The position numbers and the translations under genes are program-made. Shown in pieces: positions 1 to 64,000 of a stretch of DNA of 64,000 nucleotides (positions are counted from its first letter, which is position 1; each line of letters begins with the position of its first letter). The notes under the pieces were generated by a model. The model had not been told where the DNA came from. It was given only the letters and a program-made list of their open reading frames with translations, and ran no database searches. Source of the DNA: Marine Group I thaumarchaeote SCGC AAA799-D11 (GTDB taxonomy: Archaea > Thermoproteota > Nitrososphaeria > Nitrososphaerales > Nitrosopumilaceae); NCBI GenBank assembly GCA_000746765.1, contig JOSY01000033.1, positions 1 through 64,000 of the forward strand, given 5' to 3'.

Positions 1-2
1 TG

Positions 3-416
3 ATTGAAGAAACAACAGATGTACTTTACATTGTTACAACATTAGATGATGTTTCAAGAATGTATCATAGTACAATACCTGAAAAAATTACCATATGTGA
101 GAAGAATGGAGGAAGTGTAAGATTACTAGTTGATATGAATGATACAAAACTCACACCATTTGTAAAGAGGTTTAATGCAACTGAAACTAAAATTGGAGAA
201 TTACCTTCCAAAGGAAGATTGATTGTTCAAAAAGACAAAAAAATGATAATGTCTGACTCTGCATCATCATTTCAGCATTCTAGTGCAGATTCTGATTTTT
301 CACTATGTACAAACTCTACTGAAATGGTAGACAACATCTTTACTCTATGTAAATTCTTGTGGGAAACATCCAATCCATTAAAGACAATTGATGTAAAGAA
401 TTTTGTTAGAAATTAA
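3..416 (+). CDS. TrmB-like transcriptional regulator, C-terminal part (5' end outside window)
   Basis: The reading frame is open from the first complete codon of the window to the stop, so the N-terminus lies upstream; the ATG at 60 is internal. The visible ~137 residues resemble the C-terminal sensor half of thaumarchaeal TrmB-type regulators: a hydrophobic strand (VLYIVTTLDD), a VRLLVDMND strand, a KGRLIVQKDKKMIMSD segment and a SLCTNSTEMVDNIF helix. The helix-turn-helix part is not in the window, so DNA binding is inferred from the family only. It converges on the DUF2203 gene, overlapping it by about 4 bases. Confidence 0.5.
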   Translation: MEETTDVLYIVTTLDDVSRMYHSTIPEKITICEKNGGSVRLLVDMNDTKLTPFVKRFNATETKIGELPSKGRLIVQKDKKMIMSDSASSFQHSSADSDFSLCTNSTEMVDNIFTLCKFLWETSNPLKTIDVKNFVRN

Positions 417-814
417 ACTAGAGATTCATCACTAACTTCTATAGGTTTTCTACCCATAAATCCAGAGTCTTTCTCGTGCCAGAATTTTATTTCAGTCTCA
501 CCATATTTCCAGCATAACCATACTTCTTCATCAAATCGTTTGGAAGGAAAATCAAGCAATCCCTGCTTAATGCTTTTAACAACAACCCCCGTATTTTCAA
601 GAATTTCAACTGCCTCATAGAATTTTGTAACTGCAGAGTTTAGTTGTTGTTTTAGAGTAACATATTCTTCAAAAGAATTAGTTGTAGATATGCTCATTTG
701 CAATTGCTGTTCAAGTTTTTTTACTTCGTTTTGTTTTGCTAATGCGTATTCAAATTTTTTAATTACATCAGGAAGTGCTTCATTTGCTTCATTTGTAGTG
801 AAAAATGAGAACAT
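413..814 (-). CDS. DUF2203 family protein
   Basis: A protein of about 133 residues with the DUF2203 layout: an N-terminal FFTTNEANEALPDV segment, a central coiled-coil helix pair, then GLLDFPSKRFDEEVWLCWK and a C-terminal IKFWHEKDSGFMGRKPI block. The conserved DFP, CWK, WHE and GF-GR residues are all present. Function is unknown in the family. An upstream in-frame ATG at 826 adds four residues; I prefer 814 because family members begin right before the FF/FT motif. Confidence 0.75.
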   Translation of the reverse strand: MFSFFTTNEANEALPDVIKKFEYALAKQNEVKKLEQQLQMSISTTNSFEEYVTLKQQLNSAVTKFYEAVEILENTGVVVKSIKQGLLDFPSKRFDEEVWLCWKYGETEIKFWHEKDSGFMGRKPIEVSDESLV

Positions 815-873
815 GTAAACTCTCAATATTTCTGGATTAAAAATCTTAGGCGCAAATTTATTAGTAAAACTTT

Positions 874-1164
874 ATGAAGAAAGTTATGAGTGAAGAGCAA
901 TTAGAGGAATTAATAGTTCAAACAATCAATGGATCTGTAGCAACAATTCCAGCATATCTTGATGAGATAAAAGAAAACAAAGAAGTTCTAAAAGTTGAAG
1001 ACCCAAAAGAGTTTGTTTATGGAATTGTAATGGGAATGGCATTAGGAATGAGTGGTGCAATACTTAGTGCACAAAAAGAAATGCCAACACCTGAAGATCA
1101 AATCAAAGTCAGAGATATTGTCTACAAACACATACCAGAGATTAGAGAACGGATTTTCAATTGA
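874..1164 (+). CDS. Conserved hypothetical protein (96 aa)
   Basis: A small acidic helical protein of 96 residues. A glycine/methionine-rich hydrophobic stretch (residues about 48-65, GIVMGMALGMSGAIL) could be one amphipathic or membrane-associated helix; the rest is charged. No family recognised. Its stop overlaps the TTG start of the following flavin-reductase-like gene by 4 bases, so the two are probably one operon and translationally coupled. Confidence 0.6.
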   Translation: MKKVMSEEQLEELIVQTINGSVATIPAYLDEIKENKEVLKVEDPKEFVYGIVMGMALGMSGAILSAQKEMPTPEDQIKVRDIVYKHIPEIRERIFN

Positions 1165-1565
1165 TAGAATTTAATGAAAAAGAGACAAAGTTTCTCAATT
1201 CATTAGAAGAGGCAAGGATAGCGACATCACATGATGATATTCCGCATGTAAAACCAGTCTCTTTTGTATTAGATGAAAATGCAATTATTATTGCAACAGA
1301 TTATGAAACAAGAACATACAAGAATCTAAAAACAAATCCAAACTCCAGTGTAGTAATTGACATTTACAAATCAGGAGGACATAAAGCAGTACTAATTCAA
1401 GGCAAAACAAAGATAATAGAAAACGGAGAAGAGTTCAAAAAATTATACGACATATTCTTTGAGAAATTTGAATGGGTTAGAAGAGATTCTTGGAAAGAAA
1501 ACGAAGCGCCATTTCTAAAAGTTATTCCTAAAAATAAAACTAGTTGGGGCCTAGATACTAGATAA
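1161..1565 (+). CDS. PPOX-class pyridoxamine 5'-phosphate oxidase-like flavin/F420 protein
   Basis: 134 residues with the split-barrel flavin-binding fold: LEEARIATSHDDIPHVKPVSFVLDENAIIIATDYETRTYKNL matches the first strands and cofactor-phosphate loop of the PPOX superfamily, followed by NSSVVIDIY and a KAVLIQGKTKII strand. Such proteins bind FMN or F420 and reduce or oxidise small substrates; the substrate cannot be told here. The start is TTG, overlapping the previous stop. The 3' end overlaps the convergent membrane gene by 15 bases. A second PPOX-like gene lies at 30534-30971. Confidence 0.75.
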   Translation: MIEFNEKETKFLNSLEEARIATSHDDIPHVKPVSFVLDENAIIIATDYETRTYKNLKTNPNSSVVIDIYKSGGHKAVLIQGKTKIIENGEEFKKLYDIFFEKFEWVRRDSWKENEAPFLKVIPKNKTSWGLDTR

Positions 1566-1805
1566 AGAACATTGTTGAGTTACACCAATTTTTTCAACGG
1601 TAGATATTGAAATCAAAATTGCTTGCTCGTCACATATCCCATCATGATCAAAGTCAACAGAGACATAGATCTTACCTTCAGGGGCCATAGAATCTGAAAC
1701 TATCTTAATGGGAAATGATTCAGCTATTACTGGAAAAACCATTCCCATACCAAACAACAAGGCAATACTGGCAATACCCAGTAAAGGCAATACTACATTT
1801 CCCAT
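1551..1805 (-). CDS. Small membrane-anchored or exported protein
   Basis: 84 residues. The first ~28 are a strongly hydrophobic signal or anchor helix (LPLLGIASIALLFGMGMVF); the remainder is a short extracytoplasmic domain with DFDHDGICDEQA and two cysteines (near residues 58 and 78) that could form a disulfide. The DxDxDG-like loop resembles a calcium-binding loop, but a single copy is weak evidence. No family recognised. Confidence 0.5.
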   Translation of the reverse strand: MGNVVLPLLGIASIALLFGMGMVFPVIAESFPIKIVSDSMAPEGKIYVSVDFDHDGICDEQAILISISTVEKIGVTQQCSLSSI

Positions 1806-1901
1806 AAAGAATGATAGTGATTTTTTATCTTAAAATGACTGGAATTTTTAACCGATCAAGAGTTCCAAAAAGGATCCTATTTAGTCAATTATGCAAAATT
1901 A

Positions 1902-2096
1902 TTACTTACTTCGATGTTTTGATTTTTTAGCTCTAGGTTTTGTCCGTAGTAAACGTCCGCAACAAGGACACCATAATCCTTCCCATACAATAAACAATTC
2001 ACATTCAGGGCATCTTTTTTGCCCCAATTCATATCTGCCACCACCTGTGCTAGTACTTGTTGCCTTGTATTTTTTACAAGACCCATTACAGTGCAT
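1902..2096 (-). CDS. Small zinc-ribbon protein, C-terminal basic tail (paralogue of 43841-44023)
   Basis: 64 residues with cysteines at 3, 7, 29, 32, 43, 45 and 46 (C-x3-C, C-x2-C, C-x-CC) and a lysine/arginine-rich tail. The RYELGQKRC block and LRTKPR near the end are almost the same in the protein at 43841-44023, including the cysteine spacing, so both frames are real and paralogous. A structural zinc site and nucleic-acid binding are likely from the composition; the function is unknown. A longer overlapping minus-strand ORF in another frame (1889-2404) is rejected. Confidence 0.75.
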   Translation of the reverse strand: MHCNGSCKKYKATSTSTGGGRYELGQKRCPECELFIVWEGLWCPCCGRLLRTKPRAKKSKHRSK

Positions 2097-2198
2097 AATG
2101 GATTATGAATATGGATGTAGAAAAATAGTTTCATTGTTTTCAAATATTTGAACCAAGCATACCCCAACAAATAAAGAACACAAAAAAAGAAAAAAATC

Positions 2199-2477
2199 AT
2201 GTCAAATAAAATCAAATGTTCACATATTCTTGTTGCAAAGCAAAGTGAAGCACTTGCAATAATGGAGAAATTAAAGAGTGGCGAAAAATTTGGAAAGTTG
2301 GCAAAGGAATTATCAATCGATTCAGGCAGTGCAAAAAGAGATGGAAATCTTAGGTATTTTACAAAAGGCATAATGGTAAAACCATTTGAGGATGCTGCAT
2401 TCAAACTTCAAGTTGGAGAAACATCTGAACCAATAAAATCAGAATTTGGTTATCATATTATCAAAAGATTTGGATAA
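2199..2477 (+). CDS. Parvulin-type peptidyl-prolyl cis/trans isomerase
   Basis: A stand-alone 92-residue parvulin domain. IKCSHILVAKQSEA (first strand with the family histidine), KLKSGEKFGKLAKELSIDSGSAKRDGNLRYFTKG (helices and the G-x-L strand), VKPFEDAAFKL and SEFGYHIIKRFG (the last strand with the catalytic-site histidine) are in order. It catalyses prolyl isomerisation during protein folding. There is no signal peptide, so a cytosolic location is implied. It closely resembles the single-domain parvulins known from Thaumarchaeota (the CsPinA/NmPin type). Confidence 0.9.
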   Translation: MSNKIKCSHILVAKQSEALAIMEKLKSGEKFGKLAKELSIDSGSAKRDGNLRYFTKGIMVKPFEDAAFKLQVGETSEPIKSEFGYHIIKRFG

Positions 2478-2624
2478 TTATTTTTCAGGTTTTAAATGAA
2501 GAGCTTTTTCAAAATCATCATTAATTTTTTGACTAATTTTCTTAAAATCAGCACGAATTTCTTTGTGTAAGAGTTTCTCTTTTTTCATCAACTCGTCCAT
2601 CTCTTTTGTTTGATCAGGTTTCAT
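2478..2624 (-). CDS. Small charged helical protein (48 aa)
   Basis: An ATG-to-TAA frame of 48 codons filling the gap between the parvulin gene and the 2700 gene. The product begins MKPDQTKEMDELMKKEKLL and is a run of heptad-like charged and hydrophobic residues, consistent with one long helix or coiled coil. It ends directly at the parvulin stop (convergent). There is no homology evidence; support is only the clean frame and the protein-like composition. Confidence 0.45.
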   Translation of the reverse strand: MKPDQTKEMDELMKKEKLLHKEIRADFKKISQKINDDFEKALHLKPEK

Positions 2625-2699
2625 TACGAGGGAATTACAGATAATATTTTAGAGTAAGAGTATCAATTTTGACTCCTATAAAACCAAAATAAATTAAAC

Positions 2700-2999
2700 A
2701 TGAATTTCATCCCAGGTATAAGCATGGCAGTACTTACTGAAAAAACAATGGAGGGTATTTTGGCATACTTGGAAAAATCAATTAGAAATCTAGCAAAAGA
2801 CGCATTTGAAAATTTAGAGGTGGAAGGAGGATTTGATGGAACAATAAACTTTCTAGAGAATCAATTTGAAATCAGATTAGAGAATCTGCTTGTAGCAAAA
2901 GGTTCCAGCACACATCATTTAGAATCAGGAATGAAAAATAAAATTATTCAGAAAAAACAATTAATTTTTGAAAACATTACTAAACAATACAAAAATTAG
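2700..2999 (+). CDS. Hypothetical helical protein (99 aa)
   Basis: 99 residues, mostly helical and acidic, no recognised domain. A TATA-like element (tataaaa, about 2677-2685) lies 20-25 bp before the ATG at 2700, which suits a leaderless transcript. An alternative ATG at 2724 (MAVLTEKT) has an AGGT a few bases upstream. It converges with the Hef-like helicase gene, overlapping by 4 bases. Confidence 0.55.
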   Translation: MNFIPGISMAVLTEKTMEGILAYLEKSIRNLAKDAFENLEVEGGFDGTINFLENQFEIRLENLLVAKGSSTHHLESGMKNKIIQKKQLIFENITKQYKN

Positions 3000-4504
3000 A
3001 TAAATGCATCAAGGCCTGTTTTCTTTGAGATAATTTCTTGGTTTTTTTCCAAAACTTTAGTCATTTTATCACCCATTCCTTTTGAGGCAGACATTTTTCG
3101 TTTTCCAATCCAATAATATGTTTCATCAATAGTATTTTTTGCAATTAATACCACCAATTTTCCAGTATCTTTTCTTCCAGTCCTACCTCTTCGTTGAATA
3201 AATCTAACAGAACTAGGAACATTATCATAAAAGATAACCTGATTTACTTCAGCAATATCCAATCCTTCTTCACCAACACGTGTTGCAATTAATACATCAA
3301 AGATCCCATCTCTAAACTTTTGAACAGTTTCAATCTGTTTTTTTTGTTTTAGTCCTGTTTCACCTGCTTTCCCAATCAAGATTCCTGCAGAAACTCCCAG
3401 TTCAGTTAATTTACTGTGGATTAAATCAACAGAGTCACGATAACTAGTAAAGATTAGAGCCTTACCTGGAACAGATTCTATGATGTCTTTTAATTTAGAG
3501 ATTTTAGAATGTTCAATTCCTTTTGATTGAGCTTCTTTTGCAAGATGTACTGCACGAGTAAAATTTGGATCAACTTCAAAGAGTTCTTTTACTCCTGCGC
3601 CTTTTTTTGCCTTAGCACGGTCACAGAATTTCAAAAAGGGTGTAATTCCATGTGCCTCCAATATGTTTAGAGCATAATGAATTCGAATTGCAGTAAATAG
3701 TGGCTTTGCCGAACGCCTATTTTGATTTAAGACAAATTGTCTAATTCTTAACAATGCAGAAAGGGATTGTTGCTCAGCAAGTTTGATTCCATTATCACGT
3801 AATGTTTCATATCGTTGATCAAGAGCAGATTTTAGTAGTGTTTGAATAGTTTTTAATTCAGGAGGAAGTTCAACGTTTATCCATTCTGTGTTTGTCTCTT
3901 GGGTGTATGGTTTAACATCAGGACTGTTTTCCGTTCTCTCAGCAACACTAGCAATTTTTAATTTGGTTAGAATTTCAGTTGCTTTGTCTTTTTCACTAGG
4001 CAATGTAGCAGTCATTCCAACAATTCTTGCATCAGAATTAACGAACCGTTCTGCAATTCCAGAATATGCATAATCTCCAACAGTTCGGTGTACCTCATCA
4101 AAGATTACAAGATTGAATTGATTAGAAGAAACAATACCTCGATCTAAATCATTTTTTGCAATTTCAGGAGTAGCACAAATTACACTATTATTCCATAGTT
4201 TGGTTCTTTTTTGAATTGAGTCTTCTCCAGTTATCAAAGACACATCATCTAACGTTAGATTTTCTTTAAGAAATTCATAATGTTGATTTACAAGAACCCT
4301 TGTTGGAGCTAAAAATAGGGCACCGCCAGTACCTTTTGAGAGAAACTCTGCAATAACTTGTAATGCGATTGCAGTTTTTCCAAGCCCAGTTGGCAAAACA
4401 ACTATACAGTTTTCAGATATAGCTTGATTTGAAAGATTTACCTGATAATCTCGTTTTTCAATAGAGTCTTTTTTAACATATTTTTTTTCAATAAATTCTG
4501 TCAT
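2996..4504 (-). CDS. Hef/FANCM-like superfamily 2 DNA helicase (helicase part only)
   Basis: 502 residues. Walker A is PTGLGKT (residues 38-44), motif Ia APTRVLV, motif II DEVH (136-139), motif III TATLP (about 165-169) and motif VI QRRGRTGR near residue 445. The insert between the RecA-like lobes and the RIGQ-like RVGEEGLD motif fit the Hef/FANCM/Mph1 group, which remodels stalled forks and branched DNA. Euryarchaeal Hef carries a C-terminal XPF-type nuclease; this protein ends about 30 residues after the helicase core (GLDAFI), so that domain is missing. Reading DEVH rather than DEAH is minor variation. Confidence 0.85.
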   Translation of the reverse strand: MTEFIEKKYVKKDSIEKRDYQVNLSNQAISENCIVVLPTGLGKTAIALQVIAEFLSKGTGGALFLAPTRVLVNQHYEFLKENLTLDDVSLITGEDSIQKRTKLWNNSVICATPEIAKNDLDRGIVSSNQFNLVIFDEVHRTVGDYAYSGIAERFVNSDARIVGMTATLPSEKDKATEILTKLKIASVAERTENSPDVKPYTQETNTEWINVELPPELKTIQTLLKSALDQRYETLRDNGIKLAEQQSLSALLRIRQFVLNQNRRSAKPLFTAIRIHYALNILEAHGITPFLKFCDRAKAKKGAGVKELFEVDPNFTRAVHLAKEAQSKGIEHSKISKLKDIIESVPGKALIFTSYRDSVDLIHSKLTELGVSAGILIGKAGETGLKQKKQIETVQKFRDGIFDVLIATRVGEEGLDIAEVNQVIFYDNVPSSVRFIQRRGRTGRKDTGKLVVLIAKNTIDETYYWIGKRKMSASKGMGDKMTKVLEKNQEIISKKTGLDAFI

Positions 4505-4677
4505 CGTATAAAGAAAATTTGTAATTTATCGATTTTATGCTTTCGTGTAGTTAACCATTGACAAACGTATACTTTCTAATTTCAAATCAATGAGAATTTG
4601 TGCCTGAGCAATCATTTTTTGACATCAAAAATGAAAAAACAAGTCAATTTTTATCCCATTATTGTTTGAGGATAGAT

Positions 4678-4923
4678 ATGAGCAACCAAAACTCCAATGA
4701 AGAGTATTTTCAAGCATTACTAGAATCTTTGAACAAGGATCCTAATTGGAGAGCAGTAGAAGAGCAATTAGAAAAATATGAATCAATTAAAAAAGATCTA
4801 ACACAAGAACAACAGACAATAATTTCTGAGATGGGAAGGGCAATGCTGGCATTAGCAGATTCACAACCAAAAATCATAATTGATAAGTTCTTAGAATTGG
4901 CTCAAAATCTCAATAAAAAATAA
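4678..4923 (+). CDS. Hypothetical helical protein (81 aa)
   Basis: From the ATG at 4678 the product is 81 residues, beginning MSNQNSNEEYFQALL and composed of three or four predicted helices. The frame also extends upstream to an ATG at 4600, but those 26 residues look less protein-like. It carries DPNWRAVEEQLEKYESIKKDL, typical of small soluble helical proteins. No family recognised. Confidence 0.5.
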   Translation: MSNQNSNEEYFQALLESLNKDPNWRAVEEQLEKYESIKKDLTQEQQTIISEMGRAMLALADSQPKIIIDKFLELAQNLNKK

Positions 4924-4936
4924 AAGACAGGAAGAA

Positions 4937-5218
4937 CTATTCTAGTTTCTTCTTTGCTTTGTTTATCATAGCAATCTCCTCACGGAGATGTTTTTTCAAT
5001 AAGCGCTCATGTGCTTTTTTGTGAACACTGTATGCTTTGTTCAAAGATTTTTTTGTCTTTGCTCTTTTTACAGCGATATTGAATTTTTTATGAATTGCGC
5101 TTACTTCAGCTGTATAGCTTGCCATTAAATCATTAGTTTTAAAGATGCTAAAGAAGTTTGTGGAGATATCATTCAAAGGTAAATTGATCGCAAAAATATC
5201 ATCACTAACGCGATCCAT
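4937..5218 (-). CDS. Hypothetical basic coiled-coil protein
   Basis: The well-supported part is the C-terminal ~60 residues: a lysine-rich helical stretch (KKFNIAVKRAKTKKSLNKAYSVHKKAHERLLKKH). The ATG at 5218 gives 93 residues and avoids overlapping the divergent dCMP deaminase; the ATG at 5125 gives a 62-residue protein and would leave promoter space. The frame extends to 5293, but that would overlap the deaminase coding region. Function unknown. Confidence 0.45.
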   Translation of the reverse strand: MDRVSDDIFAINLPLNDISTNFFSIFKTNDLMASYTAEVSAIHKKFNIAVKRAKTKKSLNKAYSVHKKAHERLLKKHLREEIAMINKAKKKLE

Positions 5219-5221
5219 ATA

Positions 5222-5767
5222 TTGAACAGACAGACAAAATTGGTGTTGAGTACTTTTGAGAGACCAAATTGGGATGAGTATTTTATGCTTCAAGCAGAGC
5301 TTGCAAAACTTCGTTCAAATTGTGTTACAAGACAAGTAGGGGCAGTTATTGTTAGAAACCATAGACAATTGGCAACAGGGTACAACGGTACACCTCCTGG
5401 AATCAAAAATTGTTTTGATGGAGGTTGCAAGAGATGCCAATTAAGAATGGAAGGAAAGATAGAATCAGGGGCATCATTGGATAGATGTCTTTGTAATCAT
5501 GCAGAAGCAAATGCAATAATGCACTGTGCAATATTAGGAATAGAGGCAGGTGTAGAAGGTGCTGTGCTATACACTACGTTTGTCCCATGCCTAGAGTGCA
5601 CCAAAATGGCAATTACAATTGGAATTAGAAAATTTGTGTGTCTTGACTCTTATCCAGAAACTGATTTTGACTTGCTAAAAGAAGCAGGGGTAGAAGTTGT
5701 TCAATTAGATAAAACAAAGATTGCAAAATGGGCTCAAGAACTAGTTAACAAATACAATTCTGGATGA
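5222..5767 (+). CDS. Deoxycytidylate (dCMP) deaminase
   Basis: Deaminates dCMP to dUMP, feeding thymidylate synthesis. Cytidine-deaminase zinc motifs are clear: CNHAEANAIMH (HAE with the catalytic Glu) and PCLECTK (two zinc cysteines). An extra cysteine cluster (CFDGGCKRCQ) and the VGAVIVRNHRQLATGYNGTPPG block are typical of dCMP deaminases. The first TTG (5222) leaves only 3 bp to the divergent neighbour, so the start is more likely one of the codons TTG 5240, GTG 5243 or TTG 5246, giving a protein beginning near LSTFERPNWDEYF. It lies 4 bp before polB. Confidence 0.88.
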   Translation: MNRQTKLVLSTFERPNWDEYFMLQAELAKLRSNCVTRQVGAVIVRNHRQLATGYNGTPPGIKNCFDGGCKRCQLRMEGKIESGASLDRCLCNHAEANAIMHCAILGIEAGVEGAVLYTTFVPCLECTKMAITIGIRKFVCLDSYPETDFDLLKEAGVEVVQLDKTKIAKWAQELVNKYNSG

Positions 5768-5771
5768 TAAA

Positions 5772-8330
5772 ATGCAAGTTAACATAGAAGAAACCAAAAA
5801 AATTGAATCAATGCCACCTGCCATGTTAGTGTCAGCTACATATGACAATAATTCAAAATCAGCAGTTTTAAAATTCTACGAACCAGAATCCCAAAAATTA
5901 TTTTTATGGAAAGATGAGATTGGTCACAAACCATATTGTTATTCACGATTAGCCCCTGACGAATTAGAGTTCCTTCAAGAAAGAGATGACGTTCTAGAAA
6001 TCAAAACAACTCAGCGTTATGATTTGATAAAAGACAAAGAAATAGACATGTCAAAGATTACAGTTGCAGACCCGCTAGCAATTGGGGGAACTGCAGGAGA
6101 CAAGAGTATCAGAAATGTAATTGAGACATGGGAATCAGACATAAAATATTATGAAAATTATCTATATGATAGAAAACTAATAGTTGGAAAATATTATGAA
6201 ATCAAAAATGGAAAGATACAATCACATGATCTAGAAATTTCAGACGAAGTAAAAATTGCTCTAAAGAGTTTGTTGTGGGACAAAGTTGATAGTGAAAGCA
6301 TGGTAGATGCAGAAGGATTCAAAAAATTTGTCTCTGAATGGGCAGACTTGCTTAATCAACCGATTCCAAAAATCAAAAGACTCAGTGTAGACATAGAGGT
6401 GGAAGCTGAGATTGGAAGGATTCCAGACCCAAAAATAGCTGAAAAGAAAGTTACTGCAATTGGAATGAAAGGAACCGATGGATTTGACCAGATTTTCGTG
6501 CTCAAAACAGAAGGAACAGAGGAAGGAACAAACGAATTAGACCAAAACATCAAAGTGACATTTTATGATTTAGATAAGGAAAAAGACATGATACACGACG
6601 CATTTAAGATAATCAAAGAATTTCCATTTGTTGTAACATACAACGGTGATGAATTCGATTTACCATATCTATACAACAGAGCAGAAAGATTAGGAATCAA
6701 GAACTCTGAAAATCCATTTTACATGATGAGAGATTCTGCAACACTAAAACAAGGAGTTCATCTTGATTTGTATAGAACATTTTCAAATAGATCATTTCAA
6801 ATCTACGCCTTTAGTCAAAAATATACAAATTTTTCACTAAACGAAGTCTCAAAAGCATTACTCGGAAAAGAGAAAATAGATTATGGGTTAGAATTTGATG
6901 AATTAACGCTCTATCAAACTGCAAACTATTGTTACAATGATGCCTTGCTAACGTATGAACTGACCAGTTTTAACAGTGAATTGTTAATGCAGTTACTTGT
7001 AATTATTTCAAGAATTGGAAGAATGCCAATTGATGACATTGCAAGGATGGGAGTGTCTCAATGGATTCGTAGTTTATTGTATTATGAACACAGAAAAAGA
7101 AATTGTCTAATTCCAAAAAGACAGGAGTTAGAAAGAAGATCAGAAGGAGTTATGTCAGATGCAGTTATCAAAGATAAAAAATACAGAGGTGGACTAGTTG
7201 TTGAACCAAAAGAAGGAATTCATTTTGATGTAGTTGTAATGGACTTTGCAAGTCTATACCCAAGCATAATCAAAGTCAAAAACTTGTCATATGAAACTGT
7301 TAGATGTCCACATGAGGAATGCAAGAAAAATAAAATTCCCGGAACAAATCATTGGACATGCTCAAAGAAGAACGGGTTAACTTCGATGATCATAGGCTCA
7401 CTAAGAGATTTGAGGGTAAATTACTACAAGAGTTTATCAAAAAAAGAGACACTAACTGATGAGCAAAGACAACAGTACACAGTGGTAAGCCAAGCACTCA
7501 AAGTAATTCTAAATGCAAGTTATGGAGTAATGGGTGCTGAAATATTCCCATTGTATTTTCTACCAGCAGCAGAAGCCACTACTGCAATTGGAAGACATAC
7601 AATTTTAGAGACAATCAAAAAATGCGAAGCGACAGGAATTGAGGTGTTATATGGAGATACAGATTCATTATTTATCAAAAATCCAACTAAAGAGCAAATT
7701 CAAACAGTAATTGAGCAAGCAAAAAAAGATCACGGGGTTGATTTAGAGATTGATAAAACATACAGATACTGTGTACTCAGTAACAGAAAGAAAAACTACC
7801 TTGGAGTCACCAAAGAAGGAAAAGTAGATGTTAAAGGATTAACAGGAAAAAAATCACACACACCACCATTTATCAAAAAATTATTTTACGAATTACTTGA
7901 CGTATTATCAAATGTTCAAACAATAGAAGATTTCAAGAAGGCCAAAAAAGAGATTTCAGAGAAAATTGCCACATGTGGTAAAAAGGTCGAAGCTAAAGAA
8001 ATCCCATTAGAAGATTTGACATTTAATGTAATGCTTAGTAAAGCACCATCAGAATACACAAAAACAATTCCACAACATATACGAGCAGCAAAACAACTTG
8101 AAACTATACGAGAGATAAAGAAAGGAGACAGAATTTCATATATTAAAATTCTAAACAAACCAGGAGTAAAACCTGTAGAAATGGCAAAGAAAGAAGAGAT
8201 AGACTCTAAAAAATACATGGAATTTATGGAGTCTACACTTGAACAAATTACATCATCAATGGATTTAGATTTTGATACAATTTTAGGAAAGCCAAAACAA
8301 ACAGGATTAGACGAATTTTTCTGGAACTAG
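5772..8330 (+). CDS. polB: Family B replicative DNA polymerase
   Basis: 852 residues. Exonuclease motifs: Exo I DIEVE (about 207), Exo II YNGDEFDLPYL (about 295), Exo III YCYNDALLTYEL. Polymerase motifs: A DFASLYPSI (about 491), B KVILNASYG (about 576), C YGDTDS (about 627), with a KKNYLG thumb-entry motif after it. All catalytic acidic residues are intact, so proofreading and synthesis are both expected. The C-terminus QTGLDEFF is a textbook PCNA-interacting (PIP) box. It follows dCMP deaminase closely, so both may be co-transcribed as a replication and nucleotide unit. Confidence 0.95.
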   Translation: MQVNIEETKKIESMPPAMLVSATYDNNSKSAVLKFYEPESQKLFLWKDEIGHKPYCYSRLAPDELEFLQERDDVLEIKTTQRYDLIKDKEIDMSKITVADPLAIGGTAGDKSIRNVIETWESDIKYYENYLYDRKLIVGKYYEIKNGKIQSHDLEISDEVKIALKSLLWDKVDSESMVDAEGFKKFVSEWADLLNQPIPKIKRLSVDIEVEAEIGRIPDPKIAEKKVTAIGMKGTDGFDQIFVLKTEGTEEGTNELDQNIKVTFYDLDKEKDMIHDAFKIIKEFPFVVTYNGDEFDLPYLYNRAERLGIKNSENPFYMMRDSATLKQGVHLDLYRTFSNRSFQIYAFSQKYTNFSLNEVSKALLGKEKIDYGLEFDELTLYQTANYCYNDALLTYELTSFNSELLMQLLVIISRIGRMPIDDIARMGVSQWIRSLLYYEHRKRNCLIPKRQELERRSEGVMSDAVIKDKKYRGGLVVEPKEGIHFDVVVMDFASLYPSIIKVKNLSYETVRCPHEECKKNKIPGTNHWTCSKKNGLTSMIIGSLRDLRVNYYKSLSKKETLTDEQRQQYTVVSQALKVILNASYGVMGAEIFPLYFLPAAEATTAIGRHTILETIKKCEATGIEVLYGDTDSLFIKNPTKEQIQTVIEQAKKDHGVDLEIDKTYRYCVLSNRKKNYLGVTKEGKVDVKGLTGKKSHTPPFIKKLFYELLDVLSNVQTIEDFKKAKKEISEKIATCGKKVEAKEIPLEDLTFNVMLSKAPSEYTKTIPQHIRAAKQLETIREIKKGDRISYIKILNKPGVKPVEMAKKEEIDSKKYMEFMESTLEQITSSMDLDFDTILGKPKQTGLDEFFWN

Positions 8331-8338
8331 TGATTACA

Positions 8339-8620
8339 ATGGAAGTTGATGGAACACTACTAACAATTCTAGGAGTAGCTGCAGGTATTTTGATTCTTTC
8401 AGGATGGGTTGAGCAAATCTACAAAGGATACAAGACAAAAAGACTCAAAGATGTCTCAAAATTTTTGATGATATTCATAGCATCAGGTTCAATTTTATGG
8501 TTAATTTATGGCGTCATAGTAGAAGATGTTTTCATCATTGGGACAAATGCATCAGGAATTGCATTAATGATGATTGTATTAGTAATGAAGAAGATATACG
8601 ATAAAAGATTAAGAAGTTAA
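8339..8620 (+). CDS. SemiSWEET-like PQ-loop membrane protein
   Basis: About 93 residues with three predicted membrane helices: TILGVAAGILILSGWVEQIYKGYKTK, KFLMIFIASGSILWLIYGVI and FIIGTNASGIALMMIVLVM. The layout, the KTKRLKDVS loop and the tail YDKR match SemiSWEET/MtN3 half-transporters, which dimerise to move sugars or other small solutes. The helix-1 PQ pair is EQ here. An in-frame GTG at 8330 overlaps the polB stop; I prefer the ATG at 8339. The stop lies inside a 20-bp tandem repeat. Confidence 0.75.
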   Translation: MEVDGTLLTILGVAAGILILSGWVEQIYKGYKTKRLKDVSKFLMIFIASGSILWLIYGVIVEDVFIIGTNASGIALMMIVLVMKKIYDKRLRS

Positions 8621-8650
8621 ATTAAAGATTAAGAAGTTAAATTAAAGATT
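8604..8650 (+). repeat. 20-bp tandem repeat, 2.35 copies
   Basis: The unit AAAGATTAAGAAGTTAAATT occurs at 8604-8623 and 8624-8643, followed by a third partial copy (AAAGATT, 8644-8650). The first copy encodes the last codons and stop of the SemiSWEET-like gene and the second duplicates them just after it. The copies are identical, indicating recent slippage or duplication. Confidence 0.95.
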
Positions 8651-8679
8651 AAATACAATACAAGAAGGTTCAAAGAAAG

Positions 8680-9336
8680 ATGTTTGTAATTAATTGTAAA
8701 AATTATGAAGAAATTTCAGGTGAGAAAATTATCAAATTTGTAAAAACTGCTGAAAAAATTTCTAAAAAATTCAAAGTAAAAATTGCAGTTTGTCCACCAC
8801 AACATTTGATTGGAGTTGTAACAAATAGTTCAATTCCTATTTTTGCGCAACATGTTGATGACTCCAAAGTTGGCAGTACGACAGGTTTTATGGTTCCAGA
8901 ATTATTAAAGAAATCTAAAGTAAATGGATCACTAATCAACCATAGCGAACACAGAATATCATCAATTGAGATCAAAAAATTAGTTTTGAAATTAAGAGAA
9001 TTAAAAATGACATCAATTGTTTGTGTCAAAGATGTTGCAGAGGCAAGAAAATATGCAAAATTAAATCCAAATTATATTGCAATAGAGCCTCCAGAGTTGA
9101 TTGGCTCAGGAAAAGCAGTGTCAACAGAAAGACCAGAATTGATAACAAAAGCAGCAAGTGCTGTAAAAAGTGCAAAAAACAACACTAAACTTCTTTGTGG
9201 AGCAGGAATTGTTTCAGGACAAGATGTTTCAAAGGCAGTAGAATTAGGATCAAAAGGGATCCTTGTAGCAAGTGGCATAATCAAAGCAAAAAATTGGGAC
9301 AAAATAATTTCTGAATTTGCCAAGGCATTAGTTTAA
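8680..9336 (+). CDS. tpiA: Triosephosphate isomerase, archaeal type
   Basis: Interconverts dihydroxyacetone phosphate and glyceraldehyde 3-phosphate. 218 residues, the shorter archaeal form. The catalytic residues are visible: Lys7 in NCKNY, His88 in NHSEHR, Glu136 in AIEPPELIG; the phosphate-binding loops GAGIVSG and GILVASGI follow. In an autotroph it serves gluconeogenesis. It lies just upstream of pyruvate phosphate dikinase on the same strand (27 bp apart), which fits a shared gluconeogenic unit. Confidence 0.95.
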   Translation: MFVINCKNYEEISGEKIIKFVKTAEKISKKFKVKIAVCPPQHLIGVVTNSSIPIFAQHVDDSKVGSTTGFMVPELLKKSKVNGSLINHSEHRISSIEIKKLVLKLRELKMTSIVCVKDVAEARKYAKLNPNYIAIEPPELIGSGKAVSTERPELITKAASAVKSAKNNTKLLCGAGIVSGQDVSKAVELGSKGILVASGIIKAKNWDKIISEFAKALV

Positions 9337-9363
9337 AAAGCCAAAAAATTTACGCATTTTTGC

Positions 9364-12027
9364 ATGGCAAAAACAAAACCAGTTTACGCGTTTGAAGAAG
9401 CAGACAGCAAAAATAGAATGCTTCTAGGAGGAAAAGGTGCCGGATTAAGCGAGATGACTCGACTAAAACTCCCAGTACCACCAGGGTTTACAATCACAAC
9501 TGAGGTATGTAACAAGTATTATGAAAACAACAGAAAACTTCCAAAAGAAGTCATGCCATTAGTGATGAAAAATATCGAAAAAATTGAAAAGAAAACAGGA
9601 AAGAAATGGAATTCAACAAAGAGTCCATTACTAGTTTCAGTACGTTCAGGTGCAGCAATATCAATGCCAGGAATGATGGACACGATTTTAAATTTAGGGT
9701 TAAATGAAAAAACTGTAGAAGGATTAGCAGCACAAACACAGAACCCACGTTTTGCATGGGATTCATATCGTAGATTTATTCAGTTATTTGGCAAAGTTGT
9801 GTTTGGAGTAAATGATGAAAAATTTGATCATGTGTTAGAATCTGCAAAAACAAAACAAAAAGTTAAAGATGACAGCCAACTAAATGTACAATCATTAAAG
9901 AAAATTGTATCAGAATATAAAAAAATCTGTGAAAAACATACTAAAAGAAAATTCCCAGACTCACCAAATGAGCAACTAGGATTAGCAATTGAAGCAGTTT
10001 TCAAAAGTTGGATGGGAGAAAGAGCCATAGTTTATCGTGAGAAGAACAACATTACAAAGGATATCGCAAATGGAACTGCAGTAAATGTTGTGACCATGGT
10101 GTTTGGAAATATGGGAGATGATAGTGCAACAGGAGTAGTATTTACAAGAAATGGTCACAATGGTAAAAAAGAGATTGAAGGTGAATACCTAATCAATGCA
10201 CAAGGCGAAGATGTTGTTGCAGGTGTAAGAACTGGAAAAAATGTTGCATTGTTAAAAAAAGAGATGCCTAAATCCCATAAAGAGCTCAGCAACGCATGTG
10301 CAAAACTAGAGAAACACTTCAGAGAGCCACAAGATATTGAATTTACAATTGAACAAGGTAAATTCTATTTGTTACAAACAAGAACTGCAAAGATGAGTGC
10401 AGCAGCACTAGTCAAGACATCAGTTGACATGGTAAAAGAAAAATTAATTGATAAAAACAAAGCACTTACAAGAATTCCTGCCCAACAACTAGAAGCATTA
10501 CTTCATAGAACAATGGATGAGTCAAAATTAAAGAACTACAAACAATTAGCAAAAGGAATTGCAGCATCACCAGGAGCAGCAAACGGAATTGCAGTCTTTG
10601 ATGTTAAAAAAGCAATAGAGTTGGGGGAAGCAGGAAAAAAAGTAATTCTGATTAGAAAAGAAACAAAACCTGAAGACGTTCCAGCATTCTTTTCATCAGA
10701 AGGTGTTTTGACAAGTTTAGGAGGAAAATCATCACATGCGGCAATTGTATCAAGAGGAATGGGAAAACCATGTATTGTAGGATGTTCAGAATTAAAAATT
10801 GATTATGACAAGAACACATGTACTGCAAATGGTAAAACAGTAAGAGAGGGAGAAACAATTTCAATTAATGGAAGTGTAGGAACTGTTTTCATTGGAGACG
10901 TTCCAACTGTTGAACCAAAAGTTACAAAAGACTTTGAACAAATTTTAGAATGGGCACAAAAAACTAAGGTTCTAGGAATCAGAGCAAATGCAGATACACC
11001 AGAGGCTGCAAAACTTGCAAGAAAATTTGGTGGTCAGGGTATCGGATTGTGCAGAACAGAAAGAATGTTCAATGCAAATGACAGAATTGGGTTGTTTGTA
11101 GACATGATTATGGCTGAAAATATAGAACAAAGGGCAAAAGTGCTAAAGAAATTAGGGAAATTACAAAAAAGTGACTTTATTCAAATTCTAAAAGCAATGG
11201 AAGGTTATGAAGTCACAATTAGACTATTAGATCCACCATTACATGAATTCTTACCCAATCCTGAAGAGTTGTCAGAGAAAATTCAGAAATTAAAAGCAAA
11301 GAAAGCAACTAAGGAGATCAAAAAAGCAGAAATTGTTCTAAAAAGAGCAAGAGAACTTGCAGAAGTAAACCCAATGATGGGCCACAGGGGGGTAAGAGTC
11401 GGAGTAACATATCCAGAAATATATGAGATGCAAATTCAAGCAGTCTTTGATGCACTAGTTGAATTAACAAAAAGAAAAGTAAAGGCACATCCTCAAATTA
11501 TGATTCCACAAATCAGCAGTATTGCAGAATTAAATCACATAAAGAAAATTTATGATTCGATAAAGAAAGAAACTGAGAAAAAACACAAAATGAAGCTAAA
11601 TATCAACTTTGGAACAATGATTGAAGTAGTAAGAGCTGCACTAACAGCAAACGAACTTGCAACTACTGCAGAATTCTTTAGTTTTGGTACCAATGATCTC
11701 ACTCAAGGAACATTTAGTTTTAGTAGAGAAGATGTAGAAGGTAAATTTCTTCCAGAATATATGGAAAAAGAATTACTTGAACGAAGTCCATTCCAATCAA
11801 TTGATGTAAACGGTGTCGGAAGTCTAATTAAAATTGGAATTGCCAATGGCCGCAGAATAAGAAAGAATATGGAGATTGGTATTTGTGGAGAACATGGAGG
11901 AGATCCGGATTCAATAAAATTCTGTCATAGTGCAAAACTAAGCTATGTCAGTGCATCACCACATAGAATTCCTATTGCAATAATAGCAGCTGCTCAGGCT
12001 GCAATTGAGCAACCAAAGAGGAAATAA
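9364..12027 (+). CDS. ppdK: Pyruvate, phosphate dikinase
   Basis: Makes phosphoenolpyruvate from pyruvate, ATP and phosphate, the entry to gluconeogenesis from fixed carbon. 887 residues with the full three-domain order: the N-terminal ATP-grasp domain (GGKGAGLSEM, SVRSGAAISMPGMMDTILNLGLN), the swivelling phosphohistidine domain with GGKSSHAAIVSRGMGKP (His near residue 459), and the C-terminal PEP barrel (GIGLCRTERMF, NPMMGHRGVR, FSFGTNDLTQ, ICGEHGGDP with the catalytic Cys). No truncation. TPI precedes it and a CBS regulator follows. Confidence 0.97.
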   Translation: MAKTKPVYAFEEADSKNRMLLGGKGAGLSEMTRLKLPVPPGFTITTEVCNKYYENNRKLPKEVMPLVMKNIEKIEKKTGKKWNSTKSPLLVSVRSGAAISMPGMMDTILNLGLNEKTVEGLAAQTQNPRFAWDSYRRFIQLFGKVVFGVNDEKFDHVLESAKTKQKVKDDSQLNVQSLKKIVSEYKKICEKHTKRKFPDSPNEQLGLAIEAVFKSWMGERAIVYREKNNITKDIANGTAVNVVTMVFGNMGDDSATGVVFTRNGHNGKKEIEGEYLINAQGEDVVAGVRTGKNVALLKKEMPKSHKELSNACAKLEKHFREPQDIEFTIEQGKFYLLQTRTAKMSAAALVKTSVDMVKEKLIDKNKALTRIPAQQLEALLHRTMDESKLKNYKQLAKGIAASPGAANGIAVFDVKKAIELGEAGKKVILIRKETKPEDVPAFFSSEGVLTSLGGKSSHAAIVSRGMGKPCIVGCSELKIDYDKNTCTANGKTVREGETISINGSVGTVFIGDVPTVEPKVTKDFEQILEWAQKTKVLGIRANADTPEAAKLARKFGGQGIGLCRTERMFNANDRIGLFVDMIMAENIEQRAKVLKKLGKLQKSDFIQILKAMEGYEVTIRLLDPPLHEFLPNPEELSEKIQKLKAKKATKEIKKAEIVLKRARELAEVNPMMGHRGVRVGVTYPEIYEMQIQAVFDALVELTKRKVKAHPQIMIPQISSIAELNHIKKIYDSIKKETEKKHKMKLNINFGTMIEVVRAALTANELATTAEFFSFGTNDLTQGTFSFSREDVEGKFLPEYMEKELLERSPFQSIDVNGVGSLIKIGIANGRRIRKNMEIGICGEHGGDPDSIKFCHSAKLSYVSASPHRIPIAIIAAAQAAIEQPKRK

Positions 12028-12069
12028 TCCAGTATAGTTTAATAGAGATTTAGCTTTACTAAACCCAAA

Positions 12070-12627
12070 ATGCTTCCAAATGTAGAATCAATCAAACAAA
12101 TGAGACAGAAATTAGGAATTACTCAGAAAAAACTTGCTGGAATGACAGGAGTTAGTACTTCTATGATTAATCAAATAGAATCAGGAAGAAGTCAGCCAAG
12201 TTATGAGACTGCAAAAAAAATTTTTGAAAATTTATCAAATCTAGAAAGTAGATCATCATCTCACAAGGCAGGAGATTTTTGCAGTAAAGACATTGTAAAA
12301 TTAAAACCATCCAATACATTACATGATGCAATCAAGAAGATGCACGAGTTATCAATTAGTCAGATTCCAGTATTTGATGGGAAAGAGATAGTAGGAGTCG
12401 TATCAGAAGACGGGATTGTTAAACATCTTGCAGATGTAGGAGAAGCAGAATTAAAAAATGCAAAGCTTGCAGATACTATGGATCCTGTCCCACCAATAGT
12501 GGATTTTGAGACACCTGCAAATGTCCTAGTTCCATTAATTCGGTATTCAAAATGTATTCTAGTAACAAAGAAATCAAAAATTGTAGGAATTATTACTGCG
12601 TCAGACACACTAAAGATGATGGAATAG
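12070..12627 (+). CDS. HTH (XRE)-CBS domain transcriptional regulator
   Basis: 185 residues. Residues about 7-60 form an XRE helix-turn-helix (MRQKLGITQKKLAGMTGVSTSMINQIESGRSQPSYETAKKI). Two CBS motifs follow: KPSNTLHDAIKKMHELSISQIPVFDGKEIVGVVSEDGIV and DFETPANVLVPLIRYSKCILVTKKSKIVGIITASDTLKMM. CBS pairs bind adenine nucleotides or SAM, so this is probably a regulator sensing energy state. This HTH-CBS arrangement is frequent in archaea. It starts 42 bp after ppdK, so it may act on the neighbouring carbon genes; that is inference. Confidence 0.85.
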   Translation: MLPNVESIKQMRQKLGITQKKLAGMTGVSTSMINQIESGRSQPSYETAKKIFENLSNLESRSSSHKAGDFCSKDIVKLKPSNTLHDAIKKMHELSISQIPVFDGKEIVGVVSEDGIVKHLADVGEAELKNAKLADTMDPVPPIVDFETPANVLVPLIRYSKCILVTKKSKIVGIITASDTLKMME

Positions 12628-12638
12628 TTATTTCCAAA

Positions 12639-13034
12639 CTACTTTGGATGAGCACAGAGTTCAGCCAAAACACCATGAAGTGATTTTGGATGAATAAAAG
12701 TGACTTTGGTACCTGCAGAACCAGGTCTAATCTGTCCTAAGAATTGAACACCACATCCTTCCATTCTCTCTACTTCACCTTCAATATTGTCAGTTTCAAG
12801 TGCCATGTGATGCAGTCCCTGACCTTTTTTCTCCAAGAACTTTTTGATAGGGCTGTTATCATTTGTTGGTTGCATTAGCTCCACACGACCATTTTCTAAA
12901 TGAATAATTGCAACTTTGACACCTTCAGATTCTACTGTTTCAAACTCTACAGAATCAACACCTAAAGCTTGTTGGTAAACTTTGGCAGACTCTTCAACAT
13001 CATTTACTGCAATTGCAATATGATCAATCTTCAT
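12639..13034 (-). CDS. mce: Methylmalonyl-CoA epimerase
   Basis: Interconverts (S)- and (R)-methylmalonyl-CoA, needed between propionyl-CoA carboxylase and the mutase in the 3-hydroxypropionate/4-hydroxybutyrate cycle. 131 residues with the glyoxalase/VOC fold: MKIDHIAIAVNDVEESAKVYQ (metal His), ENGRVELMQP, GLHHMALETDNIE (metal His) and LHGVLAELCAH (metal Glu). It starts directly after the stop of the mutase large subunit on the same strand, forming an operon with that gene and the GTPase. Confidence 0.93.
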   Translation of the reverse strand: MKIDHIAIAVNDVEESAKVYQQALGVDSVEFETVESEGVKVAIIHLENGRVELMQPTNDNSPIKKFLEKKGQGLHHMALETDNIEGEVERMEGCGVQFLGQIRPGSAGTKVTFIHPKSLHGVLAELCAHPK

Positions 13035-14633
13035 TTAAAATACCTCCTTTGGACGGTACTCGCCAAAGACTTCACGAAATGCATTACTTATCTCACCAGT
13101 AGTGGCATAAGATTTTGCTGCAGTAATAATGTAAGGCATAAGATTCTCATCAGTTTCAGCTGCACTCTGCATTGCAGATAATGCTTTTTCCCATTTCTTT
13201 TTGTCACGAGATGCACGTAATTTCTTTAATGCTTTTTTCTGTTGAATCTCAACTTTGCCACCAATTCTAAGTAGTTCTGGTTGTTCTTCTTCTTCAACAT
13301 ACTTGTTAACGCCAACAATAATTCTTTCACCATCGTCAGTCTCTTTCTTCAAACGATATGCATTTTGTCTAATTTCAGACTGGAAGAATCCTTTCTCTAT
13401 TGCTTTTACAGAACCTCCCATTTTCTGTATTTTTTTGAGATATTTCCACACTCCTTCTTCAATTTGGTCGGTTAATTCCTCAAGATAGTAAGAACCACCA
13501 AGTGGGTCAGCAGTCTTTGTAATTCCACTCTCATGGGCAACAATTTGTTGTGTTCTCAAGGCTATTTTTGCAGAGTCTTGTGTTGGAAGTGCCAATGCCT
13601 CATCTCTAGAGTTTGTGTGTAATGATTGAGTACCACCTGCAACAGCAGCCATTGTCTGAATTGCTACACGAATGATATTGTTATCAGGTTGTTGTGCAGT
13701 TAATGATTCACCACTAGTCTGAGTATGGAATTTTAGCTGTAATGATTTTGGATTTTTTGCATGAAACATCTCTTTGAGAATTTTTGCATAGACTTTTCTT
13801 GCAACTCTAAACTTTGCAACCTCTTCAAAGAATTCTATAGTACAACAAAAGAAGAATGACAAACGTGGTGCAAAGTCATCAATCTTTAGTCCTTTATCTA
13901 GACATGTTTGAATGTAAGCAATTGCATTTGCCAAAGTAAATGCAACTTCTTGTGTTGCAGTACACCCTGCTTCTCTCATGTGATAACCAGAAATCGATAC
14001 AGGATACCATGAAGGAACTTTTTCTGCACAATATCCAATCATATCACCAATTAATCTCATTGATGGTTGTGGGGGATAGATGTAGGTATTTCTTGCAATG
14101 TATTCTTTAAGAATATCATTTTGAGTAGTTCCACGTAGATCATGACTTTTGAATCCTTGAGATTCTCCTACTGCAATATAGTATGCAAGAAGTGTGGATG
14201 CTGTAGAGTTGATAGTCATTGAAGAACTAACTTTACCTAAAGGAATGCCATCAAAAGCAGTCATCATATCTTTGATTGACGTAATAGAAACTCCAACTTT
14301 ACCAACTTCACCTTCTGCTTGAGGAGAATCTGAATCATATCCGATTTGAGTAGGAAGATCAAAAGCCATTGAAAGCCCAGTTTGACCTTTTTCAAGCATA
14401 AACTTGAATCGCTCATTGGTAAGCTTGGCATCACCAAATCCAGAGTATTGCCTCATAGTCCAGAATCTATCACGGAACATTCCAGGATGAATTCCACGAG
14501 TAAATGGATATTTTCCTGAATCTTCTTTTGCTCTTTTCTTTAAAGATTTTTGATAGATTCGTTTTACTGGAAAATTAGAATCAGTAAAGACTTTCTTTTC
14601 AGGTCGTTTTGGTTTTGATTTTTTTGCAGCCAT
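13035..14633 (-). CDS. mcmA1: Methylmalonyl-CoA mutase, large (catalytic) subunit
   Basis: 532 residues covering only the TIM-barrel substrate domain; the B12-binding domain is a separate gene at 18606-19028. Typical blocks: GIHPGMFRDRFWTMRQYSGFGDA, GLSMAFDLPTQIGYDSD, ISGYHMREAGCTATQEVAFTLANA, RLSFFF, LKFHTQTSGESLTAQQPDNNIIR, SLHTNSRDEALALPT and ADPLGGSYYLE. It rearranges methylmalonyl-CoA to succinyl-CoA with adenosylcobalamin in autotrophic carbon fixation. The split in two subunits is usual in archaea. Order on the minus strand: GTPase, this gene, epimerase. Confidence 0.95.
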   Translation of the reverse strand: MAAKKSKPKRPEKKVFTDSNFPVKRIYQKSLKKRAKEDSGKYPFTRGIHPGMFRDRFWTMRQYSGFGDAKLTNERFKFMLEKGQTGLSMAFDLPTQIGYDSDSPQAEGEVGKVGVSITSIKDMMTAFDGIPLGKVSSSMTINSTASTLLAYYIAVGESQGFKSHDLRGTTQNDILKEYIARNTYIYPPQPSMRLIGDMIGYCAEKVPSWYPVSISGYHMREAGCTATQEVAFTLANAIAYIQTCLDKGLKIDDFAPRLSFFFCCTIEFFEEVAKFRVARKVYAKILKEMFHAKNPKSLQLKFHTQTSGESLTAQQPDNNIIRVAIQTMAAVAGGTQSLHTNSRDEALALPTQDSAKIALRTQQIVAHESGITKTADPLGGSYYLEELTDQIEEGVWKYLKKIQKMGGSVKAIEKGFFQSEIRQNAYRLKKETDDGERIIVGVNKYVEEEEQPELLRIGGKVEIQQKKALKKLRASRDKKKWEKALSAMQSAAETDENLMPYIITAAKSYATTGEISNAFREVFGEYRPKEVF

Positions 14634-14640
14634 TATTTCA

Positions 14641-15558
14641 TCACTTTAACATTGATTTTGTAATTTTATCTCCTGCATCAAATGGGTCAATATCCTTTGA
14701 TTGTAATTTCTTCAGGTATTTTGTAAATGTTTTATCAGAATCTAACATGTCATCAATCTTTTCACGTATGTTATTTAAAACAATATCTTTTAGCTCTGCC
14801 TCTAATCGCTCTTGGTCTTTTTGTTTCTTTAATTTCTTCTTTAATACCATCATGTTTTTGAGAGTCTTTGCAAATTCAGCGATTCCAGTATTCTTTTTTA
14901 CCGAAGTCTTGAGAATTACTGGATTTTTATCAGAATCACCAATAAAATCACGTACTGCGTCAAATAGTTGGTTTGTCCCACTAAGGTCACTCTTGTTTAC
15001 AAGATAGATATCACCAATTTCAGTAAGACCAGCTTTGATTGTTTGTATACTATCACCAGTGTTTGGATTAAAGACTACAACAGTAATGTCAGCAATGTTA
15101 GAAATTTCAACTTCAGTTTGTCCAGCTCCAACGCTTTCAATAATTATTGGATTAAATCCTGCATATTCTAAAACTCGAATACTATTTCGAAGGGAACGAG
15201 AAACTGCACCTGTTGCACCGCGAGATGCAATGCTTCTGATATAAGTTCCCGAATCAGTTGATTCAGTCATTCTAACTCTGTCACCCAAAATTGCACCACC
15301 TGTAACATGACTAGTTGGATCTACTGCCAAAACAGCAGGTTTTGTGCCTAGTTTTTTCATTACAACTGCAGTTTTGTTTATCAGAGAACTCTTGCCAGCA
15401 CCAGCTGGACCAGTAATTCCAATAATGATTGATGTTCCAGTGTTTTTGAAAATTTTCTTTAATAATTTTTTTGATTCTTTTTGATCATTTTCAACTATAG
15501 TAATGGCTTTAGCAATTGCGCCACGTTTTCCTTTCTTTAAATCAACAAGCAAATCCAA
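14641..15558 (-). CDS. meaB: MeaB/ArgK-type GTPase, mutase chaperone
   Basis: 305 residues of the G3E GTPase family. The Walker A is GPAGAGKS (about 50-57), followed by VLAVDPTSHVTGGAILGDRVRM, the ESVGAGQTEVE switch region, and NKSD as the guanine-specificity motif. MeaB proteins protect methylmalonyl-CoA mutase from inactivation and gate adenosylcobalamin loading. Only 7 bp separate it from the mutase gene, so the pairing of functions is strongly supported. Confidence 0.92.
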   Translation of the reverse strand: MDLLVDLKKGKRGAIAKAITIVENDQKESKKLLKKIFKNTGTSIIIGITGPAGAGKSSLINKTAVVMKKLGTKPAVLAVDPTSHVTGGAILGDRVRMTESTDSGTYIRSIASRGATGAVSRSLRNSIRVLEYAGFNPIIIESVGAGQTEVEISNIADITVVVFNPNTGDSIQTIKAGLTEIGDIYLVNKSDLSGTNQLFDAVRDFIGDSDKNPVILKTSVKKNTGIAEFAKTLKNMMVLKKKLKKQKDQERLEAELKDIVLNNIREKIDDMLDSDKTFTKYLKKLQSKDIDPFDAGDKITKSMLK

Positions 15559-15601
15559 TACAAAATAGTCTTTAGAGGTGCAATAAAATCTTGTATGTGA
15601 T

Positions 15602-16009
15602 CTAAGGTCTTGAATATATTACTGGAGGGGCAGGTTCATCAAGTAGATGTATCTCTGTTTTTAGTTGAACATGTCCTAATTCAGGATGTTCTATTTCTAA
15701 AACAACAGGATGAATTTCCCAACCATATTTTGGTTCATTTGGAAATGGAATTATTTCGATGAATTCATAACCAAAAAATGTTTTTTGAAACGTTTCTTCC
15801 ATTCCAAGAATTTCCATTACTACAGAGTCAGTTTTTTCAGATTTGTCAAAGAATGCAACTTCTACATGCCCTGTATCATAGTATACTGCATCAACTTGAA
15901 AGGTCTGACGAAGTTCATCCTTATCATCAGAGCCCCCACCAGTCAAAAGTACTATTGCAAGAACAGTAAATACTCCAAGAAATATTGGTGAAAGAAGTTT
16001 TCTTGCCAT
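15602..16009 (-). CDS. Membrane-anchored hypothetical protein
   Basis: 135 residues. An N-terminal signal anchor (about residues 5-25, LLSPIFLGVFTVLAIVLLTGGG) precedes an extracytoplasmic beta-rich domain with alternating hydrophobic strands (VDAVYYDTGHVEVAFFD). There is no catalytic motif. One base separates it from the upstream M1 aminopeptidase gene on the same strand, so they are probably co-transcribed. Confidence 0.6.
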   Translation of the reverse strand: MARKLLSPIFLGVFTVLAIVLLTGGGSDDKDELRQTFQVDAVYYDTGHVEVAFFDKSEKTDSVVMEILGMEETFQKTFFGYEFIEIIPFPNEPKYGWEIHPVVLEIEHPELGHVQLKTEIHLLDEPAPPVIYSRP

Positions 16010-16010
16010 A

Positions 16011-18503
16011 TTATCTGAATTCTTTTCTCATTTGGCGCAAGAATTTTGAGTGAATTCTAATTTTTTCAATTGTCTGGGCCTGAGTTCTTTCAGTTCCAGG
16101 AGTTGGATGAGACCTAAAAAATGATTTGATGTCTTTTTCCATAGAATCATCTGCAACTAAGGCAATGCTTGCAACAATTCTATTAAACAAAGGATTGCCA
16201 TATCCTACTTTCTTGCTCAATTTGTCCCAATTCTTTTTAAGCCAAGGCCAGAGAATTTTCTTACCGTAAGGATTTGCCGCAATCTTCATGATAGGTAACT
16301 GCATGTTTTGAGATCGGACTTCGGATGTTTGAGAGAATTGTAGTGTTTTGATTAGTAGTTTTTCATTTTGGAAACTACACATTGCGCCCAAGAATCGTAA
16401 TTTTTCTTCAGTGGTTTTTGCTTTTTTGTATAGTGTTACTAATTGGGAATGAGTCTTTGCATTACCAGCCCATGCAACTAGTGAGAAAATAGGTTCTCGA
16501 ATATCAGGGTGTAGTGATGAAGGGTTTTTCAAAAATTCTTTAAATTTAATTTGTGCTTGTTCTAATACATATTCATCTCCAAATTTACCTAATGCAAATA
16601 TTGCAAATCCTCTCAAGAATGCATCAGTGTGTTTATCTGTTTTTTGAGGAACCCAACCTAGATTAGACAAAATCTTTCTAAAGTAATTGATTGTGTAACT
16701 TCTAATTTGTTCTGAATAATCTTCAAAGAAAGTCAATGATGCTAAAGAGTTTAGATTGGTTGCAACATTTGTTTGTGGAAGATAAGAATCTTCATCAAAA
16801 TAAGCATCAGAGAAATCCAAGTAATTCTCAACTTCTTCTTTTCCTGCAACACACAATGAAAACAAATCATTTTGAATTGCCCATCTATCAACAGGAGGGA
16901 TTTGTTTTTGATCAACTAACATTTTAAGATCAAGTAAGATACCATCATCATATTTTACACGATAAAATCCAGTACGGCCAATATTTGCTACAAATCCAGG
17001 CCCTTTAGGAGCTTTGACAGTCATAGATTTTTTTGTTAATAGTTTTGTTTTGGTTTCTTTCCCCAAACCATAGGTAATTGGAACATGCCACAATCCCTTC
17101 TGTGTTTTTTTAGTAGGTTCCATCAAAAAGCGATTTTGTCGCAAAACCAAATCATTGTTCTTTTGAGAAATATCGATTTGAGGAAATCCAGGCTGTTTTA
17201 GCCACGTATTTACCATGGAACTAACTGGCATTTTAGATGCTCTACCAATTGCATCCCACAAATCTTGACCTTTAGCATTTCCATACTTGAATGTAGAGAG
17301 GTATTTCTTGAGGCCTGCTCTAAAGTTTTTCTCGCCAACATAATTTTCAAGCATTCTCAAAACACATCCACCTTTATCATAGGAAATGGCATCAAAAATC
17401 TCTCTAATTTCAGCAGGAGAATTTACTTTAACGTCAATTGGATGTGTTGTTTTAAGAGCATCTAATCCCATTGCAGTGTTCATTGCATCTTCGATGAATT
17501 GGTCCCAGAGATTCCATTCAGGGTAAAATTTGTCAACAAACTTTGTTGCCATAAATGTTGCAAAACTCTCGTTTAACCACAAGTCATTCCACCACTTCAT
17601 GGTAACAAGATTTCCAAACCACTGATGTGCAATCTCATGAGAAATTACTTCAGCAATGAATTGTTTTGTTCTAGTTGAAGATGTTTTAGGATCATAAAGT
17701 AAAATTGTCTCTCTAAATGTGATTGCACCCCAGTTCTCCATTGCACCTGCTGCAAAATCAGGAATTGCAATCAAATCTAATTTAGGTAATGGATATTTTA
17801 TTCCAAAATATTTTTCATAGGAATTTAGTAATTTCTTACCAAGTTCTAAAGAGTATTTTCCTTTTGATTTGTTGCCCTTTGTAGTTACAACTCTAATCTG
17901 AACTTTACCAGTCTTTCCAGTTAGATACTCAAATTCGCCAACTCCAAGATAAATCAAATAAGTTGAGACAACAGGTGTTTTTCCAAATTTGTATAGTGTT
18001 TTGTTTTTAATTTTTTTCTTTGATTGAACTGGCATGTTAGAAATTGCGCTAAACTTGTTTTCAGCAATAATTGAAATCTCAAATGTAGCCTTTGCCTCAG
18101 GCTCATCCCAGCAAGGAAATGCACGTCTTGCATCAGCTGCCTCAAATTGAGTAGTTGCAAGATACTTTGTTTTGCCACCTTGTTTGTATTGGCTGCGATA
18201 AAATCCTAGTAACCTGTCATTTAAAATTCCTTGAAACTCTAGATGAATTGTTGCTTTTCCCTTTATTTTCTCACCTAATCGAATCGATAGTCTCTCTTTT
18301 TTCTCATCAGACTTTGGTGTTGATTTTATTATTTTAGAGCCAGACTTTACAGTGCAAGATTTGATTTTGATTTCTGCACAATCCATTGAGATTAGATTCG
18401 TTGCCTTTTTACATGAAACTGTAATTATTTCAGTTCCCAAGAATGTGAATTTTTTAAGGTCTGGTTCAAATGTTAATTCATAATTTATGGGATTAACGTC
18501 CAC
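16011..18503 (-). CDS. M1 family zinc aminopeptidase
   Basis: 830 residues. The exopeptidase motif GAMENWGAITFRE lies near residue 252, the zinc site HEIAHQWFGNLVTMKWWNDLWLNESFA near 289-311 (HExxH-x18-E), and a downstream tyrosine stabilises the transition state. The N-terminal beta domain and C-terminal helical ERAP-like domain are full length. It resembles tricorn-interacting factors F2/F3, which trim peptides released by the proteasome. No signal peptide, so cytosolic. It is divergent from the mutase small-subunit gene with about 100 bp between. Confidence 0.93.
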   Translation of the reverse strand: MDVNPINYELTFEPDLKKFTFLGTEIITVSCKKATNLISMDCAEIKIKSCTVKSGSKIIKSTPKSDEKKERLSIRLGEKIKGKATIHLEFQGILNDRLLGFYRSQYKQGGKTKYLATTQFEAADARRAFPCWDEPEAKATFEISIIAENKFSAISNMPVQSKKKIKNKTLYKFGKTPVVSTYLIYLGVGEFEYLTGKTGKVQIRVVTTKGNKSKGKYSLELGKKLLNSYEKYFGIKYPLPKLDLIAIPDFAAGAMENWGAITFRETILLYDPKTSSTRTKQFIAEVISHEIAHQWFGNLVTMKWWNDLWLNESFATFMATKFVDKFYPEWNLWDQFIEDAMNTAMGLDALKTTHPIDVKVNSPAEIREIFDAISYDKGGCVLRMLENYVGEKNFRAGLKKYLSTFKYGNAKGQDLWDAIGRASKMPVSSMVNTWLKQPGFPQIDISQKNNDLVLRQNRFLMEPTKKTQKGLWHVPITYGLGKETKTKLLTKKSMTVKAPKGPGFVANIGRTGFYRVKYDDGILLDLKMLVDQKQIPPVDRWAIQNDLFSLCVAGKEEVENYLDFSDAYFDEDSYLPQTNVATNLNSLASLTFFEDYSEQIRSYTINYFRKILSNLGWVPQKTDKHTDAFLRGFAIFALGKFGDEYVLEQAQIKFKEFLKNPSSLHPDIREPIFSLVAWAGNAKTHSQLVTLYKKAKTTEEKLRFLGAMCSFQNEKLLIKTLQFSQTSEVRSQNMQLPIMKIAANPYGKKILWPWLKKNWDKLSKKVGYGNPLFNRIVASIALVADDSMEKDIKSFFRSHPTPGTERTQAQTIEKIRIHSKFLRQMRKEFR

Positions 18504-18605
18504 GATTCAGATCATTTTGATACTCTTTAAGTAGATTTTCTATTAAAAAGCACATTTTAGAAAATCAAATAAAGCCTTTAAAATAACAAAATATCGAATA
18601 ACATC

Positions 18606-19028
18606 ATGAAGCAAAAGGCACAAACAAGAAACATCAAGATTCTAGTTGCAAAATTAGGTCTAGACGGACACGATAGAGGGGCACTTGTTTTGTGTAGGGC
18701 ATTTAGAGACGCAGGAATGGAGGTAATCTATTCAGGATTATTTGCAACCCCAGAGAGAGTAGCCCAGATAGCAGAAGACGAAGATGTTGATGCAATTGCA
18801 ATGAGCTTGCTTAATGGAGCACATGGAACACTGTTCCCAAGAGTAGTCAAAGCCCTCAAAAAGAAAAAGATCAATGACGTCTTAGTAGTTGGAGGAGGAG
18901 TAATTCCAGAAATTGATCATAAAGATTTGATTAAAGCAGGAGTTGACCACGTATTTGGACCAGGCACACCATTACCTACAATTATTGATCACATCAATAC
19001 GGGTGTTGCTAAATTAAGAAAAATATAA
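18606..19028 (+). CDS. mcmA2: Methylmalonyl-CoA mutase, small B12-binding subunit
   Basis: 140 residues forming a free-standing cobalamin-binding Rossmann domain. The DxHxxG motif is in KLGLDGHDRGALVL, with the His as lower cobalt ligand; VIYSGLFATPERVAQIAEDEDVDAIAMSLLNGAH and VLVVGGGVIPEID complete the fold. It must assemble with the catalytic subunit encoded at 13035-14633. It is about 4 kb from its partner and divergent, so balanced expression needs separate promoters. Confidence 0.94.
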   Translation: MKQKAQTRNIKILVAKLGLDGHDRGALVLCRAFRDAGMEVIYSGLFATPERVAQIAEDEDVDAIAMSLLNGAHGTLFPRVVKALKKKKINDVLVVGGGVIPEIDHKDLIKAGVDHVFGPGTPLPTIIDHINTGVAKLRKI

Positions 19029-19038
19029 GAAAAAAGAA

Positions 19039-20037
19039 TTATTCTGTGGAATCAGGCCACATCATTTTACGCATTTCTTTACCAACTTTTTCAATTTGGT
19101 GTTCGTCATATTGTTTCATGTATTTGTCAAATGCATCTTTGCCGTTTTTCTGATATTCAGAAATCCACTCGTCGTTGAATGTACCATCTTGAATCATGGT
19201 TAGAACTTTTTTCATGTTCTCTTTGTTTGCAGTATCCATTACCATTGGACCACGTGTCAAACCACCATATCTTGCCGTTTCACTTACACGTCTCCACATT
19301 CCATTGATACCATATCTTTGAATCATGTCTACAATGAGTTTTAGTTCATGTAAGACTTCAAAGTATGCAATTTCTGGTTGATATCCTGCTTCAACTAGAG
19401 TTTCAAATGCATTTGTCACCATAGAAGCTGCACCACCACAAAGGTCTGCTTGCTCACCAAACCAATCAGTTTCTACTTCTTCTTTGAAAGCAGTCTTGAT
19501 TAATCCAGCTCTTGCACTTCCAATTGCTTTTGCAATTCCCAATGTTCTATCCCAAGCTTTTCCTGTAAAGTCTTGTTCGACTGCAACAATAGCTGGAGTT
19601 CCAAAATTATCAAGATATGTCTCTCTTACTTTGGAGCCAGGTCCTTTTGGTGCAATCATGATTAAATCAACATTGTTTGGGGCTTCAATCCATTTCCAAT
19701 AGATTGCAGCTGCATGAGAAAATGACAATGCTTTTCCTTCAGAAAGATTTGGTCCGATTTCATCTTTGTACACTTGACCTTGAATCATATCTGGAATCAA
19801 TATGTGAATAATGTCTGCCTGTTTTGTAGCATCTGCTACTGACATTACTTTATGACCATCAGCTTCGGCTTTTTTCCAGCTATTACCGCCTTCCTTAAGA
19901 CCAATTATAACATTAAGACCAGAGTCCTTCATGTTGTTTGCTTGTGCGTCACCTTGGATTCCGTAACCAATTACAGCAATGGTTTGATCTTTTATTGGAT
20001 CAAGACTGATATCGGTATCTTTCCATGTTTGTGCCAT
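19039..20037 (-). CDS. ilvC: Ketol-acid reductoisomerase
   Basis: Second step of valine, leucine and isoleucine synthesis: isomerises and reduces acetolactate or acetohydroxybutyrate using NAD(P)H and Mg2+. 332 residues, class I short form. The Rossmann motif GYGIQGDAQANNMKDSG is at the N-terminus, with MIAPKGPGSKVRETY in the centre and the helical knotted domain afterwards (DLCGGAASMVTNAFETLVEAGYQPEIAYFEVLHELKLIVD, YGGLTRGPMVMD). It converges with the mutase small subunit gene, 10 bp apart. Confidence 0.96.
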   Translation of the reverse strand: MAQTWKDTDISLDPIKDQTIAVIGYGIQGDAQANNMKDSGLNVIIGLKEGGNSWKKAEADGHKVMSVADATKQADIIHILIPDMIQGQVYKDEIGPNLSEGKALSFSHAAAIYWKWIEAPNNVDLIMIAPKGPGSKVRETYLDNFGTPAIVAVEQDFTGKAWDRTLGIAKAIGSARAGLIKTAFKEEVETDWFGEQADLCGGAASMVTNAFETLVEAGYQPEIAYFEVLHELKLIVDMIQRYGINGMWRRVSETARYGGLTRGPMVMDTANKENMKKVLTMIQDGTFNDEWISEYQKNGKDAFDKYMKQYDEHQIEKVGKEMRKMMWPDSTE

Positions 20038-20149
20038 GATTTTGGCAGAGTTTATTGCAAATATTAACTATGAAAAACATTTGACGAACAAAATGACTAC
20101 AAACGAATGCTATTATTTTATTATCCTCATACTTGCTTAATCTGATGAG

Positions 20150-20425
20150 ATGGGCATAAATTTCATAGACACAATAGTAGTGCGCCATACCAAAGAGAGA
20201 GGAACTGCAACTGAAGAGAAGCCAGTTTTACCATCTGAATTCATTGGAGAGAATACAAACAGAGTCAATGATGAAAGACTAAAACTTGCAGGAGACCTCA
20301 TGATTATGAGTGCCAAAGGCACAAAGAAGATCAAACTCTCTGAATTGGAAAAACCAACACTCCCAGCCGACTTTAAAGGTCATTACATCAGCACAGGAAA
20401 GGGAACAAATAGGATTAAGGTTTAA
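20150..20425 (+). CDS. Conserved hypothetical protein (91 aa)
   Basis: 91 residues, basic and beta-rich, no membrane segment. Two imperfect repeats are visible: EKPVLPSEFIGENTNRV and EKPTLPADFKGHYISTGKGTNRI, both with PxLPxxFxG and TNR, so the protein may be a duplicated small fold. No family recognised. It follows the ilvC start divergently, with about 110 bp of promoter space. Confidence 0.55.
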   Translation: MGINFIDTIVVRHTKERGTATEEKPVLPSEFIGENTNRVNDERLKLAGDLMIMSAKGTKKIKLSELEKPTLPADFKGHYISTGKGTNRIKV

Positions 20426-20486
20426 TCCTCATTTTTATTTTTTATACTGCCAAAAAAGATAAGCAGTTTATTGTGCTAGTATATAC

Positions 20487-21089
20487 ATGGCAAAATGTTG
20501 TCATTGTGAAGAATTTATTGAAAGTGGAATGTTATTTGGTTTTTGGGGGCCAGAAGAAAATACAAAACCAATTTGCATAAAATGTCTTAAAAAAATTCTT
20601 GATTCAGAGGGTAAAGATATTGGAATAAAAAATAGAATCAAAAAATGGTTAAGTGAAGAAAACATTTCATTTAACGAAGTCAAAGAACCAAAAAATGTGT
20701 TTCATTTTGCACTTGAAGATATTGGTCCATTAAAAATGAGAATTGAAGTATTTCAAGACAAAAATAATTTAGATGTAATTACAGGATTTATGACATTTCT
20801 AAGCAAAGAATTGACATTTAATCTCTATAGATTTACAGAAGAGCAAAAAGAAGATTTCAAAAGAAAGGTAGATGATTTTCTCTCAACGCTAAGAGTTGAT
20901 TATAGAACAGGCATAAGAGTAGGCTATGAAATTATTTCAGAGAGAGGACATTACGGTGCAAAATACTTCATAAGAGCAAAACAATATGATTTAGACAAGG
21001 AGAAATTTTTGAGAATTTTAGATATGACAAAAGAAACAGGTCTAAGATCAGATGAGTTTTTGAATCAAACATTAAAACCTAATCAATGA
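20487..21089 (+). CDS. Hypothetical protein with N-terminal zinc-binding cysteines
   Basis: 200 residues. CCHC near residues 4-7 and CIKC near 30-33 form a probable four-cysteine zinc site in the first 40 residues. The remainder, RIKKWLSEENISFNEVKEPKNVFHFALEDIG onward, resembles the small chaperone-like DUF2299 fold as I remember it; this is tentative. The upstream sequence contains gtgctagtatatac just before the ATG. The last 11 bases overlap the convergent regulator gene. Confidence 0.5.
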   Translation: MAKCCHCEEFIESGMLFGFWGPEENTKPICIKCLKKILDSEGKDIGIKNRIKKWLSEENISFNEVKEPKNVFHFALEDIGPLKMRIEVFQDKNNLDVITGFMTFLSKELTFNLYRFTEEQKEDFKRKVDDFLSTLRVDYRTGIRVGYEIISERGHYGAKYFIRAKQYDLDKEKFLRILDMTKETGLRSDEFLNQTLKPNQ

Positions 21090-21621
21090 TTGGTTTTTCA
21101 ATGTTTAGACATAGCATGTTTTTATCAGAATTTGTAATGTGCATCTTTAGAGACAAGTCATCTGCCATCTTTTGATGAGCACATGCAAGAAAATGAGAAA
21201 ATTCATTACTAATACCATGATGAATGTTCAAGACATGGATTCCATTATCTTGAGTATGTTTTACAGACCCAAACCGCATTGCGTTAATTTCAAGTATCTG
21301 CATGAAATTTTCAAAGTCCATGTTATCATAAGTCATGAATAGCAATTCTCTAGGAACAGTTCCACCTAGATCGTGTGCAATTGATTCAATTGTTTTTTGA
21401 TCCAAATTTTTAAAAATTTTCCCAATTAATCGTTTTGTAACAGGAACAAAACCCATCTCATCGGCATATCTCTTCCAAGTTACATGGTGTTTTGCAATAC
21501 TTGATATCAAAGAGTTGAGACTGATACCTTTTTTCTCTGCATCCAAAAGCAATTCATCATAAATTGTTTTATCGATTCTACAAGAAACATTTGTAGAATT
21601 TTTTTTAGAATTTGATGTCAA
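21079..21621 (-). CDS. Putative ribbon-helix-helix-type regulator with C-terminal sensor domain
   Basis: 180 residues. Residues about 10-45 (TNVSCRIDKTIYDELLLDAEKKGISLNSLISSIAKHHVTWK) read as a strand followed by two helices, the ribbon-helix-helix pattern of CopG/MetJ-type DNA-binding proteins. The remaining ~130 residues are an alpha/beta domain with several His and Met residues (HVLNIHHGISNEFSHFLACAHQKM), which could bind a ligand or metal. Regulator function is inferred from the N-terminus only. Confidence 0.5.
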   Translation of the reverse strand: MTSNSKKNSTNVSCRIDKTIYDELLLDAEKKGISLNSLISSIAKHHVTWKRYADEMGFVPVTKRLIGKIFKNLDQKTIESIAHDLGGTVPRELLFMTYDNMDFENFMQILEINAMRFGSVKHTQDNGIHVLNIHHGISNEFSHFLACAHQKMADDLSLKMHITNSDKNMLCLNIEKPIID

Positions 21622-21735
21622 ATTTGCCTCCTAAAAAATAACTTGAGTATGTTATATTAGATACAACAATCACCACTCAACTCACCAAAGATATATGATC
21701 GCCATGATATTTATTATTATTTTATTATTTTAGGA

Positions 21736-21855
21736 TTATATGTTAATAACATGATTACAACTACGACATTTAACCTTAACAGAGTCATCAGGAATACGAA
21801 TGAATTTTTTTGAGCCACATTCAGGGCAAATGGGGCAGGCACGTACAGGTTCCAT
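21736..21855 (-). CDS. Zinc-ribbon microprotein (39 aa)
   Basis: 39 codons from ATG to TAA, with cysteines at 7, 10, 13, 29 and 32; C10-x2-C13 and C29-x2-C32 make a rubredoxin/zinc-ribbon knuckle pair. Its ATG overlaps the TGA of the NMN adenylyltransferase gene (TGATG), so translation is probably coupled. Too short for most gene callers. Function unknown. Confidence 0.65.
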   Translation of the reverse strand: MEPVRACPICPECGSKKFIRIPDDSVKVKCRSCNHVINI

Positions 21856-22385
21856 CAGTGTTTTGTAGGATTGGTGTCAGATTTAGAAATTACGGATAGT
21901 CTGGTTTTTGCATCAATCTTTGTCAGAAATTCGTAAACTGCATTAGGGACACATTCCTTCCAGTTTTCATCAGAAATAATCATAGAACGAATTCTAGTTG
22001 CATTGTATTGGTTTCTGTCTAGAAAATCGGGTTTTACAACTGTTATTCCAGAGTCAGCTAAAAGCATAGCGACATAATCATTACCACTATAGACTTTATC
22101 AAAATGTGGTAATGCAGATTTCAAGTATGATGCCCATGTTGCAATGTTAAATTGATTCTCTATGGGCATAACAAAACATTTTTTCAAATCCAAGTTTGCT
22201 TCCTTCAGGGAGTTGTGAATCATTTCAATTCTTTCACCAGCTGTAAAAGGATCTTTTTCTAAATAATTGAATTGAGCACTAGTAATAGCAATTATTACTT
22301 CATCGCATTGTTCTAAGATTTGTTTTACTAATTCCAAATGACCTAAATGAAAAGGTTGAAACCTCCCCATCATCAATCCGCGCAT
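21855..22385 (-). CDS. nadM: Nicotinamide-nucleotide adenylyltransferase, archaeal type
   Basis: Forms NAD+ from NMN and ATP. 176 residues; GRFQPFHLGH (residues 7-16) is the HxGH nucleotidyltransferase signature, and ATRIRSMI near residue 145 is the ISSTxxR-like triphosphate-binding motif of archaeal enzymes. The acceptor-site YSGNDYVAMLL segment is in place. With NAD synthase at 27496-28287 this window covers the end of NAD biosynthesis. Confidence 0.92.
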   Translation of the reverse strand: MRGLMMGRFQPFHLGHLELVKQILEQCDEVIIAITSAQFNYLEKDPFTAGERIEMIHNSLKEANLDLKKCFVMPIENQFNIATWASYLKSALPHFDKVYSGNDYVAMLLADSGITVVKPDFLDRNQYNATRIRSMIISDENWKECVPNAVYEFLTKIDAKTRLSVISKSDTNPTKH

Positions 22386-22419
22386 AATGAACCAATAAAT
22401 TTGATTTTATTAAATTAGA

Positions 22420-23340
22420 CTATTTTATTTGACCACTGCCAAGTATTCTAATTGTAGGAGATTCTGGTTTTAAGATAGTTACAATTTGTCCAGATTTACA
22501 TATAATTGGTTTTTCAAAAACAAGTTTGAGTGGAGATATTGAAGTAAATTTTGCTGCTTTGATTTGTAGGCCTATGCTAACTAGACACCCCTGATTTTCT
22601 GCAATTTCACTTTTGTAAAAAGGGCTTTTCTGAAAATCAATTTCAAGTTCAGTTTTGATACCTACAATACCTTCTTCACAAATGACATCTCCACGTCCAA
22701 CTTCATCGGGTTTTGCCCCTTTTACTGCTAAACCAACTCTTGCAGGACACACAGACTCTTCAACTGGATCATCATGCATTTGAATTGATTTTATGAGAAC
22801 ATCGATTCCAGCAGGATAGAGTTTCAGATTATCATATTGTTTTACTTTGCCATTAGTGACTTTACCCAAGATCACAGTTCCAACACCCTTGACATCAAAA
22901 CAATGGTCTATGACCATTTCAGAAGCACCCTCATTTGAAATAGGTTCAAGCTTATCCATCTCTTCTTTGATTTTATCTTGATCAACTTTGACATACTTTT
23001 CAACAACAGTACCTTTGATCATTGCATCAAGTTTTGATTCATCAACATCAAATGTATGAGATAAGATGCCTTTTTCTTTTTTCAAGGAATCAAGGGCAAT
23101 GATTTGTTCGCCTGTGAATTTATCTAATTTATCAACATAAAGTATCACATATTCTGCCAGATTGATTGCTTGAAACAATGGTTGTATTTTATCAGGAAAT
23201 CCATTAGGAGTAACCCATGTTTTGATTACGTCAGATTCTTTTCTATCATAAAGAGTTAGATCAGTTTCAGTTCCTTTTTTACCAAATTCAGATGCAATGT
23301 CTTGTTTGCCCAAAACTACAAAATTAATTGATTTTACCAC
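22420..23340 (-). CDS. EF-Tu/EF1A-like pseudo-GTPase
   Basis: 306 residues. The C-terminal half reads as translation-factor domain II (VIDHCFDVKGVGTVILGKVTNGKVKQYDNLKLYPAGIDVLIKSIQMHDDPVEESVCPARVGLAVKG) followed by a domain III-like barrel. The N-terminal ~120 residues should be the G domain, but the P-loop GHVDHGKT is replaced by GKQDIASEFGKKG and there is no DxPGH or NKxD motif. GTP hydrolysis is therefore unlikely. Related degenerate EF1A-like proteins occur in archaea; the role is unknown, perhaps at the ribosome or with aminoacyl-tRNA. Confidence 0.75.
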   Translation of the reverse strand: MVKSINFVVLGKQDIASEFGKKGTETDLTLYDRKESDVIKTWVTPNGFPDKIQPLFQAINLAEYVILYVDKLDKFTGEQIIALDSLKKEKGILSHTFDVDESKLDAMIKGTVVEKYVKVDQDKIKEEMDKLEPISNEGASEMVIDHCFDVKGVGTVILGKVTNGKVKQYDNLKLYPAGIDVLIKSIQMHDDPVEESVCPARVGLAVKGAKPDEVGRGDVICEEGIVGIKTELEIDFQKSPFYKSEIAENQGCLVSIGLQIKAAKFTSISPLKLVFEKPIICKSGQIVTILKPESPTIRILGSGQIK

Positions 23341-23384
23341 AGTGAAATTTTAGAATTAGGCACTAAAAACCATACGAAATGATC

Positions 23385-24137
23385 CTATGGAAATGTGTTC
23401 AGCACAGCAGCATAACTTGCAAATCTATGATTTTTTGGTTTGACTAATTTTTGATGATATTTTTTGATGGGTTTTCCAATTGCACCATTCAGACCCAAAG
23501 GTCCTAAAACATATTTTTTGTCATCGGCCCAACTTAGAACTTCATCAGAAGGAGCATAATGATTCATAATTTTTTTGCGGACAATAGTTTGGAGGGATTT
23601 GCCATACTTCTTTGAAGAAGGAACATCTTCTGTTATCGATGCCCCAAAGAAGTAGATACTTTCTAAAATCCCAGAATTTTGTTTCTTTTTAGCAAGATAC
23701 TCAATGGTACTCAATATTACTTGAGAGCCTAGAGAGTGCCCCATTAATCGTATCTTTGTTTTTGGACTAGATGCTTTGAAATCTTCAATAAATTTTCCTA
23801 GATGTCGCCCATTCTTTTTTGCAATGTTTTGCCCAACAGCCAAAGCATGTTTTGCATGTTTGATTAAATGTGCACCAGTGGTGTTTGAATCGTAACTAAA
23901 TCCAATGACAGGGTGAGAGTATCCTAATTTGCGCAATCTATTGCGTGCCAAAACTGCTTTTGCAATAGCACCTGCATTATCATTTCTCAAACCATGAATC
24001 ATTATGGTTAATTCTTTAGAGTCAATTAATTTCTGAAAATCCTTTTTCGGGTAAAGATAATAGTTATTTTTCTTTAGAGTTTTCCCAGTTTTTAGATCAT
24101 AGTATCCCCTAGTTGAAATTCTTGGAACAGGTTTCAT
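23385..24137 (-). CDS. Alpha/beta hydrolase (DUF726/DUF900-like)
   Basis: 250 residues. LTIMIHGLRND is the oxyanion strand, GFSYDSNT a following loop, and RLMGHSLGSQVILS the GxSxG nucleophile elbow (Ser near residue 134). A late Asp (APSDEVLSWAD) and His (KNHRFASY) can complete the triad. The arrangement resembles cytosolic DUF726/DUF900 lipase-like hydrolases. No signal peptide is visible. It lies one base after metG on the same strand. Confidence 0.75.
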   Translation of the reverse strand: MKPVPRISTRGYYDLKTGKTLKKNNYYLYPKKDFQKLIDSKELTIMIHGLRNDNAGAIAKAVLARNRLRKLGYSHPVIGFSYDSNTTGAHLIKHAKHALAVGQNIAKKNGRHLGKFIEDFKASSPKTKIRLMGHSLGSQVILSTIEYLAKKKQNSGILESIYFFGASITEDVPSSKKYGKSLQTIVRKKIMNHYAPSDEVLSWADDKKYVLGPLGLNGAIGKPIKKYHQKLVKPKNHRFASYAAVLNTFP

Positions 24138-24138
24138 T

Positions 24139-25794
24139 TTATTCTGAAGGCCCTAGTTGTTTTTTGTATTTTTCAATGTCAGATTCCTCAACTCTGGCAA
24201 ACAATGGAGATGCATCACCAAGTATGTGACCAGAAGATATTCCCAAATCAGACATACTATTCCAACTTTGTTCGTTTATTTTTCCATCCAATGCAAGCTG
24301 AGTCCAGATGTTTTTAGCAGACTCTGGGATAAATGGAAATGCTGCAATTGCCAAACTTCTAACTGCATTAACTGAAAGATAAACACAAGTTGCAGTGCCA
24401 GGACCCTTCTTCCAAGGTTCCTTATGTTGGAAATATTGGTTAAAGTAAGATGAAAATTCCATTATCTTCTTTAGTGCCCTATCAAGATGGTTTTGCTCCA
24501 TTAGAGCACCAACATCAGATGCAAGAGATTTTATTTTTTGTTCTACTTCAGAATCTTTTTCATCAAAATCACCAGGATCTGGAATCTTTCCATCAAATGC
24601 TTTTTTAGTAAACCCCAATGCACGATTAACAAAGTTTCCAAGATTTCCAATTAATTCTGAATTAATTCTTGTTGTAAAATCATCCCAGTCAAAATTCAAG
24701 TCATCTTGAGAGTATGGGTTAATTGATACAAGATAGAATCGCAGATAATCTGCAGGATAGTATTCTAAGAATTGTTTTAGTCCAATGTACCAATTTCTGC
24801 TCTTTGAGATTTTTTTTGCTTGTAGTGTCAGATGTCCTCTTGTAGGAATGTAATCAGGAAGTTTGTATTCACTGTTGATTCCCAATCGCATTGCAGGCAA
24901 GAATAGATAGTGATGGTATACAATGTCTTTTCCAATAAAGTGGTAGATATCAGCTGAATTCCAAAATTCTTTTCCATTAATGCCTTTGTCATTTAGAAAT
25001 TTTAGGGCAGTAGAGATGTATGCCAAGTGATTATCAAACCAACCATAGAACACCTTGTCTTTTACACCATCAATGGGAACCGGAACACCCCAAGTAATGT
25101 CTCTAGTGATATCCCAATCAATTAATCCTGATTTTATCCAATTTTGTACGTACTTTTTTACATCTTTTTGAAGATGTTCATTTTCATCTAACCATTTGGA
25201 TAATTGCTCTCCAAAATTTTTAAGTTTAAAAAAATAGTGAGTTGTCTTTTCTTTTGTTGGAGGTTGATTACATAAAGAACATTTTGGGTCTATAATCTCT
25301 TCAGGAACTCTGCCACAACTCTCACAAAGATCAGAGTATTGATCTTCAGCTTTACAATAAGGGCAAGACCCTTTTACATATCTATCAGGTAGAAATTTTT
25401 TGTCATTATTACAATAGAATTGAATGATTTCTTGTTCGTAAATGTGACCTGCGTCATTGAGTTTTTTGAATACATCTTGAACAAATTCAATATTTTCAGG
25501 AGAACTGGTCTTGTAAAAATAATCAAAATCAATGTTAAAGGCACTAAAATCCTCATAATCACGTTTATTCCAATGAGCAACATATTCTGCAGGTGTTTTC
25601 CCTTCTTTTTCAGATTGAATTAGAATTGGAGTTCCAAAATCATCAGATGCACAAACATAGTATGCTTCAACTCCATTTTGTTTTAGAAATCTAGTTGTTA
25701 CATCTGCAGGCAAATATGTAGATGCAACATGGCCCAGATGAATCTCACCATTTGCATAAGGCAATGCACTAGTAATGATAGCTTTTTTGTTCAT
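24139..25794 (-). CDS. metG: Methionyl-tRNA synthetase
   Basis: 551 residues. The HIGH motif is HLGH (19-22) in PYANGEIHLGHVAST and the KMSKS motif is KISKS near 330. Four CxxC knuckles (CPYC, CESC, CSLC and neighbours at about 143-178) form the zinc-binding connective peptide of the two-knuckle type. The anticodon-binding helical domain is complete (NFVNRALGF, MEQNHLDRALKKIM). There is no C-terminal EMAP/Trbp111-like tRNA-binding extension. It sits between the hydrolase and S-adenosylhomocysteinase. Confidence 0.96.
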   Translation of the reverse strand: MNKKAIITSALPYANGEIHLGHVASTYLPADVTTRFLKQNGVEAYYVCASDDFGTPILIQSEKEGKTPAEYVAHWNKRDYEDFSAFNIDFDYFYKTSSPENIEFVQDVFKKLNDAGHIYEQEIIQFYCNNDKKFLPDRYVKGSCPYCKAEDQYSDLCESCGRVPEEIIDPKCSLCNQPPTKEKTTHYFFKLKNFGEQLSKWLDENEHLQKDVKKYVQNWIKSGLIDWDITRDITWGVPVPIDGVKDKVFYGWFDNHLAYISTALKFLNDKGINGKEFWNSADIYHFIGKDIVYHHYLFLPAMRLGINSEYKLPDYIPTRGHLTLQAKKISKSRNWYIGLKQFLEYYPADYLRFYLVSINPYSQDDLNFDWDDFTTRINSELIGNLGNFVNRALGFTKKAFDGKIPDPGDFDEKDSEVEQKIKSLASDVGALMEQNHLDRALKKIMEFSSYFNQYFQHKEPWKKGPGTATCVYLSVNAVRSLAIAAFPFIPESAKNIWTQLALDGKINEQSWNSMSDLGISSGHILGDASPLFARVEESDIEKYKKQLGPSE

Positions 25795-25831
25795 TAGATA
25801 TTCTAAAAAGCAGTGTTGGGGTTAAGAAGTT

Positions 25832-27085
25832 TTACCAGCTGTTTGCATATTTTACTTGCTCAGGAGTAAGTTTGTCAATTTTTACATCCATTGCCTTTAA
25901 TGCATCAACTGCAACTTGAGTATCAATCTCTTGTGGAACATTGATAATTTTATTTTCCATCTTTTTGTGGTTTTTAAGAATATACATTACAGATAGAATT
26001 TGATTTGAAAATGATTGTGCCATAACTTCTGGAGGATGTCCTTCAGCTGCAACCAAGTTTGCAAGACGACCTTGTCCAATAAGATAAACTTTCTTTCCAT
26101 TCTTTAGAACACATTCATCTAATGCAGGCCTTACTTCTTTGACAGATTTTGATTTCTTTAGTAAGAATTCACTATCAATTTCGACATCAAAGTGACCAAC
26201 ATTTCCCATGATTGCGCCATCTTTCATCTTTAGGATGTGTTCTTTTCTAATTACACTAGTCATTCCAGTACATGTGATAAAGATGTCACCTAACTTTGCA
26301 GCTTGTGACATTGGCATTACTTCAAATCCATCCATGTGAGCTTCAAGAGCTTTTACAGGATCAATCTCAGTTACAATTACTTTGGAACCCATTCCATGAC
26401 ATCTTGATGCGACACCACGTCCAACCCAACCATAACCTACAACTACAACACGTTTTGATGCCATTAGCAAGTTCATGGCACGAAGATAACCATCAATTGT
26501 ACTTTGACCAGTACCATATCGATTATCAAACATGTGTTTTGTATATGCCTCATTTACTAAGATTACAGGATATCGTAATTTTCCTTGATTTTCAACGGCT
26601 CTAATTCTAGTTACACCAGCAGTAGTTTCTTCAGTTGCTCCCAAAATTTTCATGTTCTTGAATCGTTTATCAAAGTGAGCTTTGACATTCATGTCTGCGC
26701 CATCATCAGTGATAATTGTGGGTTTGTGTTTTAAGACTTGGTCAATACACCAATCATACTCTTTTACAGATTGGCCATGCCATGCATAAACATGAATTCC
26801 TTGAGATGCCAAAAATGCTGCAATATTGTCTTGTGTTGTAAGTGGATTTCCACCACAACAGGCAACAGTTGCTCCTAGCTCTTTTGCACCCATTAGTAAT
26901 ACTGAAGTCTCTTTTGTAATATGGAGGCAAAATCCAAGGGTGATTCCTTTGAGAGGTTTTGATTTTTTTAATCGATTAATTGTATTGTCTAAAATTTGCA
27001 TGTGTGATCTTGCCCATTCATAGGATAGTTTTCCTTCTTTGATCAGTTTTGTGCTGGACTTTACTTTGCTCACGAATAGCCTCAT
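25832..27085 (-). CDS. ahcY: S-adenosylhomocysteine hydrolase
   Basis: Splits S-adenosylhomocysteine to adenosine and homocysteine, restoring the methyl cycle. 417 residues. Blocks seen: LHITKETSVLLMGAKELGATVACCGGNPLTTQDNIAA, TDDGADMNV, ATEETTAGVTR, NEAYTKHMFDNRYGTGQSTIDG, the NAD-binding VVVGYGWVGRGVASRCHGMGSKVIVTEIDP and NVGHFDVEID. The C-terminal NAD-locking tail ends VKYANSW, compared with the KPDHYRY tail of bacterial and eukaryotic enzymes, as is usual in archaea. Confidence 0.96.
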   Translation of the reverse strand: MRLFVSKVKSSTKLIKEGKLSYEWARSHMQILDNTINRLKKSKPLKGITLGFCLHITKETSVLLMGAKELGATVACCGGNPLTTQDNIAAFLASQGIHVYAWHGQSVKEYDWCIDQVLKHKPTIITDDGADMNVKAHFDKRFKNMKILGATEETTAGVTRIRAVENQGKLRYPVILVNEAYTKHMFDNRYGTGQSTIDGYLRAMNLLMASKRVVVVGYGWVGRGVASRCHGMGSKVIVTEIDPVKALEAHMDGFEVMPMSQAAKLGDIFITCTGMTSVIRKEHILKMKDGAIMGNVGHFDVEIDSEFLLKKSKSVKEVRPALDECVLKNGKKVYLIGQGRLANLVAAEGHPPEVMAQSFSNQILSVMYILKNHKKMENKIINVPQEIDTQVAVDALKAMDVKIDKLTPEQVKYANSW

Positions 27086-27146
27086 GATTGACTGTATAAA
27101 ATTCTATCATGCGAATGTAAATAAATGACAAAATAAACAAAAAATC

Positions 27147-27449
27147 ATGGCTTGGAAGAAGATTGCAGAAAAAGGAGATATTGGTGCAGGCAAAGGTAAA
27201 GCCTTTAAGATTGATGGAAAACAGATTGCAATTTTTAATCAAGATGGATATCATGCAATAGATGATCTCTGTGTTCATCAAGACGGTTCAATTGCACCAG
27301 GTAAACTTGATGGAGACATTGTAGAGTGTCCATTACATTTCTGGCATTACAACATCAAAACAGGGGAATTGACGGATTATCTCAAAGATGTAAAATTAGA
27401 AACATATCCTGTTGAAGCAAGAGATGACGGCATTTATGTAGATATTTAG
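27147..27449 (+). CDS. Rieske [2Fe-2S] ferredoxin-like protein
   Basis: 100 residues, cytosolic (no signal peptide). The cluster ligands are in CVHQDGS (C-x-H) and CPLHFWHY (C-x2-H), separated by 16 residues, as in ferredoxin components of Rieske oxygenases and NirD-like proteins. The GAGKGKAFKIDGKQIAIFNQDGYHAIDD N-terminal strand pattern fits. It would carry electrons to an unidentified partner. Divergent from ahcY and upstream of nadE. Confidence 0.88.
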   Translation: MAWKKIAEKGDIGAGKGKAFKIDGKQIAIFNQDGYHAIDDLCVHQDGSIAPGKLDGDIVECPLHFWHYNIKTGELTDYLKDVKLETYPVEARDDGIYVDI

Positions 27450-27495
27450 AAATTTTTAGGCACAATTTTTATTCTCAGTTTTTGCAAACGAATCA

Positions 27496-28287
27496 TTGAA
27501 TCAAGAAATCATTGATGAGATAAAAAATCAAGATTATCCTTCCATTACAAATATGATTGAAGATTTTCTTGAAGAGCAAATGGAGAAAAATCATGCTAAA
27601 GGACTCATACTAGGATTGAGTGGAGGAATTGATTCAGCAGTACTTGCATACATTTGCAAGAGAAAGTTTGCAGACAAAACAATAGCTATAGTCATGCCAG
27701 ATACAGCAATTACACCAAAAACTGAAACTGAAGATGCTCTAAAGATGATTTCACTAACTGGAATCCAGTACAAGTTAATTGACATCAATCCAATTGTTGA
27801 TGAATACTCTATGTATCTAGAGCCAAATGAAAGAGCAAAGGGAAATCTTCGAGCAAGAGTTAGAACAAACATTTTGTATTATTATGCAAACGCCAAAAAC
27901 TATCTAGTGTTAGGATCTAGTGACAAAAGCGAATATCTTATTGGATATTTTACAAAATTTGGGGATGGGGCATCAGACATCACACCAATTGTGTCACTAT
28001 ACAAACTTCAAGTAAGAGAGATTGCAAATTATTTGGGCGTTCCAGAAAATGTGATTTCAAAAAAGAGCAGCCCACACTTGTGGAAAAACCATGAAGCAGA
28101 AAGTGAACTGGGAATATCATATGAAGAAGTAGATTCTATTCTCTATTGCCTATTTGATAAAAAACTCTCAGTTGAAAAAACTCAAGAATTAACAGGAATT
28201 GAGATATCTACAATTGAGAAGATTCAAGAATTAAACAAAAACAGTGAACATAAAAGATTGCCAGCACAAAAGCCAGATAGAGAATGA
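27496..28287 (+). CDS. nadE: NH3-dependent NAD+ synthase
   Basis: 263 residues, lacking the N-terminal glutaminase domain, so ammonia is the amide donor, a sensible choice in an ammonia oxidiser. The PP-loop SGGIDS is at 42-47; IAIVMPDTAITP, ARVRTNILYYYAN, GSSDKSEYLIGYFTKFGDGASDITPI and KSSPHLWKNHEAESELGISYEEVD follow in order. The start is TTG, the first codon giving a complete N-terminus. It ends 1 bp before the ATG of cysS, so these two form an operon. Confidence 0.93.
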   Translation: MNQEIIDEIKNQDYPSITNMIEDFLEEQMEKNHAKGLILGLSGGIDSAVLAYICKRKFADKTIAIVMPDTAITPKTETEDALKMISLTGIQYKLIDINPIVDEYSMYLEPNERAKGNLRARVRTNILYYYANAKNYLVLGSSDKSEYLIGYFTKFGDGASDITPIVSLYKLQVREIANYLGVPENVISKKSSPHLWKNHEAESELGISYEEVDSILYCLFDKKLSVEKTQELTGIEISTIEKIQELNKNSEHKRLPAQKPDRE

Positions 28288-28288
28288 G

Positions 28289-29677
28289 ATGAAACTACAA
28301 GACACATTATCAAATGCAGAACAAGAGTTAGACGTATCAAAAAAGGTGAAAATTTACCTTTGTGGAGTTACAGTTTATGACGAATCCCATATTGGGCATG
28401 CAAGAACAATCATTGTATTTGATGTGCTTCGGAAATACCTTGAAGACAAAGGAATAGAGATAGAGTTTATCCAAAATTTTACTGACGTTGATGATAAAAT
28501 AATCAACAGGGCCCAAACAGAGAACACTAATGCTGAGACAATCAGTACAAGATACATTGAGAATTATTTCAAAGACTTTGATGGGTTAAATGTAAAGCAT
28601 GCAACAAATTATCCAAAAGCAACTGAACACATTGATGATATTATCAAGTTTATTGAGAAATTAATTGAAAAAGAGATTGCGTACGTATCAAAAAATGGGG
28701 TATACTTTGCAGTCTCTAAATTTCCTGAATACGGTAAATTATCAAAAAAGAAGATTGATGAACTAGAGTCAGGTGCAAGAATCGAAGTCGATGAGGCAAA
28801 AAACAACCCACTAGACTTTGCAGTATGGAAATTCTCTGACGTTGAACCTGTATGGGATAGCCCATGGGGAAAAGGTAGACCTGGATGGCACATTGAATGT
28901 TCTGCGATGAGTACAAAGTATCTTGGGGAAAACTTTGACATTCATGGAGGAGGAAGGGATTTGATATTCCCTCATCATGAAAACGAGATTGCTCAATCTG
29001 AATCATTTACAGGCAACCAGTTTGCAAAAATCTGGATGCATGTAGGAATGGTTACAATTGATGGTGAAAAAATGTCAAAATCAATTGGAAACATCAAATC
29101 AATAAAACACGTTCTAGAGAACTGGGGGCCAAACATCATCAGATTGTTCTGCTTGTCAGGACACTATTCAAAGCCTATTGACTATTCAGAGGAATTACTA
29201 AAAGAGAATCTGACCAAATGGAGACAAGTTGAGACTTGCTACTATGAGTTAATTCATGCAAATAACCAAAATAATGAAAATGTATCTGAGATTGTTCAAA
29301 AACTAGGCTCAGAATTTGACAAAGCACTGGAAGATGACTTTAACACACACATGGCACTATCGGCATTCTTCCAACTAGTAAAAGAAACAAACAGGCTAGC
29401 TGCTGAAGAAAAATTGGGAACAGAAGATGCAAAAATTATCAAGCAAGAATTTCAAAGAATGTTGAAAATTTTAGGACTTGACATTCCAGAGATGACAGAT
29501 AGCATGAAGCAAGAAATCGACACCATGATTGCAAATAGAGAAAAATTCAGACAAGAAAAACAATTCCAAGAAGCAGATCAGATTCGTGACAAGCTCAATG
29601 AGATGAATGTGGAGTTAATTGATCACAAAGGAAAGACAATCTGGATGAAAAAAGAGAACATCAAAGCTGAGAAATAA
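28289..29677 (+). CDS. cysS: Cysteinyl-tRNA synthetase
   Basis: 462 residues from the ATG at 28289. HIGHARTI (HIGH at 34-37) and KMSKSIGN (near 261) are the class I signatures. Zinc ligands: the early YLCGVTVYD Cys, CSAMSTKYLG and HGGGRDLIFPHHENEIAQSES. The DALR-like C-terminal helical domain is intact. An upstream in-frame ATG at 28244 lies inside nadE and is not used here; the chosen start sits one base after the nadE TGA. Confidence 0.95.
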   Translation: MKLQDTLSNAEQELDVSKKVKIYLCGVTVYDESHIGHARTIIVFDVLRKYLEDKGIEIEFIQNFTDVDDKIINRAQTENTNAETISTRYIENYFKDFDGLNVKHATNYPKATEHIDDIIKFIEKLIEKEIAYVSKNGVYFAVSKFPEYGKLSKKKIDELESGARIEVDEAKNNPLDFAVWKFSDVEPVWDSPWGKGRPGWHIECSAMSTKYLGENFDIHGGGRDLIFPHHENEIAQSESFTGNQFAKIWMHVGMVTIDGEKMSKSIGNIKSIKHVLENWGPNIIRLFCLSGHYSKPIDYSEELLKENLTKWRQVETCYYELIHANNQNNENVSEIVQKLGSEFDKALEDDFNTHMALSAFFQLVKETNRLAAEEKLGTEDAKIIKQEFQRMLKILGLDIPEMTDSMKQEIDTMIANREKFRQEKQFQEADQIRDKLNEMNVELIDHKGKTIWMKKENIKAEK

Positions 29678-29690
29678 AAAAAGAAAAGAA

Positions 29691-30005
29691 TTAAGGATTA
29701 ACCATTGTTAATTTTGCCTCAATTCTGTCATAGTATCCGTTTTGGTCCATAGCAGGAACATAAAATGTTGCAGAAATTACATCTCCAACACCTGCATCAC
29801 AATTTGCCACAACGACAGAATGACCTAAAACAGATTCACCAACACAGCCATAATCAGTAACAGCGATGACCGATACATCTTCAGTAACTAGTGTTGGAAC
29901 TATATTCCAAGGAGTTAATGTGAAAACTAGTATTACTGAAGTTGCTGCAGCCAAAATCAACATGAATTTTAGCTGTGGTGTTTTTGTTTGTGTGGTTTGT
30001 TGCAT
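29691..30005 (-). CDS. Membrane-anchored hypothetical protein under a CACTAG-box promoter
   Basis: 104 residues: a short cytosolic N-terminus (QQTTQTKTPQLK), one hydrophobic anchor (about 13-32) and an extracytoplasmic domain with two cysteines (near 53 and 68) that may pair. No family recognised. Its promoter carries the shared TTGGCACTAGAA box and a TATA element at the conserved spacing (30035-30071), which places it in the proposed 29.7-44 kb regulon. A GAGGAG sits just before the ATG. Confidence 0.55.
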   Translation of the reverse strand: MQQTTQTKTPQLKFMLILAAATSVILVFTLTPWNIVPTLVTEDVSVIAVTDYGCVGESVLGHSVVVANCDAGVGDVISATFYVPAMDQNGYYDRIEAKLTMVNP

Positions 30006-30034
30006 TTCTCCTCACTATGATTTACATTTTACAA

Positions 30035-30071
30035 GATATAAGCAAGGAGTAATTTAGAATTCTAGTGCCAA
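30035..30071 (-). promoter_or_regulatory. CACTAG-box promoter P1 (for 29691-30005)
   Basis: On the minus strand TTGGCACTAGAA (30071-30060) is followed by the TATA element CTTATATC (30042-30035); the CACTAG core starts 25 bp before the TATA element. The ATG is at 30005. There is no second CACTAG copy. Confidence 0.75.
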
Positions 30072-30075
30072 TTAT

Positions 30076-30405
30076 TCAAATTTTACAATCACAGTTTTTT
30101 TGTCTTAAAATTTGAATTTGTTTTTTTGGGCTATCTACAAAAATGTCTTGTTTTGAAAATCCAGTAGCTTTTCTCTTATCAAGAGGACTATTGTGAGAAT
30201 ACCCCCTACAAATCATCTCAGATACCAATTCTTCGTGCCTAGAATAGAGAGCTTTTAGCTTTCCTTTCCAACGGATAGTCTCAGGATGCAAGGAATAACC
30301 TTTCTTATTCTCAGTAATTACAACCCACATTGCATGGAGTTCTCTATGTTCACCTAACAAATGATTTCTACATAATTTCCTTGGAGAAACATCCCAAATT
30401 CTCAT
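30076..30405 (-). CDS. Pyrimidine dimer DNA glycosylase (T4 endonuclease V / DenV-like)
   Basis: 109 residues from the ATG at 30405. The N-terminal MRIWDVSPRKLCRNHLLGEHREL aligns with T4 endonuclease V, with Glu22 equivalent to its catalytic Glu23. In that family the N-terminal alpha-amine attacks the damaged base, so the exact start matters: 30405 is supported because this ATG overlaps the TGA of the upstream zinc-ribbon gene. The RWKGKLKALYSRHEELVSEMICRGYSHNSPLDKR block is typical of the family. It would remove UV-induced cyclobutane dimers. Last gene of a four-gene operon behind promoter P2. Confidence 0.85.
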   Translation of the reverse strand: MRIWDVSPRKLCRNHLLGEHRELHAMWVVITENKKGYSLHPETIRWKGKLKALYSRHEELVSEMICRGYSHNSPLDKRKATGFSKQDIFVDSPKKQIQILRQKNCDCKI

Positions 30406-30533
30406 TTTTGTGAACTCCAAAATTTTTTACAATGATAACATTGATTTTTCCAAATTAGAATATTGGAATTTTTTCTAATCTCTATTGTTCCATAGTCATT
30501 AGAGCCACAAGTAGGACAACCCTCATCTCTCAT
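30402..30533 (-). CDS. Zinc-ribbon microprotein (43 aa)
   Basis: 43 codons. C6-x2-C9 near the N-terminus and C33-x2-C36 (CYHC) near the C-terminus make a classic zinc-ribbon, with a short beta segment between (YGTIEIRKNSNILIWKN). It starts directly after the stop of the PPOX-like gene and its TGA overlaps the ATG of the dimer glycosylase, so it is translated as part of that operon. A DNA- or protein-adapter role for the glycosylase is a guess. Confidence 0.7.
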   Translation of the reverse strand: MRDEGCPTCGSNDYGTIEIRKNSNILIWKNQCYHCKKFWSSQK

Positions 30534-30971
30534 CTAAGATACATCCTTCATTCTAGAAGAATAATCATAATAAAACAAATTTTTAGGAGTGATTTCGATA
30601 GCCACTTCATTGTGAGAATTATTTTTCAAAAATTTTGATAGACCAGATTCTTTTTCTCCCAAATATTTTTTCATTAAAAGTTGAAGAATGTTTTTTCCCA
30701 TATCATCGATAATTTTTGCAGAACCGTTTCCACGTACTCCTTTATACGGTGGTTTGTCAGCTGCAATCTCAAATCCACAGACAGGGTTTTTTTTCAAATA
30801 TGAGATAATTTTTGCAGATTTTTGTGTTGCGCAATAAATTTTATCATCAATTTTCATGAACCAAAGTGATATCACATTAGGGACATCAACGTTATTTGTG
30901 TATGCAAGTCTAATTGGGATTTTTGCATCATAAATCATTTGATCAGAATTTCTTTTTTCAATCTTTTGCAA
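30534..30971 (-). CDS. PPOX-class FMN/F420-binding protein
   Basis: 145 residues. IPIRLAYTNNVDVPNVISLWFMKIDDKIYCATQKSAKIISYLKKNPVCGFEI matches the pyridoxamine-phosphate-oxidase-like split barrel, and RGNGSAKIID the later strand; the C-terminal segment NEVAIEITPKNLFYYDYSSR is typical of this group. The start is TTG at 30971, overlapping the upstream zinc-ribbon gene. Cofactor and substrate are unknown; F420- or FMN-dependent reduction, or heme degradation, are the usual options. Confidence 0.72.
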   Translation of the reverse strand: MQKIEKRNSDQMIYDAKIPIRLAYTNNVDVPNVISLWFMKIDDKIYCATQKSAKIISYLKKNPVCGFEIAADKPPYKGVRGNGSAKIIDDMGKNILQLLMKKYLGEKESGLSKFLKNNSHNEVAIEITPKNLFYYDYSSRMKDVS

Positions 30972-31077
30972 GATTATCCCCCAGTTTGTTAATTACAGAT
31001 TTTGTGTAACAAAAATCACAGGACCAATCTTGATATTTTTTTCCACAGTTAAAACAAGATGTTACAATTTGACTCAT
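30958..31077 (-). CDS. Zinc-ribbon microprotein (39 aa), first gene of the glycosylase operon
   Basis: 39 codons, ATG to TGA. C8-x2-C11 and C20-x2-C23 form a compact four-cysteine zinc knuckle, followed by a short charged helix (KSVINKLGDNLAKD). Its 3' end overlaps the TTG start of the PPOX gene. Promoter P2 (31098-31134) lies immediately upstream, so this gene leads the four-gene operon. Confidence 0.68.
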   Translation of the reverse strand: MSQIVTSCFNCGKKYQDWSCDFCYTKSVINKLGDNLAKD

Positions 31078-31097
31078 AACCAAAAATTGATTTTAGA

Positions 31098-31134
31098 GTA
31101 TATAATATGAGAAAGAAAATTTATCTAGTGCCAA
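31098..31134 (-). promoter_or_regulatory. CACTAG-box promoter P2 (glycosylase operon)
   Basis: On the minus strand TTGGCACTAGAT (31134-31123) is followed by the TATA element TTATATAC (31105-31098), with the core 25 bp ahead of it. It is back to back with P3, 2 bp between the boxes, so a near-palindrome TCTAGTGCCAACATTAGCAC spans the two divergent operons. Confidence 0.78.
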
Positions 31135-31136
31135 CA

Positions 31137-31173
31137 TTAGCACTAGAAAGAACTATGGTCACTAGTTAAATAT
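31137..31173 (+). promoter_or_regulatory. CACTAG-box promoter P3 (2OG oxygenase operon)
   Basis: TTAGCACTAGAA (31137-31148), a second CACTAG at 31160-31165 (19 bp after the first) and the TATA element TTAAATAT at 31166-31173 (25 bp after the first CACTAG). The downstream ATG is at 31204. Confidence 0.78.
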
Positions 31174-31203
31174 AAGATTTGGAAAAAGAAGATGAAATAA
31201 AAG

Positions 31204-31491
31204 ATGACAGACATAATATGGGGAAATGGGGGAAATGTGCTATCAAATGACATTTTTGTTCTAAATGTAACACATAGAAAAAATGGCAATAAAGGGGATT
31301 ATTCAGATACAGAAAAAATCAAAATATCCAAAGCAGACATTCCAGGCTTACCACATGCAAGAGCAGATTGGAGTGAAGATTCTCTAAAATCATGCATAAA
31401 GGATGCCTTTCTAAAATGTGAAATTGAGCAAAGGGAAGATTCAGGCATTCTGTCAGCTAAAGTATCACATTCAGGAGTTGGAGGATACTAA
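31204..31491 (+). CDS. Hypothetical 95-aa protein, partner of the 2OG oxygenase
   Basis: 95 residues, hydrophilic, no membrane segment, no recognised domain. It has ADIPGLPHARADW in the middle and a flexible end, SHSGVGGY. Two cysteines (near 64 and 71) lie in a helix. Its TAA overlaps the ATG of the oxygenase, so stoichiometric co-production is likely. Whether it is a substrate or regulator of that enzyme cannot be seen. Confidence 0.6.
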   Translation: MTDIIWGNGGNVLSNDIFVLNVTHRKNGNKGDYSDTEKIKISKADIPGLPHARADWSEDSLKSCIKDAFLKCEIEQREDSGILSAKVSHSGVGGY

Positions 31492-32267
31492 TGTGGATAC
31501 CAAAGCAGGGACACGTCAATGAAATTAAAAGAGTAGATTTCCAATCACTCATTCAAGGTAAAATACCAGCTATTATTATCAAAAATTTTTACAAAAAAAG
31601 TCAGTGTATAGAAATTTCCCTAAAAATTAATTCAATACAAAAATCAAGGTTTCAAAAGAACAAACTTGATCATATCGGGCCATTTTTAATGGCACATACT
31701 ACAAGAAAAAAAGAATATTTTGACAGTGCAAGAAAAGACAAGAAAAAAAGACAGATGATTTTTTCAACCGAAACAGAGCCTACTGCCAAAATTTTTAGTT
31801 TATTTCAAAAATTGTTTTCAGAATATATGATTTCCACAGCAAAAGAATCAAAAAATGAATACTCCCCATACATCATTAGAATTCACAAAAAAGGAAAATT
31901 CATTCCAATACACAAAGATAATGTGAAATATGAAGGAAAAGAATATGAACTATCAAAAATTGACAGTCAGTTATCCTGCATTCTACATCTTCAAGAATCA
32001 GAAAAAGGAGGAGAACTAGTAATTTATGACAAAAATTGGAGAAAAGAAGACGAAAGATTCAGGAAGATAGATTTTGGATATTATCCCAAAATTATTTCAA
32101 AATCAAATTTTTGTAGAATATCAAATCTAAAAGCCGGAGATTTAGTAATAATTAATCCAAATTATTTTCATCAAGTAACAAAAATTGAAGGAGAATCACC
32201 AAGAATTTCTCTAGGAATGTTTGTAGGGATTTTCAAAAAACAACAACAAATTGTGGGGTGGGCATAA
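31491..32267 (+). CDS. 2-oxoglutarate/Fe(II)-dependent oxygenase (prolyl-4-hydroxylase-like)
   Basis: 258 residues. The double-stranded beta-helix iron triad is visible: HxD as His141 and Asp143 in IPIHKD, distal His227 in YFHQV, and the 2-oxoglutarate-binding Arg238 in SPRIS. LSCILHLQESEKGGELVIYD is the typical central strand, RISNLKAGDLVIINP the strand before the distal His. It should hydroxylate a protein, peptide or small molecule using O2 and 2-oxoglutarate. Middle gene of three with overlapping starts behind promoter P3. Confidence 0.8.
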   Translation: MWIPKQGHVNEIKRVDFQSLIQGKIPAIIIKNFYKKSQCIEISLKINSIQKSRFQKNKLDHIGPFLMAHTTRKKEYFDSARKDKKKRQMIFSTETEPTAKIFSLFQKLFSEYMISTAKESKNEYSPYIIRIHKKGKFIPIHKDNVKYEGKEYELSKIDSQLSCILHLQESEKGGELVIYDKNWRKEDERFRKIDFGYYPKIISKSNFCRISNLKAGDLVIINPNYFHQVTKIEGESPRISLGMFVGIFKKQQQIVGWA

Positions 32268-32926
32268 TGAAAAAAATTATTTTAATTATTTTTGTACTTG
32301 CAATGATTTCAACAAATTATGCATCAGCCCACAAACCCATCAGTCACGATGATAGTCATAGAAGTTTTGACTCAGCCCTAGTAATCCCTGATCACAAGAT
32401 TTCATGGGCAATTTATGAGAATCTAGGCACAAATGAGACCAAATTCTATACATTTGAGGCTAAAAATGGCGATTCATTTTATGCAAGTATCGTAATTCCA
32501 AAAATCCAAGGACTGGAAAACTATGCACCAACAATGCTATTGGTTGGAGAAGATAATTTTATCATAGAGAAAGCAATCTATGAAAAAGAATTTCCAGGAA
32601 ATGAATTCTATGAACCATTTGGTCAAGTGACATATTGGGAGAGGCAAGAATTAAGAGTAGAGATACCACAAGATGGAACCTATTTCATAGTTGTAACTGA
32701 TGAAAAAAATCAAAGCGGGAAATATAGTTTGGCAGTTGGGGAAATAGAAGATTTTTCAGGAGAAAACATGTTTACGTTATTGCCTAAAGCATGGTTAGAC
32801 ACAAAATTATTTGTAAATGATTACTTGTCAATAGTAATTGTTTTAGGAATTTTTATTGCAATATGCAGCATTCCAGTAATTGTTATTTTCAAAAAAAGAA
32901 AAACAAAATTGAAAAGCTTTAGCTAA
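32267..32926 (+). CDS. Exported membrane-anchored protein
   Basis: 219 residues from the ATG overlapping the oxygenase TAA (TAATG). A signal peptide (about residues 1-22, ending YASA) is followed by an extracytoplasmic beta-rich domain (VTYWERQELRVEIPQDGTYFIVVTDEKNQSGKYSLAVGEIEDF, resembling a jelly-roll or pre-peptidase C-terminal domain), and a C-terminal transmembrane helix (LSIVIVLGIFIAICSIPVIVIF) with a basic tail. Its place in the oxygenase operon suggests a shared stimulus. Confidence 0.65.
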   Translation: MKKIILIIFVLAMISTNYASAHKPISHDDSHRSFDSALVIPDHKISWAIYENLGTNETKFYTFEAKNGDSFYASIVIPKIQGLENYAPTMLLVGEDNFIIEKAIYEKEFPGNEFYEPFGQVTYWERQELRVEIPQDGTYFIVVTDEKNQSGKYSLAVGEIEDFSGENMFTLLPKAWLDTKLFVNDYLSIVIVLGIFIAICSIPVIVIFKKRKTKLKSFS

Positions 32927-33021
32927 TTTTACAAAAACTTACGCACAAAAAAATTAGTTCAGTCTAATTAGTTTCATCTAATTTTCGAGTTGTTTAATAG
33001 AATTAAAAAAGAAAGTAGACT

Positions 33022-33303
33022 ATGAATGCATGGAATAAATTTTGGAAATGGTATGAAAACAAAATACTTGGAAGTGTAATTGTAATTGCAATTATTCAAT
33101 TCATCCAAGTTCCTCACATGGTGTGGAATGCAGACATTATGTTAGAAGCAGGATTTGTTTCAAGAGTTCATCCAGTAATTGATTGGTTCTTGTATGGAGT
33201 AGACCTAATTGAGATAGTTTCAATTGTTAATGTTGGAATGATTATGTACAGTCTACTTAAGAAAAGACAATCACAAAGAAAACTTTCTGCAAAAGCAGCA
33301 TAA
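33022..33303 (+). CDS. Small membrane protein, two predicted helices
   Basis: 93 residues with helices at about 17-35 (ILGSVIVIAIIQFIQVPHMV) and 58-80 (LYGVDLIEIVSIVNVGMIMYSLL), and a basic C-terminus (KKRQSQRKLSAKAA). No family recognised. It starts 96 bp after the previous gene and meets the MscS gene end to end (convergent, no gap). No CACTAG box was found upstream. Confidence 0.6.
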   Translation: MNAWNKFWKWYENKILGSVIVIAIIQFIQVPHMVWNADIMLEAGFVSRVHPVIDWFLYGVDLIEIVSIVNVGMIMYSLLKKRQSQRKLSAKAA

Positions 33304-34125
33304 CTAATCTTTTCCTTGCCAAATTACTCTTTGTGGGAAAGGAATTTCAATTCCTGCCTCATCCAAAGCATTTTTTGCAATTTTGAGCAATTTAGGTTGA
33401 ACTTCTCCCCAATCTTCACGTGGATGCCAAACCAAGATTTCAATATTTACACTACTGTCACCTAATTCATTAATACGAAATTCAGGGGCAGGTTCAACTA
33501 ATACAAAGGGCATTAATTGTGCAATAGCTTTCTGAAGAACCAAAATCGCACCATCAATATCTTCTTTATATGCAATTCCCACGACACCTTGAGAACGTCT
33601 TACAGGAGAAGAAGTAAGTGAACGGATGTTAGAGGTAAAGAATTTCTCATTAGGGATACGAATGATTGTTCCATCAAACTGTCTAACACGAACAGAGAAG
33701 GTGCTAATATCTATCAAAGTACCAGAAATATTTTCTGCGGGAATTTCAACAGAATCACCTTGTCTAACAGGTTTTTCAATCATTAAGAAAATTCCAGATA
33801 TTAAATTGGAAACCACAGATTGTGTTGCAAATCCTATCACAACACCAAAAATACCTCCAGCTACAAGCATTCCAGAGAAATCAACACCAGTAGTAGATAC
33901 AAAGATTAGAAAAGCAATAATGATAATTCCAAAATAAATTAATTTTCCAAGATTGTTTGCACTATCTTTGGAAAGCTTTGGAGCATAATATTTTTTAAAA
34001 AAGATTCTAACAGTTCTTGCAACAATCACACCAATAGTCATGATTATTCCGCCAATCAAAAGACCGAGCAGATTAAGAGTTTCAGTTATTTCAATTTGAG
34101 CAAGGGAATCAAAAAACTCTATCAA
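33304..34125 (-). CDS. mscS: MscS-family small-conductance mechanosensitive channel
   Basis: 273 residues. Three N-terminal membrane helices, then the pore helix and beta domain: GVDFSGMLVAGGIFGVVIGFATQSVVSNLISGIFLMIEKPVRQGDSVEI is the TM3/gate and start of the cytoplasmic cage, followed by FSVRVRQFDGTIIRIPNEKFFTSNIRSLTSS. It releases solutes on hypo-osmotic shock. Length is typical of the short form. The next gene upstream (34127-34903) is 1 bp away and probably co-transcribed. Confidence 0.93.
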   Translation of the reverse strand: MIEFFDSLAQIEITETLNLLGLLIGGIIMTIGVIVARTVRIFFKKYYAPKLSKDSANNLGKLIYFGIIIIAFLIFVSTTGVDFSGMLVAGGIFGVVIGFATQSVVSNLISGIFLMIEKPVRQGDSVEIPAENISGTLIDISTFSVRVRQFDGTIIRIPNEKFFTSNIRSLTSSPVRRSQGVVGIAYKEDIDGAILVLQKAIAQLMPFVLVEPAPEFRINELGDSSVNIEILVWHPREDWGEVQPKLLKIAKNALDEAGIEIPFPQRVIWQGKD

Positions 34126-34126
34126 A

Positions 34127-34903
34127 TCAATCGACCCCCATCTGTGAATGTTTTACTGTGGAAGTTACTTCATAGGTTGTTGATTTTTGCCAATCAGTTT
34201 GAATTTTTTCTGGAGAAACATCAATCAATTCTAAAGCTAATTTCTTTTTTAATATAGCAGAAGCATTGTCAAATTTTGCTTTATTGTCTTTATAGTATAA
34301 TGAAAATGCAGTTGCAGGAAAAACAATACGTCTTACAGAACGACCATCAGAAAGTTCATTTTTAATTGTGATTTGGATGGATGCGTTTTCATATGGATCA
34401 GAATCAATATCAGAAGACACTATAGGTGATTTTGAATACTTGCACAGTACGCCAGAATCAGGTGGACCATACAAGGCAAATCTAGAATCACTCAGATTAC
34501 AATCAAACCAATCAAGAGAATCCTTTGTAGAATCATGAATTACAAATATGCCAACTTCAATTTGACATAAAGCATTTAGAACCACAGAAGAACCACTTGG
34601 TAGAAAAACAGGGGTAGTGAAATCAAGATAAACATAATCGGTTCGTTTAGCAGGATAATTTAATGGTCGAATAGGACAAATTTCAATCTGGATTGATCCA
34701 GATGCTGAAGGGACATTTTTTTCAACAATTTTTTCAGTTAGATCATTTTTTTGATACAAAAATGCATTTTCTGAAAGTTTTTTAAATTTTATTTCTGTAC
34801 CAGGAAAATTAAATTCAACATCATCAGTGATGGTGTAGATTCCATAATTCAAAAAATTTTGTTCTTGGTTAGAACTCATATCAAAACATGGAATTTCACA
34901 CAT
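34127..34903 (-). CDS. DUF432-like protein beside MscS
   Basis: 258 residues, beta-rich and cytosolic. The start (GIYTITDDVEFNFPGTEIKFKKL), IEICPIRPLNYPAKRTDYVYLDFTTPVFLPSGSSVVLNALCQIEVGIFV and ALYGPPDSGVLCKY match what I remember of DUF432, an archaeal family often next to mechanosensitive channels. It probably modulates or accompanies the channel; this is context-based. One base separates it from mscS. Confidence 0.6.
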   Translation of the reverse strand: MCEIPCFDMSSNQEQNFLNYGIYTITDDVEFNFPGTEIKFKKLSENAFLYQKNDLTEKIVEKNVPSASGSIQIEICPIRPLNYPAKRTDYVYLDFTTPVFLPSGSSVVLNALCQIEVGIFVIHDSTKDSLDWFDCNLSDSRFALYGPPDSGVLCKYSKSPIVSSDIDSDPYENASIQITIKNELSDGRSVRRIVFPATAFSLYYKDNKAKFDNASAILKKKLALELIDVSPEKIQTDWQKSTTYEVTSTVKHSQMGVD

Positions 34904-34941
34904 TTATACTTGACAAGAAAAATAAATAAAAAATGGAGACA

Positions 34942-35841
34942 CTACTCTAGATTTAGAGGAATGTTTGCGCTACCAAAATCTTCACTGATTCTAAAGACAT
35001 AGTCTTTTGAGGAATCATATTCAAATTCGGTTCCACCATATCCAATATTTGGTCCAAAGAGAATATTGAATTCTCTTGCATCACCAGGATTTAGCACAAT
35101 TTGTCCACTGGTAAAGTCCATGCCAGAATATTTGAAGGCCTTTGAGCCATCCCATACATCATATGCACATATTTGAGGACTAGTACAGTTTAGTGCAGCA
35201 ATTTCAGAACTGGTGTTTTCAGCAAGCATTCGAATTGACAAGAGAGGTTGGCCAGTAGCAGTAATCTCAAATTCATTTCCTTCAGAGCCAAGCCCAGTCC
35301 AATAATAGGTGATTGGCCCTAAATCAAATTGTTGAGCTCCAGATTTGTATTCGTGTATTTTGATTGCTTGTTTGATAGGTTTTTCACAATCCAATCTTTT
35401 GTATGCTTTGGTAATTTCAGAACATTTTTCAAGTTCAGCTTCTAATTCTGCTAATTTTGAATCGGTGTTATTTGGAACATCAGATGCCATTGGTTTCTCA
35501 GAATGTGCAGATACAGAAATCAAACCAGATTTTATCAAATGTTGAATGGCATTAACAAATTCACCATCAGAAATTGTTCCATCTGCCCACCAACCGGCAT
35601 TATTCTTAACCCAAGATGGAACACCATCAGCAGATTCAGAAGATACCGTAGTAGCAGGTACAGTGATCACCCCATCAGAAATCAAAAATTCAATTCCCGT
35701 AAGGAATTCAGATTCAGAAATTGTTCCATCTGCCCACCAACCGGCATTATTCTTAACCCAAGCTGGAACTTCAGCATATGCCGAAGAAACAGATGTTGCA
35801 ACCAGTAAAATTGCGGCAATTGCAGTTATTGCGGTTTTCAT
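34942..35841 (-). CDS. Secreted protein with two WVKNNAGWWADG repeats
   Basis: 299 residues. A clear signal peptide (about 1-23, ending SSAYA) precedes two copies of a ~35-residue unit: VPAWVKNNAGWWADGTISE and VPSWVKNNAGWWADGTISD, each followed by F-x-IxxLIxxGxI. A linker with a short coiled coil (KLAELEAELEKCSEITKAYKRLDCE) and a C-terminal beta domain follow. The same unit occurs diverged in the proteins at 48146 and 56452. It is likely a cell-surface or S-layer-associated protein. Promoter P4 lies upstream. Confidence 0.75.
   Translation of the reverse strand: MKTAITAIAAILLVATSVSSAYAEVPAWVKNNAGWWADGTISESEFLTGIEFLISDGVITVPATTVSSESADGVPSWVKNNAGWWADGTISDGEFVNAIQHLIKSGLISVSAHSEKPMASDVPNNTDSKLAELEAELEKCSEITKAYKRLDCEKPIKQAIKIHEYKSGAQQFDLGPITYYWTGLGSEGNEFEITATGQPLLSIRMLAENTSSEIAALNCTSPQICAYDVWDGSKAFKYSGMDFTSGQIVLNPGDAREFNILFGPNIGYGGTEFEYDSSKDYVFRISEDFGSANIPLNLE
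35568..35762 (-). repeat. 48-bp exact direct repeat inside the secreted-protein gene
   Basis: Bases 35568-35615 and 35715-35762 are identical over 48 bp, 147 bp (49 codons) apart, and continue with one mismatch into TGGAAC. They encode the TISE/D part and the whole NNAGWWADG core of both repeats. Synonymous sites are identical too, so the copies are recently duplicated or kept alike by gene conversion. Confidence 0.9.
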
Positions 35842-35863
35842 TAATGCATTTTTACATTCATTG

Positions 35864-35916
35864 TATATAAGCTAGTGGTAACCGATTTTTCTAGTGCTAA
35901 GAAATAGTAATTCTGG
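35864..35916 (-). promoter_or_regulatory. CACTAG-box promoter P4 (secreted repeat protein)
   Basis: On the minus strand: CCAGAATTA (35916-35908), TTAGCACTAGAA (35900-35889), a second CACTAG 19 bp later (within TTACCACTAG, 35881-35872), then the TATA element CTTATATA (35871-35864), 25 bp after the first core. A further TTTACCACTAG lies upstream (35936-35926). The ATG is at 35841. Confidence 0.78.
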
Positions 35917-35986
35917 GAATCAAAACTAGTGGTAAATGAATTTCAGATTGTTCCTCTTTATATGCAAACAGAATCGATCTTCAAGA

Positions 35987-36514
35987 GTGAGTGAAAAACA
36001 AGAGATAGCAAGCACACCAAGACTATCAGAACAAGACATCAAAGAATACGTCCTAGAAAGATTTGAAGATGTAAAACAAGGAAAAATAAAAAATCTTGTT
36101 TCATTTCAAGCCATGAACAAATACATGATTATGGCACATAATCAGGATGAATTAAAAATTCTAGGAAATATTGTTGCAAGTTACAAAAAAATCTCATTAT
36201 TAGACATAATGTCAGAATACGAAAAACATCTAAAGAGTGCATTAGAAAAACCACCAACTATCAAATCACATTCAAATGTAATAATGCATATTTTTGGATA
36301 TTTTTCAAAAAATTTCAGTCAACCAGAAAAAGAACAGTTTTTCAAATTGCTAAATGATTTCAAAAAAGAAGAAATAACAATTGGTAAAATATTGTCTGAG
36401 ATAAATCCCATCATTTATCGATTCAACAACACATATCTTGCAAGTCAAACCTATTTTCTGTTATATTCAGATCCACAACCAGGAAATTTGTTTCAGATAT
36501 TATCCCAAAAATGA
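35987..36514 (+). CDS. ybgA: YbgA/DUF1722 family protein
   Basis: 175 residues from a GTG start. KYMIMAHNQDELKILGNIVASYKK, EYEKHLKSALEKPPTIKSHSNVIMHIFGYFSKNFS and the ending YLASQTYF are characteristic of DUF1722, the YbgA family. In Escherichia coli ybgA is co-transcribed with the DNA photolyase gene phr, and this domain recurs in light-induced clusters of bacteria. The start was chosen because a TATA-like element (35957-35963) lies about 25 bp upstream, as in leaderless transcripts; an ATG at 35936 lies before that element. The function is unproven; no photolyase is in the window. Confidence 0.75.
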   Translation: MSEKQEIASTPRLSEQDIKEYVLERFEDVKQGKIKNLVSFQAMNKYMIMAHNQDELKILGNIVASYKKISLLDIMSEYEKHLKSALEKPPTIKSHSNVIMHIFGYFSKNFSQPEKEQFFKLLNDFKKEEITIGKILSEINPIIYRFNNTYLASQTYFLLYSDPQPGNLFQILSQK

Positions 36515-36516
36515 GA

Positions 36517-37674
36517 TTAGAAAAAATCTGAAAGAGTTTTTTGTCTTATTAATTTTGAAATGTTTCCATGAGAAAGCCATTCATTCTTGCTAATGCTCAT
36601 TTTCTCAGATGCCAAATTTAATGCATGTTCAAAATCATTTGCAATGACAGGAGGTTGTTTCATTGCTTCACGTATTCCTTCACGAACCTGCCACACACCA
36701 ACAGGAATAGCATATTCAGGTCGAATTTCTCTTAAAATTACAACCCCGGATTGAATCTTTTTCTCGTTTAGATACTCTAACACGCCTAATTTGGCAGCAA
36801 AATAAGCACCAGCTATGGCCGGAGGGTGATCCATACCTCTAGCATCCTCAAAATCAGAGCCAAATCCCAAAACACCATTAGAATACCAAGCTTCCACCAT
36901 TTCGTATATCCACCTATGAGGAAATAAAACTACAGAGAAATGATTACCCAAGTGCTCATATGAAAAAATTTTACAGGAATCGATCAATCCATAATCCAAT
37001 ACTTCATCAACAAGAGATTTAGAAATAATATCATCGGTTGCAGTTATACTCCATTTAGTTGGAACAAGTTTTCTTTTTTGACCAAACATTCCAATGCTAA
37101 AACATTTTTGGATTTTTGAAATATCAATTCCAGAATTATATAAATTCATGACCGCGTCCTCTGCTTTCAAATCTTTGTCATAATATGCTTTTTCAATTGA
37201 TTTTACAGAAGATGTTCCAGAGAATTTGGCAGATTTTATTTCTCCAACAGGTCCAAATGGAGCACTTTCACCATCAAGAGAGATATTAGAAGATATAGAT
37301 TTTTGAAAAATTAAATCAGAGTCAGTCGGTTTTGAAGACATCGTAACTTCTTGTAGATTTTCAATGTACCGTCCATCAGTTTTATCAATGGATAGTTTTT
37401 GGGTCCCACGAACTAAATTCAATCTAAAGTTTACAATATCTTCTAAAGATTTTCCTTTCCATTTTTCAGGACTGTCAAGTAAGCTTGTATCACCGTGAAT
37501 TGGAGGAACCGTTGGTCCGACAAAGACTTTGGGATAATTATACGATCCAACAAATACAGATGGAGGACTAGTTCCACTGATTGAATCAGATGAAAACAAA
37601 TTTCCATATTTTGATAATGTCTCATGCCATTTTGTTAAAATTGAACGACGAATATCTTGAGAATCAGACGACAT
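36517..37674 (-). CDS. nreA: NreA-type DNA repair protein
   Basis: 385 residues. PPSVFVGSYNYPKVFVGPTVPP, KWKGKSLEDIVNFRLNLVRG, EVTMSSKPTDSDLIFQ and ATDDIISKSLVDEVLDY match archaeal Nre proteins. The C-terminus QKTLSDFF is a PIP box for binding PCNA, as known for NreA. Haloferax NreA functions in repair of DNA damage such as mitomycin crosslinks together with UvrABC. The N-terminal cysteine zinc finger of NreB is absent. Overlaps nothing; lies convergent with ybgA. Confidence 0.85.
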   Translation of the reverse strand: MSSDSQDIRRSILTKWHETLSKYGNLFSSDSISGTSPPSVFVGSYNYPKVFVGPTVPPIHGDTSLLDSPEKWKGKSLEDIVNFRLNLVRGTQKLSIDKTDGRYIENLQEVTMSSKPTDSDLIFQKSISSNISLDGESAPFGPVGEIKSAKFSGTSSVKSIEKAYYDKDLKAEDAVMNLYNSGIDISKIQKCFSIGMFGQKRKLVPTKWSITATDDIISKSLVDEVLDYGLIDSCKIFSYEHLGNHFSVVLFPHRWIYEMVEAWYSNGVLGFGSDFEDARGMDHPPAIAGAYFAAKLGVLEYLNEKKIQSGVVILREIRPEYAIPVGVWQVREGIREAMKQPPVIANDFEHALNLASEKMSISKNEWLSHGNISKLIRQKTLSDFF

Positions 37675-37768
37675 TAAAATTTCTGCCTAATTTGTGTCTA
37701 ATAACTTGACTAATTATAGAAATTGACGAGAGGTAAACACTTGTTATTCCCAATTTTCTAGAATACAT

Positions 37769-38695
37769 ATGACAGTAAACAGGATAGTTTCATTCTTACC
37801 TAGTGCAACAGAATTACTTTACGAATTTGGAGTCGAAGATAAAATATACGGAGTTACACATGAATGTAGATTCCCAGAAGAAGCAATTTCAAAACCACAA
37901 GTAATTAGTTCAGTGATAGATTCCGATAAATTGTCCAGCAATGAAATCAATACACAAACATGTCAGCTGCTTAACGAAGGAAAAGATATTTTCATTTTAA
38001 ATGAAAAAAACCTAAAAGATGCCAACCCAGATCTAATTATTTCTCAAGAAACTTGCGAGGTTTGTGCAGCATATACAAATCAGGTAAACAAAGCACTGCA
38101 AATTATTGATAGAAAGCCAATAATTCATTCAATGGATCCACACAACATATCAGAAATCTTAGATACAGTAATCAAATTAGGAAAAATCTTAGAAGAAGAA
38201 GACAAGGCAAAGGAAATTTCAGAGTCATTAGAAAAAAGAATTCAAAAGATAAAAAATACAGAACATACCAACATACCAAAAATTCTGGCAATTGAATGGA
38301 TAGAGCCATTTTTTACTGCAGGTCATTGGGTTCCAGAAATGATAGAAATTGCAGGAGGAAGAAATACAATTAGCAAAACAGGGGAACATTCAAGACGTAT
38401 GGATTTTGAAGAAATATCAAATTCTGATGCAGACATCATAATTCTCATGCCATGCGGGTTTGACACAAAACGGATAATTTCAGAATACAATGACATACTA
38501 GAAAAAAACGAGAGATGGAATAGACTCAAGGCAGTACAAAACAAGGCTGTTTTTGCAGTAGATGCTAATTCTTTTTTCAGTAAACCAAGTATCAGAACAA
38601 TTGAAGGGATAGAAATTCTTGCAAAAATTATCCATCCAGAAAAATTCAAAGATGTTAATGTTTCAAAAAATTCTTTTGCAAGGGTTTACAAATAA
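37769..38695 (+). CDS. BtuF-like cobalamin/iron-binding protein, no signal peptide
   Basis: 308 residues of the periplasmic-binding (helical backbone) fold: IVSFLPSATELLYEFGVEDKIYGVTHECRFPEEA, LIISQETCEVCAAYTNQV, SMDPHNISEILDTVIKLGKIL and FTAGHWVPEMIEIAGGRNTIS match cobalamin-binding BtuF-type proteins. Unlike exported members there is no signal peptide or lipobox, so it may be cytosolic; a CEVC pair is present in the binding cleft region. B12 uptake or handling would serve the mutase and the B12-binding protein downstream. Divergent from nreA. Confidence 0.72.
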   Translation: MTVNRIVSFLPSATELLYEFGVEDKIYGVTHECRFPEEAISKPQVISSVIDSDKLSSNEINTQTCQLLNEGKDIFILNEKNLKDANPDLIISQETCEVCAAYTNQVNKALQIIDRKPIIHSMDPHNISEILDTVIKLGKILEEEDKAKEISESLEKRIQKIKNTEHTNIPKILAIEWIEPFFTAGHWVPEMIEIAGGRNTISKTGEHSRRMDFEEISNSDADIIILMPCGFDTKRIISEYNDILEKNERWNRLKAVQNKAVFAVDANSFFSKPSIRTIEGIEILAKIIHPEKFKDVNVSKNSFARVYK

Positions 38696-38701
38696 ATTCA
38701 A

Positions 38702-40081
38702 TCATATCGGGGTTCCTTTGTATTGATAATCAATCACTTTGTGGAACAAGTTGTGCGATGCAATAACGGTTAATACAACTACAAACATACCAACAAAATT
38801 CCTTATCATCATTAATTCATTTGGAGGATTTGCAATCAATGATGTTTCAAACACCACATAATAGTTATCGAATAACCAAAATGCCAAGGTAATCCAAGAC
38901 AATACGCCGGCAATCAAATAACCCAAACGAGTTTTGTTGTGAATGAATATGATTGCAGATACAATTGCAATATACCAAATTGCAGAACCAATCAACCATA
39001 GGGGTTGATAAACATCAGGTCTATCATCTAACCAATAGTAACTCGAACCAATCACAGCTAATGCAAATAGAGAAATTTGAATTAATTTTTGATTAATTTT
39101 GAAACCTGTTTTTTCCTCTCTTTGTTCCATTTGAGGAGGATCGGATTTCATTTCTTTTGTTGCAATATCAATTGCTTCACGAACGGATTTCAAGTGTATA
39201 GGGATAATTTTTGTGATAGAATCATCTGTCACGACAGTATCATGAACCAAACTATCTATCAGAGGCCTTGCAAGTGATGCCTTTACAGGAGTAATAAGAT
39301 CAACCCAATACGAGGATAACCTAGTAGTCAAAAATGGAATTTGAATTACAAACAAATTCTTGTTCAGATATGCAGAATATACACGCATTAATTCCTCATA
39401 AGTCATTTTATCAGGACCGCCAATCTCAAAGATTTTACCTATAGTTTCATGTTTTGAGAGGGACTTAGCAAGGTATTCTACCACATCATCTACTGCAATT
39501 GGTTGAGCTAAGGACTTTACCCAAGATGGGCAAACCATAACTCTCAATCTTTCAACAAGATAACGAAGCATTGCATAAGAACCACCTTTTGCACCAATAA
39601 TTATAGAAGCTCTAAATTCAGTCACAGGGATATTACCAGATGCAAGAATTTCCCCAACTTCTTTCCTACTACGCATATGTGGGGAGAGGTCTAAACTATC
39701 ATTAACTAAACCACCAAGATAGATAATTCGTTTTACACCAGACTCTGTTGCGGCTCTAAGAAAGTTTTGAGCTTGAATTTTTTCTCTTGCAGCAAATTCT
39801 TGCCAATCTCCTTTATCACCTTCCATAGAATGAAGTAAATAGAATGCAGTTTCAATACCAGACATTGCATTTTTTAATTCATCAAAATTGAAAACATCTG
39901 CTTTAACGTATTTTACTTTGTCATTACCAGGTAATTGTTTTCTACTCAAACCTTTTACTGTGTAACCGGAAGAAGTAAGGAATGAAATTAATTTTGAGCC
40001 AATAAAACCAGTGGCACCAGTAACCAAAATTGAAAAAGGTTTAGGATGAGAGATATCAGATTGTGAAACCACTTGTTCCAT
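38702..40081 (-). CDS. NAD(P)-binding SDR/NmrA-like protein with C-terminal membrane domain
   Basis: 459 residues. TGATGFIGSK (about 21-30) is the Rossmann glycine motif, and FYLLHSMEG, RIIYLGGLV, REFRASIIIGAKGGSY and GGPDKMTYEELM place it with extended atypical SDRs like YbjT/NDUFA9. The last ~120 residues hold four predicted membrane helices and an SDR-plus-DoxX/TM style layout. SDR and SRPBCC genes of this kind are typical members of bacterial light-induced clusters. Directly downstream of the small membrane gene behind promoter P5. Confidence 0.75.
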   Translation of the reverse strand: MEQVVSQSDISHPKPFSILVTGATGFIGSKLISFLTSSGYTVKGLSRKQLPGNDKVKYVKADVFNFDELKNAMSGIETAFYLLHSMEGDKGDWQEFAAREKIQAQNFLRAATESGVKRIIYLGGLVNDSLDLSPHMRSRKEVGEILASGNIPVTEFRASIIIGAKGGSYAMLRYLVERLRVMVCPSWVKSLAQPIAVDDVVEYLAKSLSKHETIGKIFEIGGPDKMTYEELMRVYSAYLNKNLFVIQIPFLTTRLSSYWVDLITPVKASLARPLIDSLVHDTVVTDDSITKIIPIHLKSVREAIDIATKEMKSDPPQMEQREEKTGFKINQKLIQISLFALAVIGSSYYWLDDRPDVYQPLWLIGSAIWYIAIVSAIIFIHNKTRLGYLIAGVLSWITLAFWLFDNYYVVFETSLIANPPNELMMIRNFVGMFVVVLTVIASHNLFHKVIDYQYKGTPI

Positions 40082-40288
40082 TTATCTTAGTGCTCCCATC
40101 ATTTGTTGTTTTTGTTTCTCTTTTTTGACTTTGAGACCTAAGCCAATTGTTATACCGCCCATAGCTAGCCAGAGATATCCTCCAGTAGCAAATGCTGAAT
40201 GCAATGACGCATCAAAATTTTGTGCAGTCAAAAATCCACCACCTAGACCAACCAAGGCAATACCTGCAAAAAGAATTGTTTTGTCCAT
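40082..40288 (-). CDS. Small membrane protein, two helices
   Basis: 68 residues from the ATG at 40288, preceded by AGGAG at about 9 bp. Two hydrophobic helices (ILFAGIALVGLGGGFL and YLWLAMGGITIGLGL) and a basic Lys/Gln tail. The frame extends to 40342, but that start falls in the 5' leader after the TATA element. It ends 0 bp before the SDR start, so both make the P5 operon. Confidence 0.6.
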   Translation of the reverse strand: MDKTILFAGIALVGLGGGFLTAQNFDASLHSAFATGGYLWLAMGGITIGLGLKVKKEKQKQQMMGALR

Positions 40289-40343
40289 CAGACATGTCTC
40301 CTTTTTTGATGTATTTTGTACATGAATGGTTTTTGGTTTCAAA

Positions 40344-40397
40344 TTATATAAACTAGTGATAATTTCTATTACTAGTGCTAAATTATATTAATTCTGG
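40344..40397 (-). promoter_or_regulatory. CACTAG-box promoter P5 (membrane protein-SDR operon)
   Basis: On the minus strand: CCAGAATTA (40397-40389), then TTTAGCACTAGT (40382-40371), a second CACTAG 19 bp later (40358-40353), and the TATA element TTTATATA (40352-40345) 25 bp after the first core. The CCAGAATTA block and its 7-bp spacing to the box are shared only with P4. Confidence 0.8.
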
Positions 40398-40445
40398 AAA
40401 TAACACAGAAACAAATAAGCAAAAAATCTTAATTTTGATAATAAT

Positions 40446-40482
40446 TTGGCACTAGAAAACGGGGTTAGCATTAGTTATATAA
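40446..40482 (+). promoter_or_regulatory. CACTAG-box promoter P6 (B12-binding protein)
   Basis: TTGGCACTAGAA (40446-40457), a second half-like TTAGCATTAG (40465-40474, CATTAG 19 bp after the first core) and the TATA element TTATATAA (40475-40482) at 25 bp. The ATG at 40502 lies about where a transcript would start, suggesting a leaderless mRNA. Divergent from P5. Confidence 0.78.
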
Positions 40483-40501
40483 TATACCATTAAAGAAAAT
40501 C

Positions 40502-41344
40502 ATGGTCTACTTACGAGCAAAAAAAGTAAAATCAGATCAATATCTGTATTTAGTCAAAAGCGTATGGGATTCAAAAAAGAGTACCTCAAAGCAGGAAATT
40601 ATCAAATATCTTGGAAAGGCATCTGAAGTTGTCAAAGACGACATTCCAATAGATTACAGAAATGATCCTAAAGTGTTGTCAGCTTTATCAGCATACAATC
40701 CAAAAGATATCAAGAAAAGAGAAGATGCAACAAAAAAATCAAAACAACAATTATACAAAAAATTAACTGAGGGGAGTATTCAGGATTGTGTAAAAATCTA
40801 TGAAGAATATATCAAAATTTTTAATGCCTCGGATTTTTTTGATAAAATTCTAAAGCCAACAATGTACAAAATTGGTGATGATTGGGCCACAGGTAAAATC
40901 AGTATAGCCACAGAACATGTTGCAAGTAATGTTGCACAAACACTTGTCAAAATAATAATGGATCAAGTGTCAGCTGTGGGAAATAAAAAAACAGTTCTCA
41001 TATGTGTTCCATTAGGGGAAGAACATCATTTGGGATGTGATGTATTAGAGACATATTTGTCAATTAAGGGTTTTAAAATTTTCAACATGGGAACGTCAAT
41101 GCCAACAGAATCAATCCTTAGTTTCATTGACAATAATAAACCAGATGTAGTGTTGGTATCAATTACATTAGAAGATAACCTCGGAGCAGGACAAAGATTA
41201 GTTAAAAAAATAAAAGATCATGTAGACATGCCTGTGTTAATCGGAGGATATGCACTTCAAGCAAAAAAGATTCCAAAATTTGCAGGCCAAATAATCCCAG
41301 ATTGCGGTCTTGAAGAAGTTCCCAAAATTTTGAGAAAACTTTAA
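40502..41344 (+). CDS. CarH-like B12-binding protein, candidate light sensor
   Basis: 280 residues. Residues about 82-160 form the helical B12 cap with the CarH/LitR signature W-x9-EH (Trp128, Glu138, His139 in WATGKISIATEH). Residues about 162-278 form the cobalamin Rossmann domain with E-x-H-x-x-G (Glu173, His175, Gly178; His175 the predicted cobalt ligand). In Thermus CarH these capture adenosylcobalamin, released by light. The CarH His next to the Trp (His132), which ligates cobalt after illumination, is Ala129 here. Instead of a MerR helix-turn-helix the N-terminus (YLRAKKVKSDQYLYLVKSVWD) is a basic beta-rich segment like those at transposase N-termini. A corrinoid methyltransferase protein is the alternative. 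Confidence 0.75.
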   Translation: MVYLRAKKVKSDQYLYLVKSVWDSKKSTSKQEIIKYLGKASEVVKDDIPIDYRNDPKVLSALSAYNPKDIKKREDATKKSKQQLYKKLTEGSIQDCVKIYEEYIKIFNASDFFDKILKPTMYKIGDDWATGKISIATEHVASNVAQTLVKIIMDQVSAVGNKKTVLICVPLGEEHHLGCDVLETYLSIKGFKIFNMGTSMPTESILSFIDNNKPDVVLVSITLEDNLGAGQRLVKKIKDHVDMPVLIGGYALQAKKIPKFAGQIIPDCGLEEVPKILRKL

Positions 41345-41370
41345 CCTATTTTTTGACTCGCAAAAAATGT

Positions 41371-41590
41371 TCAATCAGAGGATGGTAGAATCAAACTATA
41401 CGCGGCAGAATCAGACCAAATTCCATAACTAACAGTAGAGCCATCTACAAAAACAGCCACCTCACACCTGGAATTTGATGAGGCATGCAGTTCTACCTCA
41501 TAATTTGTAAGATTTTTCAAGAATTTTTACTGAATGTCCTTCCTTGTCAAGCAATGCACCAGGGGTCAATCCACTCACATCTACACACAT
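41371..41590 (-). pseudogene. Small frameshifted gene (about 72 aa) at the end of the SRPBCC operon
   Basis: An ATG (41590) overlaps the SRPBCC stop as TAATG and opens MCVDVSGLTPGALLDKEGHS..., which hits a stop after 30 codons. A one-base frame change in the AAAAATTCTTGAAAAA stretch (about 41512-41528) joins it to a second frame reading KNLTNYEVELHASS, then RCEVAVFVDG and SYGIW to a stop at 41371. The YEVEL-RC-VAVFVDG pattern looks like a small beta-sandwich domain. The homopolymers make either a real frameshift or a sequencing error possible. Confidence 0.55.
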
Positions 41591-42036
41591 TACGAAGATA
41601 TCATTGGGTATGATTTTTCAGTACAACGGACAAATTCATCCATAGTCTTGCTCATTTTTTTGACAACAAGATTTTGTAGAAAGGGAAATAATTTAAAAAA
41701 ATTATTGAAATGTAGTGTGACGTCAATAGTAATCATAGTGCCATTATCTTTTTCAACATAAGATTCGATAAAAGATGTTCCTTTCAATGGACCGGCAAGA
41801 ATATGAATTCCATGTATGTTAGGATGAATAATTATATGCTTTGTTTTAATTTGAGTTGGAATTCCTAAGAAATGAATTTTTTCATTAACAATCATTCCAT
41901 ATTTGTTTTCTTCCAGCACATCTAAAGATTTAAAATAATCAGGCATGATATTATGAAAGTTTTCTACATCAATACTAATTTGAAAAATATCTGGTTGAGA
42001 AAGTTTTGAAAATCTTTCTAGTGTAAATTGTTTCAT
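41590..42036 (-). CDS. SRPBCC (START-like) family protein
   Basis: 148 residues. MKQFTLERFSKLSQPDIFQISIDVENFHNIMPDYFKSLDVLEEN is the typical start of SRPBCC lipid/ligand-binding proteins (strand, helices, INxVWxxL-like region), followed by long antiparallel strands (GMIVNEKIHFLGIPTQIKTKHII, GTMITIDVTLHFNN) and the C-terminal helix. It may bind a hydrophobic ligand such as a quinone, lipid or carotenoid. Its ATG coincides with the last base of the upstream gene, so translation is coupled. Confidence 0.7.
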   Translation of the reverse strand: MKQFTLERFSKLSQPDIFQISIDVENFHNIMPDYFKSLDVLEENKYGMIVNEKIHFLGIPTQIKTKHIIIHPNIHGIHILAGPLKGTSFIESYVEKDNGTMITIDVTLHFNNFFKLFPFLQNLVVKKMSKTMDEFVRCTEKSYPMISS

Positions 42037-42395
42037 TATGCAGCAATCATCTCCAAATAGTTTGATAAATTTGTCTTTGTGATTTTAAAGTCAGGATATG
42101 TGTTCATGATTTGTTTTGCAAGTAATGCCATTGCTATTTTTACGCCATCAGTTTTTTCAGGATCAGTGTTAGGATAAAGACGAATAGTTGTTTTCTCTTT
42201 TCGGGTAGAAAGTTCGATTAAAAATTCCTGATGGTTCTCATCAATAACTACTGTTGGAAGTAAGGCAGTAAAATTATCTTTGTCAACAAAGATGGTTTGA
42301 ATTTTAATGAGTGCTGAATCTCTTTGGAAGATAGGTGAGAATTTCTGTAAGAAATCATTTAGATCAATTTTATTTTCAAACACAATATGAGGCAT
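42036..42395 (-). CDS. Hypothetical protein leading the SRPBCC operon
   Basis: 119 residues, alpha/beta: MPHIVFENKIDLNDFLQKFSPIFQRD, then several strands (LIKIQTIFVDKDNFTALLPTVVIDENHQEFLIELS) and a helical C-terminus. No membrane segment and no recognised family. First gene behind promoter P7. Confidence 0.6.
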   Translation of the reverse strand: MPHIVFENKIDLNDFLQKFSPIFQRDSALIKIQTIFVDKDNFTALLPTVVIDENHQEFLIELSTRKEKTTIRLYPNTDPEKTDGVKIAMALLAKQIMNTYPDFKITKTNLSNYLEMIAA

Positions 42396-42415
42396 GGAGT
42401 TTTTTGGGGTTTTTA

Positions 42416-42452
42416 GTATTTAATAAAAATCAAAAAATTATCATAGTGCTAA
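42416..42452 (-). promoter_or_regulatory. CACTAG-box promoter P7 (SRPBCC operon), one-base variant
   Basis: On the minus strand TTAGCACTATGA (42452-42441), with CACTAT in place of CACTAG, and the TATA element TTAAATAC (42423-42416) 25 bp after the core. The ATG is at 42395. Weakest of the nine boxes by sequence but exact in spacing. Confidence 0.65.
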
Positions 42453-42485
42453 CATTTTAAGTCTGCATTATTAAATAGTCATAAA

Positions 42486-42522
42486 TTGGCACTAGAATCA
42501 CATTTTTTGGACACTAAAATAT
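42486..42522 (+). promoter_or_regulatory. CACTAG-box promoter P8 (46-aa microprotein)
   Basis: TTGGCACTAGAA (42486-42497) and the TATA element TAAAATAT (42515-42522) at 25 bp. The 17-base string ATAAATTGGCACTAGAA is identical in P8 (42481) and P9 (42721). ATG candidates at 42544 and 42547 follow 22-25 bp later. Confidence 0.75.
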
Positions 42523-42543
42523 CATAATCACAAAACATGAAAC

Positions 42544-42684
42544 ATGATGGAAGCAAATGAATTAGAATTAACATATGCAGCAATTGTAGAAACAAAAGAA
42601 GAACTGTTGAAAATGATATCAAAGAAATTATCGATGAGTAAAGATTCAGAATATACAGTGGCAACGATAGTAGCAGTTTCATAA
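42544..42684 (+). CDS. Microprotein (46 aa) with its own CACTAG-box promoter
   Basis: 46 codons, starting MMEANELELTYAAIVETKEE and ending with a hydrophobic beta-like tail (ATIVAVS). A second ATG immediately follows the first. Acidic, one helix predicted, no cysteines, no family recognised. Support comes from promoter P8 at the conserved distance and from the open frame; no minus-strand candidate fits. Confidence 0.6.
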   Translation: MMEANELELTYAAIVETKEELLKMISKKLSMSKDSEYTVATIVAVS

Positions 42685-42725
42685 AAATTGTTTAAACCAA
42701 ATCATACAAACCAAACTTGAATAAA

Positions 42726-42762
42726 TTGGCACTAGAAAAAATAATCTCTTTCTCTTAAATAA
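42726..42762 (+). promoter_or_regulatory. CACTAG-box promoter P9 (zinc ribbon-TFB operon)
   Basis: TTGGCACTAGAA (42726-42737) and the TATA element TTAAATAA (42755-42762) at 25 bp. The ATG of the zinc-ribbon microprotein (42783) is 28 bp after the TATA start, consistent with a leaderless transcript. Confidence 0.75.
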
Positions 42763-42782
42763 TTTCAGAACAAAATTACAGT

Positions 42783-42935
42783 ATGAAACAAGAATTGATT
42801 CAAAAAAATAAACCAGAATTAAAAATTAAAAATAAAAATATAAAAATTTGCATCAATTGTGGAAATTCAAAAGTTGATTCACATGAGTTTGGTATTTCAT
42901 GTGAAGATTGTGGCATTCTTTTGTGGAGAGTATGA
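42783..42935 (+). CDS. Zinc-ribbon microprotein (50 aa) preceding TFB
   Basis: 50 codons: a basic N-terminus (KQELIQKNKPELKIKNKN) and a C-x2-C ... C-x2-C zinc ribbon (ICINCGNS and CEDCGILLW). Only one base separates its TGA from the ATG of the TFB gene at 42937. The placement invites a role as a partner of that TFB. Confidence 0.65.
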   Translation: MKQELIQKNKPELKIKNKNIKICINCGNSKVDSHEFGISCEDCGILLWRV

Positions 42936-42936
42936 A

Positions 42937-43848
42937 ATGATTACAGAACTGGTGCATCAAAAAACGTGTAAAAAAAACAAAATTGTAACTGATCTAAATA
43001 CAGGTGAGGTTGCATGTACAAATTGTGGTGCAGTGTTATCTGAAAGAGTTGTGGATAATGGTCCTGAAAGTTTAGGGATGTCAGGAGAAGAATACCAAGC
43101 CAACAGCAGAGTAGGAAGAAAAATTTCATTAAAAATGATAGATATGGGTTTGTCTACAATCATTGAATCAAAAGATAAAGATGCAACTGGAAAGGGGTTA
43201 TCCAATGAAAACAAGAGAATGTTTTATCGCCTAAGAATGTGGGACAGAAATAGTCGTTCTGCAAACAGTATCAAGTCATTTCAAAAAGCTTTCACCATGC
43301 TTGATGGAATTAGTGCAAAATTGGGGCTCCCAGAGCCAGTTATAGAGCAAACAGCATATCTATTTAGAAAAATTGCCGCAAAAAAGATACTTGCAGGAAG
43401 GTCTACTGCAGGCATACTCTGTGCTGCAATTTACATCACATGTAGAATGACAAACACTCCTAGAACTTTACAAGACGTAGCAAATGCCGGTAATGTGAAC
43501 AAGAAAAACATTCAGAGAACATACAGATTCCTTGCCAGAGAGTTAAACATTACACCTGAAATTTATCATCCAACAGAATTTGTGACACGAATTGCAAAGG
43601 CAGTGAATATTTCTGAAAAGACAGAAAGACTAGCATTTAGAATTCTGGATCTATCTGCAAGAAACGGAGTATTGGAAAGCAAAAACCCAATGGCAATGGC
43701 AGCTGCTGCAACATATCTTGCATCAGTAAAAAATGATGAAAAGATTTCTCAATTAAAAATTTCCAAAGTTTCTAGAATTAGTGCAGTCACAATTAGAGAC
43801 AGAACAAAAGAGATTTTGAAAAAAGTAGGAGATGAAATTAATGGATAG
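42937..43848 (+). CDS. tfb: Transcription initiation factor TFB, divergent
   Basis: 303 residues. The zinc ribbon has a CTNC second knuckle, but its first knuckle is H-x3-C (HQKTC) instead of CxxC. The B-reader/linker GRKISLKMIDMGLSTII and two cyclin repeats follow, with GRSTAGILCAAIYITCRMTNTPRTLQDVANAGNVNKKNIQRTYRFLARELNI and KNPMAMAAAATYLASV. TFB recruits RNA polymerase to TATA/BRE promoters; archaea with many TFBs use them as global regulators. The start at 42937 is chosen because the ORF part upstream lies inside the zinc-ribbon gene in another frame. Confidence 0.9.
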   Translation: MITELVHQKTCKKNKIVTDLNTGEVACTNCGAVLSERVVDNGPESLGMSGEEYQANSRVGRKISLKMIDMGLSTIIESKDKDATGKGLSNENKRMFYRLRMWDRNSRSANSIKSFQKAFTMLDGISAKLGLPEPVIEQTAYLFRKIAAKKILAGRSTAGILCAAIYITCRMTNTPRTLQDVANAGNVNKKNIQRTYRFLARELNITPEIYHPTEFVTRIAKAVNISEKTERLAFRILDLSARNGVLESKNPMAMAAAATYLASVKNDEKISQLKISKVSRISAVTIRDRTKEILKKVGDEING

Positions 43849-44023
43849 AACATGCAGAGGTATTTGTGAGATGCACAAAGCAGGACCAGCACCAAACAAA
43901 ATCAGATACGAGATTGGACAAAAAAGATGTACATTCTGTGGGATATTCTTAGCGATTGATGATCCCAGATGTATATGTTGTAAAGCAGTGCTTAGAACAA
44001 AACCAAGAAGTAAGAAAAAGTAG
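43841..44023 (+). CDS. Small zinc-ribbon protein (paralogue of 1902-2096)
   Basis: 60 residues with C5-x3-C9, C30-x2-C33 and C44-x-C46-C47, a RYEIGQKRC core and LRTKPRSKKK at the end, nearly the same as the paralogue at 1902-2096. It overlaps the TFB stop by 8 bases, so it belongs to the same operon. The basic tail suggests nucleic-acid or ribosome contact. An in-frame ATG at 43832 adds three residues. Confidence 0.78.
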   Translation: MDRTCRGICEMHKAGPAPNKIRYEIGQKRCTFCGIFLAIDDPRCICCKAVLRTKPRSKKK

Positions 44024-45235
44024 TTATTTTTTTGCAGCACTAACTAGAGATACAACATCTCTATCTCTTAGTTGGTAATCCACAGGCAATCGAAGATTAT
44101 ATCTCAAATCTTTTCCATAAAGTAGTCCTTTAGTCAAGTCAGTATGAATTTCTCTTGCAAGATCATTAATTGTTGCACCATCTTTTAGTAAAATCAAGTC
44201 AGGAAGAATTCTTCCCTTTTTATCAGCAAGTTTTGTTTCATCAGCTACAGGGTATATTGAATTCATTTTGAGTAATTTGAACACTGCAACATTGATGGCA
44301 AATTGTACCCCTGTACGCATATATTCTCCCATTATTCCTTTTTTGATAAAGTCCAATGCTTTGATTTGTTTTTCATTTAGTTCTTCAGATTTTAGTATCT
44401 CAAATTGCTCAGAACCAGGAGAATATTTTATCAGCCCTTTTTGTTCAGCACGTCGTAGACTAAACTCACTGTCACCACTTACAGGAATTACAATGGAGTC
44501 ATTGTAACGCTCTCTTAACCTGGCAAAATTTTTGTCTGCACCATCTACATCTATTTTGTTTGCAACGATAAGTGTGGGTTTTGAAATTTTTCTCAAATAA
44601 GATGCAAACTTTTTACTGTCTACCATATCAAAATCATCAAAGTTTTTTTCTTCAAGACCAATGGCAACAAGAGATTCTTTCACATGAGATTTGTTTACGC
44701 CAATTCCACGATAAAGATCAGTTACTGCATCAACAAATTCTGAACCAGAATTGATTAACTTGGATACTTTTTCACGATTCCCTTCAAGAATTTTGTGATA
44801 CCACATGATCAACTCTTCTTCAATGTCAGCAAAATCAGATATAGGATCACCAGTTCCAACTTCAGTAATTTTTCCGGTAGAATCAATACCACCAGATGCA
44901 TCAACTACATGTAATAATGCATCAGATTGTGCAGCAATAGAAAGAAATTGATTTCCCAATCCTTTCCCTTTCCATGCATCTTTGATCAAACCAGGAAGAT
45001 CAATTAATTCAATTGGAATGTATCTCCAACCATCAACGCATTTAGAATTATTTGGATTGTCTTGGATTTTGAATTCAGGATGTACACAAAGAGTGATTGC
45101 ATTTGCAATCCCAGACACAGGGGATTTTGTAGTAAATGGATAAGATGAAATTTCTTCAGAAGATAAAGTTGCAGAATTAAAGAAAGTTGTTTTTCCAGTA
45201 TTGGTTTTACCAATTAATCCAAGTTTGATTGGCAT
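44024..45235 (-). CDS. OBG/YchF-related GTPase with TGS domain
   Basis: 403 residues. GKTNTGKTTFFN (Walker A, G1), TTKSPV (G2), DLPGLI (G3), ANKID (G4). The G domain is followed by a helical insert and, at the C-terminus, a TGS domain (GRILPDLILLKDGATINDLAREIHTDLTKGLLYG). It matches the archaeal redox-regulated-ATPase/YchF-like GTP-binding group associated with ribosomes. It converges with the zinc-ribbon gene. Confidence 0.9.
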   Translation of the reverse strand: MPIKLGLIGKTNTGKTTFFNSATLSSEEISSYPFTTKSPVSGIANAITLCVHPEFKIQDNPNNSKCVDGWRYIPIELIDLPGLIKDAWKGKGLGNQFLSIAAQSDALLHVVDASGGIDSTGKITEVGTGDPISDFADIEEELIMWYHKILEGNREKVSKLINSGSEFVDAVTDLYRGIGVNKSHVKESLVAIGLEEKNFDDFDMVDSKKFASYLRKISKPTLIVANKIDVDGADKNFARLRERYNDSIVIPVSGDSEFSLRRAEQKGLIKYSPGSEQFEILKSEELNEKQIKALDFIKKGIMGEYMRTGVQFAINVAVFKLLKMNSIYPVADETKLADKKGRILPDLILLKDGATINDLAREIHTDLTKGLLYGKDLRYNLRLPVDYQLRDRDVVSLVSAAKK

Positions 45236-45269
45236 GTACTAATGTTCATCTCAGAATATTTATCTCTGC

Positions 45270-45629
45270 CTAGGAATCAACATTACTTTTGATTTTTTCA
45301 AGAGATTGGGTTAATTCTTTGATGGCCCATTCTATATCAGACAAATCTTCATTTGAAAGAGAGTCTTTCCATTTTTCTAAAACACTCGTAGCAATTTCTG
45401 AGCAATTATACAATAAATTCCAGTAAGGATGATGTTCTGCAACAGTATAGGATAATTCAGTCACATCATTTAGACCATTCTTTGCTCTTGCCAAGGAAGT
45501 AATTTTTTCTCCAAATATCTTGATAATATCATTTTCAAGATCTTTTTCAATTTTTAATGGAATGTTTTTTGTTTCATATTTTTTTGCCAAATCAATCAGG
45601 TCATGATAAAAATTTTCAAAGTTTTCCAT
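45270..45629 (-). CDS. Hypothetical helical protein (119 aa)
   Basis: 119 residues, acidic and entirely helical (NFYHDLIDLAKKYETKNIPLKIEKDLENDIIKIFGEKI). No recognised domain. It is one base away from the CoA-binding-protein gene on the same strand, so the two are probably one transcript. Confidence 0.55.
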   Translation of the reverse strand: MENFENFYHDLIDLAKKYETKNIPLKIEKDLENDIIKIFGEKITSLARAKNGLNDVTELSYTVAEHHPYWNLLYNCSEIATSVLEKWKDSLSNEDLSDIEWAIKELTQSLEKIKSNVDS

Positions 45630-45630
45630 A

Positions 45631-46041
45631 TCAACACAATCTCTGGTGTTCAGCTAACATACACCTATTGAAGACAACATCAATGCCTGCGTTTCTAGCA
45701 AGTTTTTCTGCCTCAGGGTTATGGATTCCCTCTTGAAGCCAAATAACTTTGGGTTTTTTCTTTATTGCTTCCTCAACAAATGGCAAAACCTCATCAGAGG
45801 GTCTAAAAACATCTACAATGTCAACGTCTTCATCAATATCAGAAACAGAATCATAACATTTCTTCCCTAAAATTTCATCAACAGTAGGATTTACAGGAGT
45901 TATATCAAATCCATTTTCAGAAAGGTATCTAGGGACGTAATGAGCAGCCTTTGAAGGATTTTTTGACATTCCAATAACTGCTACTTTTTTTAGAGATAGG
46001 ATATCTTGAATTTGTTTATCAGAATGATCGTCTTGTTCCAT
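45631..46041 (-). CDS. CoA-binding domain protein (YccU-like)
   Basis: 136 residues from the ATG at 46041. KKVAVIGMSKNPSKAAHYVPRYLSENGFDITPVNPTVDEILGKKCYDSVSDI is the CoA-binding Rossmann fold, followed by DVFRPSDEVLPFVEEAIKKKPKVIWLQEGIHNPEAEKLARNAGIDVVFNRCMLAEH, which matches YccU-type proteins. The frame extends to 46116, but those residues are hydrophobic and not conserved-looking. Role unknown; CoA binding is by family. Confidence 0.85.
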   Translation of the reverse strand: MEQDDHSDKQIQDILSLKKVAVIGMSKNPSKAAHYVPRYLSENGFDITPVNPTVDEILGKKCYDSVSDIDEDVDIVDVFRPSDEVLPFVEEAIKKKPKVIWLQEGIHNPEAEKLARNAGIDVVFNRCMLAEHQRLC

Positions 46042-46121
46042 AATGAACCTGTAATAATCATGAATATAATTTTTGAAAAACCACAGAAAGAATTTTTTAG
46101 TGAGAAATAAGAACAAAAACT

Positions 46122-46643
46122 ATGGAAGAAGAGGCAAAAGACATCATAGTCTTAGGCGCAATCAGACGCGGAGATAAAAAATTCGATAAAATTCAGAGAT
46201 CAACTCAAATCAAACCTGAAGAACTTAATTCAATTTTAGAAAAATTAGAAGAAAGAGGCCTAATCGCTGTAGAAGAGAAGAAAGGATGGCTAGGTAAAAA
46301 AATTGAACTGAAAGTTACTGAAAAAGGTTCAAATGAATTAGATCACAGATTACATGAAGTTAAAGAAAAATGGAATCAAATGCAAGCACTCTACCAAAGC
46401 GGGGATAAGAAAAAGCTTCAAGGATTCATGGACGACAACAGATCATTTTTCCCAATGATGATGTTTTTTGGAGTCATGGATATCATGATGTTTAGTATGA
46501 TGTTTAGTATGATTGGAGCCAGCATGGGAGATTATGTTCCAGCTGAAAGCATGCCAGATGGTGCAGATGGAGCCATGGATGATGGCAGCATGGATGGCGG
46601 AGGCATGGATGATGGCGGCTTTGATATTGACATTGGTTTCTAG
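46122..46643 (+). CDS. Winged-helix protein with Met-rich hydrophobic segment and acidic Gly/Met tail
   Basis: 173 residues. Residues about 1-75 form a MarR/PadR-like winged helix (IIVLGAIRRGDKKFDKIQRSTQIKPEELNSILEKLEERGLIAVEEKK). A charged helix follows, then a methionine-rich hydrophobic stretch (FFPMMMFFGVMDIMMFSMMFSM, about 107-130) that could sit in the membrane, and a tail of Asp, Gly and Met repeats (DDGSMDGGGMDDGG). The tail could bind copper or other cations, but this is speculative. Divergent from the CoA-binding-protein gene. Confidence 0.65.
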   Translation: MEEEAKDIIVLGAIRRGDKKFDKIQRSTQIKPEELNSILEKLEERGLIAVEEKKGWLGKKIELKVTEKGSNELDHRLHEVKEKWNQMQALYQSGDKKKLQGFMDDNRSFFPMMMFFGVMDIMMFSMMFSMIGASMGDYVPAESMPDGADGAMDDGSMDGGGMDDGGFDIDIGF

Positions 46644-46679
46644 TGTAAATTTTATACTTGAAACAAAAACAAATTACAA

Positions 46680-47687
46680 TTGATTTACAATTCATTTGAC
46701 AATCCAGGACTCGTCAAAGTTCTAACATTTTTGCAAACCCACAATACAGAATATCTGTCAGGACAAGACTTGAGTGACGTTTTACATATCAGCAGGGTTG
46801 CAGTGTGGAAGCATATTAAAAAAATTCAAGAATTAGGATACACTGTAGAATCAAAACAAAAACTAGGATACAAACTAACAAAAAATTCTGATGCGTTGCT
46901 TCCTTGGGAAATTACATCGGGCCTGAAGACAAAAACGATTGGGCAGCAGGCATTTTACTTTGATTCGACTGATTCAACACAAAATCAGGCATTAAAAATG
47001 GCAGAAGAGTCAGAAAACAATGGTGCAATTATCGTTGCAGAGAAACAAACAGGAGGAAGAGGAAGATCTGGAAGAAAATGGATTTCACCAAAAGGAGGAA
47101 TATGGTTTTCAGTCATTTTACATCCAAAATTTGACATATCAATAACAACATTATTTCCAATTGCATCAGCATTAGCATTATCAATAGCATTAGAAAAAAC
47201 ATTCAACATTTCTCCAGAATTAAAGTGGCCAAATGACATAACAATCAAAGGCAAAAAACTTGCAGGGATGTTAGTAGATGTGTCATTAGAATCAAATAAA
47301 ATTGAAAATTTGGTGTTGGGTGTGGGAATAAATTTTGATGTAGATGTAAAACAAATTGAGAAAAATCTCAAAGGTACTCCAAACTTTTACGGAGTGGCAT
47401 CACTTAATGAACAAAAAACAAAGATTAAACCAATAGAATTAGTTCAATCATTTTTGACAGAATTAGAAAAAATATACAAATCACTAGAAGCAAAACAAAC
47501 AAGAAAGATTATTTCAGAATGGACAAAACGATCATCTACAATTGGAAAAAATGTAAAACTAAACACAGTTGATGGTGAAATTAAAGGAAAAGCACTCAGA
47601 ATAGATGAAGATGGGGCACTTGTAGTTTCCAACAACAAGAATTCAAATCGAGTGATAGCAGGAGATATTATTCATATAACAAAATAA
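46680..47687 (+). CDS. birA: Biotin--protein ligase with N-terminal HTH (BirA)
   Basis: 335 residues. A winged-helix N-terminus (about 8-66, EYLSGQDLSDVLHISRVAVWKHIKKIQELGYTVESKQ) precedes the ligase: GRGRSGRKW (126-134) binds biotinyl-AMP, with WISPKGGIWFSVIL, LKWPNDITIKGKKLAGMLVDV and GVGINFDV after it, and a C-terminal SH3-like domain. It biotinylates the carboxyl-carrier subunit of acetyl/propionyl-CoA carboxylase, needed for the same carbon-fixation cycle as the mutase genes. Starts with TTG. Confidence 0.93.
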   Translation: MIYNSFDNPGLVKVLTFLQTHNTEYLSGQDLSDVLHISRVAVWKHIKKIQELGYTVESKQKLGYKLTKNSDALLPWEITSGLKTKTIGQQAFYFDSTDSTQNQALKMAEESENNGAIIVAEKQTGGRGRSGRKWISPKGGIWFSVILHPKFDISITTLFPIASALALSIALEKTFNISPELKWPNDITIKGKKLAGMLVDVSLESNKIENLVLGVGINFDVDVKQIEKNLKGTPNFYGVASLNEQKTKIKPIELVQSFLTELEKIYKSLEAKQTRKIISEWTKRSSTIGKNVKLNTVDGEIKGKALRIDEDGALVVSNNKNSNRVIAGDIIHITK

Positions 47688-48035
47688 TTATTTTTTTGTA
47701 TTTTTTGTTTTTCTTTTTGTAGATGTACGTTTTGGTTTTGAAATTAAGGAAGATTGCTCCTTTACAATTTCTTTGAGATCATTTTGTATTTCAAACACAG
47801 TAGAAAGTAATTCTTCAAGAGCCTCAGAATACTTTTCATAAGTAGCAAGCAACTCATTTTGTTTTAGATTTGCCTTCTGAAGGTATTCATTAGATCTTAT
47901 CAGATTTGCAGTTTCAACTAATTCAGGAATATCAGATACAGGTTCGCCTAATGCTGTCAATTCGGCTTGTGCCTGTTGTATTTTTTTACGCAATTCATAG
48001 ATAATGTTACCTGCCCCAACTTTTTCCAATATCAA
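47688..48035 (-). CDS. Hypothetical coiled-coil protein (115 aa)
   Basis: 115 residues: heptad-rich helices (KIQQAQAELTALGEPVSDIPELVETANLIRSNEYLQKANLKQNELLATYEKYSEALEELLSTVFEIQNDLKEIVKEQSSLI) and a very basic tail (KPKRTSTKRKTKNTKK). The tail suggests nucleic-acid binding. Ends next to birA in convergent orientation. Confidence 0.6.
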   Translation of the reverse strand: MILEKVGAGNIIYELRKKIQQAQAELTALGEPVSDIPELVETANLIRSNEYLQKANLKQNELLATYEKYSEALEELLSTVFEIQNDLKEIVKEQSSLISKPKRTSTKRKTKNTKK

Positions 48036-48145
48036 AACACATACTCCGAATAAATTAAAGATTTTCTAAGATTAGAAAATACAACAGACCAGTGTGCGTA
48101 TAAATTAGCAGAAAATAGAAATAAACCACGCAATAGTTACTAATC

Positions 48146-49582
48146 GTGTTAAATCATTTCAAAAAAATTTCTTGTCTTTTAGTTATCAGCATACTTAGCA
48201 CACAAAGCGTAACAGGAATTTCATTTGCTCAAACAAGTGAAGAACCTGAAATGATGTTCAATCAAGCAATGGAGTTTTTCTCTAACGGGAATTACAATCA
48301 AGCTATAACAATTTATGATGAAATATTAGAAATTGCACCAAACAACATCTCCACATTAAAGATGAAAGGAATTGCACATAGTAATATGGGAGATCACAAA
48401 AAATCTTTAGAACAATTCTTCACTGTGTTACAACATAGGCCAAATGATGTTATATCATTAGCTGGAATGGGAGTGGGTTTTGGCAATCTAGGAGAATATC
48501 AAGAAGCTACATCATACTTTGAAAAAGCTCTCAAAGAAAGGCCAAATAGTACAGTCATAAAAAATTACAAAGAATTCATAGACAAAGTAGTTGCAAAATA
48601 CCCCTACACACCTACAGAAAAACCTCAAGGATTGGATAAACAACCAGTATCATCCATACCAGATTGGGTGAAACCAATAGCAAAGTGGTGGGCAACAGAT
48701 GGAATTGATGATTCAGAATTTGTTTCAGCATTGATATTCATGATTAATAACAAAATTATTCAGATTCCACCAGTAGAAGCTCAAAGTAATTCTGAAGAAA
48801 AAATACCGGATTGGATAAAAAATTATGCTGGTTGGTGGGCAGAAGATCAAATTGACGATGATACATTTGTACAAGGAATACAATACATGATAGAAAATGG
48901 ACTAATTGTAATCAAAGTTGAAGATACGCCACAAACACAAGAAGAATTAGACCACGAATTTTATTTATTTACAAAATATCTCAGAGACATTTCAAATAAC
49001 ATATCAAAAGAAAAGCGATACATAGAATACCCAAATCCTAGTCAAGATGTAATTAAAAAATTTCTAAGAGATTATGTAAAATGGAATTTTGAAGAAGAGG
49101 CAAAAAAAGCATCTACTAGTTTTCCAGATCCCACATATGAAATCATAGATGATACGTATATTATCTATTACAAAGTTTACATCAATGAGCAACCATCAGG
49201 TCTACCATTAGATCATGTAAGTACACTAAGTAATTCATTTACATTTTGGGAAGAACAAGAACTATCAACAAATAATCAAAAAGCAAAAATGAAATTTGAG
49301 ATAACAGATTTGAAACATGAAGCAAATGTTTGGGTAACATGGGTAGTTCGAAGCATAGGAGAGGGGGTTTTAGGACATGCACATCTTGGTAAAGGAGTTG
49401 TAGAAGTCACATTAGGAGATTACAATTGTGATGGAAGTTTTCAATTGTATGATGTAGAAAGTGTAGAAACGATCATGACACATGAATTGGGTCATTCAAT
49501 TGGATTGAAACACGTTAATGATAAAACAAGTATAATGTATCCGTCATTCACACCCTCATATGCATATTGTTTGTTGAGTTAA
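48146..49582 (+). CDS. Secreted TPR-metalloprotease with WVK/WIK surface repeats
   Basis: 478 residues. A signal peptide (about 1-27) is followed by TPR units (about 32-140), then two surface repeats (IPDWVKPIAKWWATDGIDD and IPDWIKNYAGWWAEDQIDD), and a C-terminal metalloprotease with the metzincin zinc site HELGHSIGLKH (446-456) and SIMYPS Met-turn. The combination resembles a matrixin-like protease tethered by surface repeats. It starts with GTG. Probably acts on cell-surface or extracellular peptides. Confidence 0.78.
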   Translation: MLNHFKKISCLLVISILSTQSVTGISFAQTSEEPEMMFNQAMEFFSNGNYNQAITIYDEILEIAPNNISTLKMKGIAHSNMGDHKKSLEQFFTVLQHRPNDVISLAGMGVGFGNLGEYQEATSYFEKALKERPNSTVIKNYKEFIDKVVAKYPYTPTEKPQGLDKQPVSSIPDWVKPIAKWWATDGIDDSEFVSALIFMINNKIIQIPPVEAQSNSEEKIPDWIKNYAGWWAEDQIDDDTFVQGIQYMIENGLIVIKVEDTPQTQEELDHEFYLFTKYLRDISNNISKEKRYIEYPNPSQDVIKKFLRDYVKWNFEEEAKKASTSFPDPTYEIIDDTYIIYYKVYINEQPSGLPLDHVSTLSNSFTFWEEQELSTNNQKAKMKFEITDLKHEANVWVTWVVRSIGEGVLGHAHLGKGVVEVTLGDYNCDGSFQLYDVESVETIMTHELGHSIGLKHVNDKTSIMYPSFTPSYAYCLLS

Positions 49583-49654
49583 ATTCCTAAAAAAAATTAA
49601 AAAAAGCATAGTTAGCTTGACCTACACACAAATAACCGGTAGAAATTATGTAAA

Positions 49655-50602
49655 ATGGATAATAAGGGAATTGTGCAAATTCAGGTAATTATGCTTAGAA
49701 ATCAAATGGTCACGGGTTCAAAATGTCCAGCCTGTGGCGATAAAAAAATGATTACAGATGAGAACACAGGTGAATTATTTTGTGGAAAATGTGGCTTTGT
49801 AGTATCTGATAAAATTGCAGACACAGGTGCTGAATGGCGTTCTTTTTCAAATGATGAAGGGAACAAAGCAAGAACAGGTGCAGGAACATCACTTACAATG
49901 CACGACATGGGATTATCAACAGTAATTGGTGCAGCTAACAAAGATTCAACAGGAAAACCACTATCTGCAAGTGTCAAGAGCTCAATTGAAAGATTAAGAA
50001 CATGGGATAGTAGAAGCCAAGCACATTCTTCAGCAGACAGAAATCTAAGACAAGCACTTAATGAAATGGATAAACTAAAAGACAAACTTGCATTAACTGA
50101 CGCAGTTATCGAGAAAGCAGCTTACATTTACAGAAAGGCAATGGAGAAGAAACTAGTTCGCGGTCGTTCAATTCAAGGATTAGTAGCAGCATGTCTTTAT
50201 GCATCATGTAGAAACACAGAGACTCCAAGAACATTGGATGATGTTGCAAAAGGAATCAACATTAGAAGAAAAGATGTTGCAAGATGTTACAGATTGATTT
50301 TCAGAGAATTAGAACTAAAAATGCCAGTAGTAGATCCTGTAAAAGGAGTTTCAAGAATTGCAAGTATTGCAGAACTCAGTGAGAAAAGTAAACGTAAAGC
50401 AATTGCAATACTAAATGAAGCAAAGAAAATGGGGGTGGTTGCAGGAAAAGACCCAATGGGAATAGCTGCTGCAGCGCTATATCTTGCATGTATTAGTACT
50501 GGAGAAGTAAAATCTCAAAAAGACATATCCATAGCATCAGGAGTAACTGAAGTCACTATTAGAAATCGATGTGCAGGATTAAGAAAGATAATTAATGATT
50601 AG
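49655..50602 (+). CDS. tfb: Transcription initiation factor TFB, canonical
   Basis: 315 residues. The zinc ribbon is complete (CPACG at about 24-28 and CGKCG about 43-47), the B-reader/linker GTSLTMHDMGLSTVIG follows, then two cyclin repeats ending VTEVTIRNRCAGLRKII. RSIQGLVAACLYASCRNTETPRTLDDVAKGINIRRKDVARCYRLIFRELEL is the first helix bundle. ATGs at 49655, 49691 and 49706 are all possible. It differs from the TFB at 42937 by having four normal zinc ligands. Confidence 0.94.
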   Translation: MDNKGIVQIQVIMLRNQMVTGSKCPACGDKKMITDENTGELFCGKCGFVVSDKIADTGAEWRSFSNDEGNKARTGAGTSLTMHDMGLSTVIGAANKDSTGKPLSASVKSSIERLRTWDSRSQAHSSADRNLRQALNEMDKLKDKLALTDAVIEKAAYIYRKAMEKKLVRGRSIQGLVAACLYASCRNTETPRTLDDVAKGINIRRKDVARCYRLIFRELELKMPVVDPVKGVSRIASIAELSEKSKRKAIAILNEAKKMGVVAGKDPMGIAAAALYLACISTGEVKSQKDISIASGVTEVTIRNRCAGLRKIIND

Positions 50603-50605
50603 AAA

Positions 50606-51013
50606 TCATTTTTGAGAACGTTCAAACTCTAATTTATCCCAAGGAAACACCACATATGCATTATTATTTGTCTTTTTTCCATACAGTAATTGTTTAGGAT
50701 ATTTTTTCCCACGTCGTGCAAATAATGTTGCATAAACAAATTTTGAAGGAACATCAACCCGTTTTATAATTTCATCAAACGTATCACCAGAATCAAAAAT
50801 ATCATCAACAAACAATGAATCAGAAGATATTTTCTTTTTATCTACAAAAATTTTTTTTATTCCTAGATGATCAGCAACCAAACGTGCAGGAACAAGTCCA
50901 CCTCTACTAAGAGTAGTAATACTTGAAAAAGTTCTAGGAAGTTTTGAAATTTTATTTGAGAGTTTTTTTACAAGAAATTCAATTTCATACCAATCAACAT
51001 TTTGAGACAACAT
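50606..51013 (-). CDS. Phosphoribosyltransferase
   Basis: 135 residues of the type I PRTase fold. LFVDDIFDSGDTF near residue 67 is the PRPP-binding motif with both acidic residues; SSITTLSRGGLVPARLVADHLG near 31 is the pyrophosphate/strand-loop part. Short for the family; probably a hypoxanthine/xanthine-type salvage enzyme, substrate uncertain. Confidence 0.82.
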   Translation of the reverse strand: MLSQNVDWYEIEFLVKKLSNKISKLPRTFSSITTLSRGGLVPARLVADHLGIKKIFVDKKKISSDSLFVDDIFDSGDTFDEIIKRVDVPSKFVYATLFARRGKKYPKQLLYGKKTNNNAYVVFPWDKLEFERSQK

Positions 51014-51049
51014 AAAGAAATCATAAAGAGTTGAATTAAGTTGTTATGT

Positions 51050-51442
51050 TTAGAATGTCTTCATAGGGGCGTTTTTTAAAGGTTCAATTAGTTTGAGAAT
51101 CTTAAATGGAATTTTTCCAAAATTGATATCTTTTTCACAGGAAACCAATAATACATCATCATTTGATAATGGAAAACTCATGACAATTACTTTGTCACGA
51201 TAAGACATTGAAAAGTGAACCATGCCAAATTCTTTATCAAATTCGTGTCTCATTCGAACACGTAATGCCAATTCCATAAACATCATTTCATCTTGTTTTT
51301 GAGCCTCAAGTGAGAGTAGACCCTCCTTCATCCCACCAGCCATCAAATGACCTCTGCTGTTGATGAACCTAGCAGAACGCATCTTAGGATCCAATTTTGT
51401 TATTTTTTTACAGAGTTTTTCAAGTTCTTCGATGTTTTCCAT
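51050..51442 (-). CDS. Roadblock/LC7-like protein (paralogue of 55924-56325)
   Basis: 130 residues. ARFINSRGHLMAGGMKEGLLSLEAQKQDEMMFMELALRVRMRHEFDKEFGMVHFSMSYRDKVIVMSFPL shares its layout (K.E.G.., a helix, a strand pair ending SFP) with the protein at 55924-56325 and recalls roadblock/LC7 or the thaumarchaeal DUF6659 group (from memory). Such proteins are often regulators of small GTPases or signalling hubs. No neighbour suggests a partner. Confidence 0.6.
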   Translation of the reverse strand: MENIEELEKLCKKITKLDPKMRSARFINSRGHLMAGGMKEGLLSLEAQKQDEMMFMELALRVRMRHEFDKEFGMVHFSMSYRDKVIVMSFPLSNDDVLLVSCEKDINFGKIPFKILKLIEPLKNAPMKTF

Positions 51443-51489
51443 TTGTCTAATTATACAAGCGAACTATTTATTGCGATCTGTTTCAATAG

Positions 51490-52074
51490 ATGTCTATGCA
51501 ATCAGAATCAACTAAAGATATTACCGATTATTACAAGCATCTTTCACTATTCTGGACAGATATCATACATTTAATGTCAAGTAAACCACAAGCATTAGCA
51601 TCAATTGGCCCAATGAGAGCATTTGCCGCTAACTCTAAGAAGATATCAACTGAACTAATTGAAATTAACGAAGATTTAATGGAGTTTAACAAGCACCTAA
51701 CTGAATACTATAAACAACTCGCAGATACTTGGGCAGATGCACAAAAGAAAGTCAATCTGAAAGCACCAGAAATTCCTCAAGACGTTGAACAAATAGAAGC
51801 AGTCAAAAGAATTTGGATTGATATTTTTGATAATGACTTTACAGAACTATTTGATTCAGGGAAATTTGGAGACAATTATGGAAAACTAGTTTCAAAAGAA
51901 TTAGAATTAACAAAACATTGGAATAACATTACAAATGTAATATTACAATCAGTAAATCTTCCAAGTAAAGAAGAGATTGACGAAGTATACAAAGAGATAC
52001 ATTCATTGAAAAAAAGAGTTGCAAAACTAGAATTAGAATTAAAGAAAAAGGAGATGAAGAAAAATGCAAAGTGA
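51490..52074 (+). CDS. phaE: Polyhydroxyalkanoate synthase subunit PhaE-like
   Basis: 194 residues, helical. YYKHLSLFWTDIIHLMSSKPQALASIGPMRAFAANSKKISTELIEINEDLMEFNKHLTEYYKQLADTWADAQKKV is the PhaE helical region, and the C-terminus is a coiled coil. PhaE is the non-catalytic partner of class III synthase. It overlaps phaC by 11 bases, consistent with one operon and stoichiometric assembly. Confidence 0.83.
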   Translation: MSMQSESTKDITDYYKHLSLFWTDIIHLMSSKPQALASIGPMRAFAANSKKISTELIEINEDLMEFNKHLTEYYKQLADTWADAQKKVNLKAPEIPQDVEQIEAVKRIWIDIFDNDFTELFDSGKFGDNYGKLVSKELELTKHWNNITNVILQSVNLPSKEEIDEVYKEIHSLKKRVAKLELELKKKEMKKNAK

Positions 52075-53128
52075 ATCAAAAATAGATCCAAAAATTATTG
52101 AAGAGATTTTAAAATTCGGTAAAAATGTAATTGAAGCTCCAAAACTAGTATCTGCTCCAGATGAAATTAGTTTGGAAGTTACTCCACATGAGTTAGTACA
52201 ACAAATGGACAAAACACGTCTGTTACATTACAAACCAATTACAGAAAAACAACACAAAACACCATTACTAATTTCATATGCATTGATTAACAGATTTCAT
52301 ATTCTAGACATACAACCAGAAAAGAGTTGGGTAAGAAATCTACTCCAACAAGGATTTGACATATACATGCTTGATTGGGGAACACCAACTAGTATGGACA
52401 AGTATTTGGATTTTGATGATTATGTAAATGGATATCTAGATGCATATGTAGAATATATCAAAAATGAAACATCTACTGACAAAATTTCACTGCAAGGATA
52501 TTGTACTGGGGCAACTATTGCTACAGCATATGCATCATTGCATCCTGAAAGTGTTAAAAATTACATAGCAACCGCGCCCGTAATTGACGGCTGGAGAGAC
52601 ACCACTGTGATTAGCAATCTAGCAAAGCACATGGATGTAGATAAAATGGTGGAAATTATTGGAAATATGCCTCCAGAGTTCATGTATTATGCTTTTTCAG
52701 TTCTCAAACCATTTGAACAAGGTATTGAAAAATATGTCAATTTCTTCAAAAATATTGAAAACAAGAAATTTGTTGATAGTTTCCTTAGAGTTGAAAAATG
52801 GTTAGGAGACACACCACCAATACCTGGAGAGTTATTTAGACAATGGATCAAAGATATCTACCAAGAGAATTTGCTTATTCAAAACAAAATGCATATTGAA
52901 GGTCAACTAGTAGATTTGAAAAAAATTGACATGCCTATTTTCACACAAGTGGCAGTTGGAGATCATTTGGTTTCACCTGAATGCAGTATGCCGCTTCATT
53001 ATGCAGTAGGCAGTGAAGATAAGACATTGAGGATGTATCCTACAGGTCACGTAGGTATGATTGCAAGTTCACTATCTCAGAAGAAGGTATTACCTGAGCT
53101 GGGACAATGGTTAGCTGAAAGATCATAA
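52064..53128 (+). CDS. phaC: Class III polyhydroxyalkanoate synthase, PhaC
   Basis: 354 residues. The lipase-like box GYCTG holds the nucleophile Cys147 (GxCxG in place of GxSxG); the Asp of the triad is in GDHLVSPE near 298 and His329 in GHVGMI. TPHELVQQMDKTRLLHYKPITEKQHKTPLLISYALINRFHILDIQPEKSWVRNLLQQGFDIYMLDWGTP is the fold core. With PhaE it polymerises 3-hydroxyacyl-CoA, storing carbon and reducing equivalents. Class III length (~355 aa) fits. Confidence 0.92.
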   Translation: MQSESKIDPKIIEEILKFGKNVIEAPKLVSAPDEISLEVTPHELVQQMDKTRLLHYKPITEKQHKTPLLISYALINRFHILDIQPEKSWVRNLLQQGFDIYMLDWGTPTSMDKYLDFDDYVNGYLDAYVEYIKNETSTDKISLQGYCTGATIATAYASLHPESVKNYIATAPVIDGWRDTTVISNLAKHMDVDKMVEIIGNMPPEFMYYAFSVLKPFEQGIEKYVNFFKNIENKKFVDSFLRVEKWLGDTPPIPGELFRQWIKDIYQENLLIQNKMHIEGQLVDLKKIDMPIFTQVAVGDHLVSPECSMPLHYAVGSEDKTLRMYPTGHVGMIASSLSQKKVLPELGQWLAERS

Positions 53129-53165
53129 AATAAAAGAAGAAAAAATTAAAAAAATTGATTCGCCA

Positions 53166-53594
53166 CTAGTTGTTCTTTGTGGTGAATGCAGAAATCCAAG
53201 ATTGAAGAATGTTTCTGTTTAACTCAGCAAATGATTTTGCGTTGTCGTTAAAGGTTTTGATGTTTTGTTGTGTTGCATCAATTGTTGCAAGTGTTACTTG
53301 GTTTTGAATTGATGTGGCCTTTACGACTTCTTCTGTTGTATCTTGCATTACTTTGATTGTAGCTTCAGGAATGTTTGCTGCAATACCTGCTTTCTTTGCA
53401 AATTCTTTTTGTAATGTTAAGGTTGAATCTGCAATGTTTTCATAAGCTTGTATGAATTCCTGTTGTACGTTTGTAATTGCTTGATGATACTGTGGTACTG
53501 ATGTTCTAATACCATTGAAGAATTTATCTACGTTTTGTTGATATACAGAAAATAGATCTTTTGGATTTGATTGTGTCTGTTCGTTCTTACTCAA
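53166..53594 (-). CDS. Phasin-like granule-associated protein
   Basis: 142 residues, all helical, no Cys: KDLFSVYQQNVDKFFNGIRTSVPQYHQAITNVQQEFIQAYENIADSTLTLQKEFAKKAGI and Gln/Asn-rich repeats. The pattern of amphipathic helices with QQ and NA matches phasins that coat PHA granules. It is convergent with phaC. It overlaps the AbrB-tailed gene by 4 bases. Confidence 0.7.
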   Translation of the reverse strand: MSKNEQTQSNPKDLFSVYQQNVDKFFNGIRTSVPQYHQAITNVQQEFIQAYENIADSTLTLQKEFAKKAGIAANIPEATIKVMQDTTEEVVKATSIQNQVTLATIDATQQNIKTFNDNAKSFAELNRNILQSWISAFTTKNN

Positions 53595-54016
53595 TTTTTC
53601 ACCTCCCTAGCTTTTGATTTTTTTGCTATTGGAAGAACAATGACTTGAACCAAGTCACCTTCACCTAATCCAAGGGCGTTACGTTCTGCCTCTGGAATTG
53701 AAATTCTACCATTACTACTGATGGTAGTTTTGTATGCACCCCAATTCATAAAAGATGGAAGCATTTGTCCAATGCTAAACATAGTATCCATGCTTTTATT
53801 TTGCATAGAAGACATGTTCTCCATCATACTTGATTGAGCTTGTCTAGTGTTATCTGAAACTTCTTTGAGTGTGTCTAGTGGATTGAATGTTTTGCTGGTT
53901 TGATTAGTCATCAATGCGCCAAAATTTTTCATAAACTCTGCTTGAGCACGCCCACTTTTTTGGATCCAATCTTTGAACATAGTTGTTGGATCATATTGGT
54001 TTTCGTTACCAGTCAT
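53591..54016 (-). CDS. Phasin-like helix protein with C-terminal AbrB/SpoVT domain
   Basis: 141 residues. The first ~90 are phasin-like amphipathic helices (TMFKDWIQKSGRAQAEFMKNFGALMTNQTSK, Met- and Gln-rich). Residues about 95-135 (KTTISSNGRISIPEAERNALGLGEGDLVQVIVLP) are a swapped-hairpin AbrB/SpoVT-type DNA-binding domain. The fusion suggests a protein that binds granules or DNA, in the style of the autoregulators PhaR/PhaF. Its gene overlaps the phasin gene. Confidence 0.72.
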   Translation of the reverse strand: MTGNENQYDPTTMFKDWIQKSGRAQAEFMKNFGALMTNQTSKTFNPLDTLKEVSDNTRQAQSSMMENMSSMQNKSMDTMFSIGQMLPSFMNWGAYKTTISSNGRISIPEAERNALGLGEGDLVQVIVLPIAKKSKAREVKN

Positions 54017-54052
54017 CGGTAACTGTTGGAGTTAACAGGTATTTAAGTGCAC

Positions 54053-54865
54053 CTAATAGACACCAAGAAAGTCCAATACTTTTTCAGAGAATTCCCGAGG
54101 AGCTTGAACATAAGGAGTGTGACCGCAGCCATCCATACGAACGAAACGACAGTCCTTGATAGATGAGACAAAATCATCAGCATGATGAATCGGAATTACA
54201 GGATCATCACTACCCCAAATTAACATAGTTTGTGTTAGGATCGATGGTAATTTTTTTGTGATAATTTCAGCATTTTTCAAACCAAGGATAGTAGACATAA
54301 AGGCAAGTTTTGCATTAGGTAATTGCATTCTTTTAATAAAACTAGAAACAATCCTGTGATCAACACTCTCACCAGAACCTTCCATCAATTCAAATGCATT
54401 TTTTGCGTTTTGCTCATTAGGATATAATGCAGCCATGATGTATGCATCAAGTGCAGGAGTAGATTGTTTCATCACTCCAGAGGGAGAGACTAAAATGAGT
54501 TTATCAACATCATTTTGATGTGTTGCAGTGTATTCAGCAGATATTTGACCGCCTAAAGAAGAACCAATAAGATATGGGGATCTGATATTTGCAGTTTGAA
54601 GGAACTTTTCAAGAAAGTCTGAAAAAAAGTCTATAGTGTAATCGGCAAGAGGTTTATCACTATATCCAAATCCAATTAGATCAGGAATCACAACACGGAA
54701 TTTTTCTGCAAAAATAGGCATTACTTGTTCCCATCTTTCAGCAGAAGCTCCAAGTCCATGAACCAATACTAGTGTCTTTTCAAAATTCCCAGATTCCAAA
54801 TAACGAATCTTGTGACCGTCAACTTGGAGAAATTTTTCATTCACTGTTTTAGCTTGAATTGTCAT
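54053..54865 (-). CDS. Alpha/beta hydrolase, possible PHA depolymerase or thioesterase
   Basis: About 270 residues from the ATG at 54865 (MTIQAKTVNEKF); an upstream ATG at 54898 adds 11. LVLVHGLGASAERWEQV is the oxyanion loop; LIGSSLGGQISAEYTATH holds the GxSxG nucleophile; SDDPVIPIHHADD and GCGHTPYVQ carry the Asp and His of the triad. Adjacent to the PHA genes, so it may release hydroxyacids or acyl groups; the family also includes many unrelated esterases. Confidence 0.78.
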   Translation of the reverse strand: MTIQAKTVNEKFLQVDGHKIRYLESGNFEKTLVLVHGLGASAERWEQVMPIFAEKFRVVIPDLIGFGYSDKPLADYTIDFFSDFLEKFLQTANIRSPYLIGSSLGGQISAEYTATHQNDVDKLILVSPSGVMKQSTPALDAYIMAALYPNEQNAKNAFELMEGSGESVDHRIVSSFIKRMQLPNAKLAFMSTILGLKNAEIITKKLPSILTQTMLIWGSDDPVIPIHHADDFVSSIKDCRFVRMDGCGHTPYVQAPREFSEKVLDFLGVY

Positions 54866-54977
54866 CAGTAGATAAGTTTTAGTTAATTTTGCGATCATTG
54901 AAATTTATGATTTTTTAGAAATAGTGGTAATGAATTTCAGCAAGTATGTTTTTTAGGATCATAATTATCGTAAATGT

Positions 54978-55409
54978 GTGATAAAGAAAAAAATCTTAAA
55001 AATATTGGTCCCGCTAGACGGTTCTAAAAACTCCCAAAGAGGTTTAGAGACGGCCATAACACTAGCCAGGCAATGTGGGGCAATTATTACAGGCGTATTC
55101 TCAATTCATGCACCCCCACACTCAGAATTCAGAGGTGTCGGATCTGTTGAAAAATCCCTTAACAGAGAAGTGAAAAAAATTATGGAAGAGTCCAAGGTTT
55201 TAGCTGCAAAAAACGGCATAGTGTTCAAAGAGAAAATAATGCGAGGAGATATTGGATATAACATAGTCAAGCTTGCACAAGGTAAAGAAAAATTCGATAT
55301 GATAGTTATTGGTTCACGTGGAAGAAGTTCTACCAAGGAGTTATTCTTTGGAAGTGTATCAAATTATGTCATACACACAGCAAAGATTCCAGTTCTTGTT
55401 GTAAAATAA
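54978..55409 (+). CDS. Universal stress protein (UspA family)
   Basis: 143 residues. ILVPLDGSKNSQRGLETAITLARQCGAIITGVFSIHAP at the start and IVIGSRGRSSTKELFFGSVSNYVIHTAKIPVLVVK at the end include the ATP-binding G-x2-G-x9-G(S/T) motif. Probably ATP-binding stress regulator. The start is GTG. Divergent from the hydrolase gene. Confidence 0.9.
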   Translation: MIKKKILKILVPLDGSKNSQRGLETAITLARQCGAIITGVFSIHAPPHSEFRGVGSVEKSLNREVKKIMEESKVLAAKNGIVFKEKIMRGDIGYNIVKLAQGKEKFDMIVIGSRGRSSTKELFFGSVSNYVIHTAKIPVLVVK

Positions 55410-55410
55410 G

Positions 55411-55863
55411 TCAAAACCCATTCTTTTTGAAATATTTTTGATGATATTCTTCTGCTTTGTAAAATTTAGGGGCAGGGGTAATTTCAGTAACAATCGGATC
55501 ATCATATTTTCCAGAAGCAGCAAGTTGGGATTTTGATTTTTCTGCAATCTCTTTTTGTTTTTCATCATGATAAAAAATTGCAGAACGGTATTGGATACCA
55601 ATATCAGGGCCTTGACGATTTAATGTTGTGGGGTTATGATTATTCCAAAAAACATCTAAAAGTTCTTCATATGAAATTTCATCAGGATCATATTCCACTT
55701 CGACTGCTTCAGCATGTCCAGTTCTATCAGTACAAACTTCTTCATAAGTAGGATCAGGAAGGTTGCCTCCAATGTAACCTACTTGAGTGGATTTCACCCC
55801 CTTTGTTTTACTAAGTAAATCTTCAACATGCCAAAAACATCCTGCACCAAATGTTGCTTTCAA
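55411..55863 (-). CDS. msrA: Peptide methionine-(S)-S-oxide reductase
   Basis: 150 residues. The catalytic motif GCFW is at 8-11 with Cys9, and [72 protein letters not shown] match MsrA. It repairs oxidised methionine residues. Only one Cys is obvious for resolution, which may come from thioredoxin directly. Confidence 0.95.
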
Positions 55864-55923
55864 TTCTAAAATTCTAAAACATAAACAGAATTAAAACTAT
55901 TTGCCAGAAAATCCTATCAGGAC

Positions 55924-56325
55924 TTAAGGTTTTGATAGTCTTTTAGTAACATCAGTAAAAATTTCAACCACTTTTTTAGCTAAATTTTCAATGTTAGCAG
56001 TAGGTTCTGCAGAAATCAACAAGAGAATTTGAGTTATAGGAAATGGGAAACTAACAAGAACTGCCTTGTCTCTTCTAGCAGCCAAATAGTTGATAGGGCC
56101 TAAACTTTCATCATATTCTTTTCTTATAGATGCCTTTGAGACAAATTCTAAGAATGATTGTAATCGGGTTTCATCGCCTTCATAAGGAGTGAGTCCTTCT
56201 TTGAAGCCACCTGAAATCAATTGACCATCTTTATCAACAATTCCAGCAAATCTAATCTCTGATTCTTCTAGCAATTTTTTGCATTTTTCAGCATATAGAT
56301 TCAATGCACCTTCAGAATTAGCCAT
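55924..56325 (-). CDS. Roadblock/LC7-like protein (paralogue of 51050-51442)
   Basis: 133 residues. FAGIVDKDGQLISGGFKEGLTPYEGDETRLQSFLEFVSKASIRKEYDESLGPINYLAARRDKAVLVSFPF has the same order of elements as the 51050 protein. No domain was confirmed. The family is typical of Thaumarchaeota and may act in signalling. Separated from msrA by 60 bp. Confidence 0.6.
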   Translation of the reverse strand: MANSEGALNLYAEKCKKLLEESEIRFAGIVDKDGQLISGGFKEGLTPYEGDETRLQSFLEFVSKASIRKEYDESLGPINYLAARRDKAVLVSFPFPITQILLLISAEPTANIENLAKKVVEIFTDVTKRLSKP

Positions 56326-56451
56326 GATAAAGTAATTCAGAATATCAAAAATAAAAACCTAGTCAATGTTATCAATGAAAAAATTCCAAATTGGTCACAA
56401 AGTTGAACAAGTTTTTACATGAAATTAATAAGTAAAAACTGAAAACTATCT

Positions 56452-57549
56452 GTGTTGAGAATTGCAGTAATTCTAATTATTTCAGTTATAGCATTAGGAA
56501 GTTTTAGTACTCAGAGCATATTTGCACACCAGCCTGATTTTCCAGTACAGACCCCTGAAGATATCTTAAAGTTCTGTGAATTTTTCTATGAAGAATACGA
56601 ATTATTTGGTCTAGACGGATTAGTTGATCTTCATCCTCAATATCCAAATCTAAGAGCATGTGCTATTTTGTATAATCACATTGCATGGAGCAGTACACAT
56701 CAAGCAAGAGACATTGTATTGATTGCAGAAATTGAAAAGTATCTAGGAGATTCTAGTTTCCTCAAAGAAAGACACATCAAGAAATTCACTACAATGCCAG
56801 CATGGGTAATTCAAGATACAGAAAGATGGACAGATGGACAATACAAAGATAGTCTATATGCATACGGAATAAGAGCACTAATAGAAAACAACATAATTTC
56901 TCCAAAGATAGTGGACAATGTTAGTCAGAGGTTATGCATTGATGGATTGTGTGCCAAAGAGACAGACTATGTAACTTATTCTCACACTAGTAAATATGGA
57001 AATACGATTACAGAAAAATTCGAAGTAGAAAAAATTGATGATGACGGAATTATGATTAATTCAAAAATTGTTTCAGAAGAAGGAATAAAAAATCATCGGT
57101 TTTTGCTTGATGAGGATTCACGTATCCCAGTAGATGACAAATGTTGCAAGACAGAAAAATTTCTCTACAAAACCCCCATCAAAATAGGAGATGTGATTGA
57201 TGAAAAATATCAAGTGTATGGAACTGTAACATATCCCATAGGCAATCTATTGAGAGAAGGAATGGTTGCAGAAAATCAAGACAAAACCAAGGTGATAGTA
57301 ATTGATAAGCAGACAGGACTGTTACTAAATGAGAAATTTGAGAAAACTGAAATCACAACAAATTGGGAAAAGACATCAGTGCTTCAAACCAATGTGTTTG
57401 AAGAATCAGAAGGAATACAATATCATGATTTGAAGATTCCTGCATGGTGGAAGACAAGTGCCATGTGGTTTACAGAAGGATTAACATCAGAAGATGAATA
57501 CGTTCAAGCCCTAGAGTACATGATTGAGAAAAGAATTCTCATCGTCTAG
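56452..57549 (+). CDS. Secreted protein with diverged WVK/WWK surface repeats
   Basis: 365 residues. A signal peptide (about 1-26, ending SIFAH) is followed by a helical region, then MPAWVIQDTERWTDGQYKDSLYAYGIRALIENNII (first repeat, near residues 118-152), a central beta domain of about 150 residues, and IPAWWKTSAMWFTEGLTSEDEYVQALEYMIEKRIL as a terminal repeat. The two repeats frame the protein and probably attach it at the cell surface. The start is TTG. Confidence 0.68.
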   Translation: MLRIAVILIISVIALGSFSTQSIFAHQPDFPVQTPEDILKFCEFFYEEYELFGLDGLVDLHPQYPNLRACAILYNHIAWSSTHQARDIVLIAEIEKYLGDSSFLKERHIKKFTTMPAWVIQDTERWTDGQYKDSLYAYGIRALIENNIISPKIVDNVSQRLCIDGLCAKETDYVTYSHTSKYGNTITEKFEVEKIDDDGIMINSKIVSEEGIKNHRFLLDEDSRIPVDDKCCKTEKFLYKTPIKIGDVIDEKYQVYGTVTYPIGNLLREGMVAENQDKTKVIVIDKQTGLLLNEKFEKTEITTNWEKTSVLQTNVFEESEGIQYHDLKIPAWWKTSAMWFTEGLTSEDEYVQALEYMIEKRILIV

Positions 57550-58393
57550 TTTCTGGAATGCATTTTAGAAGGACATAATCAATAATTCCATTTTGAGAGG
57601 CAGTTTTCATTTTAATGATTGATTTGTACAATATGTTTTCAACATAGTTTGGGTATTTTTCTAAAATAGATTTTTTTAGATGTTCTCTATTCTCCACATA
57701 ATAATCTGCAAGAGGATCATATACAAAATTTCCAATTAGTTGTTCATGTTTAATTTCAAAACCATGGGACTGAACAGTATTTTTTACATCATCCAAAGAA
57801 TAGTGTTCAGAAGACCAAGTAAATTTTAACATGCCTAAATCTTTGAGTGAAGAATTTCCCAGAGTTACAGGGATGGCCATTACAAGTAATCCAGAATTTG
57901 TCAACACTCTTTTAGATTCAGAGATGAAATCTGAAAGAGGTTTGAAATGTTGTGCAGATTCTAATGCCAAAACACGATCTACAGAATTATTTGTAAAAGG
58001 TAATTTTGTAGAAGATGAATTTAGAAATTCAATTTTCTGTTTTTTTCCAAAAGACAGTTGAGAGTAATTGATGTTTACATCATACAAAGAAATGTCAGGA
58101 AATTTTTGTTGCCAAAGATGTGAAGGGGCAGATAATCCACTACCCACATCAACTACATGTTTTGCAGAAGATAGTTCAGCAAGATTTGCAAAAACCACAC
58201 ATAGATTTTCCTGAGCAGGTATTGGTTCAGAGTGGTCTGATGACCAATATCCAAAATTTAGCATGGACCCGCCAGTTGCAAGTTGCATCACAGGAGACAA
58301 AGTATTGTAAAGATTTACAGTGTCTTTCTCGTTTCTTCTAAAAGTCCACAAGAATACATCAAGAGGGTTAATCGATATCAAAAATAAATTCAA
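57539..58393 (-). CDS. Class I SAM-dependent methyltransferase
   Basis: 284 residues. HVVDVGSGLSAPSHLWQQKF is motif I of the SAM-binding fold; LYDVNINYSQLSFGK, SSTKLPFTNNSVDRVLALESAQHFKPLSDFISESKRVLTNSGLLVMA are motifs II-III. NLYNTLSPVMQLATGGSMLNFGYW before it recalls UbiE/tocopherol-type methyltransferases. Target not identified. The 3' ends overlap the secreted protein gene by 11 bases (convergent). Confidence 0.83.
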   Translation of the reverse strand: MNLFLISINPLDVFLWTFRRNEKDTVNLYNTLSPVMQLATGGSMLNFGYWSSDHSEPIPAQENLCVVFANLAELSSAKHVVDVGSGLSAPSHLWQQKFPDISLYDVNINYSQLSFGKKQKIEFLNSSSTKLPFTNNSVDRVLALESAQHFKPLSDFISESKRVLTNSGLLVMAIPVTLGNSSLKDLGMLKFTWSSEHYSLDDVKNTVQSHGFEIKHEQLIGNFVYDPLADYYVENREHLKKSILEKYPNYVENILYKSIIKMKTASQNGIIDYVLLKCIPETRR

Positions 58394-58421
58394 AATTAAT
58401 TGAACAGAGTCATATTAATTT

Positions 58422-58553
58422 CTAGGGTAGTCCTTCAGAGTCCTCAGCACAATGTTTATGAACCCATTTTTCATCTTTGTTTTTGGATATCTCTTTTCCA
58501 GGTTGAATTTTATCACCACAAGAGACGCAAGATGTTGCAAATTTTGCTTTCAT
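58422..58553 (-). CDS. Zinc-finger microprotein (43 aa)
   Basis: 43 codons. CVSC (C9-x2-C12) and HKHC near the end (His and Cys, H32/H34 and C35) give a possible C2HC zinc site; DKIQPGKEISKNKDEKWVH lies between. It fills the gap upstream of the methyltransferase on the same strand. Function unknown. Confidence 0.6.
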   Translation of the reverse strand: MKAKFATSCVSCGDKIQPGKEISKNKDEKWVHKHCAEDSEGLP

Positions 58554-58650
58554 AGAATTTGATGGATTTAGAGTGATAAATCAAATGTGTTGTAACTGGT
58601 GTTAGCTAATGATTAACATGTTTTATAAATTTGAATTAATTAATTAGTTC

Positions 58651-59127
58651 GTGAGTGATTCAAACACACCAAAAATTCTTCTTGCAAAATGGTCTGACAG
58701 ATTTATTGCTTGGTTAATTGATTTTATTATAATTTCATCAATTTCAACTGCAATAATTTTTGTTTCATTTGGCAGCATAGATTATGAATTTAAGGAAAAT
58801 ATGTTTTGGGCAGAGAACAGTCAGTATATTCCAACTAGTGTAATATTTTTTGTTTATTGGACTGTTCTAGAATACAAAACAGGTCAAACAATTGGGAAGA
58901 AAATTCTTAATTTGAAAAGTACAAACATGCATGGTAAAGCCCCAAGCTTGAAAGGAATTTTGATTAGCAGTTTTGGAAAATCCTTTTTATTACCATTTGA
59001 TGTGGTATTGGGATGGATTTTAACAAATCAAAACAGACAAAGAATCTTCAACAAGTTAGGAGGCACCATTGTTGTTAAAATCAAAGATGTTCAAGACGTA
59101 TCAGATGTCACATATTTGAAGGACTGA
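58651..59127 (+). CDS. RDD family membrane protein
   Basis: 158 residues, start GTG. LAKWSDRFIAWLIDFIIISSISTAIIFVSFG is the RDD signature (Arg, Asp, Asp positions R, D and D in the first helix) and KTGQTIGKKILNLK follows in the typical cytosolic loop. Three predicted helices (about 15-33, 54-72, and 110-126). The family is of unknown transport or assembly function. The only nearby partner is the histidine kinase. Confidence 0.8.
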   Translation: MSDSNTPKILLAKWSDRFIAWLIDFIIISSISTAIIFVSFGSIDYEFKENMFWAENSQYIPTSVIFFVYWTVLEYKTGQTIGKKILNLKSTNMHGKAPSLKGILISSFGKSFLLPFDVVLGWILTNQNRQRIFNKLGGTIVVKIKDVQDVSDVTYLKD

Positions 59128-59205
59128 TATTGTCAGATTTTCTTTAACCATTACTCTGAAGATTTTACCAACAGATCTATTAGCAACCTTCGATCTGTTC
59201 TCTTG

Positions 59206-59280
59206 ATGTCAGAAAACCAAAAGGAATGGTGGATTGGATTACCAAAAGAACTTCAAAATGACATTGAATTAGAAGAGTAA
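59206..59280 (+). CDS. Possible 24-codon microprotein
   Basis: An ATG-to-TAA frame, MSENQKEWWIGLPKELQND and five more residues, lies in the gap after the RDD gene. The WWxxLPKE pattern is like short thaumarchaeal proteins I recall, but such a short frame is weak evidence. The same frame reads through the RDD stop region in another sense without a start. Confidence 0.25.
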   Translation: MSENQKEWWIGLPKELQNDIELEE

Positions 59281-59296
59281 ATTACCAAACCACAGT

Positions 59297-60421
59297 CTAA
59301 GACAAAGGCAAAGTAATCGTAAACGTTGTAGGTTTGTTACTTACAGAAATTGTGCCACCATGTTGCTCAACAATACTCTTACAGATGACCAATCCCAGGC
59401 CAGTACCTGTGGTTTTTGTCGTGTACATAGGCTCAAAAATTTTGTCTAAATCTTTTTCAGAGATTCCAGGTCCAGAGTCCTTTATTTTGATTGTGAGGTT
59501 TTTAGAATCTGAGGCAAATTCCACATCAACTTCACCTTGACCATCAACTGCATGAACTGCATTATTGAGTAAGTTGGACATGACACCTTCCATCTTTCTT
59601 GCATCACATTTTATCGAGACATCATTTTCAGGCAAATTAATGACAATACCGTAACTAGGCTTTACATGATTCATCGCCAGTCTCAAGACACTCAAGAAAG
59701 AAGTTTTTTTCTTTTTGATTTCAGTGGTTCTTGCAAAATCCAATACATCTTCAATAATTCTATTCATATCCAAAACAGATGTCTGTAATCTAAACCATTT
59801 TTCTCTGTCTTGAGGATCCAGTTTTGCAAGAATCTCAGGGGTCAACATATCTGCATAAGTGTGAATAATTGTCAAAGGGTTTTTCAAATCATGTGCAATT
59901 CTACTTGCCATAGTACCAATAGTTGCAAGTCTTTCAGATTTTAACAGTGCACCACTTTTCTTTTCAACTTCTGAAAGCAATGTTACATTTTGTTTAAGAA
60001 GTTCATCTTCCATTCTCAACAATCTTTCTTGAATTTCTTTTTCCTTAGTAATATCATTTCTAATTGCAACATAGTTTTTGATTCCTTTCTCATCAGTGAT
60101 TGGAATGATTATTGTTTTTACCCAATAAAATGAACCATCTTTTGCTTTGTTTTTAATTTCACCTTCCCAAACTTTTCCACCAACAATAGTATCCCACATA
60201 TCTGCAAAAAATTCTGGAGAATGTTCATCAGATTTTAGTATTCGATGATCAGTTCCAATCAATTCATCAGCATCATATTTTGAAATTTTACAAAAATTTT
60301 TGTTTGCATAAATTATGACACCTTCTTCATCAGTGATTTCCACAATAGAATGATCAAATAGACGTTCTTCAAATTCAGAAATTTCTAAATTAATTTTCTT
60401 TAATGCCGTAGAAGTTTTCAT
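59297..60421 (-). CDS. PAS-domain sensor histidine kinase, soluble
   Basis: 374 residues with no membrane segment. A PAS domain (about 22-125) with ITDEEGVIIYANKNFCKISKYDADELIGTDHRILKSDEH and the PAC tail, a HisKA domain with H177 in RIAHDLKNPL, and an HATPase_c domain with the N box NNAVHAVDG, G1 DSGPGI and G2 TTGTGLGL. It would autophosphorylate on H177 and pass the phosphate on. No response regulator is in the window. The first gene upstream of the rRNA operon. Confidence 0.92.
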   Translation of the reverse strand: MKTSTALKKINLEISEFEERLFDHSIVEITDEEGVIIYANKNFCKISKYDADELIGTDHRILKSDEHSPEFFADMWDTIVGGKVWEGEIKNKAKDGSFYWVKTIIIPITDEKGIKNYVAIRNDITKEKEIQERLLRMEDELLKQNVTLLSEVEKKSGALLKSERLATIGTMASRIAHDLKNPLTIIHTYADMLTPEILAKLDPQDREKWFRLQTSVLDMNRIIEDVLDFARTTEIKKKKTSFLSVLRLAMNHVKPSYGIVINLPENDVSIKCDARKMEGVMSNLLNNAVHAVDGQGEVDVEFASDSKNLTIKIKDSGPGISEKDLDKIFEPMYTTKTTGTGLGLVICKSIVEQHGGTISVSNKPTTFTITLPLS

Positions 60422-60647
60422 GTACAGTATACGATCTCATTTGATATAATACAAACGGTTGTGTGTTATTTTCGATAACAAAGTAAATAGTCGTGTATAG
60501 TTTCCACTAAGGAGTTTCAAATTAAAAAAATTACATAGCATCCGCTAAGCATGATTAAAAATGAAATCATCGTACAAGTCGTGTATATTCCACTTTGATG
60601 AATGAAAATGATTCATCGCGCATAGTCTCTATGTAAGTGGCTGAACC
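60422..60647 (-). other. 23S rRNA trailer: processing stem, hairpins and T-run
   Basis: No gene. Reading downstream of 23S on the minus strand: bases 60645-60637 and 60627-60620 pair with 63632-63640 and 63650-63657 at the 23S 5' side. Further on, 60597-60617 is a perfect 7-bp hairpin (GATGAAT/ATTCATC), a second short hairpin lies near 60563-60585, and a run of seven T (minus strand) at about 60524-60530 could end transcription. Confidence 0.6.
60522..60531 (-). terminator. Oligo-T terminator after the rRNA operon
   Basis: On the minus strand a run TAATTTTTTTAA follows the 23S trailer, consistent with archaeal terminators, which need only a short T-tract. Strength cannot be judged. Confidence 0.4.
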
Positions 60648-63628
<2,981 letters not shown>

Positions 63629-63778
63629 AAATTCAGCCACATATTACACGACTATGCACGACGATCATTGCAAGTCCCCTGGCAGGGACCCACTACATCC
63701 TTCATACACCACTTTCGTGATGCATTGCATCGATGATTTGATGTGAAGATTAGTGCATCCGAACACTTTCCTTATCTA
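63629..63778 (-). other. 16S-23S spacer without a tRNA gene
   Basis: About 150 bp. No cloverleaf or CCA-like acceptor stem is seen; most Euryarchaeota have tRNA-Ala here, while Thaumarchaeota lack it. The 23S leader half of the processing stem (63632-63657) and a GATGCAATGCATC hairpin (about 63719-63731) lie within. No 5S gene follows the operon in the window, as usual in this phylum. Confidence 0.8.

Positions 63779-64000
<222 letters not shown>

Follow-up and report, generated by a model that had tools for sequence, protein, structure and literature searches.

The window analysed here, a 64,000-nt stretch from the genome of the Marine Group I thaumarchaeote SCGC AAA799-D11 (1.36 Mb, 87% complete, with Nitrosopumilus as nearest named relatives), carries a gene for a CarH-like protein with cobalamin-binding domains, transcribed divergently from an operon with an NmrA-type SDR. 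The following features were recognised at this locus:

40502–41344, plus strand: gene of the CarH-like B12-domain regulator (280 aa, ATG start)
40502–40711, plus strand: N-terminal basic three-stranded beta module and helix (aa 1–70), in place of the MerR helix-turn-helix, presumed to bind DNA
40745–40957, plus strand: cap four-helix bundle (B12-binding_2, aa 82–152), with G125xxW128 and E138-H139
40994–41254, plus strand: Rossmann cobalamin domain (aa 165–251), with G172-E-x-H175-xx-G and G197xxxP201
40446–40474, plus strand: putative operator of the CarH-like gene, TTGGCACTAG-N9-TTAGCATTAG, 27 nt upstream of the ATG and abutting the TATA box
40475–40484, plus strand: candidate TATA box of the CarH-like gene (TTATATAATA), assigned from sequence
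40353–40381, minus strand: mirror operator for the divergent small membrane protein and SDR operon, TTAGCACTAG-N9-TTATCACTAG
40082–40291, minus strand: small membrane protein, first gene of the SDR operon (ATG start at 40291)
38702–40081, minus strand: NmrA-type SDR with C-terminal membrane segments

Both cobalamin-related domains of the CarH-like protein scored above the curated Pfam cut-offs (B12-binding_2, residues 82–152, E=1e-11; B12-binding, residues 165–251, E=6e-11). CarH homologues have been defined by W-x9-EH together with a B12 motif (PMC8156234), and the protein has W128-x9-E138-H139 in its cap helices. With E173, H175 and G178, S220-T222 and G248-G249 at spacings of 41 and 25 residues (ExHxxG-x41-SxT-x25-GG), it also conforms to the classic cobalamin motif D/ExHx2G-x41-SxT/V-x22-27-GG (PMC9304148). 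The SignatureFinder signature of light-responsive cobalamin domains, GxxW, EH, GxxH and GxxxP (PMC11796333), is likewise complete (G125xxW128, E138H139, G172xxH175 and G197xxxP201). W128, E138, H139 and E173-x-H175-xx-G178 all lie where the initial annotation had placed them, as does Ala129 beside the tryptophan. The best NCBIfam match was CarH (NF052513), with 61.5 bits over residues 78–263 only, and did not reach the curated cut-off of 400 bits; a MerR-type CarH-like protein of Caballeronia scored just 139.6 bits against the same model.

When the PDB was searched with the family profile, the best four matches were SasPcob (two chains), CtMerR and AbDPcob, all of which have been demonstrated to respond to light (PMC11796333), with corrinoid proteins and MetH ranking lower. 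The AlphaFold2 model of the protein (pLDDT 87.5) had exclusively CarH, photocobilin or CtMerR entries among its top 50 Foldseek matches in the PDB. In a joint alignment, GxxW...EH was present in every photoreceptor and in every W-bearing archaeal member, whereas MetH and corrinoid proteins showed GxxF and lacked EH. The phylogenetic tree split MetH and corrinoid proteins from all other sequences (UFBoot 100); the archaeal clade received a support of 78 and grouped, at 80, with a cobalamin protein of Ilyobacter encoded beside a GGDEF gene, the finer branches being weak since some of the sequences consisted of aligned PDB stretches only. The CarH-like protein is therefore set apart from the corrinoid methyltransferase proteins, a placement with which would have spoken against the reading in the initial annotation, and an origin from these or from MetH is ruled out by the tree (UFBoot 100) and by the motif, W and EH being present in place of GxxF. 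Proven photoreceptors carry Arg, Gln or Tyr at the position of His132 of CarH (PMC11796333), so Ala129 is no argument against light sensing. It does preclude a bis-His light state of the Thermus CarH kind via position 129, and a CtMerR-like route, through water or Glu, appears more likely for the light state.

The N-terminal part of the protein is of a different kind. Residues 1–70 had neither a Pfam family match nor a sequence match in the PDB, and no MerR helix-turn-helix was detected in the protein with Pfam or NCBIfam, which leaves it outside the MerR-type regulators of the LitR/CarH definition. AlphaFold2 predicts (pLDDT 88) antiparallel strands at residues 2–9, 12–23 and 28–39, followed by a short helix at 56–65, and the first 40 residues are basic (10 K/R vs 3 D/E). 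The profile of this module matched the N-termini of IS-type transposases, with DDE_Tnp_1 downstream, encoded by another archaeal genome from the phylum (E=1e-8 for that genome). Both the absence of the MerR domain and the likeness to transposase N-termini proposed initially were hence borne out, the predicted basic beta module being conserved throughout the family. Compared with PDB folds, the module gave no structural match with E below 0.6, so that the case for DNA binding rests on the operator described below, the basic charge and the transposase relatives; from these we infer that the module probably binds DNA. Further copies were not found in the window's own genome. A weakly matching copy begins a Fic protein (L146:3434–4321, minus strand), and the module may therefore move between protein contexts. 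A 74-aa ORF comprising the module only (L148:2253–2477, plus strand) lies directly downstream of the SDR homologue in a more remote genome of the order; it is possibly a free DNA-binding partner or a remnant.

The family is conserved among ammonia-oxidising archaea. One scan of GTDB genomes revealed 38 family loci in Nitrosopumilaceae, and a family member was present in 111 of 300 genomes of the class at E of about 1e-20 or better, weaker hits in these genomes being mostly methionine synthase, as judged by long open frames. Members share the N-terminal module from Nitrosopumilus through to more remote genera and families of its order, with identities as low as about 29%. In an alignment of 58 diverse members, W128 and E138-H139 were each conserved in 55, and H175 in all 58, which shows that the motif did not arise by chance. 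The first three elements of the light-responsive signature (GxxW, EH, GxxH) occurred in 55/58 and all four in 21/58; G197 was kept in just 21 of the 58, which counts against a photoregulator. Residue 129 was variable (Ala in 20, Glu in 12, Gln in 6, and others). Viral homologues were searched for and none were found.

W and EH were lost together in three members (L103:5971–6831, L106:5902–6762 and L108:5914–6771, all minus strand), which form a monophyletic paralogue with 100% support. In this paralogue, H175 and the beta module are retained; the operator is missing from its promoter, and two of the three loci have a photolyase nearby. It looks like a parallel to the CarH-to-CarA transition of myxobacteria.

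The intergenic region (40353–40474) contains two mirror-image paired sites, oriented towards one divergent gene each. An A/T-rich, TATA-like box, assigned by reference to the archaeal promoter layout, directly adjoins either site. The operator consensus is TTRGCACTA(G/T)-N9-TTRKCAYYAG, a direct repeat with a period of 19. Four paired sites were observed in the window vs 0.17 expected from shuffles, along with nine exact half-sites (TTRGCACTAK), all of them intergenic and between 30.0 and 42.8 kb. With up to four mismatches allowed, 59 of 75 family loci had the operator upstream of the gene, compared with 2 of 1540 shuffled upstream regions; as the seed pattern was taken from these same family promoters, this comparison is to be read as shared occurrence and not as independent discovery. 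Its end typically lies 27–33 nt before the start codon of the family gene. At one mismatch or less, the operator was detected in 97 of 300 genomes, 94 of which carry the CarH-like gene (Fisher p=1e-55, shared ancestry ignored); the other three had the operator with no CarH-like gene detected. That family members conserve the operator in front of the gene speaks for autoregulation and for DNA binding, and thus for a role of the protein as a putative autoregulated transcription factor. The shared box that had been taken as a sign of autoregulation is real, and longer than was implied, being paired.

Operators and half-sites also mark other genes in the window:

30062–30071, minus strand: half-site upstream of a small membrane protein (29691–30005, minus strand)
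30534–30971, minus strand: weak pyridoxamine-phosphate-oxidase-like match (below the Pfam cut-off), with a half-site upstream
31125–31134, minus strand: half-site facing the 30534–30971 gene
31137–31165, plus strand: operator upstream of the genes at 31204–32267
31491–32267, plus strand: 2OG-Fe(II) oxygenase-like protein behind the operator, with a strong match to the WelO5 family (carrier-independent halogenase)
34942–35841, minus strand: secreted-type protein, operator 30 nt upstream
35872–35900, minus strand: operator between the 34942–35841 gene (minus strand) and the DUF1722 gene (plus strand)
35936–36514, plus strand: DUF1722 (YbgA-like) protein; the domain is also that of the C-terminal part of the RudS tRNA desulfidase
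42443–42452, minus strand: half-site upstream of the genes 42395–42036 and 42036–41590 (weak SRPBCC-like), both on the minus strand
42726–42735, plus strand: half-site upstream of a TFB gene (from about 42934; 42934–43848, plus strand)

Homologues of the small membrane protein at 29691–30005 have a paired operator elsewhere. This TFB might be a general transcription factor under light control; several distant loci (L073, L074, L097, L099 and L101) likewise have TFB paralogues near the family gene. Neither a photolyase nor the FAD amine-oxidase-like gene described below was found in the window's own genome (87% complete), and the local regulon would therefore consist of the SDR operon, DUF1722, the 2OG oxygenase, the SRPBCC-like gene and others, possibly including TFB.

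Across genomes, the operator followed by a short leader was also found before a RudS gene and the genes of several small or secreted proteins. It preceded the NmrA-type SDR in 21/76 upstream regions, the FAD amine-oxidase-like gene (CrtI/HpnE superfamily) in 33/55 and the c9 genes in 12/18, a few of these counts taking in sites more than 150 nt away where the start was misplaced. The SDR adjoins the family gene in 46 of 76 loci, 15 of them distant, and the FAD gene is its tail-to-tail neighbour in most Nitrosopumilus loci. Since no SQS_PSY phytoene/squalene synthase was present in 101 genomes, the FAD protein should not be named a carotenoid enzyme, and the canonical carotenoid pathway was rejected as a target. 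The c9 gene (L181:1549–2100, minus strand, and homologues) encodes a conserved 183-aa protein that has no Pfam match, repeatedly adjoins photolyase and often has the operator upstream; it is a candidate new photoprotection gene.

Of 300 genomes, 39 had a class I photolyase, and the CarH-like family was present in 37 of these 39 (Fisher p=5e-16, shared ancestry ignored); by the listed positions, the photolyase lies within 5 kb of the CarH-like gene in about half of the 37. At L253, which coincides with L079, the operator is followed by the CarH-like gene and then by photolyase. A paired operator directly before photolyase was rejected as the general arrangement, being found in only 1 of 36 direct upstream regions; the tie of photolyase to the CarH-like gene is through neighbourhood, co-occurrence and some operons. 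In Pseudomonas, a LitR-controlled light cluster comprises phrB, a short-chain dehydrogenase and an FAD-dependent oxidoreductase (PMC9758184), and RudS, which removes the near-UV-sensitive 4-thiouridine, occurs in light operons (PMC11417400). By analogy, the archaeal operator-bearing or neighbouring genes (photolyase, SDR, FAD oxidoreductase and RudS) correspond to members of the LitR/CarH light regulon of bacteria.

With CarH and class I LitR (Thermus thermophilus CarH, PDB 5c8d), the archaeal protein shares the cobalamin domain, the W-x9-EH cap, ExHx2G-x41-SxT-x25-GG and a direct-repeat operator at the promoter, and LitR clusters share a light-response kit with photolyase, SDR and FAD oxidoreductase genes. 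It differs in lacking the MerR helix-turn-helix, in having Ala in place of His132, in its TATA promoter, in missing the NCBIfam CarH cut-off as noted above, and in its operator, which has two half-sites with a period of 19, whereas that of CarH has three 11-bp repeats. The photocobilins and CtMerR (SasPcob, 8j2w; AbDPcob, 8j2y; CtMerR, 8jbs) are the nearest solved relatives by profile, with the same light-responsive signature and, again, no His at position 132, but their partner domains are biliverdin-binding, GGDEF or MerR, and none has the beta module. The class II LitR clusters of Pseudomonas (PmlR/PplR) have the same gene kinds, namely photolyase, SDR, FAD-dependent oxidoreductase and RudS (PMC9758184, PMC11417400); class II LitR itself, however, has the four-helix bundle only, is thought not to bind B12, and has LOV partners and a MerR helix-turn-helix. 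In the IS-type (DDE_Tnp_1) transposase of the archaeon of the same phylum, the same beta module is followed by a DDE transposase, without a B12 domain.

The explanation which we regard as probable is that the CarH-like protein is an archaeal B12-dependent photoregulator, acting as an AdoCbl-dependent dark repressor. Domain identity, family conservation, the conserved operator, its co-occurrence with the gene and the gene kit are what the sequences show, every computational test able to refute the photoreceptor candidate having come out in its favour; from these we infer operator binding, AdoCbl as the ligand, light as the signal and repression in the dark. Repression, rather than activation, is suggested by analogy with CarH, the AdoCbl-bound oligomer of which binds in the dark and lets go in the light (PMC8156234). 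The Rossmann domain and the W-x9-EH cap helices would enclose AdoCbl, the lower ligand of which would be His175. Without light, the oligomer carrying AdoCbl would set its N-terminal beta modules on the two direct half-sites (TTRGCACTAG, period 19) and, as these abut the TATA box, keep TBP/TFB off, an occlusion that fits the position of the operator. Blue-green light would break the Co–C bond and loosen the oligomer, and the CarH-like gene itself, the divergent SDR operon and the other operator-bearing genes would be switched on. Direct, not inverted, repeats would fit the head-to-tail assembly of CarH, with a different DNA geometry given the period of 19 instead of 11.

Another possible explanation, which we consider unlikely, is that the protein binds AdoCbl and operator DNA and senses cobalamin availability or oxidative stress rather than light. 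A gene for a BtuF-like protein of the periplasmic-binding family is located close by (37769–38695, plus strand) and in 13 other loci, ammonia-oxidising archaea (AOA) make cobalamin (PMC7554672) and many gene-bearing genomes have no photolyase, all of which would suit such a sensor. However, the BtuF-like gene in the window had no operator in a search for paired sites and half-sites, the W-x9-EH cap and the GxxW/EH/GxxH signature are characteristic of light-responsive domains (PMC11796333), and the kit of photolyase, RudS, SDR and FAD oxidoreductase matches LitR light clusters. It is improbable, too, that the protein has no DNA-binding activity and acts via another factor which binds the TTRGCACTAG operator, in the manner of AerR, which acts on CrtJ. 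The module without structural match to known DNA-binding folds, the three genomes with the operator and no detected CarH-like gene, and the TFB paralogue nearby in many loci could all be accommodated in this way; against it, the CarH-like gene keeps the operator in front of it in lineages as divergent as about 30% identity, even as its neighbours vary, and the module is both basic and common to transposases. A non-regulatory protein, either the corrinoid carrier of a methyltransferase or a fragment of MetH, to which methionine synthases as best single-sequence PDB matches might point, is very improbable and largely refuted by the phylogeny, the W and EH residues, the additional N-terminal module, the conserved operator and the fact that no methyltransferase was seen among annotated neighbours.

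The depth distribution of AOA has been explained by their sensitivity to light. The open-access literature searched described no light-sensing regulator for these organisms. The main text of PMC11796333 never mentions archaea, and its 1561-sequence network may already include such archaeal sequences unremarked. We think it fairly likely, with somewhat more reserve than for the photoregulator reading itself, that this is the first archaeal B12-dependent photoreceptor regulator, with a CarH-type sensor, a transposase-like beta module replacing MerR, a new direct-repeat operator at TATA promoters, an AOA photoprotection regulon and a W/EH-less paralogue that may parallel CarA. The B12-dependent photoregulator suggests a fusion of a B12 light module with a DNA-binding domain that is not related to MerR and is probably common to a transposase. 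The kinds of light-regulon genes known from Pseudomonas recur here in a different domain of life. With a named candidate, an operator and a list of candidate targets, the light response in archaea becomes directly testable, and the system might serve as a new green-light switch for archaeal promoters. Light may control gene expression in microbes that are among the most abundant in ocean and soil.
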